Positions 1-64,000 of a stretch of 64,000 bases of DNA are shown piece after piece (position 1 is the first letter of the stretch; every line of letters starts with the position of its first letter). Location of the stretch: NCBI GenBank assembly GCA_021796215.1, contig JAJYOK010000001.1:248001-312000 (forward strand), in the 5' to 3' direction. The notes under the pieces were generated by a model. It made no database searches. It was not told where the DNA came from and saw nothing but the letters and a program-made list of their open reading frames with translations. Origin of the DNA: Bacteroidota bacterium. Lineage in GTDB: Bacteria; Bacteroidota; Ignavibacteria; UBA10030; UBA8401. The position numbers and the translations under genes were made by a program.

Positions 1-1
1 G

Positions 2-112
2 ATTATGCCGACATTCAAATCTCAGATCGATCAAGCGCAGTTAATGCAGTTAATTGAATATGTGAAGTCGCTCGGAGGTTCACAGTCGGCTTCGAAAGGA
101 AATAAGAAATGA
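2..112 (+). CDS. ctaC: Cytochrome c oxidase subunit II, C-terminal end (partial)
   Basis: Only the last 36 codons are present; the gene starts before the window. The reading frame has the form MPTF-(5)-D-(7)-L-(2)-Y-(2)-SLGG, which is the usual last helix of a class I cytochrome c domain (axial Met, then the C-terminal helix). Subunit II of caa3-type oxidases carries such a domain fused behind the CuA domain. The stop overlaps the start of the subunit I gene (ATGA), as expected for a ctaC-ctaD pair. The CuA domain is not visible, so a separate cytochrome c gene is the alternative. Confidence 0.75.
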
Positions 113-1725
113 GCACAAGCGGCAGCGAAAATCATACGAATTATTTAAATGATGGGTACGGTGTGAAGTCGTGGCTGCTGACGACAGACCACAAGCGCAT
201 CGCCATTTTGTACATGATTTCGATAACACTCTTTTTCATGATCGGCGGTTTTTTTGCGCTGGTCATTCGTTTGACGCTTCTTTCTCCCAACGGAACGCTC
301 GTTTCGGCAGACACGTACAACAAGATGTTTACGATGCACGGCGTCACGATGATTTTCTTTTTCCTCATTCCGTCCATCCCGGCAGTGCTCGGCAATTTCC
401 TCGTGCCGATGATGATTGGCGCACGCGATCTTGCATTTCCGAAACTGAATTTATTAAGCTGGTACATTTATGTGCTTGGCGGTATCTTTACACTTTCTGC
501 GATGGTGCTCGGCGGTGTTGATACCGGCTGGACATTCTATACGCCGCTCAGCAGCGGTTATTCGCACACGAATGTTGTTCCGACAGTCATCGGAGTTTTC
601 ATCGTCGGGTTTTCTTCGATTCTTACCGGATTGAATTTTATTGTCACGATTCATAAGATGCGCGCGCCGGGATTGACGTGGTTCCGGCTGCCGCTTTTCA
701 TTTGGGCCCACTATGCAACGAGCGTGATTCAGGTTTTGGGAACGCCGGTCATTGCAGTGACGCTTGCGCTTGTCGGATTTGAACGCATTACCGGAGTCGG
801 AATTTTCGATCCGAATATCGGCGGCGACCCGATTCTGTTTCAGCATTTGTTCTGGTTCTATTCTCATCCCGCCGTGTACATTATGGTTCTTCCTTCGATG
901 GGTATCGTGAGCGAAGTCGTTACGTGCTTCTCGCAGCGCAAATTGTTCGGTTACCGGCAGATGGCGTTTGCAAGCATGGCAATTGCGGTGTTTGGATTTC
1001 TTGTGTGGGGACATCACATGTTCGTCAGCGGTCAGTCGGTGTATGCCGGGATGGCATTTTCCGCTCTGAGTTTTCTTGTTGCTATTCCATCTGCAGTGAA
1101 AGTATTTAATTGGACGGCGACGTTGTACAAAGGAACTATTCGTTTCAACACACCGATGTTGTACGCGTTCGGTTTCATCGGCTTATTTACTATTGGCGGA
1201 TTGACGGGAATTGTTCTTGCTACTCTTCCGGTGGATGTGCACGTGCACGATACCTATTTTGTTATTGCACATTTCCATTACATTATGGTCGGCGGCGCTG
1301 TGATGGGCTACATGGCGGGGCTGCATTTTTGGTGGCCCAAAATAACGGGGAAGTTATATCCTGAAGGACTGGCAAAATTTTCTGCGTTGACATTATTTGT
1401 TGGATTCAATCTGACATTTTTCCCGCAATTCATTCTCGGCTATTTAGGGATGCCGCGCCGCTATCATATCTATCCGCCGGAATTCCAGGTACTGAATGTT
1501 CTTTCAACGGCAGGCGCGTCAATTCTCGGGCTTGGGTACATTATTCCGTTCTTTTATTTCATGTGGTCTCTGCGAAAAGGAAAAGTCGCCGGCAATAATC
1601 CGTGGAATGCAAAGGGATTGGAATGGCTCACGCCCTCGCCGCCGCCGACATTTAATTTTGACAAGACGCCGGTTGTTACCGAAGAAGCATACGCATATCC
1701 TGAGGAGGACCTTGCCGGTGGATAA
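109..1725 (+). CDS. ctaD: Cytochrome c oxidase subunit I, A2-type haem-copper oxidase
   Basis: Catalytic subunit that reduces O2 to water and pumps protons across the inner membrane. The 538 aa have twelve predicted membrane helices. Visible ligands are His77 and His390 for low-spin haem, His388 for high-spin haem, and His253, His302 and His303 for CuB; Tyr257 is the expected cross-linked tyrosine. Asp107 (D-channel entry) and Lys331 (K channel) are kept. In helix VI the usual Glu of the GHPE motif is missing: the sequence is YSHPAVY (251-257), the YS signature of A2-type enzymes such as Rhodothermus caa3. The gene overlaps subunit II by ATGA and subunit III by 8 nt, so the four genes form one operon. 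Confidence 0.97.
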
Positions 1726-2383
1726 CGAGCAATTAACACACGAGACGCGGTCATTTGTCGCTCATCAATTCGACGATCTCGAGCAGCAGAAGGAAGCCGG
1801 CACGCTCGGCATGTGGGCATTTCTTGCCACGGAAATTCTTTTCTTCGGCGGAATGTTCATGGCGTATTTCGTGTACCGCTTTTCGTATCCTCAGGTGTTT
1901 GCTGCCGCGAGCCAGTATATGGATGTCGCGCTTGGCGGTGTCAATACCGGAGTTCTTCTTGTGAGCAGTTTAACAATGGCACTTGCCGTTCACGCGGCGC
2001 AGGAAGGGAAGAGGAAACAAATTATTCTCTTCCTTATCATTACGATGGTCTTCGGCACAGTCTTTCTTGTCATTAAAGGAGTGGAATATCATCACAAGTT
2101 TGTTGAACACTTAGTTCCCGGATTTGATTTTCACTATGAAGGCGCAGAACCGGGAAAGTCGGAAATTTATTTCATCCTGTATTTTATCATGACAGGGTTT
2201 CATGCGCTTCACCTCATTATCGGTATTGGGGTGTTGACAGTTATTGCTGTCATGACGGCGCGCGGCCGGTTCACAAAAGAATATTACACTCCGGTGGAAA
2301 TCAGCGGATTGTACTGGCACTTTATTGACATCGTCTGGATTTTTCTCTATCCCTTACTTTATCTAATACACGTGCACAAATGA
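1718..2383 (+). CDS. ctaE: Cytochrome c oxidase subunit III
   Basis: Membrane subunit of the caa3 oxidase, 221 aa. It has the family landmarks [17 protein letters not shown] near the N-terminus, a [10 protein letters not shown] helix, and the C-terminal [18 protein letters not shown]. The start is GTG at 1718: a strong ribosome site (GAGGAGGA, 1702-1709) lies 8 nt upstream, whereas TTG at 1712 is too close. The open frame runs back to 1496 inside ctaD, but that extension is antigenic noise, not family sequence. It overlaps ctaD by 8 nt and subunit IV by 4 nt, which suggests translational coupling. Confidence 0.95.
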
Positions 2384-2664
2384 CCGGACATACTATTTCG
2401 CGAAATCGTTACTTCCTTATTTTTGCGGCGCTGATAGTGCTGCTCGTTCTCACTATTTCAATGGCGTATGTTGATTTGGGACCGTTCAACATTATTATTG
2501 CTCTTACCATTGCCATTATCAAAGCGGTGCTCGTTATTTTATACTTCATGCATGTGCGGTACAGCAGCCGCGTTACGTGGGTGTTTGTCTCGGCAGGATT
2601 TTTCTGGCTCCTCATCATGTTCACGCTGACGATGAGCGATATCGTTACCCGTTTTTCGTTTTGA
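2380..2664 (+). CDS. ctaF: Cytochrome c oxidase subunit IV (small subunit)
   Basis: A 94 aa protein with three predicted membrane helices. The pattern AIIKAVLVILYFMHVRYSS in the second helix is typical of prokaryotic cytochrome c oxidase subunit IV (COX4_pro), which stabilises the complex. The start overlaps the subunit III stop (ATGA). It is the last gene of the operon and is followed within 20 nt by a strong terminator. Confidence 0.92.
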   Translation: MTGHTISRNRYFLIFAALIVLLVLTISMAYVDLGPFNIIIALTIAIIKAVLVILYFMHVRYSSRVTWVFVSAGFFWLLIMFTLTMSDIVTRFSF

Positions 2665-2683
2665 AGTTTCAGAGCAAAAGTAA

Positions 2684-2723
2684 AACCGTGTCAGGGTTTG
2701 ATGCCTTGACACGGTTTTTTTTT
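2684..2723 (+). terminator. Rho-independent terminator of the oxidase operon
   Basis: A long hairpin (ACCGTGTCAGG pairing with CCTTGACACGGT across an 8-nt loop, with one bulged base) is followed by a run of T. It lies 20 nt after ctaF and before a gene on the other strand. Confidence 0.9.
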
Positions 2724-2826
2724 ACAGTTCCTTTAATGTTCCTGCTTCGGTAAATCACATCCAGTAGCTTAGAATTATTCCCATCGCCCCAGGTGTTGTC
2801 CAAAAGTTAGCGTGGGGTTCCGTGTT

Positions 2827-4140
2827 TTAGTCCTCTTGGTTTGATGATTGAAAGCGGCTCTTTGCATTGACAGAGCGCCAGCGATGAATGAATCCGATGT
2901 CAAAAACAAGAACTGCGATGGTTGAGAGAGAACTATAAATTAAATTATGCTGGTATGGATATGGCTCCCAATCATGGAGCGGACCAAAAAGCAAATATGT
3001 AAGAATGATCAATACAAACAATAATGTGAAAGAGCCGCCTGAATACTCGGGAAGGCTTTCAACCTTGATAATGTCTTTACTCACAAGGAAAAAGATGGCG
3101 AAAAAATTGCAAAAGGTAATTGCAGAGAGCCACCTACCATAGTCGGTTGCAATAGGCAAAAGTATCAATCCGCTCAGCGTAGCGAGAAAAAATAACCAGC
3201 ACGCTCCGCGTTGAAAGCCCGCGTTGGGATGTGATCCGCAATTTCTGAGTGCATGAGTCCAAAGATTAAGAAGAATAAGAATCACGGGACTCAGTATCAA
3301 AAGTGCGCCGAAAAAATCCAAGATAGATCCTGTATCATGCAAATACGGTGAGGTTAACGCAGTATGGTCTTTGAGACTGTAGTAGCATTCGCGCATGGAC
3401 AAATCCGTAACGCGAAACGTCGCCCGCGATTGAACAAGGCGCGAAAATTCATCATATCCCAACGTCGGGTAGCCAAATTTGTAGAGAATGAAAAAAGCGG
3501 CAAGAACTGAGATTGTTGAAACAACGATCACTCTTAGAACCGTCATTCCCGCAGTCTTTTGGCGGGAATCTATTTCACTTCTTTTTCCCCAAGCGTAAAC
3601 AAAAATCATCGCTGCAATAATCGTTGGTGTGTACAGAACAAGAAACGATTCATGGATGAACATTGCCGTGATCATCAAAATCGGAATCAGCCAAACATGT
3701 TTGTTGAGCGACAAGAGGCTCAGCGAGAGAAGTATTATCATGATCAGGAATAGATCGAAGCGACCGAGATCGCGCGCGAGCAGCGAAAGAGTGGCGGGAG
3801 CAGCGATAAATAAGAGAATTAATCTGAATAACCGCCCGTTTTTTTCTTTGTTCTTCAAAAGGAAATAGAAGATAACCAGGAGCAATGCCAGAAATATGCA
3901 ATAGGCGGCTAAAGCGGTGTGCTGAACATCTTTGATTGACACAATTGGCATCCACATTTTCGCGATTGTGCCGAGCAGCCCCCTTCGGATAAGTCCGTAA
4001 TCGTACGACAACACCCACTGCGATGCGGGGTAGATATTTTCGAAACCTCTTACGGAAGGTACCCACCACCGTGCAACTGCAAGCATGGTAATGAGGAGTA
4101 ACAGCACTTCTTGTTCACGCTCTTCTATAAATTTTCTCAT
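2827..4140 (-). CDS. Polytopic membrane protein of unknown function
   Basis: 437 aa with about ten hydrophobic segments spread over the whole length, including clear helices near residues 85-95, 105-130, 135-155 and 160-185, and in the C-terminal 120 residues. A short motif YDYGLIRRGLLGT near residue 47 recurs in uncharacterised bacterial membrane proteins found around surface-glycan genes. The general build resembles GT-C or EpsG-like transferases, but I cannot place a catalytic motif. It stands alone on the minus strand between the oxidase terminator and a palindrome-rich gap. Function unassigned. Confidence 0.8.
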   Translation of the reverse strand: MRKFIEEREQEVLLLLITMLAVARWWVPSVRGFENIYPASQWVLSYDYGLIRRGLLGTIAKMWMPIVSIKDVQHTALAAYCIFLALLLVIFYFLLKNKEKNGRLFRLILLFIAAPATLSLLARDLGRFDLFLIMIILLSLSLLSLNKHVWLIPILMITAMFIHESFLVLYTPTIIAAMIFVYAWGKRSEIDSRQKTAGMTVLRVIVVSTISVLAAFFILYKFGYPTLGYDEFSRLVQSRATFRVTDLSMRECYYSLKDHTALTSPYLHDTGSILDFFGALLILSPVILILLNLWTHALRNCGSHPNAGFQRGACWLFFLATLSGLILLPIATDYGRWLSAITFCNFFAIFFLVSKDIIKVESLPEYSGGSFTLLFVLIILTYLLFGPLHDWEPYPYQHNLIYSSLSTIAVLVFDIGFIHRWRSVNAKSRFQSSNQED

Positions 4141-4627
4141 GTCGGTCTGAAAATATTTGTTCAGATGCTCTTTGTGTCTTCGTTAACGTTGTTCCTGGGA
4201 TTTACAATATCGCCCTGTGCACCATGTTCCATTTTTGCCTAGCGTTTTTTTTCTGACGCTAATCAATAGCTTTTGTTACACAGAAGCATTCTTTCAATTG
4301 CCACGAATTCCTGCCTGCCATAGCACTTTCTATGCGTGGCGGGCAAAGTATGTCGTGGAAAAAAGAAACTACCACTCATGGGGCTTTAGCCCACAACAGT
4401 ATGATTTCGGCTGAAGCTGGGGCTTTGGTTTGGCATAATCCTCACACGAACTGAAGGTCGTGGCAATAGAGAATTTATCTTTGCATAACATCAATTATTA
4501 AATCGATCTTGCTTCTGTCGTATCCGGAGCGTGCTCGCGTTAATGTGTGAGAATTATTCTCAAATGTCAAGACAGTACGTCGCGATTTCCCCCTCAAAGG
4601 TTTCTCTTTCTGTGGGCACGGCAATCT
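4141..4627. other. Non-coding gap with degraded palindromic repeats
   Basis: No convincing gene lies in these 487 bases. The middle part (about 4294-4465) carries several imperfect palindromes: a GCCTGCCA...TGGCGGGC hairpin (4313-4344), GGGGCTTTAGCCCA (about 4380-4393), and CACGA...TCGTG (about 4445-4461). They look like worn copies of short interspersed palindromic elements. Confidence 0.5.
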
Positions 4628-5446
4628 TCATAATGGTGTTACCGGTTGTTGCTGCCCTTGTAGTTTGCGCGTTTGTTTCTCAATGAGCCTTCGTATTTTG
4701 TTGTAGGAAGGAGGGGGACCTGTTCGGACTTCCTTATGGTTGATGAACAATGCATCCGATATTCCAAACTTTAAAAACTCCTTTCTATCAAACGTGTCTA
4801 TTTCATGAAACACTATTTTATCTGAAAGATCTGGTTCTGCTGAGGCTCTTTTTGCTCTCTCAAGTGCAAGATTCTGGACAGGGCACCAGCCGCTGCAAAA
4901 GGCCGTGACGGTGACTTTATTCAGCTCAAGCGCCGGTTGTGCTTTCTGCCGAATCCATTTCGGAGGAAGTGTGTCAGCAGTGAACGGCTTCCACAGAAGA
5001 ACTTGTATACCCTGCCTGTCGGCAGTGTGGTATCCGTGTTTCCTGAACCACGATGCGCGCATGAACGCAGGAATAAAAAGACCCCACGCCGCTATTCCTT
5101 TCGCATTCAGTGCGCGTGCATCGGCTTCGGCTGCTTCGAGAAGCGCTGTTCCCATACCGTGATGCTGGAAGTTCCCTCTCCCTTGCTTATGTCCATGCAC
5201 CCAAATGCAATTGATGAAGTACAAATCGTTTCCATCGGCAGGCGAGTATTCAATCGGAACATATTGTATCATTCCGCCGACAACGCCTTTATCGTCCAGT
5301 GCTAATTTCACGCGAAGGCCATTGTCTTTTATTCTGTTGTACCAAATTTCTTTGTGGTTGCCCGCCTCTTTCATTTCGTCAGACCAATCATCGAGGCACA
5401 CGAAATAGAGAGGTAGATATTGTTCGTCCAGATCAATAATGTTCAT
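4628..5446 (-). CDS. GNAT acetyltransferase with C-terminal YoaP-like CxxxC domain
   Basis: 272 aa. Residues about 10-150 look like a GNAT acetyltransferase: the acetyl-CoA loop region is about 88-103, with QHHGMGTALLEAAE following the strand around residue 80. Residues about 175-265 form a second domain with CSGWC (184-188) and a thioredoxin-like layout, as in Bacillus YoaP and its relatives. The acyl acceptor is unknown. The frame is open 32 codons further upstream, but Met at 5446 starts the conserved part and avoids overlap with the neighbour. Codons around 5012-5025 (+ coordinates) contain a CTGCC/GGCAG palindrome in frame. Confidence 0.82.
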   Translation of the reverse strand: MNIIDLDEQYLPLYFVCLDDWSDEMKEAGNHKEIWYNRIKDNGLRVKLALDDKGVVGGMIQYVPIEYSPADGNDLYFINCIWVHGHKQGRGNFQHHGMGTALLEAAEADARALNAKGIAAWGLFIPAFMRASWFRKHGYHTADRQGIQVLLWKPFTADTLPPKWIRQKAQPALELNKVTVTAFCSGWCPVQNLALERAKRASAEPDLSDKIVFHEIDTFDRKEFLKFGISDALFINHKEVRTGPPPSYNKIRRLIEKQTRKLQGQQQPVTPL

Positions 5447-5490
5447 TTTGTAATTCTTTCTTACGCCGTGTTTGAGAGGCATTGTTTTTC

Positions 5491-6171
5491 TTATGTTTGT
5501 CCCACCGATCTTTCTCTCCCGATTCTCGTAATGTCCGCACATTCCAAAACTTTTTTATCATAGTCTTTTTCGGCAACGCGTATCATCGCGCGTCCGACAT
5601 CCTCGAGCGTGCAGACGAATTTCGGGGCGAGCAGACTTAGAATAGGGTAGAGAGGAGCAATTATTTTTGAAATTGTCAGACTGTTTTTCAGCCCCGGCGT
5701 CGGCTTGATAAATCCCGGCCTGAATGTGTACACCGCTTTGAACGGAAGCTTCATCAGATCGTTTTCAGTTTTTCCTTTCACACGCGCCCACATTGTTCTT
5801 CCGTGCTCAGTGCTGTCGGTTCCCGCACCGGAGACGTAGCAAAAAACCATATCCGGATTAATACCGGATAATGTTTTTGCCGCCGCCATTGTCAGGTCGT
5901 ACGTCATCCGGTGGTACTCTTCCTCATTCTTGCCGATGGAAGTAACTCCGAGGCAGAAGAAACAGGCATTGTAGCCGCTCAGCTGATTTTTGATTGCGGC
6001 GTAATCATAAAAATCGTTGTGCAGAATCTCGCTCAGCTTTTCATGTTTCACGCTGCACGTTCTGCGTCCGATAACAAGAATTGATTCTACCGCCGGATCG
6101 TTGAGTGCTTCGTGAAGAACGCCTTCGCCGACCATACCCGTTCCGCCGAAAAGTATTGCTTTAATGTTCAT
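5491..6171 (-). CDS. NAD(P)-binding atypical short-chain dehydrogenase/epimerase-like protein
   Basis: 226 aa with a Rossmann N-terminus: GGTGMVG at residues 9-15 after the first strand, a strand-end acidic and basic patch near 36-38, and CYVSGAGTDS near residue 112, where extended SDRs have their active-site Ser region. The canonical YxxxK is replaced by a WARVKGKTE segment, so K is kept but Tyr is not obvious. Similar proteins (TIP30/HTATIP2-like, NmrA-like) are often annotated as nucleoside-diphosphate-sugar epimerases, but the substrate cannot be told. It lies 44 nt upstream of the GNAT gene and may be co-transcribed with it. Confidence 0.82.
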   Translation of the reverse strand: MNIKAILFGGTGMVGEGVLHEALNDPAVESILVIGRRTCSVKHEKLSEILHNDFYDYAAIKNQLSGYNACFFCLGVTSIGKNEEEYHRMTYDLTMAAAKTLSGINPDMVFCYVSGAGTDSTEHGRTMWARVKGKTENDLMKLPFKAVYTFRPGFIKPTPGLKNSLTISKIIAPLYPILSLLAPKFVCTLEDVGRAMIRVAEKDYDKKVLECADITRIGRERSVGQT

Positions 6172-6259
6172 AAATGGAAGCTCATTGAATCAAAAAATAA
6201 AATAGCCCCGGCATATCTGTCGGGGAATACGTCCGAAGCTGTTCCTGATATCATTGCCC

Positions 6260-6685
6260 CTATTCGGAAAACTCAACAACATCCGCCCGCACCATTATTT
6301 TCGCTTTTGTATAAACAAACAGATTCAGTACGTCGGAATCGTAATGGAGGTTCACGAGTGCAAGTTTCTTTCCCTCTGCGGAACCGTGCGCCGCTTCATA
6401 GTTTTTCCACAAGCCGTCGAGCGCTTCTTTATACAGCATACCGGTACCGTCCACACGGGCAAGCGCAATGGTGTTTGTTACCGTCCCCATAGACATGGAA
6501 AACCCGAACACGTATGCTGCCGATGATTCGCCCGATACGCCGCGCGCAACAATTTTGTAGTTGCCCTTCTGAAGCTGAACTTCGGTCAGATTTCCTGCAG
6601 TGAACATTCCTGCTGAACAACAACCCATAGCGGCAAGCGATAGTGCGGTGATAGCACAGAGTACGATAAAATTTTTCAGTTTCAT
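6260..6685 (-). CDS. Small secreted protein, probable lipoprotein
   Basis: 141 aa. A hydrophobic signal (residues 5-21) ends at Gly-Cys22-Cys23, so lipidation is likely although the residue at -3 is Ala rather than Leu. The mature part is short and beta-rich and resembles small Bacteroidota lipoproteins of the DUF6567 type; this match is from memory and uncertain. A GGGAGA ribosome site lies about 6 nt before ATG. The next gene upstream is also a lipoprotein. Confidence 0.75.
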   Translation of the reverse strand: MKLKNFIVLCAITALSLAAMGCCSAGMFTAGNLTEVQLQKGNYKIVARGVSGESSAAYVFGFSMSMGTVTNTIALARVDGTGMLYKEALDGLWKNYEAAHGSAEGKKLALVNLHYDSDVLNLFVYTKAKIMVRADVVEFSE

Positions 6686-6738
6686 GGTTTATCTCCCGAT
6701 GTAAGTGTTGTATGAATGTTGTTTGATTTGTTTGAAGC

Positions 6739-7596
6739 TTATGTCGTTGTTCGTTTGTTCCGGCGACGTCTTACGATCTTCAACCCGTAAAAGGCAACGG
6801 CTCCGGCAGCAAGAATAACCGGTCCTCCGGCGATGAGAATTGTGACAAGAAAACTCAAGACATCTTCAAATCCGACAACGCCCTTTTGGATGCCATTCTC
6901 TATCTTTGAGATAAAAGACGGTTCCTGTGCAATGATACTTTTGTACGGTTCATGCAAATTGACGCTTATTGTCGAATACTGAACCTGATCGGCAAGATAT
7001 TTCTTTCTTCCCGTTAATCGTTCAATATCTTCTCTCACATTACCCAGCGCCTGCTCCACATCTAATATGTCCTTCACGCTCTTAGCCGATTTTAGAATTT
7101 CCCTGAACCGCGCCTCCACTTTTTGTTTGTTTTCCAGCCGCGCACTGATATCGTAAAATTCTGCAGTCACGTCGTTGCCTTCTATCGTTTGGGATTCCAC
7201 AGTTTCGGCTAGGCTTTTAATCTCAGATAAAGTGGTATCGAACGCATGAGAGGGAATTCGAAGTAAAGCATTTCCCGCAGCCGTGCCCCCGGGCTCCAGA
7301 GTCGTTGTTGATTGTACAACGTACCCGTTGTTTTGGCTTGCCAGATTTTGAATCTTAGTGAGCGCGGTGTTGCAGTTGGCAACTTCTATGCGCAGGTTCG
7401 CGGTCAGGATAATCATTCGTTGATTGGATTTCACATCAACGGCATTCTGATCGCTGATTGGATTCGGAGAGGGAGTCCCCAGAGTAGAATATTTAAGAAC
7501 ACGGGTTGACGATGACGGCTCCTTCTTGTCTGAACTGCAAGCGCTAAGGAGCGTTGCAGTCAGAAGCGCCAGAAGTATTAAATTCCATGATTTCAT
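6739..7596 (-). CDS. DUF4349 domain lipoprotein
   Basis: 285 aa envelope protein. The signal peptide ends in a perfect lipobox, LSAC, with Cys20. The body (about 60-230) matches DUF4349: a strand block, QNNGYVVQS, a long coiled-coil helix pair with DVEQALGNVREDIERLTGRKKYL, then STISVNLHEP. Residues about 245-275 form a single membrane helix followed by a basic tail (RRRRNKR). An AAAGGA site precedes ATG. DUF4349 proteins are widespread membrane-attached proteins without an established biochemical role. Confidence 0.88.
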   Translation of the reverse strand: MKSWNLILLALLTATLLSACSSDKKEPSSSTRVLKYSTLGTPSPNPISDQNAVDVKSNQRMIILTANLRIEVANCNTALTKIQNLASQNNGYVVQSTTTLEPGGTAAGNALLRIPSHAFDTTLSEIKSLAETVESQTIEGNDVTAEFYDISARLENKQKVEARFREILKSAKSVKDILDVEQALGNVREDIERLTGRKKYLADQVQYSTISVNLHEPYKSIIAQEPSFISKIENGIQKGVVGFEDVLSFLVTILIAGGPVILAAGAVAFYGLKIVRRRRNKRTTT

Positions 7597-7993
7597 CCGT
7601 TGATTCCTTTCACAATTTTATTTTTATACCGGCATACATTGCGGCTTCCAAAAATCTTTTTGCTGATAAAAATGTTCGAAGCTTTCCTTCTTCCGGTGTT
7701 GCACTAAACAATGATATTTCCAGAGAAGCAAACGTTCTTCAAAATATACGAGTGTAATGCTATATTTCAAAAGCAAAGTCATAGAGAGCAAGTCCCGAAG
7801 TTCTTGATCGGGACGCGTCGGACTATTCCGTCTAAGACGGATCACCTCTTGTCACGAAGGACTCCTTTGGATCTGAGAACCCTTCGGCGGATCGCTCAGG
7901 GCGGCTATATCTTTTGGTGAGGAAGAAATCGAACTGTAACATTACCTATACGGAAGTTGGTTTTTCGTTTCCAATACACCGTACCGCTTTGCA
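7597..7993. other. Non-coding gap with palindromes
   Basis: I see no gene in these 397 bases. Two clean palindromes sit close together: GTCCCGA/TCGGGAC (7792-7814, 9-nt loop) and TCCGTC-TAA-GACGGA (7827-7841). The following stretch up to about 7905 looks like a worn interspersed repeat containing CTTCGGCGGATCGCTCAGG. Confidence 0.45.
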
Positions 7994-8749
7994 TCATTTC
8001 TGCGCAATCACAAGCATCTCATAATCTTCAGTCGTTAAGGCGTCGTTACGGCTGAAGGCGCCGAGCTTACAGCCGTAGATATTGATAGTGCTGAAGTGCA
8101 GCGATTTCAGGAGCCAGGTTATTTCGCTTGGAACATAGTATCGTTCGTCAGCCTGAACGGTTGCAGGGTTTCCGTCATCGTCCTCAAAGCTGAACGTGGA
8201 AGCCAGCCGGAACGTCATAAGGTCAAATCTTTCCGACGAGCTGGCAGTATCTGTCGAGCCCGTGTTGATGAAATCCTTGACGGAGTGGAAGAGAGGGAAA
8301 AGTCCGTTGAGCGTTGTGAAGATGAACTTGCCGTTTGGCTTCAGGGCATTTGCAGCAGACTGTAGGATCATGAAATTCATTTCATCGGTCTGCATCAGGG
8401 GAAACCCGCCTTCGCACAGCATGATGGCAAGATCAAATTCATTGCGGAACTCCAGCCGGCATGCATCCGCCCGGATGAATTTCACGGCAGTTCCGTTCGC
8501 TTGTGCCTTTGCTCGTGCACTGGCAAGCATCGAATCTGAGAGATCAATGCCGGTAACTGAGTAGCCGCGCCGGGCGAGTTCAATTGAGTGGCGTCCGGTG
8601 CCGCAGCCGATATCGAGAATTCTGGCTGCGCGGTTATGGCTGGCTTCAGCTTCGATGAAGTCAACCTCACCGGTGGTGCCGCCGGTGAATTGCTGCTTGT
8701 CATACTGATTGCTAAAGTTGGAGAAAAGTACCTCATACCATTGTTTCAT
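7994..8749 (-). CDS. Class I SAM-dependent methyltransferase
   Basis: 251 aa. Motif I is ILDIGCGTGRHSIELA (44-59), followed by an acidic ribose-binding residue in VTGIDLSDSML, an ADACRLEF segment for adenine binding, and LAIMLCEGGFPLM where motif II/IV is expected. The C-terminal half (SFEDDDGNPATVQADERYY, then a helix and strand) resembles small-molecule methyltransferases of the UbiE/Methyltransf_25 type. The substrate is unknown. No clear ribosome site precedes ATG. Confidence 0.88.
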   Translation of the reverse strand: MKQWYEVLFSNFSNQYDKQQFTGGTTGEVDFIEAEASHNRAARILDIGCGTGRHSIELARRGYSVTGIDLSDSMLASARAKAQANGTAVKFIRADACRLEFRNEFDLAIMLCEGGFPLMQTDEMNFMILQSAANALKPNGKFIFTTLNGLFPLFHSVKDFINTGSTDTASSSERFDLMTFRLASTFSFEDDDGNPATVQADERYYVPSEITWLLKSLHFSTINIYGCKLGAFSRNDALTTEDYEMLVIAQK

Positions 8750-8917
8750 AAAAATCTCGTATGATATTTGTTTGGTGCCGCATGAGAGCTAACGTCTGCA
8801 GCAGCGGCGCAGCGCCGCGTGCGTTTTGTAATGGCGATTAATTTCTGTCGCTGAATAATACTTCCAACAAAATATGCTGAACAGGGTAATGACAACAATT
8901 CTGCACTCTATTCCTGC

Positions 8918-9475
8918 TCACGTGTGCTTTCTGTAGTGAAGTGCAACGGCTCCGGATTGAAAAGTTTTCGAGCCAACAAAATCCAGCAGCAGCCTGTTTT
9001 GGAGCCTCACGGTTTCGAATAACCGCGGACCCTTTCCGGCGACTACCGGGTGAATCACAAACTGATACTCGTCAATCAAGCCGAGCGTGGAAAGCTGGGA
9101 CGCAATGCTCGGGCTTCCTACACAAATATCCTTTCCGGACTGCTGCTTCAGTGTGAGCACTTCTTGCCCGATGTTCGCGCGCACGATTCTCGTGTTGTGT
9201 CCTTCAACGTGGTTCAATGTCGTGGAGAATACAACCTTATTGAGCGAATCAAACACGCGGGCGAATTCATTGGTTGCGGCTGTCTCCGATTGCGTTTTGG
9301 CAATTTCCGGCCAATACGGAACCATCAATTGGTACGTGATCCGGCCGTAGAGGAGAAGGCTCGCATTGCGCAGCACCCCGGTGAAATACTCGTGCAGCTC
9401 CTCATCGGCAATCATGTCGGTGTGGCTGCAGTATCCGTCTGCGGTGAAATTGAATGCAAACACGATCTTCCTCAT
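8918..9475 (-). CDS. Dihydrofolate reductase family protein (RibD C-terminal-like)
   Basis: 185 aa of the YyaP/YwjB-type DHFR-like family: [15 protein letters not shown] at the N-terminus, [11 protein letters not shown] for the NADPH-loop region, KVVFSTTL, and [12 protein letters not shown], where bona fide family members have a glycine-rich cofactor loop. Such proteins are reductases with pterin- or flavin-like substrates, but few have been assayed. This is not a canonical FolA, whose length and motifs differ. A strong site AAGGAGG precedes the ATG. It is a single gene within the accessory block. Confidence 0.88.
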
Positions 9476-9670
9476 AAGACCTCCTTATGTGACGCTTGTT
9501 AGGTGTTCGTTTACACCGTGAATATTGCAATCGGCATTATGTCGGAAATGACACACATTGTAGTACTGCTGAATTTCTAAACCTTGGGTGCTTCAAGAAA
9601 GACCCTCTCTCAAATGTTATCCTAGCACAAATCTCACTACCTCTGGGTGCTGATGATTTTCTCAGAAGCA

Positions 9671-10072
9671 TTATCCATGGTCGGGAATTGACACTTCGCT
9701 CATCCAAGAAAAAAGATCTTCAATCGCCGTAAACGGCCGCATCCTAAGCCCTCGGTTTTGCGCACAGAGCGAAAAGAATTCTGCAAGATCGAATCGTTCT
9801 AGCGGACACAAGACTGCAATCTTTGCCGGAAATCCTTTGGATGAGCCCTTGTGTATAATTGTGGCGAGATGTTGTGCAAGCTCCCAAAGCTGGAAGACTG
9901 ACAGATTTGTTTCAAGACCGCGTGAGTCGATTAGAAGATTAAAGTCTGTGAATATTCCCGGGATAGTAGCAGCATCTGAAAGCACTTGCTTCAGGTGCGC
10001 CAGATCTTCCTCGCCTTTTGGGGTAAGGTGAACGTAGTCTCGAATCTTTATGATTCTAACATCTACCGGCAT
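9671..10072 (-). CDS. Conserved hypothetical protein, STAS/SpoIIAA-like
   Basis: 133 aa, acidic and soluble. The order of elements suggests a SpoIIAA/STAS-like alpha/beta fold: strand, LLIDSRG at the position of the phosphorylatable loop, a long helix WELAQHLATII, strand KIAVLCPL, helix FDLAEFFSLCAQNRG, and the end RPFTAIEDLFSWM, which is like the last helix of SpoIIAA-like proteins. The fold call is inference. Ribosome site AAAGGAGAA before ATG. No partner kinase or phosphatase lies nearby. Confidence 0.65.
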   Translation of the reverse strand: MPVDVRIIKIRDYVHLTPKGEEDLAHLKQVLSDAATIPGIFTDFNLLIDSRGLETNLSVFQLWELAQHLATIIHKGSSKGFPAKIAVLCPLERFDLAEFFSLCAQNRGLRMRPFTAIEDLFSWMSEVSIPDHG

Positions 10073-10280
10073 GTGGGTTCTCCTTTCCTAATCAAAGTTG
10101 AGGTTGCATCTCGCATAACATTTTACAACTATCAGTAGTTGGCGTTTTGGAATACTCAACTGCTATAACCACAAATGGTGTCTCAAAGATACAAAACTTT
10201 TTATCCCCTTGTCCGCGCAATTAGTGGTAGGTGCTGTTAGCGGGCGTTTTTCTGTTGTGTCTGTCAGTTGTCTGAGCGCA

Positions 10281-10658
10281 TTATTTTTTCTGTGCACGCA
10301 GATGAGGCATTTTTGAATAATCAGTTAGTCCTAGTTTGTTGCCAAACGGGTCGGTGAACTCAACAGAAAGACCTGTCATTATTTCAAACGGTTCACTTAA
10401 AAACTGAACTCCTTTTGTTTTTAGTTCTTCGAATGCCTGTCGCACATTCTCAACTGTAAACCAAATTGCAGGTTTTGTGTTGACCTCTTTACGCATAATA
10501 ATTGCGGGTTCGTTGCCGCCAACCTTAAATGCAACCATTCCCTTTTCGGAAAAGTCGAACTTAATGTCAAGTCCCAGCTTGTTTTTGTAAAAATCTTTTG
10601 CTGTGTCCAAATTATCGGAAGGCAAAAAGAAGTTATCGTAGTCACTGATGATACTCAT
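10281..10658 (-). CDS. VOC (glyoxalase/bleomycin-resistance) superfamily protein
   Basis: 125 aa, the size of a single-domain two-motif VOC protein. Visible elements are DYDNFFLPSDNLDTAKDFY with GLDIKFD (first beta-alpha-beta-beta-beta unit), IWFTVENVRQAFEELK with GVQFLSEP (second unit), and VEFTDPFGNKLGL, the family ending. Metal ligands are not evident at every usual position. The protein could bind or modify a small molecule; the substrate is unknown. Confidence 0.88.
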   Translation of the reverse strand: MSIISDYDNFFLPSDNLDTAKDFYKNKLGLDIKFDFSEKGMVAFKVGGNEPAIIMRKEVNTKPAIWFTVENVRQAFEELKTKGVQFLSEPFEIMTGLSVEFTDPFGNKLGLTDYSKMPHLRAQKK

Positions 10659-10736
10659 TGTTATTCTGATTTAATTTGTGAAAGGTCAAGTCCAAGTTTT
10701 TAAGTTCTCCTTGTCCTGTCCCCGTTTTGTTAGTTG

Positions 10737-10943
10737 TCAATTAATCTTTTGAAAAAGGACCGTTTTATCTTTTAAGGAAATTTTTTCCACCTTGTAACCA
10801 TATTGAAGCAATTCCTTTTTATAATTCAAAAAGGAATGGTCTATTGCAATTCCTGCAATATTCTTAATTTCATCGAAGGATAATTTAAATGATTGCCCGC
10901 CATTTTTCTTAATATACTTCCACAAGGTATTATATTTACTCAT
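10737..10943 (-). CDS. Small conserved protein, DUF7662-like
   Basis: 68 aa. The pattern MSKYNTLWKYI, then SFKLSFDEI, IAGIAIDHSFLNYKKEL and a final KTVLFQKI matches a widespread family of about 70 aa proteins (DUF7662 by memory). It has mixed alpha/beta character and no membrane segment; its function is unknown. It is much richer in A+T than its neighbours, which together with the surrounding palindromes suggests acquisition. Confidence 0.72.
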   Translation of the reverse strand: MSKYNTLWKYIKKNGGQSFKLSFDEIKNIAGIAIDHSFLNYKKELLQYGYKVEKISLKDKTVLFQKIN

Positions 10944-10995
10944 GGTTCCAGGGTTGTTTTACAATGCCCGCACTACGTTGTGATACGCTTACCCG

Positions 10996-11021
10996 TCCGC
11001 CATACATTATCTTTTGGCGGA
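10996..11021. repeat. TCCGCC/GGCGGA palindrome, copy 1
   Basis: TCCGCC and GGCGGA arms separated by 14 nt. The same arms, with 3-nt loops, occur at 19889-19903 and 30325-30339, always between genes. Confidence 0.4.
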
Positions 11022-11239
11022 TGAGCGACGGAACTATTTGAATTATGCCTTAGACGTTTTTAAAACCAATGTGGCGTGCTATATCCCATAACTTGTGGTG
11101 CTATGGCGTAAGAAGTGTAGAAGAATTTACTCCAAATGTCAAGCACCTGTCGCTGCATTTTTTTTCTTAACGTCTTTGCGTGAGTAACCCGCATTTTTTT
11201 TCTCGTACCCAATGTCCCGCCGTGAACGCCTTAACGTCA

Positions 11240-11270
11240 GATGGTCTCCACTTTTACAGTGGAGACCATC
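11240..11270. repeat. Perfect 12-bp hairpin near the REP array
   Basis: GATGGTCTCCAC pairs without mismatch with GTGGAGACCATC across a 7-nt loop. It is preceded by AACGTCA, the same leader that opens the type B REP units further right, so it may be an enlarged REP relative. No T-run follows on the + side. Confidence 0.6.
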
Positions 11271-11410
11271 GTATTACTTTTTTCTTCACACCGCCGGCGG
11301 GGGAGGAGTTGGCGGTTCGGTTCCTGCTTTGCCGCCGCCTCCCGAAGTTATCGGTTCAAACTCGATAAGCACTGCGGGTTGGTTTGCAAAATCAGACGTT
11401 TCGGTTACCG

Positions 11411-11485
11411 GATGTCTGACGCGTAGCGTCTGACATCATTTTTTCTTTCTTCACTCAAAACGTCAGATGCTTTGCATCAGACGTT
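11411..11485. repeat. REP pair A-B (BIME) downstream of the RAYT gene
   Basis: Unit A (11411-11437) is a 27-nt hairpin: GATGTC, an unpaired T, GACGC, a 3-nt loop, GCGTC, an unpaired T, GACATC. Unit B (11459-11485) has the same build with A opposite A: AACGTC, A, GATGC, TTT, GCATC, A, GACGTT. A mismatch in the middle of a short stem is typical of REP hairpins recognised by RAYT proteins. Confidence 0.85.
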
Positions 11486-11495
11486 CTCGCCACCG

Positions 11496-11574
11496 GATGT
11501 CTGACGCGTAGCGTCTGACATCTTTCTTGCTACTCTCGCTAAACGTCAGACAGCACAAAACGCTGTCAGACGTT
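11496..11574. repeat. 79-bp BIME, left copy (A-spacer-B)
   Basis: REP unit A (11496-11522), a 19-nt spacer, and a longer B unit (11542-11574; AACGTC-A-GACAGC arms around a 7-nt loop). The same 79-bp block recurs in direct orientation at 12228-12306 with two differences, so the two copies frame the transposase gene. Confidence 0.9.
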
Positions 11575-11584
11575 CTCGCCATCG

Positions 11585-11611
11585 GATGTCTGACACGTAT
11601 TGTCTGACATC
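11585..11611. repeat. REP unit A, variant next to the RAYT stop
   Basis: 27-nt relative of unit A whose inner arm has decayed (GACAC opposite TTGTC). It ends 12 nt before the stop of the transposase gene and follows the B unit after the standard 10-nt linker. Confidence 0.8.
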
Positions 11612-11623
11612 TTTTTCCCCCAA

Positions 11624-12253
11624 TCATATCCAGAATTCCTTCTTCACAGCTGTAATCATTTCCTCGGAATACTTTTGGAAATCCGATAAATGTTGAAAAT
11701 GTTGCATGATGAATTCCCTGTCGGGCAACGATCCGTTTCTCAATCCGGTTAAGTCGCGGTAGCTGGAATACTGCCATTCTCCCATTCGCTTGACCAGTTG
11801 TGCCCGTACAGGGTTTTGATGGATGTATGAAATCAACGTCAGCAAATAGAATTCGTCGTCAATCCTTCGTGCTTTCGATCTCGGCTGGAGTAAGCTTCCA
11901 TGACGATTATATGTTTCGTTGATAGCTTTCGTATAGCCGCCAAGGAGTGCGGCGATATTCCTTTTCAGCGCGGCACAATCGCTGGTAACAATTTTTATCA
12001 GAAAGTGAAAGTGAGTTGGCATTAAGCAATAGGCAAGTGTTGAAACTGAGTCTTCCATATAGTGCCGGTATCGCTCGAGAAAAAAAATATAATTCTGGTC
12101 TTTTTTAAAAAGGGACTCTTCATTGTTTGAGCGATTGTAGAAGTGGTAATATTTGCCCGTTTCCAATACCAAGGTAGGTTGTTGAGATGTCTTAATTGAT
12201 ATGTTTTTGAAGCCGTTCTCGCTATCGGATGTCTGACGCGCAGCGTCTGACAT
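11624..12253 (-). CDS. REP-associated tyrosine transposase (RAYT)
   Basis: 209 aa Y1/HUH endonuclease of the IS200-like TnpA_REP family, which nicks and joins single-stranded DNA at REP hairpins. Visible motifs are YHFYNRSNNEE near residue 36, the HUH pair in PTHFHFLIK (His81, His83), the catalytic Tyr107 in GGYTKAIN, and YIHQNPVRAQLVKRMGEWQYSS, the family's C-terminal signature. The gene is flanked by A-B REP arrays on both sides. The only ATG in front of the conserved part lies inside the right REP-A unit; an internal TTG near codon 28 is the alternative start. All catalytic residues are present, so it may be active. Confidence 0.93.
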   Translation of the reverse strand: MSDAARQTSDSENGFKNISIKTSQQPTLVLETGKYYHFYNRSNNEESLFKKDQNYIFFLERYRHYMEDSVSTLAYCLMPTHFHFLIKIVTSDCAALKRNIAALLGGYTKAINETYNRHGSLLQPRSKARRIDDEFYLLTLISYIHQNPVRAQLVKRMGEWQYSSYRDLTGLRNGSLPDREFIMQHFQHLSDFQKYSEEMITAVKKEFWI

Positions 12254-12306
12254 CTTGCTTGCTACTCTCGCTAAACGTCAGACAGCACAAAACGCTGTCA
12301 GACGTT
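12228..12306. repeat. 79-bp BIME, right copy, overlapping the RAYT start
   Basis: REP A (12228-12254), a 19-nt spacer and REP B (12274-12306). It is a direct repeat of 11496-11574; unit A differs at one loop base and the spacer at one base. The first 8 codons of the transposase frame are unit A read on the minus strand, so this hairpin covers the translation start. Confidence 0.9.
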
Positions 12307-12326
12307 ATCAGTACCGTTGTCCGGTC

Positions 12327-13067
12327 TTACCCCAGTGCAGCTTTCAAATACTCGCGGTTCATCCGTGCAATGTTCGAGACAGAAATTTCTTTCGGACATT
12401 CAGCTTCGCATGCGTAAGTGTTCGAGCAGGAGCCGAATCCTTCCTTATCCATTTGTGCAAGCATTGCCTCAACGCGTTCTTTTCGTTCCTGCTGTCCCTG
12501 AGGAAGCAGAGCGAGCTGCGACACTTTCGCCGCAACGAAGAGCGAGGCAGACGCATTCTTGCACGCCGCAACGCACGCGCCGCATCCGATGCACGCCGCC
12601 GCAGAGAACGCTTCGTCCGCAATCGTCTTCGGAATGGGGATCGCATTGGCATCCGGCACACCGCCGGTGTTCACCGAAACAAATCCGCCCGCCTGCATAA
12701 TGCGGTCGAACGCCGTCCGGTCAATGATAAGGTCTTTAATCACGGGGAACGCTTGTGCGCGGAACGGCTCGACAGTGATCAGGTCGCCGTCAACAAAGCT
12801 TCGCATGTGAAGCTGGCACGCCGCGCCGCCTTTTTGAGGACCGTGCGCGCGCCCTTTAATGAACATGCCGCAGCTTCCGCAAATCCCTTCGCGGCAGTCG
12901 TGGTCGAACGCAATCGGTTCCTGATTTTTTTCTACGAGATCATGATTGACGGCGTCAAGCATTTCAAGGAACGACATATCCGGCGTGATGTTCGTCGCCG
13001 TGTAGGATTCAAATCGTCCTTCGGAATTTCTATTCTTCTGCCGCCAGACTTTTAATGTGAAATTCAT
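12327..13067 (-). CDS. sdhB: Succinate dehydrogenase/fumarate reductase iron-sulfur subunit
   Basis: 246 aa electron-transfer subunit between the flavoprotein and the membrane anchor. The 2Fe-2S cluster ligands are Cys58, Cys63, Cys66 ([11 protein letters not shown]) and Cys84. The C-terminal ferredoxin domain has [11 protein letters not shown] and [12 protein letters not shown], which supply ligands for the 4Fe-4S and 3Fe-4S clusters. It is third in a sdhC-sdhA-sdhB run on the minus strand, 109 nt after sdhA, and its stop is close to the right BIME. Direction of catalysis cannot be told from sequence; with aconitase and an aerobic oxidase nearby, succinate oxidation is likely. Confidence 0.96.
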
Positions 13068-13176
13068 TTCAACTTTCTCCTTGAGTGTCGCTAAAAATTA
13101 ATATTCTATAGTCAGTACTTAGTAGTCAGGCTTCTTCCATTTTCCATACTGCCTGCTGATTACTTCTCACTGATTT

Positions 13177-15090
13177 TTACTTATAGCTTCTCTGTGTTAG
13201 ATGAACATTCTCGAACTTCAGCGCTTCCTTGTGCAGTTTCGGCGCCTTGCCGGTTCCGCCGAATTCCCACGCTGCGACGTATGCAAATTTCTTGTCGTTG
13301 CGTTTCGCTTCATTTTCGTCGGTTTGATATTCTTCGCGCAAGTGACAGCCGCACGATTCTTCGCGGTGCAGCGCGTCCCGTGCGATCATCTCGCCTAACT
13401 CCATGAAGTCTGCAACGCGGTGCGCCTTTTCCAGCTCGGGATTCAGATCGTTCGCTTTACCGGGAATCCTTACATCGCTCCAGAATTGTTTTCTCAGTGC
13501 GGTGATCATCGAGATCGCTTTTTTTAGTCCCGCTTCGTTGCGCGCCATGCCGACATGTTCCCACAAAATTTTCCCTAATTCTTTGTGGAGGTCGTCAACA
13601 GTGCGCTTACCCTGCGCGGACATAAGCTGTTCGGTTTTCTCCGAGATCGCTTTTTTCGATTCCGTAAACGCTTCGTGATCTTCTTTCACCGGTTTGAATT
13701 TGTTCGTTGCAAGATAATCGCCGATGGTATAGGGAATGACGAAGTAGCCGTCGGCAAGTCCCTGCATCAACGCGCTTGCGCCAAGACGGTTCGCGCCATG
13801 ATCGGAGAAATTCGCTTCGCCGAGAACGAACATGCCGGGAATCGTGCTCATCAGATTGTAATCAACCCACAAGCCGCCCATCGTGTAGTGAACGGCAGGG
13901 TAGATGCGCATCGGTGTTTGATATGCGTTCTCGCCCGTGATGCGTTGGTACATATCGAAGAGATTTCCGTATTTTTCTTCAACCCATTGCTTGCCGTTGC
14001 GTGCAATCGCGTCTGCGAAGTCAAGATACACGGCAAGTCCGGTTGATCCGACGCCGCGTCCTTGGTCGCACACTTCCTTTGCACGCCGCGAAGCGACGTC
14101 ACGCGGAACAAGATTGCCGAAGGAAGGATAGAGGCGTTCGAGATAATAATCGCGCTCTTCCATCGGAATATCTTTCGGGCTTCGTTTATCGCCTTTTTGT
14201 TTCGGAACCCAAATGCGTCCGTCGTTGCGCAAGCTTTCGCTCATCAGCGTCAGCTTCGATTGATGTTCGCTTGCGAGCGGAATGCACGTCGGGTGAATTT
14301 GCGTGAAGCACGGATTGGCGAAGAATGCGCCTTTCTTGTGCGCGCGCCAAATCGCCGTTGCGTTCGATTGTTTCGCATTGGTTGAAAGATAGAAAACGTT
14401 GCCGTATCCGCCGGTTGCGAGAATCACCGCATCGCCGATGTACGTTTCAAGTTCTCCGTTTATCATATTGCGGACAATAACGCCGCGCGCCTGCCCGTCA
14501 ATGACAACGAGATCCATCATATCGCGGCGGTCATAGAATTTCACCTGTCCCTTATGAATCTGACGGGAAAGTGCTGAGTATGCTCCAAGAAGCAATTGTT
14601 GTCCGGTTTGTCCGCGCGCGTAGAATGTGCGCGAGACCTGCGCGCCGCCGAACGAGCGGTTATCAAGCAATCCGCCGTACTCGCGGGCGAAGGGAACGCC
14701 TTGCGCAACGCATTGGTCAATAATGCTTCCGCTGACTTGCGCGAGACGGTACACGTTCGCTTCGCGTGCGCGGAAGTCGCCGCCTTTGACTGTGTCGTAG
14801 AACAGCCGCCAAATGCTGTCGTCGTCATTCGGATAATTTTTCGGTGCGTTGATTCCGCCCTGCGCGGCAATGCTGTGCGCGCGGCGCGGAGATTCATGGT
14901 AGCAGAGTGATGTCACTCTGTATCCAAGTTCCGCCAGAGACGCGGCGGCAGAAGCCCCGGCAAGCCCGGTTCCGACAACGATGATATGATATTTTCTTTT
15001 GTTGGAAGGATTGACAAGCTTCAGATTAAATCTGTGCGTGTCCCATTTTTTTTCTAATGGTCCATCGGGAATTTTGGCATCTAACGTCAT
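13177..15090 (-). CDS. sdhA: Succinate dehydrogenase/fumarate reductase flavoprotein subunit
   Basis: 637 aa catalytic subunit. The FAD-binding [13 protein letters not shown] lies near residue 42, and [11 protein letters not shown] (the His attaching FAD and the following loop) follows near residue 76. Substrate and catalytic motifs include [17 protein letters not shown] and the late GGLWVDY and [12 protein letters not shown] segments. I place the start at ATG 15090 (MTLDAKIP), 2 nt after the sdhC stop; the longer frame would overlap sdhC by about 100 nt with unrelated residues. The type resembles the enzymes of Bacteroidota and Bacillus with a di-haem b558 anchor. Confidence 0.96.
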
Positions 15091-15092
15091 AA

Positions 15093-15767
15093 TTAATTCA
15101 TACCTCCGAAATGAGTAGTCCAGAGAAAATAGATCGGCATGGAGGCGAACCCGAGCGGAATAAGGAGCCAGAAGATAACGCCAATCCACTCAACTAATGA
15201 TTGGTATTTCTTTCCACGAATGCCGAATGTTTGAAACGCCGATTGAAATCCGTGCCGCAAATGATAGCCGAGAAGCACAAGCGCGGCGAGATAGAAGAGG
15301 CAGTACCACGTGCTTGAAAAAGCAAAGACCACAAGATCGTACATTGACGGATTTTCACTCGGGAAGAACCGCGACGGCACGAAGAATGTGCGGAGATGAA
15401 TCACAAGGAAAATGAAAACGATGCTGCCGGAGAGAAACGATATCCGCGAGGCGAGTTCACTGTTCGCTGACTTATGATTTTGCGTGTAATTTTTCGGGCG
15501 TGCTTTTCTGTTGCGCCACCACAAGATCGTTGCCGTGAGAATGTGGAAAAAGAATGCGAGAAAGAGGACGATCTCGACTGTGCGGATGAAGATGTTGTGG
15601 CTCATCGTTTCCGAGTATTCGTTGAATGCCGCACCGCCGTCGTTGACGAAGAGAAGAAAATTCCCTGCCAGGTGTTCGACGAGAAATGTGCACAGGAACA
15701 GTCCGGTAAGTCCGACGATAAATTTTTTACCGACCGATGATCTGTAAATGTTTGTGAAGGTTCCCAT
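15093..15767 (-). CDS. sdhC: Succinate dehydrogenase cytochrome b558 subunit
   Basis: 224 aa membrane anchor with five predicted helices. Histidines suited to bind two haems sit in [32 protein letters not shown] and [13 protein letters not shown]. This five-helix single-polypeptide anchor is the b558 family used by Bacteroidota, Chlorobi relatives and Bacillus. It passes electrons from SdhB to quinone. It is the first gene of sdhCAB; 201 nt separate it from ftsX. Confidence 0.94.
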
Positions 15768-15968
15768 AGTTGAATTGTAGTTTAATGTTGAAAACCGCGC
15801 CAGAGGCGCGCGCGTTGAAATGATATTTCAAAAACCTGAACAATAATATGGAAAAAATGTTCGTAAAAGCAAGAGGAAAAAGATGAATGATGGCGAATGG
15901 AATATGAGAAACGGAAGATGAAAGTATAGATTGATGGACTAATGTTTTCTCTATTCCGCCTTTCATTT

Positions 15969-16844
15969 TCAGCCAATGCTTTCACCAATGAATTTCCGGA
16001 TGGAGAACATACTGCCGATCATGCCGAGAACAATTCCGGCAGCGAACACGACGCCGTAGAACCACGGCTGAACAAGCACGATCTCCGCAAGTTCGCTTCC
16101 TAATAATTGCGCAGCATAATGAATGATGCTGTACAAAATTCCGGCGGCGAAAGCTCCGCCGAGAAATCCCTGAATGATCCCTTCAATGATAAACGGCATC
16201 CGGATGAATGCCCGTGTTGCACCGACCAGCTTCATTGTTGTGATGATCGTTCGTTTTGCATAAATCGCCAGCCGGATAGTGTTCGCTACGAGGATGATTG
16301 CTATGATTGTTAAACCAATGCCGAGTGCCAGGCTGATCAATACGAACGCGCGTGAACGCCGGTCAAGCAATTCAAGCAGCGTTTTTCGGTAGATTACATC
16401 GTCAATGCCGGCGGTTGCTTTAAGCTGTTGGTAAATGACACTGGCGCTGTCGGAATTCTTGTACCCGTCTGCAAGATGAATTTTGAATGAAGCAGGGAGC
16501 GGATTAAAATCGAGCACGCTGTGAATATCTTCGCCGAATTCATTTTTGAAAATTTTCGCCGCTTGTTCTTTTGAAATGAATGTCACCGATTGAATGCCGG
16601 GAATCGCAAGCAGCCGTTTCTCGATCACCGGATAGGTCTGCTCGTCAATTGGCTCTTCGAGAAATGCCTCCATTTCCACGCGGTTGCGGAGCGATTGAAC
16701 GATGTCGCTCGTGTTCCGGTAAATGATTGCAAATACGCCGAGCAGGATAAGCGAGATGGTGATGGTAAAAACAGATATCGCCATCGAAAGCCGTGTCCGC
16801 TTAAAGCCGGAAATGCCTTCTTTCAGAATGTAAGAAAAGCTCAT
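15969..16844 (-). CDS. ftsX: Cell-division protein FtsX (permease-like)
   Basis: 291 aa. Four membrane helices, one at residues 20-42 and three in the C-terminal half, flank an extracytoplasmic domain (about 45-165) with the MEAFLEEP strand and a VTFISKEQAAKIF helix typical of FtsX. The conserved ITTMKLVGATRAFIRMPFIIEG segment, which contacts the FtsE ATPase, is present. FtsEX signals to murein hydrolases at the septum. ftsE is not adjacent here, and the neighbours on both sides are separated by gaps, so the partner must be elsewhere. Confidence 0.92.
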   Translation of the reverse strand: MSFSYILKEGISGFKRTRLSMAISVFTITISLILLGVFAIIYRNTSDIVQSLRNRVEMEAFLEEPIDEQTYPVIEKRLLAIPGIQSVTFISKEQAAKIFKNEFGEDIHSVLDFNPLPASFKIHLADGYKNSDSASVIYQQLKATAGIDDVIYRKTLLELLDRRSRAFVLISLALGIGLTIIAIILVANTIRLAIYAKRTIITTMKLVGATRAFIRMPFIIEGIIQGFLGGAFAAGILYSIIHYAAQLLGSELAEIVLVQPWFYGVVFAAGIVLGMIGSMFSIRKFIGESIG

Positions 16845-16869
16845 GTTTGGGAAGGAGATAATTGCATAA

Positions 16870-16924
16870 ATGGATTACTGGATAATTGGATTATTGGAAC
16901 ACTTGTTTTATTTCCATTTATCCA
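16870..16924 (+). repeat. Dispersed 55-bp element, copy 1
   Basis: Starts with ATGGATTACTGGAT, continues with TTGG and TTATTGGA blocks, and ends with CCATTTATCCA. The same order of blocks with only a few changes occurs on the opposite strand at 36659-36714. Both copies lie between genes. Confidence 0.7.
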
Positions 16925-16962
16925 ATGATCAACAATCCTTTTTAAGATAGTTTTGTGCTTCA

Positions 16963-17799
16963 TTATTTGGTTATTGTTTTTCCTGTCTCGTACGAACCGA
17001 GGTTTTTAAAATATGTCGTTACTTCCTGCAAATGATTAAGGGCGTTCACACATTCTTTCTGCCGCGCATCCGCGCGAATATCCACATAGAATAAATATTC
17101 CCACGGCTTGCCGATCATCGGGCGCGATTCGATTTTCAACAAATTGATGTTGCGGAGCGCGAAGACTGCAAGGCTGTGAAAAAGAGAGCCGGGAATATTT
17201 TTCGCCGCGAAGATGATTGATGTTTTCGCATGCCGCTTCGGATTGACCGGCTTCCGCGCGATGATGAGAAACCGGGTGAAGTTTTGCCGGCTTGTTTCGA
17301 TGCCCGTGTGAAGAATATTGAGGTGATAATGCACGGCGGCGCGCGCGCTGGCAACTGCGGCGGCCGTTGTGCGGTGTTCGCTCGCAATCATTTTTGCTGC
17401 ACCGGCAGTATCATAGTACGGATGAATTGTCACGTTTTTCATCTTGCGCAGAAATTCTTCCGACTGTCCAAGCGCCTGAGGATGAGAATAGACGTCGCGG
17501 ATATTTTTCAGCGATACTCCCGGCAGCGCAAGAAGGTTCATCACAATGCGCAGCGTAATTTCTCCGACGATGAAGACATTGAACTTCTGCAGCAAATCAT
17601 AATTCTGATGCACGCTGCCGAAGAGAGAATTTTCTATCGGCACAACGGCAAAATCAGATGTGCGCGCCGCGACGTCGGTAAAAATATCGAAGAACGATTC
17701 ACGCGCAACGGCGGTACATGATTTTCCAAAATACGCCAGCGCCGCCTGCTCGCTGAATGCGCCCGGTTCTCCTTGATATGAGATGCGGAGTTTTTTCAT
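16963..17799 (-). CDS. pheA: Prephenate dehydratase
   Basis: 278 aa monofunctional enzyme that converts prephenate to phenylpyruvate for phenylalanine synthesis. The catalytic domain (1-185) begins ISYQGEPGAFSEQAA, has VVPIENSLFGSV, SHPQALGQ, and the NFTRFLII motif whose Thr is catalytic. Residues about 190-275 form the ACT regulatory domain with KIESRP, the phenylalanine-binding motif, so feedback inhibition is expected. No chorismate mutase domain is fused. It lies 4 nt after a lipoprotein gene, at the end of the ybaB-recR run. Confidence 0.95.
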   Translation of the reverse strand: MKKLRISYQGEPGAFSEQAALAYFGKSCTAVARESFFDIFTDVAARTSDFAVVPIENSLFGSVHQNYDLLQKFNVFIVGEITLRIVMNLLALPGVSLKNIRDVYSHPQALGQSEEFLRKMKNVTIHPYYDTAGAAKMIASEHRTTAAAVASARAAVHYHLNILHTGIETSRQNFTRFLIIARKPVNPKRHAKTSIIFAAKNIPGSLFHSLAVFALRNINLLKIESRPMIGKPWEYLFYVDIRADARQKECVNALNHLQEVTTYFKNLGSYETGKTITK

Positions 17800-17803
17800 T
17801 TTG

Positions 17804-18316
17804 TTAGAAGTTCGATTCGTCCCGCCACAATGTGATCATCCAAATGTCGTTCGGTGTTGTGCGTGCAAGAGCGAAGCTTGCGTAGCCGTCAATGCGGATG
17901 ATATCATTTGCATCGAAGGTCACTGTCAGGTTAAAATTCCTTACGATCGTTCCTTTCAAGCCTGTTTCATCGAACGTGCTGTCAATAATGTTATTCCACA
18001 CGAGATCGAGCCGTTGTACATTTTGAAACAAGCCGTACGTTGTTCGCATCTCGTCATCGCGCCCCCAAAAGACATCCACACCTTTGTCGTAGTCGCGATA
18101 TGTGAAAATAAAATTTTGTGCGAGAAGTCCGCCATAGAGTGTCGTGTCTTGAAAAGAATATGCCTGCTTGAAATTCTGAAAGATGCCTTCGATGGTATGC
18201 TGATCGCCGAGAACCGAGCCTGAGTGACTCGGCGAGTTGTCCAGCTTTGGCGCAAACGGATTGACACATGCGCAGAGGATTGTTGCAAGCGCCATCGCGG
18301 CAAGTGAGACTTTCAT
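17804..18316 (-). CDS. Lipoprotein with NTF2/SnoaL-like body
   Basis: 170 aa. The signal ends at ILCAC, with Cys15 or Cys17 as the likely lipidated residue. The remainder (about 40-165) has the order IEGIFQNFKQAYSFQDTTLY, FIFTYRDY, then a strand-rich end closing with IWMITLWRDES, which fits a SnoaL/NTF2-like cone-shaped domain. The fold is inferred from the pattern, and the function is unknown. It overlaps the upstream lipoprotein gene by 4 nt, and both proteins end in a similar IW/W-R motif, suggesting they are diverged paralogues. Confidence 0.75.
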   Translation of the reverse strand: MKVSLAAMALATILCACVNPFAPKLDNSPSHSGSVLGDQHTIEGIFQNFKQAYSFQDTTLYGGLLAQNFIFTYRDYDKGVDVFWGRDDEMRTTYGLFQNVQRLDLVWNNIIDSTFDETGLKGTIVRNFNLTVTFDANDIIRIDGYASFALARTTPNDIWMITLWRDESNF

Positions 18317-18915
18317 TTTTCAAATTGACCTTTGAGTTCGCTCCAGCTCGAATCTCTGGCAGTTTCAAAATCTTCCCAGCGATAAATGGTCCACGTGTTT
18401 GTACTATTCGGCGCCATATAGAACGCCGCTTTGCCTTTAAATGTCGTTGTTAAATTCGGCTGTGTATGCGGAATAAAAAGAACGTAATCGCTTTGAAAAG
18501 CCGCCGAATCTGATTGAAACATCACGACACTGTGATTGATATCGCTCAAAAATACAAGGCTTGGAAGTGCGCCCGCATTAAGCGATGCCATTGCTTTTTG
18601 AAAATAGTCCTGTTCCGATTGCTTCGTCCAGTTTGAAAATGCCGCTGTGTAACGGATTGCAGCAGATTGTGTTGGCACGAAGGTGAACGATCTGTCGCCG
18701 GAGACAGTGTCTGAAAAAAGCTTTGCATATTCCTGCGGATCTTTTTTCGCGACGGCAGAAATAAAATTGTCGAGTAAAGCTGTCGGCGAGTTTGCCGGCG
18801 GATTTGTTGTGCTCGCTGTTACCGGTAATTCCGGGTCGCGCGTTTTCAATAAATCACACGAAGGGAAAAGAAGCGTTGCGGCGCAGAACAACAGAAGCCA
18901 GCGTTTACAATGCAA
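18313..18915 (-). CDS. Lipoprotein with NTF2-like body, paralogue of its neighbour
   Basis: About 200 aa. A hydrophobic signal [14 protein letters not shown] leads to a lipidated Cys, followed by a Pro/Thr-rich linker and a domain beginning [22 protein letters not shown] and ending WTIYRWEDF, again NTF2-like. An in-frame ATG at 18957 would overlap recR by 53 nt. I prefer TTG at 18915, which overlaps recR by only 11 nt and has GAGGGA just upstream, but the choice is not certain. Located between recR and the second lipoprotein in an overlapping run. Confidence 0.72.
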
Positions 18916-19501
18916 CGCGTCCCTCGAGTGCTCGTGATAATGTTGCTTCATCGGCAAATTCCAAATCGCTCCCGATCGGCAGTCCGCGGGCGATGCGGCT
19001 GATTTTGATGCCCATCGGTTTCAAGAGGCGAGAAAGATACATCGTCGTTGTTTCGCCTTCAACATTCGGATTCATGGCAAGAATAATTTCTTCGAGATCG
19101 TCATTGATGCGCGCAAGCAGTTCCTTCACTTTCAGATCTTCAGGTCCGATGTTATCAAGCGGAGAGAGCGCACCGCCAAGCACGTGATAGAGTCCGCTAT
19201 ACTCGTTTGTTTTTTCGAGAGCAAGAACGTCGTTCGGTTCTTCAACTACACAAATGATGGAACGATTGCGCTTCATGTTCGAACAAATGATGCAGGGATC
19301 GTTTTCGGTGATGTTGGAGCAAATGGAACAGTAGCGCACTCTGTCTTTCACGTTCATCAAAGCGCCGGAGAATGAGGCGACGCGCTCGCGCGGCATTTTC
19401 AAAATGTAGAGTGCAAGGCGTAGTGCGGTTTTTTTGCCAATGCCGGGGAGCTGCGAAAATTCTTCGACGAGCTGTTCAACTGAAGCTGATGTGTACTGCA
19501 T
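18905..19501 (-). CDS. recR: Recombination protein RecR
   Basis: 198 aa. The helix-hairpin-helix [13 protein letters not shown] (residues 18-30) precedes a zinc finger [16 protein letters not shown] (near 58-73), then the Toprim domain starting [15 protein letters not shown] with the conserved late [14 protein letters not shown] segment. RecR works with RecO and RecF to load RecA on gapped DNA. It follows ybaB by only 6 nt, the classic ybaB-recR arrangement; dnaX, often upstream, is absent here. Confidence 0.97.
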
Positions 19502-19507
19502 AATGGA

Positions 19508-19858
19508 TTACATTCCCGGCAGGTTTAGTCCCGGAATGTTCGGGAGCATTCCGTTAGTTGCTTTTGCCATTTCATCCTGCGCCAATTTATTGGCGGCTTC
19601 AAGCGCCTTGTTGACGGCGGCGACGATGAGGTCTTCCAGCATGTCGCTGTCGGCAGGATTGATGACATCTTTTTCGATTTTAATCTGGAGAATTTGCTGC
19701 TTGCCGTTGGCAGTAACTTTCACCATACCGCCGCCCGATTCTGCGGTGACGGTTTTTTGTTCAAGTTCGGTTTGGACACTGGCAATGCGCTCCTGCATTT
19801 TCTGTACTTGCTTCAGCATGCCCTGCATGTTACCGCCGATTCCGGGGAAGCCTTTCAT
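19508..19858 (-). CDS. ybaB: YbaB/EbfC family nucleoid-associated protein
   Basis: 116 aa. A helical N-terminus [19 protein letters not shown] is followed by [20 protein letters not shown], the glycine-rich strand motif of the family, and a C-terminal helix [19 protein letters not shown]. The end is Met/Pro/Gly-rich. These dimers bind DNA and are encoded next to recR in many phyla. First gene of the minus-strand run; a 225-nt gap separates it from the divergent kinase gene. Confidence 0.94.
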
Positions 19859-19888
19859 GCGATCATTCCTTTCTCACTCATAGCCTGA

Positions 19889-19903
19889 TCCGCCTTTGGC
19901 GGA
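19889..19903. repeat. TCCGCC/GGCGGA palindrome, copy 2
   Basis: TCCGCC-TTT-GGCGGA in the gap upstream of ybaB, preceded by CTGA as in copy 3. Confidence 0.45.
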
Positions 19904-20083
19904 ATTGCTGCTTTTCAAAATATATCCAAATGATGAAGGAAAATCAAACGCTATATCTCCGAGTAAGAATGAATCAGTAGCTGCATTGTTCAACCGGTAG
20001 CTTGATTAAGTGTTCTGCTTTATCTAATTTAACTCCATTCAGAGATAAAGTTAGTACATAAAGAACACCGAAGAAAAAAGCAG

Positions 20084-22837
20084 ATGACCAAACGACCTTC
20101 GACTGAAAAAACTCTCCACAAACCGGAAGATAAATTAGCCTATCAGAAGCATTACCTCGAATCGCTCGTCGAAAGCTCACCTCTTGCAATTGTCACGCTC
20201 GACATGCAGCAGAATATTCAGGAGTGCAACAAAGCATTCGAAACCATTTTTGGGTATAGTGCCGATGAAGCGATTGGCAAGAACCTCGATGATTTAATTG
20301 TTCCTGAAGGGAAAAGATCAGAAGCACTGAAGTTGACACAAGCTTCGTTTCATGAAGAGAATATTCACCGCGAACTTGTGCGGCGGCGCAAAGATGGATC
20401 GTTTATTGAAGTGGAGGTGCACGCCAGGCCGATCTTTATGGATAAAGTTCAGGTCGGTATTGTTGCTCAATATATTGATATCTCTGAACGTAAGCGTGCA
20501 GAAGAAAAAATCCAGATGTTAGGACATGCTCTTATGAGCATCTCCGAGTGCGTGAGCATTACCGACGTCAACGACCGCATCATATTTGTCAACGAAGCGT
20601 TCCTCAAAACGTATGGCTACACCGAAAAAGAAGTCCTGGGGAAAAATGTATCTAGTTTTCGTTCACCGAAGAGCGATCCTGATCTGGTAAAACAAATTCT
20701 TCCCGCCACACTTGCCGGCGGCTGGCACGGCGAGTTGATGAACCGCCGAAAGGACGGTACGGATTTTCCCATCTATCTTTCAACGTCGGCGGTGCACGAT
20801 GATCACGGCGGCATTGTGGCAATGATCGGCATTGCGTCGGATATTACGGAACGGAAAGAAGCTGAACGCATACTGCAGGACTCGGAAACAAGATTCCGGT
20901 CGGTGTGGGAAGATTCATCAGACGGCATGAGACTGACCAACGAAAAAGGCATTGTGGTGAATGTGAATCGTGCCTTCTGTGAGATGATGAATGTGACGCC
21001 TGAAGAGATCGTCGGAAAACCGATCTCCGCAGCGTACACGCCTTCCGCGCATGATAACATGATGAAGAAAGTGACTCAGAGATTTTCTGCGGAAGAGATT
21101 GAAGCACACATGGAGCGCAGCCTTGTGCTTCACAACGGCAAAACAATTACGGTTGAAGTCTCGAATTCCATGATTGCCCGTGAGAACGGCCAGCAGGTAT
21201 TGCTGAGTATTTTCCGCGACGTCACAGAACGGCGGAGAGCGGAACAGAAGATTAAAGAGCAGATAAAAATTATTGAAGAGCAGAATATCGAACTGGCGAA
21301 GGCACATGAGAAAGCGTTGGAAGCGACAAAAGCAAAGAGCTCATTTTTGGCAAGCATGTCGCACGAATTACGAACTCCTCTCAATGCGATTATCGGATAC
21401 GGCGAAATGCTTATCGAAGAGCTCAACGAGCAAGGCGAAACACGGTACCGCGGCGATCTGGAAAAAATTCATCTTGCCGGAAAGAATCTGCTCAACCTGA
21501 TCAATGAGGTTCTCGACCTTTCGAAAATTGAAGCCGGCAGAATGGAATTGTACATCGAACAGTTCGATATGACGGCGCTTATCAACGAAGTTGCGGCAAC
21601 AATTGAACCGCTGACGAAGAAGAACGAAAATGCTTTTGTCCTGAACATTGTTAATGATCTTCCGGCCGTTCATTTGGATTTGACAAAAGTGCGGCAAATT
21701 CTTTTTAATCTGATCAGCAATGCCTCCAAGTTTACGCAAAAGGGAACCATAACACTTACCGCCGGTGTGGAGCGTTCATCAAATGATTCGGAAGCAAAAA
21801 TTGTTCTTAAAGTTTCTGATACCGGTATCGGAATTACAGAAGAGCAAAAGGCGAAGCTGTTCAAAGAATTTTCTCAGGCTGACAGCTCCACCACACGGCA
21901 GTATGGCGGCACCGGACTCGGCTTGGCGATTACAAAACACTTTTGCGAGATGATGCACGGCTCGATTGAAGTTGAGAGCGCTCCGCAGAAAGGAACTACC
22001 TTTACAGTGGTTCTGCCGCAGGCAATTGAAGGCGAAACGCAAGAAGTGCAGACAGTAAAAACTGTTCCTACTGCAAATCAACCGGTGCCAGTCGGTTCCG
22101 CAGTGTTGGTTGTTGATGATGATCCGAGCGTACGTGATTTGTTGCAAAGGTATTTGACAAAAGAAGGATATTTCGTTGAATGCATTGCGAGCGGCGATGA
22201 AGGACTGAGCCGCGCCCGCACAATTCTTCCGATGGCAATTATCCTCGATGTGATGATGCCGCATAAAGACGGGTGGGCAGTGTTGCAGGAAATCAAGAAT
22301 GACCCTGTGCTGAAATCCATTCCAGTCATCATGTATACAATGGTGGACGAGAGAAATTTCGGTCTTGCCATCGGTGCGACGGAATACCTTATCAAGCCGG
22401 TGAACAAGGAAAAGATATTGCAAATTTTGGAAAAGCTTAAGCATCGCATCTCACACGAGTATGTTTTGATTGTTGATGACGATCCCGATCTGCGCGATAT
22501 TGCAACAAGAACGATCGAAAAGGAAGGGTGGGGCGTTCAGACTGCAGAGAATGGAAAACGCGCTCTTTCATTGTTGGAAAACGGAATGCCAAGCATCATC
22601 TTCCTGGATCTTATGATGCCGGTCATGGATGGCTTTGAGTTTCTTTCTATTTTTGAACATCACACAGAATGGTTCCACATTCCGATTGTCATCATTACAT
22701 CGAAGGATCTTTCCGCAGAAGAGCGGCAGCGTTTGGACGGCACCGTCAGGAAAATAATTCAGAAGGGAGACTTCACACCGGAAAAACTTTTGAAACAGCT
22801 TGCGCAGCTCATTCCGCGCCTTACACAACCATTATAG
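20084..22837 (+). CDS. Soluble hybrid sensor histidine kinase, PAS x3 - HisKA - HATPase - REC x2
   Basis: 917 aa without membrane segments, so it senses a cytoplasmic cue. Three PAS domains span about 23-140, 145-265 and 270-395 (each ends in a DISERK, DITERK or DVTERR motif). A coiled coil leads to HisKA with His427 in [12 protein letters not shown]. The HATPase has Asn546 (N box), DTGIGI and GGTGLGL. Two receiver domains follow, with phospho-acceptors Asp722 and Asp842. The second receiver ends with a helix rather than an output domain, so the signal must leave by phosphotransfer or through the stand-alone receiver encoded 13 nt downstream. Confidence 0.95.
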
Positions 22838-22850
22838 GAAAGCAGCGATC

Positions 22851-23213
22851 ATGACAAAGATTCTTCTTGTCGAAGATAACGAGACCAATCGTGATATGTT
22901 AATGCGCCGGCTTGCACGCCGTGGATTTACGGTTGTGTGTGCAGTTGACGGCGAGCAGGCAATTGCAATGACGCGGTCGGAACTGCCGTCAATCATTTTA
23001 ATGGATATGAGCCTGCCGGTGCTCGACGGGTGGGAAGCGACTCGCCGCATCAAAAGTGATGAGACGTTAAAAAATATTCCTGTCATTGGTTTGACTGCAC
23101 ATGCGATGAGCGGAGATCGGGAGCGGGCGCTGGGAGCCGGTTGCGATGAATATGCCACCAAGCCGATAGATTTTGAAAAATTACTGGAGATCATTGCGCG
23201 TTTCGCCGCGTAA
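22851..23213 (+). CDS. Single-domain response regulator (CheY/DivK-like)
   Basis: 120 aa consisting of one receiver domain. The acidic pair Glu8-Asp9, phospho-acceptor Asp52 (ILMDMSLPVLDGW), Thr82 and Lys104 are all in place. There is no output domain. The DMSLPVLDGWEATRRIK pattern is like DivK and polar-differentiation regulators. The ATG at 22851 has AGGAAAG upstream; the longer frame back to 22800 lies inside the kinase gene. It is likely co-transcribed with the hybrid kinase. Confidence 0.94.
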   Translation: MTKILLVEDNETNRDMLMRRLARRGFTVVCAVDGEQAIAMTRSELPSIILMDMSLPVLDGWEATRRIKSDETLKNIPVIGLTAHAMSGDRERALGAGCDEYATKPIDFEKLLEIIARFAA

Positions 23214-23259
23214 TGAAAAATAGAAATGGACTTCATTTCAGCGTGGAGTCTATCGTTTC

Positions 23260-24357
23260 TTATTCTGCTTTGTTAAAGGGGAGTGTAACAATGAATGTTG
23301 TGCCGTGCTGCAATTCTGAATGCACGTCAATCGTTCCGCCGTGTGCTTCAACAATCCCTTTGCAAATCGGAAGACCGAGTCCTGTGCGTGCACCGGCGCG
23401 TTTCGCCCCGGAAGTCATAATGCGATTTTTGTCGAACAACATTGGAATATCTTCAGGGGGAATACCGACGCCGGTGTCTGCGACGGTAATGATGACGTTC
23501 GCGGCGCCATTTTTTTCTTCAACTTGGGAAGTAATGGAAATTGTGCCATGTGGTTCGGTAAATCGGAGTGCATTGTTCAGCAAGTTTGAAAAAACTTCTT
23601 CTAAGAGTTCTCCATCGCCAAGAAACATCGGAGTTGAATCCACAGTGAAGGTGACGGTGATTTCTTTTTGTTGTATAAGTGGTGCAAAACGATTGCAGCA
23701 GCTTTCGATAATTGGGCGAAGGAGAATTGGCTGATGCTGAATGCGCAATGTCCCTGCCTCAATTCGTGAGACCTCTAAAAAGTCCTTGACAATTTCCAGC
23801 AAGACGACGGTCGCCTCGCCGATGCCGGAGATCAGTTCAAAATCTTCCGGCGGAATTTTTTCTTTATCTTCCTTGAGAAGCTCAACATATCCGGAAATTC
23901 CGGAAAGCGGTCCGCGCAGATCGTGAATGATCATATAGTTGAACGACTCACGGATTGTGCGCAGATCTTTTTCTGCTTTCGATACACGAAGTATTGCGCG
24001 CACGCGGGCAAGAAGTTCTTCGTCGTTAATCGGCTTTGCCCAGTATTCAGTGCCGCCAAGTTTGTATCCCTTTTCGATATTTTCCGGCGAAGTATCGTGT
24101 CCTGTCAAGAAAACAATCGGCGTGTGTCGAAGATGCGGCATCTTGCGCAAAAGTGCAATTGCTTCGTAGCCGTCAAGCTGAGGCATAAAGACATCGAGGA
24201 TAATTAAATCGGGCGACGTATTTGCCGCGCGTTGGACGCATTGCAAACCGTTTTCTGCCAAAAGAGCTGTATAGCCGCTTTGGTTCAGCATCAGCTCGTA
24301 CAATCTTAGCATAGAAGGATCGTCGTCTGCGACAAGTATGATTTCTTTTTGTGCCAT
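23260..24357 (-). CDS. Response-regulator/histidine-kinase fusion (REC-HisKA-HATPase)
   Basis: 365 aa, soluble. An N-terminal receiver (1-122) has the acidic triad DDD at 11-13, Asp55, and Lys108 in YWAKPI. It is joined by a short linker to HisKA with His145 in IIHDLRGPL and a HATPase domain (N box near 261, DTGVGI, then GLGLPICKGIVE). The layout resembles kinases whose activity is set by a phosphorylated N-terminal receiver. The start is ATG 24357 (MAQKEI), 7 nt after gmhA; the longer frame overlaps gmhA in another frame. It converges on the regulator gene, so two signalling units meet tail to tail. Confidence 0.93.
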   Translation of the reverse strand: MAQKEIILVADDDPSMLRLYELMLNQSGYTALLAENGLQCVQRAANTSPDLIILDVFMPQLDGYEAIALLRKMPHLRHTPIVFLTGHDTSPENIEKGYKLGGTEYWAKPINDEELLARVRAILRVSKAEKDLRTIRESFNYMIIHDLRGPLSGISGYVELLKEDKEKIPPEDFELISGIGEATVVLLEIVKDFLEVSRIEAGTLRIQHQPILLRPIIESCCNRFAPLIQQKEITVTFTVDSTPMFLGDGELLEEVFSNLLNNALRFTEPHGTISITSQVEEKNGAANVIITVADTGVGIPPEDIPMLFDKNRIMTSGAKRAGARTGLGLPICKGIVEAHGGTIDVHSELQHGTTFIVTLPFNKAE

Positions 24358-24364
24358 TGAATGA

Positions 24365-24970
24365 TTAGCCGAATAATTCTTGTTCGACTTCCTGAAAAAT
24401 AATATGCCCGACTGTGATGTGGCCTTCCTGAATGCGTTGCGTGTCGTCGGATGGAACAATGATTGCAAGATCGGCAATGTCTTTTGATTTTCCGCCGTCT
24501 TTACCCAGCAGAGCGATTGTCGCCATTTTCTTTTCGCGCGCTTTCGTGAATGCATTGTTCACGCTTGCAGAATTTCCGCTGGTGCTGATGCCGATAAGGA
24601 CATCACCTTCGTTGCCGAGTGCTTCAACAGAACGGGCGAACACGTTGTCGTATCCGATGTCGTTTGCACCGGCTGTGAGGTTTGAGGCATCCGTCGTCAG
24701 GGCGATTGCCGGAAGCCCCGGGCGTTTGATTGTCGGAGAGAGCCGGATGACGAATTCCGCCGCAAGATGCTGGGCATCGGCAGCGCTTCCTCCGTTTCCG
24801 CATAAGAGAATTTTCTTTTTTTGATTGAATGCGTTGATGATGACGTCTATCGCTTTTGAAATGTCGCCGCTGCACTTTTCTGCAATTTTGGCTTTTACTT
24901 CTGCGCTGGCTTTCAGCGAATCCTGAATAAATGTCTGGCGGTAAACGATGGTCAACGGACGATGTGCCAT
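24365..24970 (-). CDS. gmhA: D-sedoheptulose-7-phosphate isomerase (SIS domain)
   Basis: 201 aa. The SIS-domain motif [17 protein letters not shown] (57-73) and [16 protein letters not shown] are diagnostic of GmhA, which makes heptose 7-phosphate for the LPS inner core; [15 protein letters not shown] matches the C-terminal helix with the metal-site residues. Its presence implies heptose-containing LPS or glycoprotein glycans. It lies in a packed minus-strand run between a DUF3078 gene and a kinase; the rest of the ADP-heptose pathway is not in the window. Confidence 0.94.
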
Positions 24971-25013
24971 ATACAGTAAATTTTAAGTTTGAGAATTAAA
25001 AAATAAATTCACG

Positions 25014-26099
25014 TTAAAGAATTGTATAGCTCAAACCAACGGCAAGCGTTTCTTTTATCTGCGTGCGCGGCGTAACCGGCGCTTCATTGATCAATTGCAC
25101 GTTGATGAGCACTTTGACGTAACTGTTTACTTGCGCCACAATACTGTTGTCACTATGTACGATAGCTTGCTCTAACTTTTTGAATGCTGCGAACATATCG
25201 GTCTTCGACGTGAGCAATAGATTGTCATCCAATTTCCATTGAATATCGGTAGCAATCTGCACACCGCCTTCAATTTTTGTCGTCTTGTGTCCGTTGGTGT
25301 TCGGATCGTTCGTGTAATTTATAAATTGTGAGGCGAAAATTTCACGGAGTGCCGCTCCGGCGCGGATTTTGATTTCGGTGATTGGTTGAAAACCGGCGCC
25401 AAGGCTTTGCGTCATGTATCCCGGGTCCATAAATTTTGAAACCGCGGTTGCCACACCGAGTTTATCGTACGTATAACCGACGGCAAACTGTGTTCGAAAT
25501 GTTGCGGAGAAATATGGATCAATGTATGATCCAAATTTGTAATTGATAACAGATTCCAGATCAATGCGGTCGTCGCTTTTGCGGACATCTTGTCCGCCGA
25601 TTTTTGTTTGCCCAAATCCAAGTTTGTAAGAATTTGTCCATGACGTTCGCTTTTCCTCATCATTCGATTGTCCTTCAATAGAAGTAGCCCATGCGAATGC
25701 GCTTTGCCCGCCTTGTGACCAATCGGAAAAAGAAATTTGTGTCAGGTTCAATCCACCGGCCATTGTATGCTGCCACCCGTATTTTGGTTGTGGTGTTGTA
25801 TCCACAGCAGCGTGAGCAGTTGAATCTGCTGCGTGTGCCGTTAAATCTGCGGCTTGTGTCGTTGAGTCAACAACAACATGTTTAGTTGAATCTTTTGTTG
25901 CCTGTGCCGTTGAATCCGCCGTTTGTGTTATAGAATCTGAAGCTGCATGAGTTGTTGAATCGTTCGGAATTTCTTGTCCGGATTCGGTTGACATTGAAAC
26001 ACCATCAAAAGTTGTTGCACGGTTATCAGCCAACTGCTGTGGAAACGCCGTAAATGTGAATATTGCAAGAAGGGGGAAAATAATACCAAGGTTCTTCAT
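25014..26099 (-). CDS. DUF3078 outer-membrane beta-barrel protein with STxxA-rich linker
   Basis: 361 aa. A signal peptide (MKNLGIIFPLLAIFTFTAFPQQ) precedes a low-complexity linker (about 47-104) of repeated Asp-Ser-Thr-x-x-Ala units. From about residue 108 the sequence has the DUF3078 hallmark GGLNLTQISFSDWSQGGQS and then alternating amphipathic strands ending in SYTIL with a C-terminal hydrophobic residue. DUF3078 proteins are typical of Bacteroidota and relatives; no function is established. The frame continues 4 codons upstream to a TTG, but ATG 26099 starts the signal. Confidence 0.85.
   Translation of the reverse strand: MKNLGIIFPLLAIFTFTAFPQQLADNRATTFDGVSMSTESGQEIPNDSTTHAASDSITQTADSTAQATKDSTKHVVVDSTTQAADLTAHAADSTAHAAVDTTPQPKYGWQHTMAGGLNLTQISFSDWSQGGQSAFAWATSIEGQSNDEEKRTSWTNSYKLGFGQTKIGGQDVRKSDDRIDLESVINYKFGSYIDPYFSATFRTQFAVGYTYDKLGVATAVSKFMDPGYMTQSLGAGFQPITEIKIRAGAALREIFASQFINYTNDPNTNGHKTTKIEGGVQIATDIQWKLDDNLLLTSKTDMFAAFKKLEQAIVHSDNSIVAQVNSYVKVLINVQLINEAPVTPRTQIKETLAVGLSYTIL
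25812..25965. repeat. Short tandem repeat inside the DUF3078 gene
   Basis: Degenerate units of about 24-30 nt built on GTTGAATC and TGTGCCG, repeated some six times in frame, encode the DST-rich linker of the protein. Confidence 0.6.
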
Positions 26100-26133
26100 C
26101 CTTAATCCCAATAGAATTTTTCAGTGATTGAAT

Positions 26134-26895
26134 TTAGTGAGAATAAATTCGCCGCGGAGAATGAATTGCAGCGGCAAATTCTTTCATAAGTGCCGGCGAG
26201 CCGTTTTTTTCGAGCACGGTTCCGGTGACGATGAAACTTGCGCCCGCACTTACTTTGCGCTGCGCTTCGTCCGGTGTAAAAATTCCGCCGCCGACAATCA
26301 GCGGCGTTGTACAATGTTGTGCGACGCTGGAAATCATTCCTTCCGGCACAGACTGTTCTGCTCCGCTGCCGGCTTCGAGATAAATTAATTTGAATCCTAA
26401 ATATTCGGCGGCGAGAGCGTGCGCTACGGCGATTTCCGGTTTGTTGCGCGGAATCGGTTTTGTGTTGCTCATAAACTCCGCGGCGGTCATCTTGCCCGAA
26501 TCAATCAGCATATATGCGGTTGAGATTGCTTCAAGGTTCAATCGTTTAATGACAGGCGCGGCAAGCACCTGACTTCCAATGAGATGTTCGGGATTGCGCC
26601 CGCTGATTAATGAGAGAAAAAGAATTGCATCGGCTTCTTTGGAAATTTGTTGAATGCCTCCTGGGAAAATAATCACCGGTACGTTCGTATGTTTTTTCGC
26701 CGTCGCAATTGCGTGGTCGAATGTTCCATCAAGCAGCAGGCTGCTGCCGATCAAAAAGCCGTCAACGCCTGCCGCAGTTGCCGTGCCGACAAAATCCGGA
26801 ATATCGTTTCCGTTGATCTTATCGGGATCAATCAGCACGAGATAGGCAGCGCCTTTCGATTTCGATGCTGCGAGAAGTTTTTCGTAAACTGTCAT
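26134..26895 (-). CDS. Geranylgeranylglyceryl/heptaprenylglyceryl phosphate synthase homologue
   Basis: 253 aa TIM barrel of the PcrB/GGGPS family, which attaches a polyprenyl chain to sn-glycerol 1-phosphate. Visible motifs are YLVLIDPDKI near the N-terminus, FPGGIQQISKEADAILFLSLISGRNPE, the YLEAGSGAE phosphate-binding strand, and TPLIVGGGIFTPDEA then VTGTVLEK. This longer group II type occurs in Archaea and in Bacteroidota and relatives. I use Met at 26895, 10 nt after alaS; the longer frame overlaps alaS. Product chain length cannot be told from sequence alone. Confidence 0.9.
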   Translation of the reverse strand: MTVYEKLLAASKSKGAAYLVLIDPDKINGNDIPDFVGTATAAGVDGFLIGSSLLLDGTFDHAIATAKKHTNVPVIIFPGGIQQISKEADAILFLSLISGRNPEHLIGSQVLAAPVIKRLNLEAISTAYMLIDSGKMTAAEFMSNTKPIPRNKPEIAVAHALAAEYLGFKLIYLEAGSGAEQSVPEGMISSVAQHCTTPLIVGGGIFTPDEAQRKVSAGASFIVTGTVLEKNGSPALMKEFAAAIHSPRRIYSH

Positions 26896-26905
26896 GGTGA
26901 GATTT

Positions 26906-29707
26906 TTAATTGAGATTTCTGACGATTGAAGCAACGCTTTTCAGCGCCTCATCAATTTTTGAAACATCTTTCCCGCCTGCCGTTGCAAGATGCGGTTTGC
27001 CTCCGCCTCCGCCTCCGACAGTTTTTGCGACCGCGCCGACAATTTTACCCGCCTGAATATTTTTCGTTTTAATCAAATCGTCGCTGACAACGCAGACGAG
27101 CGCAACTTTGTCATCAATGACGGCTGCAAGCAAGCCGACGCCGCTGCCAAGTTTTGAGCGAAGCGCGTCGCCTAACGATTTCAGCGCGTCCATATCGTTC
27201 GCAATTACTTTTGACGCTACAACTTTGAAACCATTGACTGAAACTGCGCGTGCAACCGCGTCGTCAAGATTTGATGCGGCAGATTTTACTTTGAATCGCG
27301 CGAGTTCTTTTTCGAAGTCGCGTTTTTTTTCTGCAAGCATCAAGAGATAATTTTCGAGCAGAGAAAAACGGCGGACATGATCAGCAAATTTCTCGCGGAG
27401 ATCGTCCGTGTTGATTGAAGCGGAAATTTCGGGAATGTCTTCCAACTTTCGCAATTCAATGTCGAGATTCAGCACATCGTCTTTGGCAAGCGGGGAAGAG
27501 TCCGTCTGTGGCGAGATCGCAGCAGACAAATCTTTGTGAAGCTGTTGAATCTCATCCACAAGCTGATATGCGTATTCAACCCGCTCCCGGTAAGTTTTGT
27601 TCTGAAGTTTTAAATGTTCGAGCGCGTAATCGTAGGTGATTGCTTCGATGCGCCGCACGCCGCTTGCGCTGCTTGCTTCTGACGTGATTTTGAAAAATCC
27701 GATCTCGCCGGTGTTCTTCACGTGCGTGCCGCCGCAGAATTCCTTGCTAAAATCACCGAACTGCACAACGTTCACCTTGTCGCCGTATTTGTCGCCGAAG
27801 AACATCAGCGCGCCCATTTTTTGCGCAACTTCAAACGGAATGTCCCGGTGATGCTGAAGCTGAATATTTTCTTTAATCTTTTCGTTGACGATAGTTTCAA
27901 TCTCGCTCAATTCTTCCGGTGCTACTTTTGCGAAATGTGCAAAGTCGAAACGCAAATGATTCGGCGCGACAAGCGAGCCGGCTTGATGAACATGCGTGCC
28001 GAGAACTTTCCTCAGCGCCGCGTGAAGCAAATGTGTCGCCGTGTGGTTCCGCATAATGGAAAGCCGGCGCGGTCTATCAACTTTCGCTGAAACAGATTTG
28101 CCGATCAGCTCATGCATTTTTCCGGCAACTCTGTGAACAAATACTCCGCCGTCTTTTTGCGTGTCGAGAACATCAAAGGCGTGGCTGTTGTACACAAGCG
28201 CACCGGTGTCTCCAATTTGACCTCCGGATTCCGCATAAAATGGCGTCCCATCGAGAACAACATACGGAATTTCGACCGCAAGAACCTTCGCTTCGCTTTC
28301 CATCCCGTCGTAACCGAGAAATTTTGTGGCGGAAAGAGCAGAAGTCTCGATAAATTTTTCTCCTCCGGCAAACGTGGCAGCTTTTGCTGTCACACGTGAG
28401 CGCTCTTTTTGTTCTTCCATCAGTTTATTAAACGTTGCGCTGTCAACGTGTAAATTGCGTTCGCGACAAAGCAATTCAGTTAAGTCGAGAGGGAAGCCGA
28501 ATGTATCATATAATTTGAAGGCAACTTCGCCGGGGAAAATATCCGCGCCGTTCAGATTTGCTAGGGCATCTTCAAAAATTTCCAATCCGCGGTCGAGTGT
28601 TTGGTTAAATCCTTCTTCTTCGCCTTTGATGACCCGCTCAATATGTTTTTGATGTTCGATGATTTCCGGAAAAACATCGCCCATTGTTTCCGTGAGTGTT
28701 TGCACGAGATGAAACATGAATGGCTCACGCAATCCCAAATTTCTTCCGAAGCGCGCGGCGCGGCGGAGAATGCGGCGAAGAACGTAGCCGCGTCCTTCAT
28801 TCGATGGAATTGCGCCGTCACCGATTGCAAACGTTAGCGCGCGAATGTGGTCGGCAACGACACGAAATGCAACATCATTATCAGAGTTGCTTCGTTCATA
28901 TTTTTTTCTGCTGAGTTCTGCAATTTTTTTAATGAGCGGCGTGAACACATCGGAATCATAATTTGACGGCGGCCGCTGGAAATTATATTTTATCGCTTCC
29001 ATCACAGCGCACACGCGCTCGAAACCCATGCCGGTGTCAACATGTTTAGCCGGAAGTTCTTCAAGTGAGCCGCCTTCTTTCCGGTTATTTTGAATGAACA
29101 CAAGATTCCAGATTTCAATGAGCTTTGGCGAGCCGGCGTTCACCATTGAAGCGGGCGCGTTTCCGTCCGGAGTTAAGTCAATGTGGATCTCAGAACACGG
29201 ACCGCACGGACCGGTTTCACCCATTTCCCAAAAATTGTCTTTTTCACCGAAACGCAAAATATGTGACGGCGTAATATCGGTGACGGATCTCCACAATTCA
29301 AATGCTTCTTCGTCAGTTTTGTACACTGTTGCCCACAGCCGCTCTTTCGGAAGTTTCCATACTTCCGTCAACAATTCCCACGCCCATGCGATAGCTTCTT
29401 TCTTGTAGTAATCGCCGAACGACCAATTGCCGAGCATTTCAAAAAATGTGTGGTGGTACGTGTCGCGTCCGACTTCTTCGAGGTCATTATGTTTCCCGCT
29501 GACGCGGATGCATTTTTGTGTGTCTGCCGCGCGCGTGTATTCGCGCTTGCCGGTGCCGAGGAAAACTTCTTTGAACTGATTCATTCCGGCATTGGTGAAC
29601 AGCAGCGTCGGATCGCCGTGCGGAATGACCGGTGCGCTCGGAACAATGCGGTGTCCCTTCGAAGCAAAAAAATCTAAAAACGATTGTCGGATTTCGCGTG
29701 ATGTCAT
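26906..29707 (-). CDS. alaS: Alanyl-tRNA synthetase
   Basis: 933 aa, slightly longer than the roughly 875 aa usual size. The N-terminal aminoacylation core starts REIRQSFLDFFASKGH and has TFFEMLGNWSFGDY and GRGYVLRRILRRAARFGR. The editing domain has the zinc motif HTATH (555-559) and CGGTH. The C-terminal C-Ala/DHHA1 part ends with a glycine-rich loop KTVGGGGGGKPHLATAGG. The start ATG overlaps the stop of an upstream HepT-like remnant (TAATG), so translational coupling may once have existed there. Confidence 0.98.
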   Translation of the reverse strand: MTSREIRQSFLDFFASKGHRIVPSAPVIPHGDPTLLFTNAGMNQFKEVFLGTGKREYTRAADTQKCIRVSGKHNDLEEVGRDTYHHTFFEMLGNWSFGDYYKKEAIAWAWELLTEVWKLPKERLWATVYKTDEEAFELWRSVTDITPSHILRFGEKDNFWEMGETGPCGPCSEIHIDLTPDGNAPASMVNAGSPKLIEIWNLVFIQNNRKEGGSLEELPAKHVDTGMGFERVCAVMEAIKYNFQRPPSNYDSDVFTPLIKKIAELSRKKYERSNSDNDVAFRVVADHIRALTFAIGDGAIPSNEGRGYVLRRILRRAARFGRNLGLREPFMFHLVQTLTETMGDVFPEIIEHQKHIERVIKGEEEGFNQTLDRGLEIFEDALANLNGADIFPGEVAFKLYDTFGFPLDLTELLCRERNLHVDSATFNKLMEEQKERSRVTAKAATFAGGEKFIETSALSATKFLGYDGMESEAKVLAVEIPYVVLDGTPFYAESGGQIGDTGALVYNSHAFDVLDTQKDGGVFVHRVAGKMHELIGKSVSAKVDRPRRLSIMRNHTATHLLHAALRKVLGTHVHQAGSLVAPNHLRFDFAHFAKVAPEELSEIETIVNEKIKENIQLQHHRDIPFEVAQKMGALMFFGDKYGDKVNVVQFGDFSKEFCGGTHVKNTGEIGFFKITSEASSASGVRRIEAITYDYALEHLKLQNKTYRERVEYAYQLVDEIQQLHKDLSAAISPQTDSSPLAKDDVLNLDIELRKLEDIPEISASINTDDLREKFADHVRRFSLLENYLLMLAEKKRDFEKELARFKVKSAASNLDDAVARAVSVNGFKVVASKVIANDMDALKSLGDALRSKLGSGVGLLAAVIDDKVALVCVVSDDLIKTKNIQAGKIVGAVAKTVGGGGGGKPHLATAGGKDVSKIDEALKSVASIVRNLN

Positions 29708-29817
29708 TATAAATTTATAGCCTCTACAATTTTTGCTCTATGATTTGGCATCTCACTGTTAACAATGTACCAAATAATGGTGAGATCAACTCTGAAATAT
29801 TCGTGGATAACTCTATT
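29707..29817 (-). pseudogene. C-terminal remnant of a HepT/DUF86-family gene
   Basis: The minus strand reads NRVIHEYFRVDLTIIW and on to EAINL before a stop. This matches the final third of DUF86/HepT proteins, where RN-x4-H-x-YF-x-VD-x3-W forms the RNase-like active motif of the MntA-HepT (nucleotidyltransferase-HEPN) toxin-antitoxin pairs. An in-frame stop directly precedes the Asn codon, and no start or N-terminal two thirds exists, so only about 36 codons remain. It fills the gap between clpS and alaS exactly. The match is by motif; no similarity search was run. Confidence 0.62.
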
Positions 29818-29824
29818 TTAGTCT

Positions 29825-30112
29825 TCATATCTCTACTTGTGTCATCAATTGAATTTCTTCAAGCACGTGAGTTATTTCCAAACACCGCGCAAGATCGCCG
29901 GTATAAACAATCGCTCTGCCCAAGTTGTGAACTTCCCATGTCAACGATTCGGCTTTGGTGCGGTCGCATTTCAATGCTTTAATGATCTGGCTGATGACTT
30001 CATCAAATGTGTGCACTTCATCGTTGAAAAGCACTGCCTTAGCCGGTTCCGAAGTTTTGATTTCTTCTTCGTTCTCAACATCAGTGAGAACATTTGGTTG
30101 TGCTGTGTCCAT
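29825..30112 (-). CDS. clpS: ATP-dependent Clp protease adaptor ClpS
   Basis: 95 aa. After a variable acidic N-terminus (about 25 residues) the conserved fold begins: AVLFNDEVHTFDEVISQI with the Asn-Asp pair that binds N-degrons, then AESLTWEVHNLGRAIVYTG, whose His lies in the pocket, and LARCLEITHVLEEIQL. ClpS hands N-end-rule substrates to ClpAP or ClpCP; no clp ATPase gene is adjacent. The Met at 30112 is chosen over a longer frame with unrelated residues. Confidence 0.92.
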   Translation of the reverse strand: MDTAQPNVLTDVENEEEIKTSEPAKAVLFNDEVHTFDEVISQIIKALKCDRTKAESLTWEVHNLGRAIVYTGDLARCLEITHVLEEIQLMTQVEI

Positions 30113-30324
30113 TGAACTCAAAAAAATAATTTCTCGTTGAAAAGTAATGAAAAAACGACTCCCTTGCAAGAAATGGCTACAATCGAAAAACGCGGAATAT
30201 CCACAGTTCGCCAAAAGATTCAGCCGAAGGGTGATGCGTCTTTGACGCAAAAGCGAGGTGGATTTTCAATATTGCAGTCGAGGCAAACTATTTTTATATT
30301 CTATCACTTCTCAGCCAAAGCTGA

Positions 30325-30339
30325 TCCGCCTCGGGCGGA
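30325..30339. repeat. TCCGCC/GGCGGA palindrome, copy 3
   Basis: TCCGCC-TCG-GGCGGA in the divergent gap between clpS and the aconitase gene. Confidence 0.45.
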
Positions 30340-30389
30340 AAACAAAGTTTCTCACTTTTCTACTCTCTATAAATAAAAGGAATTGAACA

Positions 30390-32783
30390 ATGATTTTCGA
30401 TTTAGAAATGATAAAGAAAGTGTATGCCGGACTTCCTTCCAAAGTTAATGCGGCGCGCAAGCTTGCCGGTCGTCCGCTCACACTCACTGAAAAAATTCTC
30501 CTTGCTCATTATTTCCAGAATCCGCTGCAAACGCCGGAGCGTGGAAAATCATATGTTGATTTTGCGCCGGACAGAGTTGCGATGCAGGATGCGACGGCGC
30601 AAATGGCGTTGCTGCAATTTATGTCGGCGGGAAGAAAAAAAGTTGCTGTTCCTTCCACAGTGCACTGCGACCATCTGATTCAAGCGGAAGTCGGAGCGAA
30701 AAACGATTTACTGCGGGCGGGCGAAGACAATAAAGAAGTGTATGATTTTCTTGCGAGCGTTTCAAATAAATACGGCATTGGTTTTTGGAAACCGGGCGCC
30801 GGAATTATTCATCAAGTTGTTTTGGAAAATTACGCGTTCCCCGGCGGTATGATGATCGGCACCGATTCGCATACGCCGAATGCCGGCGGACTTGGAATGA
30901 TCGCCATTGGTGTTGGCGGCGCGGATGCTGTTGATGTCATGTCCGGCATGGCGTGGGAATTAAAATTTCCCAAAGTTATCGGCGTTCATCTTACGGGAAA
31001 ACTTAATGGCTGGACTTCTGCGAAAGATGTAATTTTGAAGGTTGCCGGAATTCTTACGGTGAAAGGAGGCACCGGCGCAATTGTTGAATATTTTGGCGAA
31101 GGGGCGCAGTCAATTTCTGCGACAGGCAAGGGAACGATCTGCAACATGGGCGCGGAAATCGGTGCAACGACGTCGGTCTTTCCGTTCGATTCGCGGATGG
31201 CGGATTATCTGCGCTCCACCGAACGCGGTGAAGTTGCAGCGCTCGCAGAACGTATCGCCGCTTACCTGAAACCGGACGACGAGGTCATTGCATTGCCGGA
31301 AAAATATTACGACCGCGTGATCGAATTGAATCTGAGTACGCTCGAGCCGCATGTGAACGGACCATTCACTCCGGATTTAGCGTGGCCTGTTTCAAAATTT
31401 GCTGACGCCGTGCGCGAAAAAGGTTATCCTGAAGAATTGAAAGTTGCTCTCATCGGCAGCTGCACGAATTCATCGTACGAAGATATTGAACGTGCAACAT
31501 CAATCGCGCTGCAAGCAACAAGAAAAGGATTGAAAGCAAAATCCGAATTTGTTATCACGCCGGGAAGTGAACAGATTCGTGCAACGATTGAGCGCGATGG
31601 TCAATTGAAATCATTGACGGATATCGGCGGACTTGTTCTTGCCAATGCGTGCGGTCCGTGCATCGGCCAGTGGAAGCGCCACGATGTTGCAATGGGAGAA
31701 AAGAATTCCATCATCACTTCGTACAACAGAAATTTTACCGGACGTAACGACGCAAATCCGGCGACGCATGCATTTGTCGCATCTCCTGAAATCGTTACGG
31801 CATTTGCGCTTGCTGGCAAGCTCACATTCAATCCGTTGACCGACACGCTTATCAACAAGAAAGGCGAATTGGTAAAGCTCGATCCGCCGACAGGCGATGA
31901 GCTTCCGAAACGCGGATTCACTCCCGGTGAGAGCGGTTATGTTCAGCCTGCACGCGATGGTTCTTCAGTGAAAGTAAAAGTTGATTCGAAGAGCAGTCGC
32001 CTTCAATTGCTTGAACCATTCAAGGCGTGGGAAGGAAAAGATTTGGACAATCTTCGCGTGCTTGTGAAGGTAAAAGGAAAATGCACGACAGATCACATTT
32101 CACCCGCAGGCAAGTGGCTGAAGTTTCGCGGCCATCTCGATAACATTTCGAACAATATGTTTATCGGCGCAATGAATGCGTTCAGCGGCGAAGCGGGAAA
32201 AGGAAAGAATGTGTTGACCGGCGAGACGAAAGATTTTTCTGCGGTTGCACGCGATTACAAATCCGCCGGTGTCGGCTGGGTAACAATCGGCGACGAAAAC
32301 TACGGCGAAGGCTCATCGCGCGAACATGCAGCAATGGAGCCGCGCTTTCTCGGCGGACGCGCAATCATTGTGAAAAGCTTTGCACGCATTCATGAAACAA
32401 ATTTGAAGAAGCAGGGAATGCTCGCATTGACATTTAAGAACCCTTCGGATTATGATAAAATCCGTGAAGATGATCTTCTTGCGATTCGCGGTTTGAAAAC
32501 ATTTTCCACCGGCATTCCATTACAATTAGAATTAAAACACAGTGACGGAGCGATGGAAACTGTTGAATTGAATCATTCATTCAATGAACATCAAATCAAA
32601 TGGTTCAAAGCGGGGAGCGCATTGAACTTGATCGCTCGACAAATGAAAAAATCTTCGGCGCCGAAAGCAGCAAGAAAACCTGCTAAGAAAAAAGCGAAAA
32701 AGGTTGTTAAAAAAACGGCGAAGGGAAAAGTAAAGCCAGCGAAGAAAAAGACCACGGCGAAAAAGAAAACGGCAAGAAAATGA
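30390..32783 (+). CDS. acnA: Aconitate hydratase, mitochondrial type, with Lys/Ala-rich C-terminal tail
   Basis: 797 aa; the catalytic part matches mitochondrial-type aconitases of about 750 aa, interconverting citrate and isocitrate through cis-aconitate. Seen are [22 protein letters not shown], the cluster Cys motifs [11 protein letters not shown] and [11 protein letters not shown], and the swivel-domain [18 protein letters not shown]. The last 46 residues (about 752-797) are unlike any aconitase domain: 21 Lys, 2 Arg, no acidic residue, and PAKKK/TAKKK units like a histone H1 tail. The frame is continuous, so this is a true extension. Ribosome site AAGGAATT upstream. The stop codon lies in the left arm of an inverted repeat. 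Confidence 0.97.
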
Positions 32784-32795
32784 ATAATTAATAAT
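32779..32795 (+). repeat. Left arm of 17-bp inverted repeat around the four-helix-bundle gene
   Basis: AATGAATAATTAATAAT. It overlaps the aconitase stop codon and is the exact reverse complement of 33186-33202. A second, shorter GAATAATT motif follows at 32803. Confidence 0.85.
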
Positions 32796-32818
32796 TCACA
32801 ATGAATAATTGAAAGACA

Positions 32819-33193
32819 GTGTGTGAAAGAAAACATGTCGTTCAAGAAAAGAGCTATACATTTGCTCTTGAAATACTGAAGCTGTGCCGCTGGCTTTCCG
32901 AGACAAAGAAAGAATATGTTATTTCCAAACAATTGCTTAAAAGCGGGACATCCATTGGTGCAAATGTAGAGGAAGCAATTGGAGCGCAATCGAGGAAAGA
33001 TTTTCACGCCAAATTAACTATTGCATGCAAGGAAGCTAGGGAAACTCATTTCTGGATTCGGTTGTTACAAGATGCAGATATACTTGACAGAAAGATTGCT
33101 GAGAAAACCTTAAATGATTGCACAGAGTTGCTGAAACTTCTCACAAGTATTTTGAGAACATTGCAGGCAAAAATAAAAATTATTCATTATTAA
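32819..33193 (+). CDS. Four-helix-bundle protein (S23 / 23S rRNA intervening-sequence family)
   Basis: 124 aa. VVQEKSYTFALEILKLCRWL, then LLKSGTSIGANVEEAIGAQSRKDF and a helix ARETHFWIRLLQDADI are the standard features of the S23-type four-helix-bundle family (TIGR02436), first seen as the reading frame of intervening sequences in 23S rRNA genes. Members are thought to bind nucleic acid, but the role is unknown. The start is GTG at 32819. The gene is more A+T-rich than its neighbours, is framed by a perfect 17-bp inverted repeat, and sits between aconitase and bacilliredoxin, so it looks inserted. Confidence 0.9.
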   Translation: MCERKHVVQEKSYTFALEILKLCRWLSETKKEYVISKQLLKSGTSIGANVEEAIGAQSRKDFHAKLTIACKEARETHFWIRLLQDADILDRKIAEKTLNDCTELLKLLTSILRTLQAKIKIIHY

Positions 33194-33202
33194 TTATTCA
33201 TT
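33186..33202 (+). repeat. Right arm of 17-bp inverted repeat around the four-helix-bundle gene
   Basis: ATTATTAATTATTCATT overlaps the last codons of the gene and ends just before the GAGG ribosome site of the bacilliredoxin gene. Exact complement of 32779-32795. Confidence 0.85.
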
Positions 33203-33210
33203 GAGGTCTT

Positions 33211-33645
33211 ATGTACGATCCAGTAATGATCCAGCCGTTTAGAAATGAATTGACGGAAATCGGATTTAAAGAATTAATGACTGCGGAGGAAGTTGATACG
33301 ACGATGAGCAATAATAAAGGAACAATGCTTGCCGTTGTCAATTCCGTATGCGGTTGCGCGGCAGGCGCAGCGCGGCCTGCTGTGAAATTAGCGCTTCAAC
33401 ATTCAGTGAAACCGGATAGATTGGTCAGTGTGTTTGCCGGGCAGGATATGGAAGCGACGCAGCAATTGCGCGAACGCTGGCTGCAAGGATTGCCGCCATC
33501 ATCGCCGTCTATTGCACTTTATCGGGGAAACGAGCTGGTGTATTTTATTCCGCGTTTCAAGATTGAAGGACGGGATGCATATTCCATTGCACGCGATTTG
33601 ACGCAGGCGTTTGATGATTACTGCGGCGTCAAGGTTGCTGTATAG
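33211..33645 (+). CDS. Bacilliredoxin (BrxA/BrxB family)
   Basis: 144 aa thioredoxin-like protein with the diagnostic Cys-Gly-Cys motif in VNSVCGCAAGAARPAV (near residue 46-50), an FAGQDMEAT segment and FIPRFKIEGRDAYSIA before the C-terminal helix. Bacilliredoxins remove bacillithiol from mixed disulfides on proteins. A YpdA-type reductase, the partner that recycles bacillithiol disulfide, is encoded 3.1 kb downstream. GAGG precedes the ATG by 5 nt. Confidence 0.92.
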   Translation: MYDPVMIQPFRNELTEIGFKELMTAEEVDTTMSNNKGTMLAVVNSVCGCAAGAARPAVKLALQHSVKPDRLVSVFAGQDMEATQQLRERWLQGLPPSSPSIALYRGNELVYFIPRFKIEGRDAYSIARDLTQAFDDYCGVKVAV

Positions 33646-33680
33646 CTTAAATCCTTGCGAAGTTTTACATGCAATAAAAG

Positions 33681-33712
33681 GACTGCTCGATTTCTTCGGC
33701 AGTCTTTTTATT
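33681..33712 (+). terminator. Terminator after the bacilliredoxin gene
   Basis: GACTGC pairs with GCAGTC, with an inner CGA/TCG, followed by TTTTTATTTTT. The next gene starts only 16 nt after it. Confidence 0.78.
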
Positions 33713-33728
33713 TTTGTGCAGTCAATAT

Positions 33729-34403
33729 ATGCAAACAACAAAAGTAAAAATCTGCTGCATCGTTTCTGCTGAAGAAGCTCTCTTTGCAATTAAACACGGA
33801 GCGTCAGCGATTGGACTTGTCTCAGCAATGCCGAGCGGGCCGGGTCCGATTTCGGAAGAATTGATTGCGGAAATTGTTCCGCGTATTCCGGACGGCATCG
33901 CCTCGTTTTTGTTAACGGGCAAGCAAGATGCAGCGGCAATTATTGCACAACAGCGGCGGACGAAAGTGAATACGCTTCAACTTGTTGATTCTGTTTCTAT
34001 TGACGTGTATAGACAACTGAAAAAAGAATTGCCGGGAATCGTAATCGTGCAAGTCGTTCATGTTGTTGGAGAAAAATCTATTGACGAAGCAAAATCTGTT
34101 GCCCGTTATGTTGATGAAATTTTGCTCGATTCGGGAAATCCAAAGCTTCCGGTAAAAGAATTAGGCGGAACAGGGCGCCAGCATGATTGGAATATCAGCA
34201 GGAAAATTGTAGAATCTGTGAACGTTCCGGTATTTCTTGCCGGGGGATTGAATGCAGGAAATGTGCGCGAAGCAATTAAACTTGTTCGTCCCTACGGCGT
34301 TGATGTGTGCAGCGGCGTGAGGACGAATGGGAAACTGGATGTGGTTAAGCTGAAAAGATTTTTTGACGCGGTGCATGAACAAAAAGCCTTGTCAAGGATT
34401 TAA
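33729..34403 (+). CDS. Phosphoribosylanthranilate isomerase-like protein (TrpF paralogue)
   Basis: 224 aa TIM barrel resembling TrpF. The catalytic pair is in place: Cys9 in VKICC and Asp134 in LLDSG, and the end has LGGTG, LAGGLNAGNVREAI and GVDVCSGV phosphate-binding loops. It differs in the middle: FVN is LTG, and the LQFHGDE motif is LQLVDS. A normal trpF with canonical motifs sits in the trp cluster at 57257, so this copy may act on another substrate. ATG 33729 is preferred to a TTG five codons upstream. It lies outside any trp context, after bacilliredoxin. Confidence 0.85.
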   Translation: MQTTKVKICCIVSAEEALFAIKHGASAIGLVSAMPSGPGPISEELIAEIVPRIPDGIASFLLTGKQDAAAIIAQQRRTKVNTLQLVDSVSIDVYRQLKKELPGIVIVQVVHVVGEKSIDEAKSVARYVDEILLDSGNPKLPVKELGGTGRQHDWNISRKIVESVNVPVFLAGGLNAGNVREAIKLVRPYGVDVCSGVRTNGKLDVVKLKRFFDAVHEQKALSRI

Positions 34404-34418
34404 CCCTTGACAAGGCTT
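34384..34418. terminator. Bidirectional terminator between convergent genes
   Basis: A 14-bp perfect stem (AAGCCTTGTCAAGG with its complement) around a 7-nt loop that contains the stop codon of the TrpF-like gene. T-rich sequence follows in both directions, so it can serve the slipin gene as well. Confidence 0.9.
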
Positions 34419-34427
34419 TATACTTTT

Positions 34428-35192
34428 CTACTTCTTTCCTTTTGCACCGTTCAGAAACGGCGTCAGTAAATCAATCGGAAGCGGGAAAACCGTCGTTGAA
34501 TTATTTTCCGAAGCGATTTCTGTGAGCGTTTGCAGATAGCGCAGTTGAAGTGCGATCGGATTTTTCTCAATCACGCCTGCGGCGTCTGCCAATTTCTGGC
34601 TCGCTTGAAATTCTCCTTCTGCATGAACGACTTTTGCACGCCGTTCACGTTCTGCTTCCGCCTGTTTCGCCATTGCCCGCTGCATCTCCACAGGCAAATC
34701 AATCTGTTTCACCTCAACGTTGGAAACTTTAATGCCCCACGGCTCCGTGTGCTGGTCAATGATCATCTGCAGTTCCTGATTGATCTTATCACGCTGGGAA
34801 AGAAGCTCATCTAATTCCGATTGACCGAGAATGCTTCGCAGCGTCGTTTGTGAAAGCTGTGATGTTGCATAAAGGAAATTTTCAACGTTAACAATTGCAT
34901 TTTGCGGCTGCACAACGCGGAAGTACACCACGGCATTCACTTTGATAGAAACGTTGTCTTTCGTGATGATGTCTTGCGGCGGAACGTCGAGCACAACAGT
35001 GCGCAGACTGACTTTCACCATGCGGTCAACAATGGGGATAAGAAGAATAAGCCCCGGACCTTTTGTAGCGATGAGTCTTCCGAGGCGAAAAATTACGCCG
35101 CGTTCATATTCCGATAAAATTTTTATCGCATTGCTTAAAATGAAAACAGCAAAAAAGATAAGAACGAGAAAAACGAGAACTGTTGATTGCAT
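34428..35192 (-). CDS. Slipin (SPFH/band 7, stomatin-like) membrane protein
   Basis: 254 aa. One N-terminal membrane helix (about 4-24) is followed by [13 protein letters not shown] and the SPFH domain through [23 protein letters not shown], then a helical region [20 protein letters not shown] that forms oligomers. Slipins organise membrane microdomains and pair with NfeD proteases. The nfeD gene lies 30 nt upstream on the same strand, the usual operon order. Confidence 0.95.
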
Positions 35193-35222
35193 CTGATTCT
35201 CCTTTCTTGAGAAAATGATATT

Positions 35223-36506
35223 TTAATGTGAACCTTTATGAACTTTAAGATGAAGTCCCGTCACTTCTGCGACGACGATCGGTGTATCTTTGGGAATGCT
35301 GCCGTCCAGGCTTTCAGCGCTCCAGATTTCTCCCTGCACTTTTACTTGCCCGTGCGGAGAAAGTTTCGTGATTGTTACGCCGCTTTCGCCGACAATTCCT
35401 TCGGAGCCGGTTGTCGGCTTGCGCCGCTGGGCACGCAATCCTGCGCCGATAGCGAAAATGAAAAATGCAGCAGTGAGCAATACTGTTGGAATAATGACTG
35501 CAAGAGAAATTCCAGCAACCGTAAACCACGCTTCGGTGTTAATGAGCATGATTGAACCGAGAAAAAGTGAAACGACTCCGCCAACGGTTAAAATTCCGTG
35601 GCTGGTGATTTTTATTTCCAGCACGAACAAAATAATTCCTAAAATGATCAATGCGAGGCCTGCATAATTCACCGGCAGCGTGTGAAGCGTATACAGCGCG
35701 ATCAACAATGAAATTGCGCCGATGACGCCGGGGAAAATTGAGCCGGGGTTATACAATTCAAACAGCAAGCCGTAAATGCCGAGCATCATAAAAATATAAG
35801 CGACATTCGGATCGCTCATGGTATCGAGAATTTTGTATTCCCAGCTCATCTCGTGAGGTTCGACGACGGCATTTTTTGTTTCAAGCGTTACCGTATCCTG
35901 ACTTGTAACGACGCGGCGTCCGTTCAGCGAATCGAGAAGTGCGGCCTGATTTTTCGCAATGAAATCAATGACGTGTTCGGCGAGAGCTTCCGTTTCGGTG
36001 ATGGAAATACTTTTGCGGACAGCTTCTTCTGCCCATTTCATATTGCGGTTTCGTTTTTCAGAAATTGAACGGATGAACGCGGCGGCATCGTTTGTTACTT
36101 TTTCCGACATCACGGAATCCATTCCGCCCTGCAAATTCACCGGGTGCGCCGCGCCGATGTTCGTGCCCGGCGCCATCACGGCAATGTTCGATGCAAGCGC
36201 AATGAATACTCCTGCGGATGCGCATTGCGAACCGGCCGGAGAAACATAGACGACAACCGGGATTTTCGATTCTAAAAAATCGGTGACGATTGCACGCGTC
36301 GCTGTTAATAATCCGCCCGGTGTGTTGATGCGTACAAGGATGCATTCGGCGTTCTTTTCTTCCGCTTGCTTCATTCCGTTATGAATGTAATCGGCGGTTG
36401 CGGGATTGATGGAGCCGTTGATTGTCAGTTCGTAGATAAGATTGTTTCCGGCATACATCTGCAGCGCGGGAAAAAAAAAGAACAGGAAAAGAATGGACTT
36501 TTTCAT
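35223..36506 (-). CDS. NfeD-family membrane-bound ClpP-class serine protease
   Basis: 427 aa. A signal peptide (1-20) precedes a ClpP-like periplasmic protease domain with NTPGG (61-65), the nucleophile Ser97 in QCASAG and Lys136 as candidate base, matching the Ser-Lys dyad of archaeal 1510-N stomatin protease. Four to five membrane helices follow (about 235-375), then a C-terminal OB-fold NfeD domain (GIVGESGVTITKLSPHGQVKVQGEIW). The family cleaves the C-terminal part of slipins. Met 36506 is taken over a start four codons upstream. Paired with slipin. Confidence 0.94.
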   Translation of the reverse strand: MKKSILFLFFFFPALQMYAGNNLIYELTINGSINPATADYIHNGMKQAEEKNAECILVRINTPGGLLTATRAIVTDFLESKIPVVVYVSPAGSQCASAGVFIALASNIAVMAPGTNIGAAHPVNLQGGMDSVMSEKVTNDAAAFIRSISEKRNRNMKWAEEAVRKSISITETEALAEHVIDFIAKNQAALLDSLNGRRVVTSQDTVTLETKNAVVEPHEMSWEYKILDTMSDPNVAYIFMMLGIYGLLFELYNPGSIFPGVIGAISLLIALYTLHTLPVNYAGLALIILGIILFVLEIKITSHGILTVGGVVSLFLGSIMLINTEAWFTVAGISLAVIIPTVLLTAAFFIFAIGAGLRAQRRKPTTGSEGIVGESGVTITKLSPHGQVKVQGEIWSAESLDGSIPKDTPIVVAEVTGLHLKVHKGSH

Positions 36507-36658
36507 AACGGTGAGCATGTAGTTAAGAATTGGTTTGGTTACGATGCAAAGGTAAGAAACGGTTGTGGAGAAAGCAAGTTGCTAACCGAAGACGTGTGTA
36601 AGATTGGAAATAGCGTATCTGTTGTTTATATTTTTTATAAGAATACAGAAACGGGTGT

Positions 36659-36714
36659 TGGATAAATGGATTGATGAATATTCTATCCAATAACCCAACA
36701 ATCCAGTAATCCAT
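36659..36714 (-). repeat. Dispersed 56-bp element, copy 2
   Basis: Reverse-complement relative of 16870-16924, with the same order ATGGATTACTGGAT, TTGG, TTATTGGA, CCATTTATCCA. It lies in the gap between nfeD and ypdA. Confidence 0.7.
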
Positions 36715-36767
36715 TCTCTTTGTATGTTCTTGTGCCTTAGCAGCGGAATAAATTCAAGGGAAAAAAG

Positions 36768-37724
36768 ATGTTTGATGTGATAATTATCGGCGCGGGACCC
36801 GCCGGTCTTTCTACAGCAATTGAAGCGCAGAAAGCCGGACTTCATTCCATTGTGATTGAGAAGGGAAGTATCGTTAATTCAATTCAGCACTTTCCGGCGG
36901 AGATGTCTTTTTTTTCGACTCCGGAATTGCTGGAGATTGGAGGGCTTCCGTTCACTTCGTCTGCGATGCGCCCAACGCGGGCTGAAGGATTGGAATATTA
37001 CATGCGCGTTGCTGATTTCTATAAACTCCAGTTGAATTTATTTGAAACAGTGGTTTCAGTTTGCAAACAAGAAAACATTTTTCTTGTTCAGACAAATAAA
37101 TCAGACTATCAATCGAAAGCAGTTGTTGCGGCGACGGGATATTACGACAATCCGAACATACTTGGAATTCCGGGCGAGAATCTTCCCAAAGTTTCACATT
37201 ATTACGACGAGCCGTTCGCATTCTATCAGCAGAATGTTGCCGTGATCGGCGGAAAAAATTCTGCAGCGATTGCTGCGCTGGAATTATTCCGGCATGGAGC
37301 AAAGGTGACGCTCATTCACCGAAAAGAAAAGTTAAGCGACGGCATCAAGTATTGGATTTTGCCGGACATTGAAAATCGCATCAAGGAAGGTTCAGTCAAA
37401 ACGTATTTTTCAACGAAAGTGTGTGAGATTCGGGAAAAAGAATTACTGTTAGAAAATGATGGAGGCGAGCGCCTTACCATCCCCAACGATTTTGTTTTCG
37501 CTTTGACCGGCTACCATCCCAACATGGATTTTCTTCAAAACATGGGAGTTGAAATGAATCCCGAAACCGTTGAGCCGAAGTGTGATCCGAATACATTTGA
37601 AACGAACGTTGCCGGACTTTATGTTGCCGGTTCAATCGTTGCAGGAAAGAATAACAATAAGATTTTTATTGAGAACGGGCGGCTGCACGGGAAAGCGATA
37701 GTGGGCTCAATTCTAAAAAGATGA
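36768..37724 (+). CDS. ypdA: YpdA-family bacillithiol disulfide reductase (putative)
   Basis: 318 aa flavoprotein of the thioredoxin-reductase fold without the CxxC pair. FAD-binding GAGPAG (8-13), IEKGSIVNSI, FFSTPELLEIGG and the NADPH loop VAVIGGKNSAAIAALEL fit YpdA, which uses NADPH to reduce oxidised bacillithiol. VAGLYVAGSIVAGKNNNKIFIENGR matches the C-terminal FAD motif. Together with the Brx gene at 33211 this suggests bacillithiol as the low-molecular-weight thiol. Confidence 0.92.
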   Translation: MFDVIIIGAGPAGLSTAIEAQKAGLHSIVIEKGSIVNSIQHFPAEMSFFSTPELLEIGGLPFTSSAMRPTRAEGLEYYMRVADFYKLQLNLFETVVSVCKQENIFLVQTNKSDYQSKAVVAATGYYDNPNILGIPGENLPKVSHYYDEPFAFYQQNVAVIGGKNSAAIAALELFRHGAKVTLIHRKEKLSDGIKYWILPDIENRIKEGSVKTYFSTKVCEIREKELLLENDGGERLTIPNDFVFALTGYHPNMDFLQNMGVEMNPETVEPKCDPNTFETNVAGLYVAGSIVAGKNNNKIFIENGRLHGKAIVGSILKR

Positions 37725-37752
37725 TAAAATGCATCTTTATGTTAAAATTTCG

Positions 37753-37781
37753 TTGATTTCTGAGCCGATTTTTCGTAAATT
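37753..37781 (+). promoter_or_regulatory. Possible promoter of atpD
   Basis: TTGATT, a 17-nt spacer and TAAATT, 50 nt before the atpD start in an A+T-rich gap. Pattern match only. Confidence 0.35.
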
Positions 37782-37810
37782 TACAAACTAAATTTTTTTC
37801 ATCCACATAA

Positions 37811-39244
<1,434 letters not shown>

Positions 39245-39263
39245 CTGCTCCGCGAACTTTTTT

Positions 39264-39281
39264 ACCGCAAAGGGCGCAAAG
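39264..39281 (+). repeat. Left arm of 18-bp inverted repeat around the GxxExxY gene
   Basis: ACCGCAAAGGGCGCAAAG, 20 nt after the atpD stop. Exact reverse complement of 39663-39680. Confidence 0.92.
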
Positions 39282-39283
39282 AA

Positions 39284-39661
39284 ATGGATGAAAATGAACT
39301 TTCGAAAGTCATAATCGGATATGCAATGGAAGTTCATTCGGAATTGGGCCCTGGCTTGCTGGAATCTGTGTATGAATCGTGCCTGGAATATGAGTTGAAA
39401 CAGGGTGGATTCTATGTTGAGAGACAAAAGCCAGTTCCAGTTTTGTATCATGATGTAAATATAGATTGTGGCTTTCGCTTGGATTTATTTGTTGAAAAGA
39501 AGTTGATCATTGAATTGAAAGCAGTTGATGCCATCAACAATATTCATCTGGCACAAACGTTGACGTATCTTAAATTAACAAGCTGTAAGCTCGCACTCTT
39601 GATTAATTTCAATGTTCTTCATTTGAAAGATGGCATCAAAAGAGTCGTTAATAAATTATAA
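39284..39661 (+). CDS. GxxExxY family protein
   Basis: 125 aa. The family signature is seen in HSELGPGLLESVYESCLEYEL (GxxExxY, near residues 24-30), followed by RQKPVPVLY, RLDLFVEKKLIIELKAV and a helix HLAQTLTYLKLTSCKLALLINFN. The RLDLFV...ELKAV layout resembles PD-(D/E)XK nuclease cores, but no activity is established for the family. Its start lies 2 nt after the left arm and its stop 1 nt before the right arm of a perfect 18-bp inverted repeat, inside the atpD-atpC operon. A mobile cassette is the simplest reading. Confidence 0.92.
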   Translation: MDENELSKVIIGYAMEVHSELGPGLLESVYESCLEYELKQGGFYVERQKPVPVLYHDVNIDCGFRLDLFVEKKLIIELKAVDAINNIHLAQTLTYLKLTSCKLALLINFNVLHLKDGIKRVVNKL

Positions 39662-39662
39662 A

Positions 39663-39680
39663 CTTTGCGCCCTTTGCGGT
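39663..39680 (+). repeat. Right arm of 18-bp inverted repeat around the GxxExxY gene
   Basis: CTTTGCGCCCTTTGCGGT, immediately after the GxxExxY stop and 26 nt before atpC. Confidence 0.92.
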
Positions 39681-39706
39681 GAGTAATTACGGGGCAATGT
39701 AATTTT

Positions 39707-40111
39707 ATGGCAGACAAACATTTCTTACTCGATATTGTTACGCCGACGAAAACCGTTTTTTCAGGAATGGTCGGAAGTTTTTCTGCGCCGGGATTGGCGG
39801 GAAGTTTTCAGGTGTTGTTCAACCACGCACCGCTGCTTGCGGCAATCGGCATTGGTGAAGTGAAAGTTCTCGATGCTTCGGGAACGGAAGAACATTTTGC
39901 AACGAGCGGCGGCTTTGCCGAAGTCAATGGCAATAAAGTCATTTTGCTTGCGGAAACTGCCGAGCGTTCCGACAGTATTGACGTGAAACGAGCGGAAGAA
40001 GCGAAGCAACGCGCGTTGGAACGTCTTGAAAAAGAAGAAGAGAAGGATGAGCAGCGTGCCCGTGCGGCGCTTGCTCGTGCTATCAACCGGCTTAAAGTTG
40101 CGGGAACGTGA
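39707..40111 (+). CDS. atpC: ATP synthase F1 subunit epsilon
   Basis: 134 aa. The N-terminal beta-sandwich (LLDIVTPTKTVFSGMVGSF, FQVLFNHAPLLAAIGIGEV, SGGFAEVNGNKVILLAETAE) matches epsilon, and the C-terminal helical hairpin RAEEAKQRALERLEKEE...ARAALARAINRL completes it. Epsilon couples F1 to the rotor and can inhibit ATP hydrolysis. It is the partner of atpD and is now 462 nt away because of the inserted cassette. Confidence 0.95.
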   Translation: MADKHFLLDIVTPTKTVFSGMVGSFSAPGLAGSFQVLFNHAPLLAAIGIGEVKVLDASGTEEHFATSGGFAEVNGNKVILLAETAERSDSIDVKRAEEAKQRALERLEKEEEKDEQRARAALARAINRLKVAGT

Positions 40112-40310
40112 GTAGTTCAGAAGGTAAATATTCGAGCTCAGAAAATCAGAAGCTGAGAAATTCTGAATCTTGAATCGAGAGTCCTGCATTCTGAATCTTC
40201 CATATCCATTTTCCATCTCAAACCTCGAATCTCAACTCTTGGGCTTTAAACCACGGAACTCATTCGGGATTGATTCTTCTTTTTCAAAGGCGTATATTTT
40301 CAGCACACCG

Positions 40311-40345
40311 CACGCCGCCGGCGTGGTTTTCAACTTTTTTTCCAC
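40311..40345 (+). terminator. Weak terminator-like hairpin after atpC
   Basis: CACGCC-GCC-GGCGTG followed by GTTTTCAACTTTTTTTCC. The T-run is interrupted and the hairpin is 200 nt after atpC, in a gap otherwise made of GAATCT-type short repeats. Confidence 0.35.
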
Positions 40346-40393
40346 TCAGCCACAGGCTGACTTGTCAGCAATCGGCTGGAATTCTTTGCATGA

Positions 40394-41545
40394 ATGAGAC
40401 CAACACGCGCACTCATTGATCTTGGCGCAATTCGATACAACCTCAGGCAAGTCCGGCAGCAAGTAGGACGTTCAACTGCTGTGATGGCAGTGATCAAAGC
40501 GAATGCGTATGGGCACGGAATGATTCCCGTGGCGAAATCAATTCTTAAACATCATCTCGCGGAATATTTTGGCGTTGCTATTGTCGAGGAAGGCATCACG
40601 CTTCGAAAAAATAATGTCAAGACTCCAACGTTGGTATTCACAGCGCCGAACGATGACCAGCTTGCCGAGTATGTCCGCTATAATCTTGAGCCGACGATTT
40701 GTTCTATGAAAACTGTCCGGAGTTTGAATCAAATTGCTGCGGCGCGCGGCAAAACTGCCGCTGTTCATATCAAAGTTGATACGGGGATGGGCAGAATCGG
40801 TGTAACTATGAATGACGCGGTTGAATTTATTGAGCACGTGCGCCGGCTGAAAAATGTTTTTGTGAAGGGAATCTACACGCATTTTGCAACATCCGATGAA
40901 TGGAATTTATCGTTCGCACAAAAACAGTTGCAAGCGTTTCATGATCTTTTACAAACTATTGCGTCGCGCGGAATCAGGATTCCTTTCAAGCACTGCGCGA
41001 ACAGCGGCGCTATTCTTCAATTGAAAAATTCGTATTTTGATATGGTGCGCCCGGGAATTATGATGTACGGCTATTATCCGTCTCACGAAACGCGAACGAC
41101 GCTTCCGTTGAAGCCGGCAATGTCAATCCGATCGAAGATTGGATTTCTGAAATCTGTAAAAAAAGGAACAAGTATCAGTTACGGCAGAAAATACATAGCG
41201 CCGCGTGAAACATTCATCGCTTCCGTTACCGCTGGTTATGCCGATGGCATCAGCAGACGATTGACAAATGAACGCGAAGGGCGCCATGGCATACAGCGCC
41301 ACAAAGCGTCGGCGTTGATCAACGGAAAAAGATTTCCGATTGTCGGGACAATTTGCATGGACCAATTGATGATTGATCTTGGACCGAAATCGTCTCATAA
41401 AGTCGGCGACGATGTTGTACTGATAGGAAAAGATAAAGGGAAAGAAATTTCAGCATGGGAAATTTCTGATAACCTGGGGACAATTCCCTACGAAATATGC
41501 TGTGCCATTTCCGAACGGGTTCCGCGAGTATACCTTAATGGATAA
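40394..41545 (+). CDS. alr: Alanine racemase
   Basis: 383 aa PLP enzyme that makes D-alanine for peptidoglycan. Lys35 in AVIKANAYGHG binds PLP, and Tyr263 in ISYGRKY is the second catalytic base. HIKVDTGMGRIG, HCANSGAIL, MVRPGIMMYGYYP and VGTICMDQLMIDLG are standard motifs. The start ATG lies after a ribosome-site-poor leader. It overlaps the next gene by 8 nt. Confidence 0.97.
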   Translation: MRPTRALIDLGAIRYNLRQVRQQVGRSTAVMAVIKANAYGHGMIPVAKSILKHHLAEYFGVAIVEEGITLRKNNVKTPTLVFTAPNDDQLAEYVRYNLEPTICSMKTVRSLNQIAAARGKTAAVHIKVDTGMGRIGVTMNDAVEFIEHVRRLKNVFVKGIYTHFATSDEWNLSFAQKQLQAFHDLLQTIASRGIRIPFKHCANSGAILQLKNSYFDMVRPGIMMYGYYPSHETRTTLPLKPAMSIRSKIGFLKSVKKGTSISYGRKYIAPRETFIASVTAGYADGISRRLTNEREGRHGIQRHKASALINGKRFPIVGTICMDQLMIDLGPKSSHKVGDDVVLIGKDKGKEISAWEISDNLGTIPYEICCAISERVPRVYLNG

Positions 41546-42338
41546 CAGCAATCAATACATGCTACAGGTTCTGCGCCGAACGCAGATTGAATTGCAGGAC
41601 AGTCTCATTCCCGCACATGTAGAAAAGTTTCACCACGTGCTCGATAAGTTCGAACGAGCGCCATCGGTTCGGAATGAAATTCTGGAACTGAAATCTGTAA
41701 AAGGTTTTACGAAAGCTGCTTTTACTATTCAATGGATTCTCGAACGCGTTGAGCACAGCAACGAAGATTTTTCTACCGAACAGCTCGATGCCGATGCGTC
41801 GTTGTTGAATGATAAATTCTTCGAAGCATTTTTAAGTGAACCGTACGGTACCGCTGAACATACACAGACAAAAGCACAACATCGAACTGAGCAGCCGACT
41901 CAGCTTCCGAAGTCTCCATCGGCCACGGTACGAGAAAAGAAAACTGCGCCCGCTTCATCACCGACGCTAACGGACATTCTTGATCAGAACCTCTTGCTGG
42001 CATTTCAGCGCTTTGCAGATATTGTTTCGAAGATGGGAGACAAAACTCCGTCGGAACGAAAAAGCATTTTTGCCGTGCTCGGGATGATTGCGAAGAGTTC
42101 GGTTGAATCTGCAAAGCAGCAGAATAAAAAGGAAGTGCATGAATTTTTCGAATCGGTCATCAAATTTATTACTGCGGTAGATGCAGCGGGTACGACGCAG
42201 GACGGGCGCGTAGCAGAAGTAATGCGTGATGTCGGAGAACGCTTGAATGCAGCACTGAAAGAAAAATCGAACGGTGTTGAGCTTCTTACGAACATCAATA
42301 CTATTCTCAAAAACCCGGATGTGATGAGTAAAACATAA
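41538..42338 (+). CDS. Hypothetical protein coupled to alr
   Basis: 266 aa, no signal or membrane segment. Residues 1-100 and 150-266 are largely helical, joined by a linker rich in Gln, Thr, Pro and Lys (about 105-145). I recognise no domain. The start ATG overlaps the alr stop (ATGGATAA), and a GGAGA site for manC lies 10 nt past its stop, so it sits in an operon alr-this-manC-rlpA. The C-terminal helices carry repeated KE patterns suggesting a coiled coil. Confidence 0.8.
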   Translation: MDNSNQYMLQVLRRTQIELQDSLIPAHVEKFHHVLDKFERAPSVRNEILELKSVKGFTKAAFTIQWILERVEHSNEDFSTEQLDADASLLNDKFFEAFLSEPYGTAEHTQTKAQHRTEQPTQLPKSPSATVREKKTAPASSPTLTDILDQNLLLAFQRFADIVSKMGDKTPSERKSIFAVLGMIAKSSVESAKQQNKKEVHEFFESVIKFITAVDAAGTTQDGRVAEVMRDVGERLNAALKEKSNGVELLTNINTILKNPDVMSKT

Positions 42339-42350
42339 GAGGAGACCTGT

Positions 42351-43448
42351 GTGAAAGAGCAACCAAATATTTTTGCAGTCATTATGGCGGGCGGAATCGG
42401 CTCCCGGTTTTGGCCCCGAAGCCGGGAAAAATCCCCGAAACAGCTTCTGGAGATTTCCGGCAAAAACACGATGATACAAAATACCGTTCACCGGTTGAAA
42501 GGTTTCATTCCGGAAAAACAGATGTTTGTTGTGACAAATAAAGTGCAGAAGAACGGAGTGATGAAGCAGCTGCCGGAGATTCCGTCGGAAAATATTATTG
42601 TCGAGCCGGTCGGGCGCAATACTGCACCGTGCATCGGTTTGGCAGCGATGTTTGTCAATCGTGTCGATCCAGAAGGCGTGATGATCGTCTTACCGGCAGA
42701 TCATATTATTCAGAATGAGGAGGAATTTCTTCGCTTGTTGGATGTTGGTGTTCGTGCCGCGTACGAATCGTCTGCGTTGGTGACTATCGGCATTAAGCCG
42801 GACCGCCCCGAAACAGGATACGGCTACATTCAAATTGATGAAGAACCGGGCGCGAAAAATCCGTACATTGACCGCGGTGTGTACCGTGTAAAAACTTTTG
42901 CAGAAAAACCGAATCCGCATACTGCGCAGCGCTTTTTGGAAAGCGGAGATTTCTTGTGGAACAGCGGGATGTTCATCTGGCGTGCCGATGTCATTCTGAA
43001 TGAGATCAAAAAATCGCTTCCCGAAACAAGTGCACAGTTGATGAATATCGAGGAGTCGCTGGGTACATCGTTGTTCGAACAAAATCTTGAGCGTGCGTAC
43101 GGCGTGATTCGCGGTATCTCTATTGATTACGGCGTTATGGAAAAAGCCGAACATGTCTTTGTTCTCAAAGGAGATTTCGGCTGGAATGATGTCGGCTCGT
43201 GGGATGAGGTGACAAGAATTACCGAGCACGATGAACACGGGAATCATTTTGAAGGGAAAGTCATTCCGGTGAATACATCGAACGCGTTTATTCATTCAAG
43301 CGGAAAGCTCATCGCAACAGTCGGAATAGACGATATCATTGTCATTGATACGGACGATGCGCTGCTCATCTGTAAACGCGGTGCCTCACAGGATGTGAAA
43401 GAAATTGTTGATCATCTTCGCCGCAAACAAATGAACGAGTATCTTTGA
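42351..43448 (+). CDS. manC: Mannose-1-phosphate guanylyltransferase
   Basis: 365 aa. The nucleotidyltransferase signature MAGGIGSRFWPRSREKSPKQ (12-31), the VLPADHII metal-binding segment, GYIQIDE, FAEKPN and WNSGMFIWRAD are typical of GDP-mannose pyrophosphorylase. It lacks the fused phosphomannose isomerase domain of long ManC enzymes. GDP-mannose feeds glycan synthesis, such as the locus at 59-64 kb. The start is GTG with GGAGA 6 nt upstream. Confidence 0.95.
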   Translation: MKEQPNIFAVIMAGGIGSRFWPRSREKSPKQLLEISGKNTMIQNTVHRLKGFIPEKQMFVVTNKVQKNGVMKQLPEIPSENIIVEPVGRNTAPCIGLAAMFVNRVDPEGVMIVLPADHIIQNEEEFLRLLDVGVRAAYESSALVTIGIKPDRPETGYGYIQIDEEPGAKNPYIDRGVYRVKTFAEKPNPHTAQRFLESGDFLWNSGMFIWRADVILNEIKKSLPETSAQLMNIEESLGTSLFEQNLERAYGVIRGISIDYGVMEKAEHVFVLKGDFGWNDVGSWDEVTRITEHDEHGNHFEGKVIPVNTSNAFIHSSGKLIATVGIDDIIVIDTDDALLICKRGASQDVKEIVDHLRRKQMNEYL

Positions 43449-43945
43449 AAGTTCAAAGTCAAAAGTTGAAAGTTGAAAGTTCATGGGTAATATTCTTTTT
43501 TTTGTTTTTTATCGGGGGATGTGTTTCTTCGCCGCGCTTTACAGAAAAGCCGCACGAGCGTTCTTCTGAGAGTCTGCCTGTCGGACAGGCAGGCAAGCAA
43601 GCGGCTGCTGCCCAGCCAGGCAAAGCGCTGCTCACGCTTGAAGGCATTGCATCGTATTATGCGGATGATTTTAACGGCAAGAAAACTGCTAACGGCGAAA
43701 CGTATGACATGAACGGACTCACAGCGGCACATCGCTCATTACCGTTCGGAACAAAAGTCCGCGTGACGAATCTTGATAACGGCAAACAAGTTGTCGTTCG
43801 CATTAATGACCGCGGTCCTTTTCAATTAAGCCGCATTATTGATTTGTCTCTCGGCGCGGCGAAAGAATTAGACATGATTGCAAAAGGTACGGCAAAAGTG
43901 AAATTGGAAGTGATCGAGTGGGGAGATAATCAGTACACGCGGTGA
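43445..43945 (+). CDS. rlpA: RlpA-like septal lytic transglycosylase lipoprotein
   Basis: 166 aa. A hydrophobic signal (about 13-25) ends in FIGGC, a lipobox. After a linker the double-psi beta-barrel starts at IASYYADDFNGKKTANGETYDM, with AAHRSLPFGTKVRVTN and VRINDRGPF holding the catalytic Asp and neighbouring residues. It cuts naked glycan strands at the septum. No SPOR domain is present. The start is TTG at 43445 (overlapping the manC stop as TTGA) or a TTG 21 nt later; both lie in AAAGTTGA-type short repeats. The linker codes a palindromic insert (43574-43592). Confidence 0.9.
   Translation: MKVQSQKLKVESSWVIFFFLFFIGGCVSSPRFTEKPHERSSESLPVGQAGKQAAAAQPGKALLTLEGIASYYADDFNGKKTANGETYDMNGLTAAHRSLPFGTKVRVTNLDNGKQVVVRINDRGPFQLSRIIDLSLGAAKELDMIAKGTAKVKLEVIEWGDNQYTR
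43574..43592. repeat. In-frame palindrome in the rlpA linker
   Basis: CTGCCTG-TCGGA-CAGGCAG, followed by GCAAGCAAG, read as LPVGQAGKQ in the protein. A related CTGCC/GGCAG palindrome lies in the GNAT gene (5012-5025). Confidence 0.65.
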
Positions 43946-43972
43946 GGGAAGTTTTTTTGAAAATCATTTAAA

Positions 43973-44686
43973 ATGACAATGATGAAGACAGTCATCACCG
44001 AACGCGACATACTCAACGCTGCAAAGAACGGAAAAAAATCCGTCGTTGCGGATAAGAACACAGTTATCACTCCGGCCGCGCGCGATAAAGCGCGAGAGCT
44101 TAATATTTCATTTTCGGAAAAGATGGAACATGGCGCAGTAAGCGACAAAGAAGAAAAATCGGCGATGCCGGCTGAACAGAAAACCCCGGCGAGGTCGTAC
44201 GATTCTTCAGTCATTTCAAAAACAAATGTCGGTTCGAATCTCATTGTCATTGGCAGCGATCACGGTGGATTTCAAGCGAAGGAAATGTTGAAAAAATATC
44301 TTGCCGACCTCGGCTATCGTACGTTGGATGTCGGAACGAATTCGGAGGAAGCGTGCGATTATCCCGATTATGCGTATGCGGTGGCACGCATTGTTGCAAA
44401 AGGGGAAGCGTGGCGCGGCATTATGATTGATGCGACCGGCGTTGCTTCTTCGATTGTGTGCAACAAAGTTCCGGGCGTACGCGCCGTTGCATGTTATAAT
44501 GAATTTGTCGCTCAAAGCAGCCGCGAACACAACGACGCCAATGTGCTGACCCTCGGTGCAAAATCGCTTGGCGCTGAATTAATAAAAGCGATCGTTAAAA
44601 CGTGGATTGAGACATGGTTCGGCGGAGGACGGCACAAGCGTCGTGTTGATAAAATTTCGGATGTGGAACGGAAATTCAGCAAGTAA
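43973..44686 (+). CDS. RpiB/LacA/LacB-like sugar-phosphate isomerase with EutQ/PduO-like N-terminus
   Basis: 237 aa. Residues about 88-230 are RpiB-like: VIGSDHGGFQAKEML, NKVPGVRAVACYN, SREHNDANVLTLG with His186-Asn187, and the RHKRRVDKI ending. The loop that carries the catalytic Cys in RpiB (CGTG) is DATG here, with Asp153 in place of Cys. Residues 1-50 (TERDILNAAKNGKKSVV, then VITPAARDKARELNI) look like the N-terminal segment found on microcompartment-linked proteins such as EutQ and PduO, joined by a flexible linker. No shell protein genes are near. The substrate is unknown; a pentose or deoxy-sugar phosphate is possible. Confidence 0.85.
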   Translation: MTMMKTVITERDILNAAKNGKKSVVADKNTVITPAARDKARELNISFSEKMEHGAVSDKEEKSAMPAEQKTPARSYDSSVISKTNVGSNLIVIGSDHGGFQAKEMLKKYLADLGYRTLDVGTNSEEACDYPDYAYAVARIVAKGEAWRGIMIDATGVASSIVCNKVPGVRAVACYNEFVAQSSREHNDANVLTLGAKSLGAELIKAIVKTWIETWFGGGRHKRRVDKISDVERKFSK

Positions 44687-44705
44687 GCGCCCGCCTATAA
44701 ACCGT

Positions 44706-46916
44706 ATGCAGCGGCTAAAAATTAAAATTGGGATTCTTTTTGTTATTATTCTTTTTCCTTCTTCTTTTCTTTTCGCCCAAGATAATTCAGGAATACTTCG
44801 CGGGAAAATAATTTCCGCTGAAGACTCTTTGCCATTAGTTGGCGCGACTGTTACAGTGAACAATACGTCGTTGGGTGCATCGACTGATACTGCCGGAATA
44901 TTTGTTGTTAAAAATATGCCGGCAGGAATTTATTCGCTTACGGCCAGCATGCTCGGATACCAGCAGAAAATTGTTGAACACATCCGAATAAGTTCGGAAG
45001 AAATTAAAGTGCTGACGATTGCTTTGCCGCCTTCGCCGATTCAGGCAAACCCCGTTGTTATCACAGCAACAAAGCACGAGCAATCGCTGGAAGATGCACC
45101 GGTGAGCATGAGCATTGTGAATGCTCAAATGCTCGAAGCGCGCAACACCGTTTCTGTGGATGACGCATTGCGCTATGTGCCGGGGGTGAACTTGATGCAA
45201 TCGCAGGTGAACATTCGCGGCTCAAGCGGATACAGCCGCGGTGTCGGCAGCCGTGTGCTCTTGTTGATTGACGGTTTACCAATGCTGACAGGAGATACCG
45301 GCGAAATTACATTTGAGGCAATTCCCGTTTTTCAAATTGACCGCATTGAAGTTGTAAAAGGTGCAGGCTCAGCATTGTACGGTTCGAGCGCGTTAGGGGG
45401 AGTCATTAATGTGATTACGAAAGAAATCCCTGAACATCCGATTACACGATGGAGGATGTATGCCGGAATGTACGACGCGCCGTCGTTCAGCCAGTGGAAG
45501 TGGAGCTCAAAGACGAGAGCATTCAATGGAGAATTTTTCAGCCACGCTCAGCGGTTTGGCGATATGAGTGTCGTGCTTTCCGGTTCAAGAATTTTTGATG
45601 ACGGCTATCGTGAAAACGATTGGCTTCGGCGGTACGACGGCTATGCAAAAGTGAAATACGATTTGTCGCCGTTCCAAAGCATCACAGCTTCGACAAATTT
45701 GTTTTATCAATATCACGGAGATTTTATTTGGTGGAAAAGCCTGAACGACGCTCTCCGTCCCGATCCGAGTCAGGAAAATTTTTCGGTGACAGCTTTTCGG
45801 ACGAACACAAATTTCCTTTTCAAGAATTTCATCAACGATGAATGGTATTATGAAGTGAAGGGAGTTTGGGTGACTGGCAATTGGCATGAAGACAGCTTGC
45901 GTGTACGTGAAGCAAATGCGTCGAGGTCGAATGTTGTGAACGGCGAAATTCAGGTGAATTACACGCCGAATAGCCGCACAACGTGGACGTACGGCATAGC
46001 CGGAAATTTTGATAATGTGGTTTCTGATTTATTTGGAACTCACAGCGGGTTCGGAGGTGCGGCGTACGCGCAGGATGAACTCAAAATCAGCAGTGCGTTA
46101 ATAACGACACTTGGCGCCCGGTTCGACTTTCAACAAATTGAAGGATTAAACTCGAACCAGCAGGTGAATCCGAAATTGGGCGTGACATACGAACTCGATC
46201 CGCAGACGCATCTTCGTGCGTCAATCGGCCGCGGATTTCGTGCGCCATCCATTGGAGAATTATATGTTGCAACAAATGTTTCATCGAGTTCTATCGCGAT
46301 AGTGCCGAGCACAGATCTTCGTCCGGAACATAGCTGGACGTACGAAATTGGTGGAACGCGCGCGCTTCTGCCCAATCTTTCTGCTGACGTTTCTTTGTTC
46401 CAAAGTGATTTTTCCGATTTGATCGAAGCCGGTGTTGATACAACTTATCATCCTTCAGTTGTTCGCTTCCATAACGTAACCCGCGCCCGCATTCAGGGCG
46501 TTGAAACCAATTTTCATTCGGAATTGCTTGATCATGCGTTGTCTCTCGATGTGAACTACACATACAATTGGCCCTATGATGTCGGGCAGAAAACTATTCT
46601 CCTTTTTCGACCTCGCCACATTGCGAGTATCAATGCGTCGTACGAATATCAAGAGTTTACATTCGGGAGTGATTTTCGATTTATCAGCCGCGTTGATGCG
46701 ATTGATGAAAGCTTGCTTCGGATAGTTACTGACGGGGACACACGCGTTCCGATTTATGTCAACGACATTCGCGTGATCGCTAATCTTGCATCCCTTGGTT
46801 TACCGTTGAAGGCGAGCTTCAATATCAACAATCTTTTTCGCTACAATTATGTTGAATTGATTGGCAACATTGCGCCGCTTCGAAATTTTGTTTTGACGCT
46901 TGAAGGAGCATTTTAA
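44706..46916 (+). CDS. TonB-dependent outer-membrane receptor
   Basis: 736 aa. A signal peptide (1-25) is followed by a carboxypeptidase-regulatory-like beta-sandwich (28-110; GATVTVNNTSLGASTDTAG), then the plug (about 120-235; VNIRGSSGYSRGVGSRVLLLIDG, VEVVKGAGSALYGSSALGGVINVIT-type motifs) and a 22-strand barrel ending in a terminal Phe. The SusC-like Asn-x-Asn features are lacking, so it fits siderophore or cobalamin-type receptors (BtuB/FepA-like) better than polysaccharide importers. Substrate unknown. The ATG at 44706 is 19 nt after the RpiB-like gene. Confidence 0.93.
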   Translation: MQRLKIKIGILFVIILFPSSFLFAQDNSGILRGKIISAEDSLPLVGATVTVNNTSLGASTDTAGIFVVKNMPAGIYSLTASMLGYQQKIVEHIRISSEEIKVLTIALPPSPIQANPVVITATKHEQSLEDAPVSMSIVNAQMLEARNTVSVDDALRYVPGVNLMQSQVNIRGSSGYSRGVGSRVLLLIDGLPMLTGDTGEITFEAIPVFQIDRIEVVKGAGSALYGSSALGGVINVITKEIPEHPITRWRMYAGMYDAPSFSQWKWSSKTRAFNGEFFSHAQRFGDMSVVLSGSRIFDDGYRENDWLRRYDGYAKVKYDLSPFQSITASTNLFYQYHGDFIWWKSLNDALRPDPSQENFSVTAFRTNTNFLFKNFINDEWYYEVKGVWVTGNWHEDSLRVREANASRSNVVNGEIQVNYTPNSRTTWTYGIAGNFDNVVSDLFGTHSGFGGAAYAQDELKISSALITTLGARFDFQQIEGLNSNQQVNPKLGVTYELDPQTHLRASIGRGFRAPSIGELYVATNVSSSSIAIVPSTDLRPEHSWTYEIGGTRALLPNLSADVSLFQSDFSDLIEAGVDTTYHPSVVRFHNVTRARIQGVETNFHSELLDHALSLDVNYTYNWPYDVGQKTILLFRPRHIASINASYEYQEFTFGSDFRFISRVDAIDESLLRIVTDGDTRVPIYVNDIRVIANLASLGLPLKASFNINNLFRYNYVELIGNIAPLRNFVLTLEGAF

Positions 46917-46924
46917 CTTTGACC

Positions 46925-48328
46925 ATGTTCATTGATTCTCACACACATTTGTTTTATCCGGATTTTAATGATGACCGCGATGAAGTCATTCAGCGTGCAA
47001 TTGATGCCGGCGTGAAATATTTCGTTGTGCCCGGAACAAATCTGGAAACGAGCCGTGAAGCAATACAACTTGCTGAGCGCTACGATTCCATTTACGCCTG
47101 CGTCGGTTTTCATCCTCTTGATCTCGCTTCTGCGAATGATGCCGCGTTGAAAGAAATTGAAGAACTGAGTTCACATCCGAAAGTAGCCGCTATCGGTGAA
47201 ATCGGTTTGGACTATTATTACGATGCATCGAATGCAGAGCTTCAAAAAGAAATATTCAAACGCCAGATCGAAATCGCCGTTCGGAAGGATTTGCCAGTTG
47301 TTATTCATACGCGTGATTCGATGGATGATGCGATTCGTATTGTAGAAGAATGCGCTGCAGCAAATCCGCAATGGCGAAATGCATTTGCAATTCCGAACAG
47401 CAGATTTCCAGTGTGGAAAGGAGTTTTTCATTGTTTTTCCGGAGACGCGGCAACAGCGCAAAGGCTGCTGCAAAGCGGTTTCATTGTTTCATTTCCCGGA
47501 ATTGTTACATTTAAAAAATCTTCTGCTTTCGAAACGGCGGCAAAAGTCGGCTACGATCATATCATGGTAGAGACTGATGCGCCGTTTTTGTCGCCGGTGC
47601 CGTATCGTGGAAAAAGAAATGAACCGTCCAACATTCCAATCATCGCGCAAAAAATTGCCGAAGCATGTCATGCTTCAATTGATGATGTTGCGCGCACGAC
47701 GACGTTCAATGCGAAGAAATTTTTCCGCATCGGTGAGCCTGAGCCGCCGGTGTTCACATACAAGCTGGGCGATTCGCTTTATCTCAATCTCACAATTCGC
47801 TGTGATGCCGATTGTGTTTTTTGTGACCGAAAAGGTGAAGCTGTGGTGAAGGGGTATAATTTGAAAATTACACGTGAACCATCGGCGCAGGAAGTGATGG
47901 AAGAAATTCAGGATCCTACACGGTACAGCGAAATTGTTTTCTGTGGTTACGGAGAACCGACAATTCGTTTTGATGCAGTGAAAGAAATTGCAGCGTGGGT
48001 AAAATCAAAAGGCGGACGGACGCGATTAAATACCGACGGTCATGGCAGCATCATCAATAAACGAAACATTGCGCCGGAACTGCACGGGATTATTGACAGT
48101 GTTTCAATCAGCTTGAACGCTGCTGATCCGGAAGAATACGGCAGGCTGATGCGCCTGAACGGAAAGAACTATTATCAAGCGATGGTTGATTTCGCCCGCG
48201 AAGCGCAGCGCTATGTTCCCGAAGTTGTGATGACTGTAGTTGGGATGGAAGATATTGACATCGAGAAAGCTAAAAAGTTTGTTGAAGAAGAAATCGGTGT
48301 CAGCTATCGCGTGCGGCCTTATTTCTAA
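46925..48328 (+). CDS. TatD-family metal-dependent hydrolase fused to a radical SAM domain
   Basis: 467 aa. The first 265 residues are a TatD nuclease: HTH (His6, His8), IGEIGLDYYYD, VIHTRDS, FHCFSGD and VETDAPFLSP supply the metal site. From about residue 280 a radical SAM domain starts with CDADCVFC (Cys293, Cys297, Cys300) and has FCGYGEPTIR and SVSISLNAADPEEY. In many bacteria the TatD-linked radical SAM protein (TIGR04038 type) is a separate neighbouring gene; here both are one frame. Biochemical role of the pair is unknown. An upstream TTG two codons earlier is less likely than ATG 46925. Confidence 0.92.
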   Translation: MFIDSHTHLFYPDFNDDRDEVIQRAIDAGVKYFVVPGTNLETSREAIQLAERYDSIYACVGFHPLDLASANDAALKEIEELSSHPKVAAIGEIGLDYYYDASNAELQKEIFKRQIEIAVRKDLPVVIHTRDSMDDAIRIVEECAAANPQWRNAFAIPNSRFPVWKGVFHCFSGDAATAQRLLQSGFIVSFPGIVTFKKSSAFETAAKVGYDHIMVETDAPFLSPVPYRGKRNEPSNIPIIAQKIAEACHASIDDVARTTTFNAKKFFRIGEPEPPVFTYKLGDSLYLNLTIRCDADCVFCDRKGEAVVKGYNLKITREPSAQEVMEEIQDPTRYSEIVFCGYGEPTIRFDAVKEIAAWVKSKGGRTRLNTDGHGSIINKRNIAPELHGIIDSVSISLNAADPEEYGRLMRLNGKNYYQAMVDFAREAQRYVPEVVMTVVGMEDIDIEKAKKFVEEEIGVSYRVRPYF

Positions 48329-48348
48329 AAGAATGTGTTATAAGTACC

Positions 48349-49257
48349 CTATTGATTTGCCGCTTGTGTGTACGTTGTTTGATGTGCGGGGTCAATAGAA
48401 GAAAGAAGGCTAAAAACACTTCTGTCCGGGTAATGTGTATAAATATCTGCAAGCTCTTTATACTTTGTATCAAAAAATGTTCTAATAATCAGAGAGTTTG
48501 CATTAACCATATTCTCAATATCTTGAATGTTTTTTAGAAACTCATAGATATTTTTCAATCCTTTGTCAGGTTCGGTCGCAAGCAAATCAAGCCCGTTGAA
48601 ATGGTAATTGAATACTCCTTGCCGGAAAGGCTGATACTTTGGGCTTAGCAGCTCTTCCACAAATGCGTAGCGGTTGTAAGTGCCTGAAGAAGTCTTTCCC
48701 CAGCCGGTTGAGCTGTTGGGGGCTTTATTGCAAATTGCCATTGCGCGCTGAAAATACGGTGTGCCGTCCATTGCTTTGTACGAATCATAATCATAACCGA
48801 CAACGATGTTGATGTAGTAATCTATGAAGCTGAGCAGGTCGTCGAAGCGTGTTTCGTCATGGGTCAAAGGCTGGTAACGGATGTAGTTAAACTTCCAATT
48901 GTTATCAACTATCCGAAGCATTGCCGTATTTTTTTCCGTCGGCGTATCGCCTCGATAAATCGGGCGCGAACTTCCGAGAAACATTTGAGCGGTATATGAA
49001 TTATCGCCCGTACCGGACGTGAAGAAAATTTGCATTGCACATTTAATTTTGTATCCTTGAAGGTCGTCGGAGGACCACTTTGTGTTGTTGATATAATTTT
49101 GAATGTCGTTGACAAAATTCTGAAGCAAATCTTTTGTTGTGCCTTGCAGGTTGTCTGTATTAATTGTAACTTGACAATCCACTTGAGCAATTGACTGTTG
49201 TTGAAGTGCACATCCAATAACAATCGCTCCCGCCAGAATTATTATGGAGAGGCGCAT
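48349..49257 (-). CDS. porD: DUF4835 / PorD-like protein
   Basis: 302 aa with a signal (MRLSIIILAGAIVIGCALQQQ). The mature part starts QVTINTDNLQGTTKDLLQNFVNDIQNYINNTKW and contains IRYQPLTHDETRFDDLLSFIDYY and AMAICNKAPNSSTGWG, the pattern of DUF4835 proteins of Bacteroidota, named PorD in type IX secretion. The symbol is therefore by family resemblance. GGAAC precedes ATG by 5 nt. Its start lies 1 nt from the likely start of the divergent outer-membrane protein gene. Confidence 0.82.
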   Translation of the reverse strand: MRLSIIILAGAIVIGCALQQQSIAQVDCQVTINTDNLQGTTKDLLQNFVNDIQNYINNTKWSSDDLQGYKIKCAMQIFFTSGTGDNSYTAQMFLGSSRPIYRGDTPTEKNTAMLRIVDNNWKFNYIRYQPLTHDETRFDDLLSFIDYYINIVVGYDYDSYKAMDGTPYFQRAMAICNKAPNSSTGWGKTSSGTYNRYAFVEELLSPKYQPFRQGVFNYHFNGLDLLATEPDKGLKNIYEFLKNIQDIENMVNANSLIIRTFFDTKYKELADIYTHYPDRSVFSLLSSIDPAHQTTYTQAANQ

Positions 49258-49258
49258 A

Positions 49259-50134
49259 ATGTTCCTTTCTCGATGGCGTTTCATTTTCATTCGATGTAAT
49301 ATAAAGACTTTCGCTGCTGCATTCAAGCGAGTACTTTTGTGTGGTGCAGTAGCTTTCGGCGTATGGAACGATGCTGTTGCCGGGTTTGAACGCGTCGTTC
49401 ATTCTCCGGCGCTGTGGGGAAAAGGTCTGGCAACTGCGGCATCGCGCAATACAGAAGCCGTGATGCTGAATCCTGCATCAGCCGCCGGAATGCCATCATA
49501 CTATGCTTCAGTTTTTTACTCCCCGTCACCATTCGATTTGTCGCAGCTTTCCAACGGAGGAATTACTGCTGTAGTACCGTTTCCCTCGTTTGTTACAGGT
49601 CTCTCGATTCTTTCTTCAGGTTTTTCCCTGTATCGTGAGTTTACAGGAACGGCGACAGTAGCAAAATCTTTCTTCGGCACTCTCGATGTCGGGGCAAATA
49701 TTTCCGTGAACCATCTTTCGATTGCGCGATACGGTTCGGCGGCAACTCTCTCTTTTGATGTCGGCACATCGTTGGAAATTATTAACGATGTGCGGTGGGG
49801 GTTCGCATTCCTTAATTGTACACGCTCGACAATTGGACCTACTCATGACCCGTTGCCGCAAATTTATCTTACCGGATTTGAATATAGTGTTATGCCGCAT
49901 GCAACCGCCGCAGTTGATCTTGTGAAAGATGTTCGTTATCCGTTTTCAATTCGTGCCGGCACACAATTTTCACCGCACGAAATTCTCGATATTCGTTTTG
50001 GAGTATCCTCAGCGCCTTCGCGCTATTATGCCGGTTTCGGTATTCGCGTGATGTCGTTGTATGTTGATTATTCTGTTGCGACTCATGCCGAACTAGGATT
50101 GACACACGATATCGGGATTGCGTTTCAGTTTTGA
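49259..50134 (+). CDS. Outer-membrane beta-barrel protein, PorV/PorQ-like
   Basis: 291 aa. A signal-like stretch VLLCGAVAFGVWNDAVA precedes LATAASRNTEAVMLNPASAAGMPSYYASVFY, the Asn-Pro-Ala motif typical of PorV/PorQ/FadL-like barrels. Alternating strands follow to a C-terminal Phe (IAFQF). In type IX secretion these barrels accompany the translocon; whether this one does is inference, supported by the divergent PorD-like neighbour. The start is unsure: ATG 49259 gives a long basic leader before the signal. Confidence 0.75.
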   Translation: MFLSRWRFIFIRCNIKTFAAAFKRVLLCGAVAFGVWNDAVAGFERVVHSPALWGKGLATAASRNTEAVMLNPASAAGMPSYYASVFYSPSPFDLSQLSNGGITAVVPFPSFVTGLSILSSGFSLYREFTGTATVAKSFFGTLDVGANISVNHLSIARYGSAATLSFDVGTSLEIINDVRWGFAFLNCTRSTIGPTHDPLPQIYLTGFEYSVMPHATAAVDLVKDVRYPFSIRAGTQFSPHEILDIRFGVSSAPSRYYAGFGIRVMSLYVDYSVATHAELGLTHDIGIAFQF

Positions 50135-50148
50135 TAACAGGCTGATTT

Positions 50149-52116
50149 ATGAAACGAATATTTTTCGCCGCATATGTTGTAAGCATGTTGCCTGAAATTT
50201 CCTCTGCACAGATCGGCGATTCATCGTCCATACAAGAAATTTCGCCGGTGCTCGAATCGCTATTTGAAGGGAGGTCAGAGAAAGAAATCTCTGACATTCA
50301 GGACGAGCTTGAGTATCTTCACCAGCATCCCGTCAATATTTCTTCTGCGACGCTTGACGACCTTGGCAGTATTCCACTGCTTTCTTCAGCGGCTGCAGAA
50401 AAAATTCTTGCTCTGCGCGACTCATCGGCGCATTTTTCTGCCGCTGATCTTTCAGCTATTTCCGAAATTGAACCTTCTGCACTGGAAATAATTCTTCCGT
50501 GTCTTTCCTTTGAGAATGAAAATACCGATGCTGGCATAAATCGCGATGAAGGAGGCAGCATCGCGGATGTTTCGTGGTTTTCCGATGCTGTAATTCTTTC
50601 GCGTTCGCGAGTGGTGAATGACATCCAACAGCGGAAAGGATTTGCCGACGGCAAATATCTTGGTTCGCCTTTCAAAAAGTATCAACGGATTGAAATCAAT
50701 ACGTCACGTATTTCCGGGAGGATTGTTTTCGAACAAGATGCCGGTGAACGACTGAATGACGGTTTTTCGTCATTTTCATTGGGATTGCACATCAACGATA
50801 TTGTTAAGCGAATTATCGTTGGAAATTATTCTGTAAAATCAGGTGAAGGGCTTGGGTTATCGTCGTTCGGCTCTACTTCAAAATTGCAAGGAATATTTTC
50901 CGGCAGCCACCGTACATCTATTGTTCCGTATGCTTCAACGGATGAAGTTCATTATTTTCATGGAGTCGCTGCAACACTCGACTTTTTCCCCGCAGTTGTC
51001 AACCTGATGTATTCGAATAAATCGGTTGCCGCCACAATTGATAGCAGCGGTGTTGTGTCAAATTTTTATACTGCGGGATTATTTCGGACAGAGACAGAAA
51101 TAAACAAGGAAGATGCAGTGCGCGAACGTGCGCTCGGTACACAAATAAATTTTCAGCTTGGAAATTATGCTTATCTCGGTGCTCTTGCGTTTCGCACGAG
51201 ATATGATAAGCCGCTTGCCACCGGTGGTCAATCGTTGTCTGTGTACTGCGCCAACGGTTCATTGAATATCGAAAATGTTTCGTTGTACGGCGAAGCAGCG
51301 GGCAATACCTTGCTGTTGAATTCAGGTATTGCCGGTATGCGTGTGCAGATGTCGAAAAAGATGTTGTTGCATATCAGTGTGCGTTCGTACTCGCCGGAGT
51401 ATTCAAGTGCGTTCGCTTTTCCATTTGGTGAAAGGAACGCTGCGGATGGAGGCGAAAAGGGGATTTATGCCGGAATTGAATTACATCCGATGAGCAGCGT
51501 GAGCCTAATCGGCTATTATGATGAATTTACTTTATCGTCTCGGAATGAGTTCTACAATCGGGGAAACGAATATTTTGTCAATACAATGGTGCGCGCAGGG
51601 AAAAAGCTCGACATTGTTTTTCAATACAAAGAGAAAGTGAAAACTCAAGATGGTTCACTTGAAGAACGCCTTCAGCGTGGGCTGCGGGTTGACGGAACGT
51701 ATCGTCTTCAAAAACGAATAACATTCCGGCAGAGGTTTGAAGTGAACGAAGTCAGTTATTTGATTTCAAAGATCCTGGAGAAAGGAATGCTTGCATTCAG
51801 CGAAATTCGTTTTGAGCATTCTTCTTTGCCCGTTCAGCTTGCGGGGCGGGTTGTTATGTTTGAAACAGACTCGTATGATTCGCGCGTGTATGAATTTGAG
51901 AGCGATGTCCGCGGAGTTTTCAACAATCCGCCGTTGTATGGAAGCGGCATGCGCTGGTATGGATTGGCAAAGTATAGAATTGGAACAGCGGCTCAGGTTT
52001 CGTTGAAGTACAGCGAAACGATCAAATCGGGCATCGCAAGCTTAGGTTCGGGAGAAGATGAAATTCAAGGCCCGCTCGATAATCGTGTGACGCTTCAGCT
52101 TGATATGATGTTGTGA
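50149..52116 (+). CDS. Helix-hairpin-helix outer-membrane protein
   Basis: 655 aa. A signal peptide (1-20) precedes a domain (about 45-120) with two ComEA-like helix-hairpin-helix repeats: HPVNISSATLDDLGSIPLLS and ADLSAISEIEPSALEIILP. From about 145 the sequence is strand-rich to the end, with many aromatic girdle positions and GNYSVKSGEGLGLSSFGST, as in large uncharacterised Bacteroidota/Chlorobi barrels that combine HhH and a porin-like body. Periplasmic HhH motifs suggest DNA contact, possibly uptake, but this is unproven. It follows the PorV-like gene by 14 nt. Confidence 0.82.
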   Translation: MKRIFFAAYVVSMLPEISSAQIGDSSSIQEISPVLESLFEGRSEKEISDIQDELEYLHQHPVNISSATLDDLGSIPLLSSAAAEKILALRDSSAHFSAADLSAISEIEPSALEIILPCLSFENENTDAGINRDEGGSIADVSWFSDAVILSRSRVVNDIQQRKGFADGKYLGSPFKKYQRIEINTSRISGRIVFEQDAGERLNDGFSSFSLGLHINDIVKRIIVGNYSVKSGEGLGLSSFGSTSKLQGIFSGSHRTSIVPYASTDEVHYFHGVAATLDFFPAVVNLMYSNKSVAATIDSSGVVSNFYTAGLFRTETEINKEDAVRERALGTQINFQLGNYAYLGALAFRTRYDKPLATGGQSLSVYCANGSLNIENVSLYGEAAGNTLLLNSGIAGMRVQMSKKMLLHISVRSYSPEYSSAFAFPFGERNAADGGEKGIYAGIELHPMSSVSLIGYYDEFTLSSRNEFYNRGNEYFVNTMVRAGKKLDIVFQYKEKVKTQDGSLEERLQRGLRVDGTYRLQKRITFRQRFEVNEVSYLISKILEKGMLAFSEIRFEHSSLPVQLAGRVVMFETDSYDSRVYEFESDVRGVFNNPPLYGSGMRWYGLAKYRIGTAAQVSLKYSETIKSGIASLGSGEDEIQGPLDNRVTLQLDMML

Positions 52117-52236
52117 AACGTGTATGCTTTCCCTTTCTACAGAACTATTTTTCACGGGTTGACTTTTACAAGTTCCATCTCTACTTTGTTGCATTGTAAT
52201 TCAGTGCCACTATTTTCTTACCATGTGAGTTTCGCT

Positions 52237-53424
52237 ATGATGAAAATTTTTATTTCTGCTTTTTTTGTAATTGCCATCGCCGGGTTTGCTCAGACCAAAA
52301 CGAAACAGACCGACTGGCGGACGCTCCATTTCAATTCGCTTGTTGCAGATGGACATAATGACGTGCTGACCCGCGTTATGCACGGCGCCGATATTTCAGT
52401 GCGAACGCCGGATGGCCAATCGGATTTGGTGCGAATGAAAGAAGGGGGCGTGGATGTGCAGGTATTTTCTGTGTGGATGGGACCGGAATATGGCGAGGGA
52501 AGGGCGTTCAAATATGCGAATCAAATGATTGATTCTCTCGAAAGCCTTTGCCGCCGTAATCCTGACAAAATTGCAATCGCGAAGACGGCAACGGAAGCGC
52601 GGGAAATTGTACAGCAGAAAAAAATTGCTGCTGTCATCGGCGTTGAAGGCGGGCATATCATCGAAAGTAATTTAGATTATCTTGAGGCACTCGCCAAGCG
52701 CGGCATGAGATATTTGACGCTGACGTGGAACAACAGCACGCCATGGTCAACATCGGGCGAAGATGAAACGCTCCATGCTTCATCGCTCAAGCACAAAGGG
52801 TTGACCGATTTCGGAAGAGAAGTTGTGCGGAAAATGAATCAGCTCGGAGTGATGGTTGATCTTTCACATGTCGGCGAACAAACTTTTTACGATGCGCTTG
52901 CTGTGACAACGAAGCCGGTGATTGTTTCTCATTCTTCGGTCTATGCGCTTGCACCGCATTACCGGAATTTGAAGGACGATCAAATTCGCGCGCTGGCAAA
53001 AAACGGGGGAGTGATGTGCATAAATTTTTATCCGGAATTTTTAGACAGCACGTATGCACGCAAAGCGGAAGAGATTCGCGCAGAGAACAGAATGCTTTCA
53101 GACTCTGTGAGAAATGTTTATCACGACCGGGATCACGCGAACGATATTATTGATTCGTTGCTTGCCAAACAGTTGGATGCGATTCGTCCGCCGCTTTCAC
53201 TGTTGATCGACCATATTGATTACGTAGTAAAGCTTGTCGGCGTTGATTATGTCGGGCTTGGCTCTGACTTTGACGGCATTTCGGCATTGCCGCGCGGTTT
53301 GGACGATGTCAGCGATATGCCGAAGATTACGCGCGAACTTCAGAAGCGGGGATACTCCGATGAAGATATCAAGAAAATTCTTGGTGAGAATTTCATGCGG
53401 GTGTTTAAAGCAAATACTGAATGA
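52237..53424 (+). CDS. Membrane dipeptidase (renal dipeptidase family M19)
   Basis: 395 aa zinc enzyme. A signal peptide (1-19) precedes DGHNDVL with the first metal ligands; GVEGGHIIE carries the bridging Glu, and VDLSHVG and VIVSHSS provide further His ligands. VDYVGLGSDFDGI and LGENFMRVF close the barrel. It hydrolyses dipeptides, including D-amino-acid ones. The frame is open to 52120, but two adjacent ATG codons at 52237 and 52240 start the signal peptide. A bidirectional terminator follows. Confidence 0.93.
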   Translation: MMKIFISAFFVIAIAGFAQTKTKQTDWRTLHFNSLVADGHNDVLTRVMHGADISVRTPDGQSDLVRMKEGGVDVQVFSVWMGPEYGEGRAFKYANQMIDSLESLCRRNPDKIAIAKTATEAREIVQQKKIAAVIGVEGGHIIESNLDYLEALAKRGMRYLTLTWNNSTPWSTSGEDETLHASSLKHKGLTDFGREVVRKMNQLGVMVDLSHVGEQTFYDALAVTTKPVIVSHSSVYALAPHYRNLKDDQIRALAKNGGVMCINFYPEFLDSTYARKAEEIRAENRMLSDSVRNVYHDRDHANDIIDSLLAKQLDAIRPPLSLLIDHIDYVVKLVGVDYVGLGSDFDGISALPRGLDDVSDMPKITRELQKRGYSDEDIKKILGENFMRVFKANTE

Positions 53425-53446
53425 CCGGGGAAGGATGGCTAATGAA

Positions 53447-53480
53447 AAAACCCATCTCGTTTTAGTGAGATGGGTTTTTT
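53447..53480. terminator. Bidirectional terminator between dipeptidase and rpsU
   Basis: AAAACCCATCTC pairs with GAGATGGGTTTT around an 8-nt loop, flanked by A-run on the left and T-run on the right, so it can stop transcription from both sides. Confidence 0.9.
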
Positions 53481-53484
53481 TGTT

Positions 53485-53682
53485 TTACATCTTTTCTTCA
53501 GCTTCAGTTCGCTGCGTGCGCCGTATTGCTTTCATCTTCTTCACTCGCTTTTTCACAGATGGTTTTGTAAAAAAAGCGCGTTTTTTGAATTCTTTCAATA
53601 CGCCTGAACGTTCATATTTTTTCTTGAAACGTTTCAGTGCGCGATCTATGGGTTCGTTTTCATTAACAACGATGCCGACCAA
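53485..53682 (-). CDS. rpsU: 30S ribosomal protein bS21
   Basis: 65 aa, very basic. IVVNENEPIDRALKRFKKKYERSGVLKEFKKR matches bS21, which sits next to the anti-Shine-Dalgarno end of 16S rRNA. The C-terminal KPSVKKRVKK is the Bacteroidota-type extension. In Flavobacterium a Tyr in that tail helps hide the anti-Shine-Dalgarno; here the aligned residue is Arg or Ile by my alignment. The start is TTG at 53682, set by a full AGGAGGTGA site 6-9 nt upstream; a TTG at 53688 is too close to that site. Confidence 0.93.
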   Translation of the reverse strand: MVGIVVNENEPIDRALKRFKKKYERSGVLKEFKKRAFFTKPSVKKRVKKMKAIRRTQRTEAEEKM

Positions 53683-53688
53683 ATACAA

Positions 53689-53697
53689 TCACCTCCT
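53689..53697 (-). promoter_or_regulatory. Full-length Shine-Dalgarno of rpsU
   Basis: AGGAGGTGA, complementary to nine bases of the 16S rRNA 3' end, followed by 6 nt and a TTG start. In Flavobacterium a strong site on rpsU allows translation by ribosomes that lack bS21, which gives autoregulation. The same could apply here. Confidence 0.8.
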
Positions 53698-53716
53698 AGA
53701 GTAACGAATATGTATG

Positions 53717-54091
53717 TTATGCCTCTGCCTGCAAGTTTTCGATAAGCCGTCTCGCACCGGATTTTTCAAATGCGACGACGATGGCAAAACCACCGTTCGA
53801 TGTTTTTTCTTTTGCTGTCACTCTTCCCATATCATCCCAATCTGTGTGATAGATTGACTGCCCGACGGTGTAGATTTTTTCCGGTGAATAGGAGATGCAC
53901 TCATCTTTTATGAGTTTGAGGACCGTGTCTTGTTTTTTCGGAACAGCGGAATCGAACATACTGCTGTGATGGCATCGCGTACAGCGGTACCACACCTTGT
54001 GGCCGTCTCCATCCATTGTGCCGACAATTTCCATCTTTGCTTCTCTGCCGCATGATGGACAAAGATGTGTAACATATTTTGTTTTACTCAT
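53717..54091 (-). CDS. Zinc-ribbon protein of unknown function
   Basis: 124 aa. Two Cys pairs, LCPSCGREAK and YRCTRCHHSS, form a zinc ribbon at residues 10-45. A second part (about 75-120), KIYTVGQSIYHTDWDDMGRV with VVAFEKSGARRLIENL, looks like a small CarD/Tudor-like beta barrel, which could contact RNA polymerase or nucleic acid; this is inference. Start ATG 54091 has AAGGGA 10 nt upstream. It lies 20 nt upstream of the rpsU ribosome site, so both may share a transcript. Confidence 0.75.
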   Translation of the reverse strand: MSKTKYVTHLCPSCGREAKMEIVGTMDGDGHKVWYRCTRCHHSSMFDSAVPKKQDTVLKLIKDECISYSPEKIYTVGQSIYHTDWDDMGRVTAKEKTSNGGFAIVVAFEKSGARRLIENLQAEA

Positions 54092-54473
54092 GCGTAAAAG
54101 TCCCTTCACTATTGATGAAAAAAAAGCGATGAGCCTTACTGCACAGGAAAATACGGGGGAAGAGCTGTTCGCCGATTCTTTACCTTAATAGTGTACGAAA
54201 AATGTGCATAGTAGTCAAGAATTTTTTCAACAGAGTAAGCGGTGCATGTGTGGTTAGGTTGATGGTCGTCGGGATGAATCCCTCACTGTTTTCTTCCATA
54301 GAGTTTCTTTTGTGTTAAAAACATCATTTGTTTAGTATAGTGCAAAAAATAAAATCTTCTGAACTGTGCAGAAATGATTTATTGAGAGATTTTTTTGCCT
54401 TCGAGAACTTGTATACTATAGATAGGTTGTGCATTTCGTTGATTCTCTCGGCTATTTGCGTTACATTGAATCA
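54092..54473. other. Divergent promoter region between zinc-ribbon gene and trpD
   Basis: 382 bases without a gene, A+T-rich toward the right. A possible promoter for the trp cluster lies at 54395-54422. I see no leader peptide with Trp codons, no T-box and no attenuator hairpin. Confidence 0.5.
54395..54422 (+). promoter_or_regulatory. Possible promoter of the trp cluster
   Basis: TTGCCT, a 16-nt spacer and TATAGA, 52 nt before trpD; TATACT overlaps the -10. Pattern match only. Confidence 0.3.
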
Positions 54474-55499
54474 ATGATTAAAGATACCCTTCACAAGATA
54501 TTAGAACGGAAAGACTTAGAGAAACAGGAAGCGTACGAGGCAATGTCCGAAATCATGTCCGGCAATGCCTCAGAGATGCTTATTGCCTCGTTTTTGGTCG
54601 CTCTTCGCATGAAAGGCGAAACCGTTGCAGAAATTGCAGGTTGTGCTCAAGCAATGCGCGAAAAAGCAACTGGGATTCAGTCTAAGCATTCAAATGTGAT
54701 TGATACATGCGGCACAGGTGGTGACGCAACCGGGACATTTAACATTTCTACCGCTGCGGCATTTGTTGCTGCGGGCGCGGGTGCTGTTGTTGCAAAACAC
54801 GGCAACCGATCAATTTCCAGCCGGTGTGGCAGTGCCGATGTGTTAAAATCGTTAGGTGTGAATATAGAAATTCCGAAAGAGAAAGTGGAAGAATGTTTGA
54901 ATGATATCGGTATCGCGTTTCTTTTTGCACCGGCACTTCACGGTGCGATGAAGTATGCAATGCCGGTTCGCCGTGAGTTGGGAATGCGGACAGTGTTTAA
55001 TATTCTCGGACCACTCACAAATCCGGCAGGTGCAAAACGGCAAATTATCGGTGTGTTCAGTTCAGAATTGACCGAACCGATGGCAAACGTACTTAAGGAA
55101 CTCGGCTCGGAGCGCGCGATGGTCGTTCACGGCTCCGGCGGACTTGATGAGGTTTCTTCATTCGGAACGACGCGGATCAGCGAATTGAAAAATGGCTCGG
55201 TTACTACGTATGAATTTCATGCCGACTCGGTCGGAATTCCACACGGTGATTTGGACGGAATCAAAGGCGGCGATGCTGAAACAAATGCCGCAATTCTCAA
55301 AAATATTTTTGATGGGAAGAAGAACAGCCAGCGCGACATTACGGTACTCAATGCCGGAGCGGCGCTTTATGTTGCAGGACTTGCTTCCGATATGAAAGAA
55401 GGTATTCGTCTTGCCATTGATTCTATTGATTCGGGTAAAGCAAAGAAAAAGCTCAGTGCGATGATCGAAGTGACAAACCAACAGCTGGCGGAAGGTTGA
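54474..55499 (+). CDS. trpD: Anthranilate phosphoribosyltransferase
   Basis: 341 aa. It joins anthranilate and PRPP. The PRPP loop is DTCGTGGD (77-83), followed by FNISTAAAFVAAGAGAVVAKHGNRSISSRCGSADVL and NILGPLTNPA, all standard. The DLDGIKGGDAETNAAIL segment matches the C-terminal metal-binding region. ATG 54474 starts the conserved part; the longer frame adds 15 unrelated residues. It is first in the cluster; trpE and trpG are not in the window. Confidence 0.96.
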   Translation: MIKDTLHKILERKDLEKQEAYEAMSEIMSGNASEMLIASFLVALRMKGETVAEIAGCAQAMREKATGIQSKHSNVIDTCGTGGDATGTFNISTAAAFVAAGAGAVVAKHGNRSISSRCGSADVLKSLGVNIEIPKEKVEECLNDIGIAFLFAPALHGAMKYAMPVRRELGMRTVFNILGPLTNPAGAKRQIIGVFSSELTEPMANVLKELGSERAMVVHGSGGLDEVSSFGTTRISELKNGSVTTYEFHADSVGIPHGDLDGIKGGDAETNAAILKNIFDGKKNSQRDITVLNAGAALYVAGLASDMKEGIRLAIDSIDSGKAKKKLSAMIEVTNQQLAEG

Positions 55500-55571
55500 A
55501 ATGAATATTTTTTCATTCCTTCACCAGCGATTTAATTCCATTGTACATGAGCAACTGATATTTATGATGAC

Positions 55572-56450
55572 ATGGCGCCCATGAGCGACGAGCATTTACA
55601 TGACGATGGCGAACGAAAAGATTTTTGGAAAGATATTGCGGCAACGCTTGCAGGAATTTTCAAAGTCAGGCGCCAGCATGTCTCCGAAGCCGACATCAAA
55701 CAGATTTTGGAAGAAGGGCAGCAAAGCGGCGCGATTGATTCGACTGAACATGAACTGCTCAAAAGCATTCTTGAGTTCACGGATACGACGGTTAAAGAAA
55801 TCATGGTTCCGCGAACAGATGTGGTTGCTGTTGACATCTCGATCAGCCGCGAGCGGCTTATTAAAGTTGTCATTGATGAAGGATATTCGCGCATGCCGGT
55901 TTATCAACGGACCATTGACAATATCATCGGTATTATTTATACCAAAGATTTGCTCAGCATGCTTGAGCACCGCGACGTGATTATTTTGCAGGATATTCTT
56001 CGCCCGCCATATTTTGTTCCCGAGTCAAAAAAAATCAGCGCTCTTTTACACGAGCTTCAAATGAAAAAGCAACACATGGCAATAGTGGTGGATGAATTCG
56101 GCGGAACGGAGGGCATCATTACGATGGAAGACATCCTCGAAGAAATTGTCGGCGAAATTCGGGATGAGTATGATGAAGACCTCCATGATATTATGCCGTC
56201 GAACGACGGCTCGGTCGTTGTAAATGCGGGCATGAGTATACATGATTTTAACGAACAGTTTCATGCCTCAATTCCTGACGATGTTGATTACGAAACCATC
56301 AGCGGATTTCTCCATAAATTTACCGGCAGGATTCCGGAGCTGCACGAGGAAATCCGGTATGGGAGCCTTGCGTTTATCGTCAGCAAGAAAAATGAAAGCC
56401 GCATTCGTCAGGTGAAAATCAAAAAGACAGAATCTTCGGAGATACAGTAA
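55572..56450 (+). CDS. CorC/HlyC-type CBS-domain protein
   Basis: 292 aa, no membrane helices, so it is the soluble CorC type rather than the DUF21-fused type. VKEIMVPRTDVVAVDISI opens the first CBS repeat and VVDEFGGTEGIITMEDILEEIVGEI ends the second (about 65-200). The C-terminal CorC_HlyC domain (about 215-285) has MSIHDFNEQF and ISGFLHKFTGRIPE. Such proteins are linked to magnesium/cobalt efflux. It is placed between trpD and trpC in the same orientation, with 3 nt to trpC, so it is part of the trp transcript. Confidence 0.92.
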   Translation: MAPMSDEHLHDDGERKDFWKDIAATLAGIFKVRRQHVSEADIKQILEEGQQSGAIDSTEHELLKSILEFTDTTVKEIMVPRTDVVAVDISISRERLIKVVIDEGYSRMPVYQRTIDNIIGIIYTKDLLSMLEHRDVIILQDILRPPYFVPESKKISALLHELQMKKQHMAIVVDEFGGTEGIITMEDILEEIVGEIRDEYDEDLHDIMPSNDGSVVVNAGMSIHDFNEQFHASIPDDVDYETISGFLHKFTGRIPELHEEIRYGSLAFIVSKKNESRIRQVKIKKTESSEIQ

Positions 56451-56453
56451 CAA

Positions 56454-57251
56454 GTGAACAAGTTAGATGAAATTATCGCGCACAAGCGCAAAGAAGTAGA
56501 AGAACTGAAGCGCACGAAGCCGCTCGCGGAATTACAACGAACGCTTGATTCGCTTCCGTCAGTAAGAGACTTTGCCGCGGCCGTTGCAGACCACGGCTTC
56601 GACGACATTTCCTGCATCGCCGAGATCAAAAAAGCTTCGCCGTCGCGCGGTGTTATCACTACGTCGTTCGTGCCGGAGAAAATTGCGCGCGACTATGTGC
56701 GGGGCGGTGCGCGGGCGATTTCGGTTCTCACCGATAAAACGTTCTTTCAGGGCAGCCCGGAATTTATCGGCATCGTGAAAAGGCAGGCGCGAATTCCGAT
56801 TCTCCGAAAAGATTTCATTGTTGACGAATATCAGGTTTATGAGTCGCGTGCTATTGGTGCGGATGCAATTTTGCTGATCGTCGCCGCATTGAATGATGAA
56901 CAGCTTTTTCGTTTTCTTACTACCGCGCAGCAATTGCGGCTTTCCTGTCTCGTCGAATGTCATTCGAAAAACGAGATTGAACATGCAATGAATTGTGGCG
57001 CGACAATCATCGGTATCAACAACAGAGACTTAGCAACATTTGAAGTAAGTCTTGAGACGTCTCTCAACCTCAAAAGGTTTATCCCGAATCATGTTCTCGC
57101 AGTGAGCGAAAGCGGCATCCGAAATGCGCACCATGTGTATCAGCTTCGTCAGGCGGGTTTTGATTGTATTCTTGTGGGAGAACAGTTGATGATACAGCAA
57201 GACCGCGCAAAAGCATTGCAGCAGTTGCTGCAGATGCATGTTTCGGCATAA
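56454..57251 (+). CDS. trpC: Indole-3-glycerol-phosphate synthase
   Basis: 265 aa TIM barrel. CIAEIKKASPSRGVI contains the catalytic Lys, VLTDKTFFQGS and LRKDFIVDEYQVYES give further active-site residues, and VECHSKNEIEHA, IGINNRDL and VSESGIRN complete the set. Start codon is GTG, 3 nt after the CorC-like gene. It ends 5 nt before trpF. Confidence 0.96.
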   Translation: MNKLDEIIAHKRKEVEELKRTKPLAELQRTLDSLPSVRDFAAAVADHGFDDISCIAEIKKASPSRGVITTSFVPEKIARDYVRGGARAISVLTDKTFFQGSPEFIGIVKRQARIPILRKDFIVDEYQVYESRAIGADAILLIVAALNDEQLFRFLTTAQQLRLSCLVECHSKNEIEHAMNCGATIIGINNRDLATFEVSLETSLNLKRFIPNHVLAVSESGIRNAHHVYQLRQAGFDCILVGEQLMIQQDRAKALQQLLQMHVSA

Positions 57252-57256
57252 TAATT

Positions 57257-57919
57257 ATGGACGCACAGTTTATTAAAATTTGCGGCATCACGACGCTTGA
57301 AGATGCGCTCGTAGCGGCTGAAAGCGGTGCAACAGCAGTTGGGTTTAATTTTTATTCCGGAAGTAAACGACATATTACTCCACGCCGTGCCGCCGAGATT
57401 TCCACGAAGCTTCCAAATTCGGTGAAGCGTGTAGGCGTTTTTGTGAACGCAACGAAAGAGAACATTGACACAGTACAAAAAGAAGTACAATTAGATATAC
57501 TTCAATTTCATGGCGATGAATTGCCGGAAGCTATTTCCGGTTATAATATTCCTGTTGTCAAAGCAGTGCGCATCGCCAATGCAGGGCAGCTTGATACGCT
57601 GACTCGCTATTCGGTTGGTGCGTTTTTGTTGGATTCGTTTTCGCCGAATGAGTTTGGAGGGACCGGAAAAAGCTTCGATTGGAATATTGCGCGTGAGGCG
57701 AAAAGTTTTGGCAGCATCATTCTTTCCGGCGGACTGACACCGGACAACATCGAAGAAGCAATTACCTTTGTTCAGCCATTTGGTGTTGATGTGAGCAGCG
57801 GCGTCGAAATTTCTCCCGGCATTAAAGATCACAGAAAAGTAAAACAGTTTATTTCACGTGCGCTCAAAGGATTTGAAGCACAAAAGAATTTGAAGAGAGC
57901 AGCGGAATTCCATCCATGA
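57257..57919 (+). CDS. trpF: Phosphoribosylanthranilate isomerase
   Basis: 220 aa. [13 protein letters not shown] has catalytic Cys9, and [14 protein letters not shown] has the general acid Asp126; VGVFVN and LQFHGDE are canonical. The ATG at 57257 is just past trpC. The stop overlaps the trpB start (ATGA). This is the standard isomerase of the tryptophan pathway; a diverged second copy lies at 33729. Confidence 0.96.
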
Positions 57920-59112
57920 AATACGAAAACCTTCCAGACACCACCGGGCATTTCGGCGTTTACGGCGGGCGGTACATTCCCGAAACCCTGCTTCCTGTAG
58001 TTGAAGAACTGACGGCATGGTACGAGAAATTGAAAAATGACGCCTCATTTCAGAACGAGATTAATTACTATCTCAAGAATTTTGTCGGTCGGCCAACGCC
58101 GCTTTATTACGCTCAAAGATTGTCCGTACACGCCGGCGGTGCAAAGATCTATTTGAAGCGCGAAGATTTATGTCACACTGGCGCACATAAAATCAATAAT
58201 ACGATCGGGCAAATTCTCATTGCACGCACGATGGGGAAGAAGCGCATCATTGCAGAAACCGGCGCGGGGCAGCACGGCGTTGCAACGGCCACAGTCTGCG
58301 CGCTGTTCGGACTTCAATGCGTTGTGTATATGGGGGAAGAAGATATGGAGCGTCAGGCGCCGAATGTTTACAGGATGAAATTGCTCGGAGCCGAAGTTCG
58401 TCCGGTTTCCAGCGGAAGCAAAACATTAAAAGACGCAACAAGCGAAGCGATCCGCGATTGGGTGACAAATGTTCGAGATACATTTTATATTATCGGTTCG
58501 GTCGTAGGCATGCATCCGTTTCCGATGATGGTAAGAGATTTTCAATCGGTCATCGGCAAAGAAACACATGCACAAATTTTGGAAGCCGAAAAAAAGTTAC
58601 CGGATGCCATTATTGCCTGTGTTGGCGGCGGAAGCAACTCGATGGGAATTTTTTATCCTTTTCTTAACGATGTGCCTTCGGTAAAATTAATCGGGGTTGA
58701 AGCTGCCGGTTATGGACTTGAATCCGGAAAACACGCGGCGGCGCTTGCTCTCGGACAGCGCGGTGTGCTTCACGGCGCAATGCAGTATTTATTGCAGGAT
58801 GAAAACGGACTAGTTCAGCTTGCACATTCAATTTCTGCCGGACTTGATTATCCGGGCGTCGGTCCGGAACATTGCTATTTGAAAGATCAGAAACTTGTTG
58901 AATATGTTTCAGCGACCGATAAGGAAGCATTGGATGCACTGTTGCTTCTTTCGCGAACGGAAGGAATTATTCCAGCATTAGAATCAGCGCATGCCGTTGC
59001 CTACGCTGTAAAATTAGCGGCGACAATGACAAACGAAAAAATTATTATTGTCAATCTTTCGGGCAGAGGAGACAAAGATTTGGGTACAGTGATGAAGGAA
59101 GGCATTATTTAG
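57916..59112 (+). CDS. trpB: Tryptophan synthase beta chain
   Basis: 398 aa PLP enzyme that makes tryptophan from indole and serine. [12 protein letters not shown] at the start, Lys92 in GAHKINNT (PLP Lys), [13 protein letters not shown] and the phosphate-binding GGGSNSMG are all present, and residues of the alpha-subunit interface look like the ordinary TrpB1 type. No trpA follows: the next gene starts at once and is a glycosyltransferase. Confidence 0.97.
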
Positions 59113-60018
59113 GTGGAATTATCAATTATCATTACATCATGGAATACAAGAGATTTGTTGAGGGCATGCCTGCGCTCCATTTCTACATTTCCTCCGAAGG
59201 AGTCGTACGAAATTATCGTTATTGATAACGCTTCGTCTGATGGCTCAGCGGAAATGATTCTAACTGAATTTCCTGATGTTGTATTAATTCGTAATGCGAC
59301 TAATTTTGGTTATGCGCGGGGGAACAATCAAGGAGCCGAGCGCGCCCAAGGAAAATATCTTTTACTCTTAGGCAGCGACACAGAAGTTCGCGAAGGCTCT
59401 TTGCAGGAAATGATTCGATTTATGAATGAACATTATGAAGCCGGCGCGGCGGGTTGCAAACTTATTACTCCCAAAAACAAACTTCAACGTTCGTGTAAAC
59501 GGTTTCCAACTCCTTGGAATGCAGCGGCGCTTTATTGTTCACTCAATTGGTTGAACGGCCGCTATCTTATGAAAGATTTTAACTACGATATTGTGCGTAC
59601 CGTTGACCAGCCTGATGCAACCTGTCTTATCATTCGAAAAGAAATTGTGGATTCTCTCGGATTCTTCGACGAGAGGTACACTATTCTCTATAACGATGTG
59701 GAATTATGCTGGCGGATATGGCACAGCGGATCGAAAATTTATTTTACACCATCGGCAGTTGTGATGCATCACGGCAGTCGCAGCACGAAGCAAGCCGATC
59801 CGCATCTTCGATTAGAAATGTACAGGAATATTTTGCTGTACTACAAAATGCATTTTGGCAGGGCGGCGATGTGTATTCTCCTTCCGATCCTTTTCTTCCG
59901 CTTGCTGCTTATTAGCAAAAGTGTCGTTGCGTTTGGACTGTTTCGGTGGCAGCGCGACATAGGAAGTAATATCGTTATGACTTCGCTCTCTGCGGGAGTG
60001 AACTATCGGCATGAATGA
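59113..60018 (+). CDS. Family 2 glycosyltransferase
   Basis: 301 aa. A GT-A fold with SIIITSWNTRDLLRACLRSI, VIDNASSDGSAEMI and LLLLGSDTEV, where the metal-binding acidic motif is SDT. NDVELCWRIWHSGSKIYFTP is the acceptor-side segment of rhamnosyltransferase-like enzymes. A C-terminal amphipathic helix with hydrophobic stretch (about 250-285) could attach to the membrane. The start is GTG directly at the trpB stop, so it is probably co-transcribed with trp. It opens the glycan locus. Confidence 0.9.
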   Translation: MELSIIITSWNTRDLLRACLRSISTFPPKESYEIIVIDNASSDGSAEMILTEFPDVVLIRNATNFGYARGNNQGAERAQGKYLLLLGSDTEVREGSLQEMIRFMNEHYEAGAAGCKLITPKNKLQRSCKRFPTPWNAAALYCSLNWLNGRYLMKDFNYDIVRTVDQPDATCLIIRKEIVDSLGFFDERYTILYNDVELCWRIWHSGSKIYFTPSAVVMHHGSRSTKQADPHLRLEMYRNILLYYKMHFGRAAMCILLPILFFRLLLISKSVVAFGLFRWQRDIGSNIVMTSLSAGVNYRHE

Positions 60019-61555
60019 AACTCCGCGTAAAATAGTCCGCAACACAATCACCAATTCTATCAGTTTTTTTTTCCTTTTTGTTTCCAGTTTTTTTCTTGTG
60101 CCGTTTATTGTGCATTCACTCGGCACAGAAATGTACGGCGGTGTGTGGACCATCATTGGTGCATTGACAGCATATATCGGCCTTTTGGATTTGGGAACGG
60201 GCACAGCCTTTGTAAAATATATCAGTGAATATCATACAAAAGGAATGATGGATGACCTTCTTCAGGTTGTCAACACCGGTATTATCGTATATGCTTTCAT
60301 CGGGGCAATCATCGCCGGTTTGGTATTTGCTTTCGGCGGTTTACTCATCTCTCTTGTCGGCGTGCCTCAGGCAATTTTCAGCGACGCAAGATTTGTGCTG
60401 CATGTAGCCGTCTGTATTTTTGTTGTTGTGGGAATTACATCGCCGTTGACTTCGATCATCAGCGGCATTCAAAGAATGGAAATTAATCTCTATGTTTCTC
60501 TTGTGACGCAAACGCTGGCGATTGTCGGAACGATTTTCGTTCTCAAATCCGGCTATGGAGTGCGTGGGTTGATCGTGAACAACTTTGTCGTTGCGGTGGT
60601 GAACGCTCTCTGCTTAAGCGTGATTGCATTTCGGCTTGTTCCATCTTTGAAACTGCACCCGCGTTATTTCGCTTTTGGAAAAGTGAAACAATTCTTGCGA
60701 TACGGATTCAATCTGCAAGTAAGCCGTATCGGGCAGATAATTCTTTTCCAGACGGATCGGATTTTCAGCCTTCGTTTTTTTGGAGCCTTGGTCTCGACGT
60801 ATTACGACGTGAGCGCAAGGCTTACGAGTGCCGCGCGCTCATCCTCATTCGTGATTCTCACAGCGCTCATTCCTGCCATTTCTGAAATTGATGCGAAAGA
60901 GGATCGTGAACGATTGCTCACGCTCTATAAACGCGGAACAAAATATATCGCCATTGTTGCAAGCTTTTTTTTCGGCTTCGTTGCCGTATTTACGCCCGAT
61001 ATTCTTTTTGCATGGCTTGGGCAGGGTTTTGAATCATCAATTATATTTGTGCGGCTTCTTGCGGTGGGATATTTTTTTAATATTGTGACAGGCGTGGCAA
61101 GCTCAATGACCGCAGGCTTAGGAAAAACCGAGCTTGATAGAAATTATGGGCTGTTGGTTGCGGTGATTAATATTTGCAGCACACTGCTTGGTGCGTTGTT
61201 GCTGGGCCCGGTTGGCATTGCTCTGGGAACATCACTTTCGCTCATGCTTGGCGCATTCTATATTTTTGTTGCTTTTCACAAGGCAATGGATATTTCCACT
61301 ATGCAAATAGCACAAATCTTCGTCAAGCCTATGTTAATTTGTATCGGAGCCTCATTCATCGCTCAGCTTGTTATTCATGTAATCTATCCGATGTCATTTT
61401 CCCGGGAAGGCGCAATCGTTAGTTTGCTGTTGGCTGTAATTCTTTATCTCGGAATCGTCGTTGTGGCTCTGTTGCTCTCGAAAGTTTTTGACGGATATGA
61501 CATGAGCATTGTTCGCAGCATAGTCCGCAGAGTTGTCGCCTCGTTCCAAAACTGA
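60011..61555 (+). CDS. Wzx-type polysaccharide flippase
   Basis: 514 aa with about 14 predicted membrane helices, beginning NTITNSISFFFLFVSSFFLVPFIVHSLG and LLDLGTGTAFVKYISEYH. These are the hallmarks of the oligosaccharide flippase branch of the MATE/MOP superfamily, which moves lipid-linked repeat units to the periplasm. It overlaps the preceding glycosyltransferase by 8 nt. Confidence 0.92.
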   Translation: MNETPRKIVRNTITNSISFFFLFVSSFFLVPFIVHSLGTEMYGGVWTIIGALTAYIGLLDLGTGTAFVKYISEYHTKGMMDDLLQVVNTGIIVYAFIGAIIAGLVFAFGGLLISLVGVPQAIFSDARFVLHVAVCIFVVVGITSPLTSIISGIQRMEINLYVSLVTQTLAIVGTIFVLKSGYGVRGLIVNNFVVAVVNALCLSVIAFRLVPSLKLHPRYFAFGKVKQFLRYGFNLQVSRIGQIILFQTDRIFSLRFFGALVSTYYDVSARLTSAARSSSFVILTALIPAISEIDAKEDRERLLTLYKRGTKYIAIVASFFFGFVAVFTPDILFAWLGQGFESSIIFVRLLAVGYFFNIVTGVASSMTAGLGKTELDRNYGLLVAVINICSTLLGALLLGPVGIALGTSLSLMLGAFYIFVAFHKAMDISTMQIAQIFVKPMLICIGASFIAQLVIHVIYPMSFSREGAIVSLLLAVILYLGIVVVALLLSKVFDGYDMSIVRSIVRRVVASFQN

Positions 61556-61618
61556 TGATAATCGAATTGCTGTTGCAGTGCATGCCGTGCCTGTCTCAGA
61601 TAGTTTAGGAGTTAGTGC

Positions 61619-62647
61619 GTGGATTCCCCGGTTTCCATAATTATTTTGAATTTTAACGGAAAACATTTTCTTCAACCTTGCTTAACAAGCGTGTTGCAGC
61701 AAGAGTATAAGAACTATGAAATTCTTTTCGTTGACAACGCCTCCGACGACGGCAGCGCGGCTTTTGTACAGGAAAAATTTCCTTCCGTAAAAATATTTTC
61801 TTTAGAAAAAAATACCGGCTTTGCTGGAGGGAGTAATTTCGGCGTTCAACACGCACAATACAATCTCATCGTCCTTTTGAATAACGACACGACTGTCGAA
61901 AAGAATTGGCTTGAAAATTTGGTTAATGCCGTTCGCCCAAGCGATGTTGCTGCCGCATCCTCTCTGATTTTAACTGAAGGAGTCCCGAACAAGTATTACG
62001 AGATGAACGGCTCTGTGAATTTTCTTGGGCACAACATCATGCGTATTTATCAAAAGAAGGAAGATATTTTTTTTGCCGGCGGAGCATCGCTAATTTACAA
62101 AAGAGAAATTCTTGGAATTCCTTTTGACGATGATTATTTTGCCTACGGTGAGGATGTGTATTTAAGCTTGAAAGCCCGATTTGCCGGCTATCGTGTTGTT
62201 CATGTGAATGGTTCTGTTGTGCATCATTACGGCTCCGGTACGTCGAAAAATCAGAAATCCTCCGTGAAAACTTTCTATCAGGAGCGCAACCGTTTGTTGA
62301 ATACCATGCTTTTCTTTTCCCCAAAAACATTGGTAAAGCTTTTTCCTCTCTTCTTTCTGAATGTGCTTGCGAAAAAAGCCGCCGGTCTTCTTCCGACGAA
62401 ATACTCCATTACCGGAATAGTGCAGGCGTATTGGTGGTTGCTATCCCACATTGGCTCAATCCGGAAGAAGCGCCGAGAACTTGCAGAGTTTAAGAAAGTT
62501 CCGGAAGAGGAGATCATTTCCCGGATGACGTGCAAAGTGACAAACGGCGAATCAATGCAGGGAAAAATTGCTAACAAGTTTGCGTTCTGGTATTTTAGGA
62601 TCGTGAATATTCGAACAATTGAATTCGGAAATCAAAAACTTTCATGA
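61619..62647 (+). CDS. Family 2 glycosyltransferase (rhamnosyltransferase-like)
   Basis: 342 aa. SIIILNFNGKHFLQPCL, FVDNASDDGSAAF, NTGFAGGSNFGV and VLLNNDTTVEKNWL form the nucleotide-sugar site, and GEDVYLSLKARFAGYRVV the acceptor side. The C-terminal part (about 225-260) has a hydrophobic helix. The start is GTG with AGGAG 7 nt upstream. It overlaps the next gene by ATGA. Confidence 0.92.
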   Translation: MDSPVSIIILNFNGKHFLQPCLTSVLQQEYKNYEILFVDNASDDGSAAFVQEKFPSVKIFSLEKNTGFAGGSNFGVQHAQYNLIVLLNNDTTVEKNWLENLVNAVRPSDVAAASSLILTEGVPNKYYEMNGSVNFLGHNIMRIYQKKEDIFFAGGASLIYKREILGIPFDDDYFAYGEDVYLSLKARFAGYRVVHVNGSVVHHYGSGTSKNQKSSVKTFYQERNRLLNTMLFFSPKTLVKLFPLFFLNVLAKKAAGLLPTKYSITGIVQAYWWLLSHIGSIRKKRRELAEFKKVPEEEIISRMTCKVTNGESMQGKIANKFAFWYFRIVNIRTIEFGNQKLS

Positions 62648-63582
62648 TAGATTTGGTCGTTATCATTGTCAATTGGAATTCGAAACGCGTTCTTCAAGAT
62701 TGTTTGCGGTCTATTTTTGCGTCCACGCCCAAATGCTTGTATCAAGTGTTTGTTGTTGATAACGGCTCAACCGACGGCAGTGTTGAGATGGTGAGGAAGT
62801 TCTTTCCCGATGTACGTGTCGAGCAAAATATAACGAATGTAGGTTTTGCTAAAGCGAACAATCAAATCCTGAAACGCGTCACCAGCACATATGCTCTGCT
62901 TTTGAATGCAGATACAATTGTCAATGCAGGCGCTTTCGATATCATGATAAGTTTTTTGAATAGCAAGCCTGAGGCGGGCGCGGTTGGTCCCGCTCTTTTG
63001 AATAAAGATTCAACTCCTCAAAAAACCGGGACCCGGTTTCCAGACAATTGGAATCTTTTTGTTGAAGCGCTATTTCTCGATCGGCTGTTTCCGAAATCGA
63101 AGCTTTTCGGTTCGCACAAAGAATTGTATGCTGATTTCACTGTTCCCCGCGAAGTGGATTACGTTCAAGGTTCATGTTTGATGATGAGAACTTCCGTTGT
63201 ACGCGGCATCGGATATCTGGACGAAAGTTTTTTTATGTACTTTGAGGAGACGGATTTATGTTTTCGGATGAAACAAGCGGGATGGAAAATCTGGTTTCTG
63301 CCGGCGGCATCTGTGGTGCATTTCGGCGGTGATGAGACCGCGCATTACGATGAATGGCGGATCGTTCATTACCATAACAGTCTGTTTCAGTTTTACAGTA
63401 AGCATTATTCATATCAAGCCCGGGTAATGCTGCGATGTATTCTTTTTCTCAGATCAGTGATTCGGATTGTCGTCTGGAGTTCTGTCGCAGCGGTTCGCCC
63501 ATCGCTGAGGAACTCAGCGCTCTCAACAATGAAAGGATATCTGAAGACGCTTCAATTAGTCTATAAAGAAAAAATCGGATGA
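62644..63582 (+). CDS. Family 2 glycosyltransferase
   Basis: 312 aa. LVVIIVNWNSKRVLQDCL, VVDNGSTDGSVEMV, NVGFAKANNQ and LLLNADTIV set the GT-A core, and FFMYFEETDLCFRMKQAGWKIW the acceptor side. It is a paralogue of the enzymes before and after it, with ATGA overlaps on both ends. Substrates are unknown; GDP-mannose from manC or dTDP-rhamnose are candidates. Confidence 0.93.
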   Translation: MIDLVVIIVNWNSKRVLQDCLRSIFASTPKCLYQVFVVDNGSTDGSVEMVRKFFPDVRVEQNITNVGFAKANNQILKRVTSTYALLLNADTIVNAGAFDIMISFLNSKPEAGAVGPALLNKDSTPQKTGTRFPDNWNLFVEALFLDRLFPKSKLFGSHKELYADFTVPREVDYVQGSCLMMRTSVVRGIGYLDESFFMYFEETDLCFRMKQAGWKIWFLPAASVVHFGGDETAHYDEWRIVHYHNSLFQFYSKHYSYQARVMLRCILFLRSVIRIVVWSSVAAVRPSLRNSALSTMKGYLKTLQLVYKEKIG

Positions 63583-64000
63583 ACGAGATTTTTTTTTCAA
63601 TTATTATACCGACACACAACCGGCAAGAAACGCTTTCGCAATGTCTTGATGCAATTGCCCGGCAGAAATTTCCGGCGGAACAATTTGAGGTTATTGTCGT
63701 CAACGACGGATCTAACGACGGTACCGCGGACTATTTAAAATCCGCACAGTTTCATTTTCGTTTGCTGCATCGCACTATTGATAACTCGGGGCCGGCGCAT
63801 GCTCGCAATATCGGGGCAGAACTTGCGTCGGGTAAATTTTTGTTTTTTTTTGAAGATGATATTATTCCTCACGACCAGGCGTTGTTCAATGCACACCGTC
63901 ATTTAATGATGTATGATTTCGATGTTTTAGAAGGGAAAACTATTTATCAGGGTTCTAACGATAACGTGCGCCGGTTTGATAAACCGGAATTTCTTTCTTT
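63579..64000 (+). CDS. Family 2 glycosyltransferase, N-terminal part (runs off the window)
   Basis: The first 140 codons are present. SIIIPTHNRQETLSQCLDAI, VIVVNDGSNDGTADYL and SGPAHARNIGAELASGKFLF, then FFEDDIIP, define a GT2 enzyme of the PTHNR type with EDD as metal-binding motif. Its start overlaps the previous stop (ATGA), so it continues the glycan operon. The end is beyond position 64000. Confidence 0.9.
   Translation, partial: MNEIFFSIIIPTHNRQETLSQCLDAIARQKFPAEQFEVIVVNDGSNDGTADYLKSAQFHFRLLHRTIDNSGPAHARNIGAELASGKFLFFFEDDIIPHDQALFNAHRHLMMYDFDVLEGKTIYQGSNDNVRRFDKPEFLS

Follow-up and report, generated by a model that had tools for sequence, protein, structure and literature searches.

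The element between atpD and atpC

The window, the whole 64-kb stretch of DNA that was analysed, carries a GxxExxY gene of 378 bp (39284-39661, forward strand, 125 aa). It is flanked upstream by atpD (37832-39244, forward) and downstream by atpC (39707-40111, forward). The gene is enclosed by an exact 18-bp inverted repeat. The left arm, ACCGCAAAGGGCGCAAAG (39264-39281, forward), holds two CRCNRAG units at 39266-39272 and 39275-39281, with a spacing of 9. The right arm (39663-39680, reverse strand) is its exact reverse complement, with units at 39663-39669 and 39672-39678. Each arm is made of two 7-bp units, CGCAAAG. An earlier note on this DNA had described a gene that fills the space between the arms with 1-2 nt to spare, and this is what we found, with the ATG at 39284 placed 2 nt past the left arm and the right arm starting one base past the stop codon (39659-39661). 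The distances given there, 20 nt from atpD and 2 nt from the stop, become 19 nt past the atpD stop, whose end is at 39244, and one base.

With up to three mismatches allowed, the 18-mer occurs at only two places in the window, the two arms. In shuffled sequence of 64 kb, 0.07 matches are expected, and none of 100 shuffles reached two. A scan of the element region against Rfam gave no family above its gathering score. A search of the element for a promoter or terminator of its own gave nothing beyond chance level.

The atpD-atpC spacer of the window, at 462 nt, has no equal in the 28 genomes compared from the order. Read at the base level, the spacer measures between -4 and 51 nt in all but one of the 27 others, which bears out the claim that the unit splits a normally tight pair of genes. 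Within the genus, the spacer is 24 nt in G002, whose atpD protein is 95.5% identical, and 184 nt in G001, where it contains no gene and is filled with other repeats. The insertion is lineage-specific. In the search for target duplications, the bases adjoining the arms were too diverged in this same-genus comparison for base-level alignment. As a separate observation, the G001 spacer (L086) contains a heptamer-like array and a REP-like palindrome, TCATTCCCGCGAAAGCGGGAATCC; the spacer is colonised by different repeats in the window genome and in this congener.

The window genome has five intact GxxExxY genes and a decayed one, with stops and an internal deletion. Searching it with the 18-mer pattern led to further places with no gene. 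When aligned to the window element, L006, L009, L013, L016 and L017 each match both of its ends, the middle being absent. L009, L013, L016 and L017 are gene-less copies, whose matched ends take in the gene start. Most of the five also match outside the 18-mers, where TTTTTT precedes the left one and GAATAATTA follows the right one, and share the first GxxExxY codons. By this alignment, all five are internal-deletion derivatives. Since they keep both ends, the moving unit spans about 39258-39689. Its outer left edge is a T-tract (39258-39263, forward), kept in the internally deleted copies, and its outer right edge is GAGTAATTA (39681-39689, forward), where GAATAATTA is the consensus in other copies of the genome. 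The exact 18-bp pair of the earlier note stands, but not as the limit of the element, which continues about 6-9 nt outside when aligned with the other copies.

The GxxExxY protein

The window gene is a full member of the GxxExxY/PDDEXK_3 family, with 150.4 bits (cut-off 35, E 2.5e-44) for TIGR04256 and 146.1 bits (cut-off 22, E 7.5e-43) for PF13366. The residues E27, D67 and E77-x-K79 are present; all four positions do not vary among 11 diverse proteins and vary little or not at all among 30. The catalytic E...D...E-x-K and the core fold of the predicted structure place it among the PD-(D/E)XK nucleases. The fold is predicted with a pLDDT of 94.4, and the best structural match is Cas4 SSO0001 (Z 9.5). 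Next are Holliday-junction resolvases and restriction enzymes, near Z 7, whose mutual order is not rankable. A sequence search of the PDB gave no match. The median dN/dS is 0.11 among Nostoc copies, a sign of strong purifying selection. The protein is maintained and looks like an active nuclease.

The gene is rare on plasmids, in 8 of 72,556 records, and was not found in the phage collection searched; these collections have too few copies to yield empty sites. A search of the open-access literature for the arm sequences, GxxExxY and PF13366 turned up no paper that describes arms, solo repeats or mobility.

Arms around homologous genes

Most GxxExxY loci of the order (65 of 75) have an inverted-repeat score of at least 14, with shuffles at about 9. 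For 79 loci of other groups, mostly Bacteroidota and also Nostocaceae, a spirochaete and Neomarinimicrobiota, 72% reach this score versus 3.8% of shifted controls. Arms are also seen around GxxExxY genes on records of the plasmid collection. Homologues are thus flanked by arms of the same type, neither bare nor accompanied by randomly placed repeats, which favours the association proposed in the earlier note.

In the homologue arms, a 7-bp word, usually CRCNRAG, is repeated in tandem every 8-12 bp, and the sequence differs from that of the window element's arms. Other loci have CRCNRAT-type words, and a few have others, such as CGCAATGG. A locus has one uniform word, and this word differs from locus to locus.

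Some single loci deserve mention. In a Dyadobacter element with an arm word of the CGCAATGG type (L208, left of 2501), the left arm is tandemly triplicated with a period of about 100 bp, the copies being 93-95% identical. A GxxExxY gene on a fusobacterial plasmid (L215, about 2501-2875) has long flanking repeats (CAGATTTAATCCGTGTACCTAT) that are direct, not inverted. Two elements with different arm words (L056 and L128), from two species of one genus, adjoin the same downstream gene, a possible insertion hot spot.

Arrays and gene presence

In the order, arrays were counted by a three-unit pattern search. Among its 41 genomes, the median number of sites is 20 in the 29 with GxxExxY and 0 in the 12 without it (Spearman 0.76). 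Among 198 genomes of the phylum, 1,987 sites are found in the 101 with the gene and 131 in the 97 without it, close to the 72 of the control. Kinship among the genomes inflates the p-values in both sets (Fisher 3e-7 for the order, 9e-13 for the phylum), and the contrast is large. Arrays are nearly confined to genomes having the GxxExxY gene.

The exceptions with arrays and no gene are few genomes, among them G002, a close relative and the only clear exception in the order, with 11 arrays, and G258 with 27. CRCNRAG arrays are absent from some gene-bearing genomes, part of which use GAT-type or CGCAATGG-type words. Inspection of gene-less sites in the order showed mainly paired arrays, which occur in two orientations and enclose either a short loop or a short AT-rich centre. 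In the A-type gene-less hairpins, the units point outward. The association of arms with the gene needs one qualification, namely that gene-less arrays are common, mostly as paired hairpins or internal-deletion derivatives.

On inspection we dropped the idea that all Nostoc arrays are solo copies; many are non-palindromic and lie within other repeat families. Single Nostoc CRCNRAG arrays (L283, L284, L298, L308) often stand behind an AACGAAC leader. Some of them are nested in a palindrome, AGGACTTACGCA...TGCGTAAGTCCT, a different repeat family with the word in common.

Mobility and placement

In 118 Nostocaceae, one element family is found at several unrelated sites, where similarity ends at TTTAAACGC...GCGTTTAAA. 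One site is intact, internally deleted, hairpin-only or apparently empty in different species, and several seemingly empty Nostoc sites are decayed copies. We searched for target duplications in these genomes and in the genus g2, where the flanks beside the arms were unalignable to the base or remnants were present. These data show a discrete unit whose ends are conserved and which occurs at many unrelated intergenic sites, decays by internal deletion and has been mobile over evolutionary time.

One unit at unrelated sites, with sharp ends at inverted repeats, is one mark of an insertion sequence or a MITE. The likeness extends to gene-less derivatives, multiple copies and a patchy distribution. 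The GxxExxY element differs in having no DDE or HUH transposase and in its word-array arms, which vary by locus.

Another reading takes the arrays as regulatory or structural repeats of the host, namely binding sites for a GxxExxY-based system of, for instance, repair or chromosome organisation, spread mainly vertically and not selfish. Purifying selection on GxxExxY would fit, as would orthologous retention at one site across Nostocaceae, intergenic placement directly after genes and the near absence from plasmids and phages. The patchy insertion among close relatives, the many decayed copies and the presence of the same element with sharp ends at unrelated sites speak against it, and we hold it to be quite improbable. 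We give less credit still to an element of the homing-endonuclease kind, which would cut one specific empty target and be copied in by recombination. The cargo is a nuclease and the Nostocaceae sites near gene ends recur, but within the window genome the insertion sites are diverse, genomes usually have several copies and the moving unit includes the terminal inverted arms.

Intact copies between co-directional genes lie in sense in 51 cases and in antisense in 4. The upstream gene is co-directional with the intact copy in 63 of 69. Since the element yielded no promoter, expression by read-through would be the simplest reason for the sense placement.

Arm word, base pairing and protein

Spacing and pairing statistics cover the 66 of 154 elements with at least two units detected on both sides, a set in which diverged arms are under-represented. 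Left and right spacing vectors are identical in 39 of the 47 elements with equal unit numbers, compared with 28% between loci. Units of one locus that do not pair agree at 0.93 for position 2 and 0.82 for position 5, while the values between loci are 0.51 and 0.49. Paired units reach 0.92, 0.58 and 0.83 at positions 2, 4 and 5, versus 0.93, 0.63 and 0.82 for non-paired ones (permutation p=0.88). Pairing thus adds nothing to the likeness of units, so that a recognised word is maintained and not a base-paired stem. The stem of the earlier note finds no support, since pairing is not maintained at variable positions, and an explanation by an RNA stem only, as the main driver, is rejected on the same test.

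A wider RNA reading is that the arms pair in the transcript and RNase III excises the unit, so that insertion in an operon is tolerated and the protein is incidental. There is a precedent in the intervening sequence (IVS) of the Coxiella 23S rRNA, where terminal inverted repeats with tandem heptamers around S23 are cut by RNase III (PMC4990558). The transcript of the window element is predicted to be closed by a 21-bp stem of the two arms (MFE -130, against -102 when shuffled, z -4.65), and the sense bias of 51:4 agrees with such a role. Nevertheless, this reading is unlikely given the lack of excess complementarity in paired units, the word identity kept in all units, the outward units of A-type hairpins and the co-variation of protein clade and arm word. 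Young copies may have an RNA role, although evolution does not keep the pairing.

When arm words are mapped as labels on a tree of 91 proteins, CRCNRAG (49) and CRCNRAT (16) require 3 changes. With shuffled labels the average is 14.5 and the minimum 10 (300 shuffles). On this tree the arm word follows the protein clade, which is co-inheritance at least. The linkage suggests that the protein reads the arm word, and co-inheritance alone could yield part of the correlation. A locus with GAT-type arms (L100) sits on a long protein branch within the CRCNRAG clade. It is possibly a word switch with fast protein change, useful for specificity testing.

The unit had been described as having no transposase. 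This has to be revised, as the cargo encodes a PD-(D/E)XK nuclease that strong purifying selection maintains and whose clades track the arm word. The gene is therefore likelier to supply the enzyme of mobility or recognition than to travel as a passenger in trans. The passenger version would be a passive cassette, moved by an unrelated transposase or reverse transcriptase, with GxxExxY as cargo of some other function. It draws on the lack of a canonical transposase, the existence of gene-less copies and a plan common to S23 and GxxExxY cargos. A common trans-acting enzyme would not lead one to expect array abundance to track GxxExxY presence, nor arm words to track its clades, and the cargo is a conserved nuclease; we find this version hardly probable. 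For retro-insertion, which had also been suggested, we found no evidence.

A possible mechanism

It is fairly probable that the unit is a minimal mobile element whose own PD-(D/E)XK nuclease recognises the word arrays and acts at the element ends. Recognition, cleavage and the movement step we infer from sequence. Counting against this reading are the few genomes that have arrays and no gene, the gene-bearing ones that lack CRCNRAG arrays, the non-palindromic Nostoc arrays, and the rarity of the gene on plasmids and its absence from the phages searched. The GxxExxY protein would bind the arm words, probably as several subunits along the array, about one helical turn apart. The nuclease would cut at or near the element ends, and host repair or replication would then move or copy the element. 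Expression may come from read-through of the upstream gene, which would explain the sense placement just behind a co-directional gene. The gene-less hairpins would have arisen by deletion or would serve as substrates in trans. Since arm words co-vary with protein clades, exchanging words and proteins offers a direct test of recognition.

The element may work like a REP/RAYT pair with another enzyme and other repeats. In REP/REPIN systems with RAYT (TnpA_REP), a single chromosomal enzyme gene is flanked by inverted copies of a short repeat (PMC2817692, PMC3116915, PMC3733652). Both systems have many gene-less palindromes, co-occurrence of gene and repeat family, and arrays in alternating orientations. 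In the GxxExxY case, the repeats flank the gene and many solo palindromes are nearly confined to gene-bearing genomes. RAYT, however, is a Y1 (HUH) tyrosine transposase, whereas the only ORF of the element encodes a PD-(D/E)XK enzyme. Where REP has one tagged hairpin, the GxxExxY arms repeat a 7-bp word in tandem (CRCNRAG, CRCNRAT and others), and many copies without the gene arose from the gene-bearing unit by internal deletion.

The S23 unit and related elements

The window contains another unit (32786-33202, forward), with an S23 gene (four-helix bundle, PF05635; CDS 32819-33193) between AT-rich arms at 32786-32810 and 33178-33202. Its arms contain short tandem units, and it belongs to a different element family from the GxxExxY unit. 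The earlier note saw in it the same plan with a different cargo and repeat. We agree: 83% of the S23 genes in the order carry arms, against 1.8% of controls, and these are private heptamer arms. In 15 arms chosen by eye, the 7-nt tandem units give an autocorrelation of 0.77 at 7 and 0.81 at 14. Since S23 and GxxExxY genes are both armed, one design serves unrelated proteins with different words.

The GxxExxY element also resembles the IVS of bacterial 23S rRNA, such as that of Coxiella (PMC4990558), in its length of about 0.4-0.45 kb, the single small ORF, the absence of a transposase, the terminal inverted repeats with tandem short units and the decay of the ORF. An IVS lies in 23S rRNA and carries S23/IVP, whereas the window element lies between protein genes and carries a nuclease without an S23 domain. 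The period is about 8-12 in the GxxExxY unit and 7 in the IVS, and GxxExxY pairing is not conserved. The Coxiella IVS is cut by RNase III; in the GxxExxY element the stem is a predicted one.

The earlier note's interpretation holds in part, for the discrete lineage-specific insertion, the armed homologues and the S23 unit of the same plan. In a wider and more tentative reading, to which we give a little less than even chances, the GxxExxY elements would form an undescribed class of autonomous bacterial mobile elements, each driven by a stand-alone PD-(D/E)XK nuclease that reads its own, co-diverging word arrays. The class would be present in about half of the phylum genomes sampled and also in cyanobacteria and spirochaetes, with S23/IVP as a sister design using 7-nt words. 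If so, classical rRNA intervening sequences would belong to a larger class of word-array elements, and a widespread class of intergenic repeats would be explained. GxxExxY, a very common nuclease family of unknown role, would gain a function and a mechanism. The old question of how 23S rRNA IVS move would be reopened by the same architecture outside rRNA with two unrelated proteins.

Finally, a heptamer tandem array, TTTGAAAGTTCAAAGTCAAAAGTTGAAA (43444-43471), overlaps the start of the ORF at 43445-43945 (MKVQSQKLKVESS...). It is probably what remains of an S23-type arm that is read as coding sequence.
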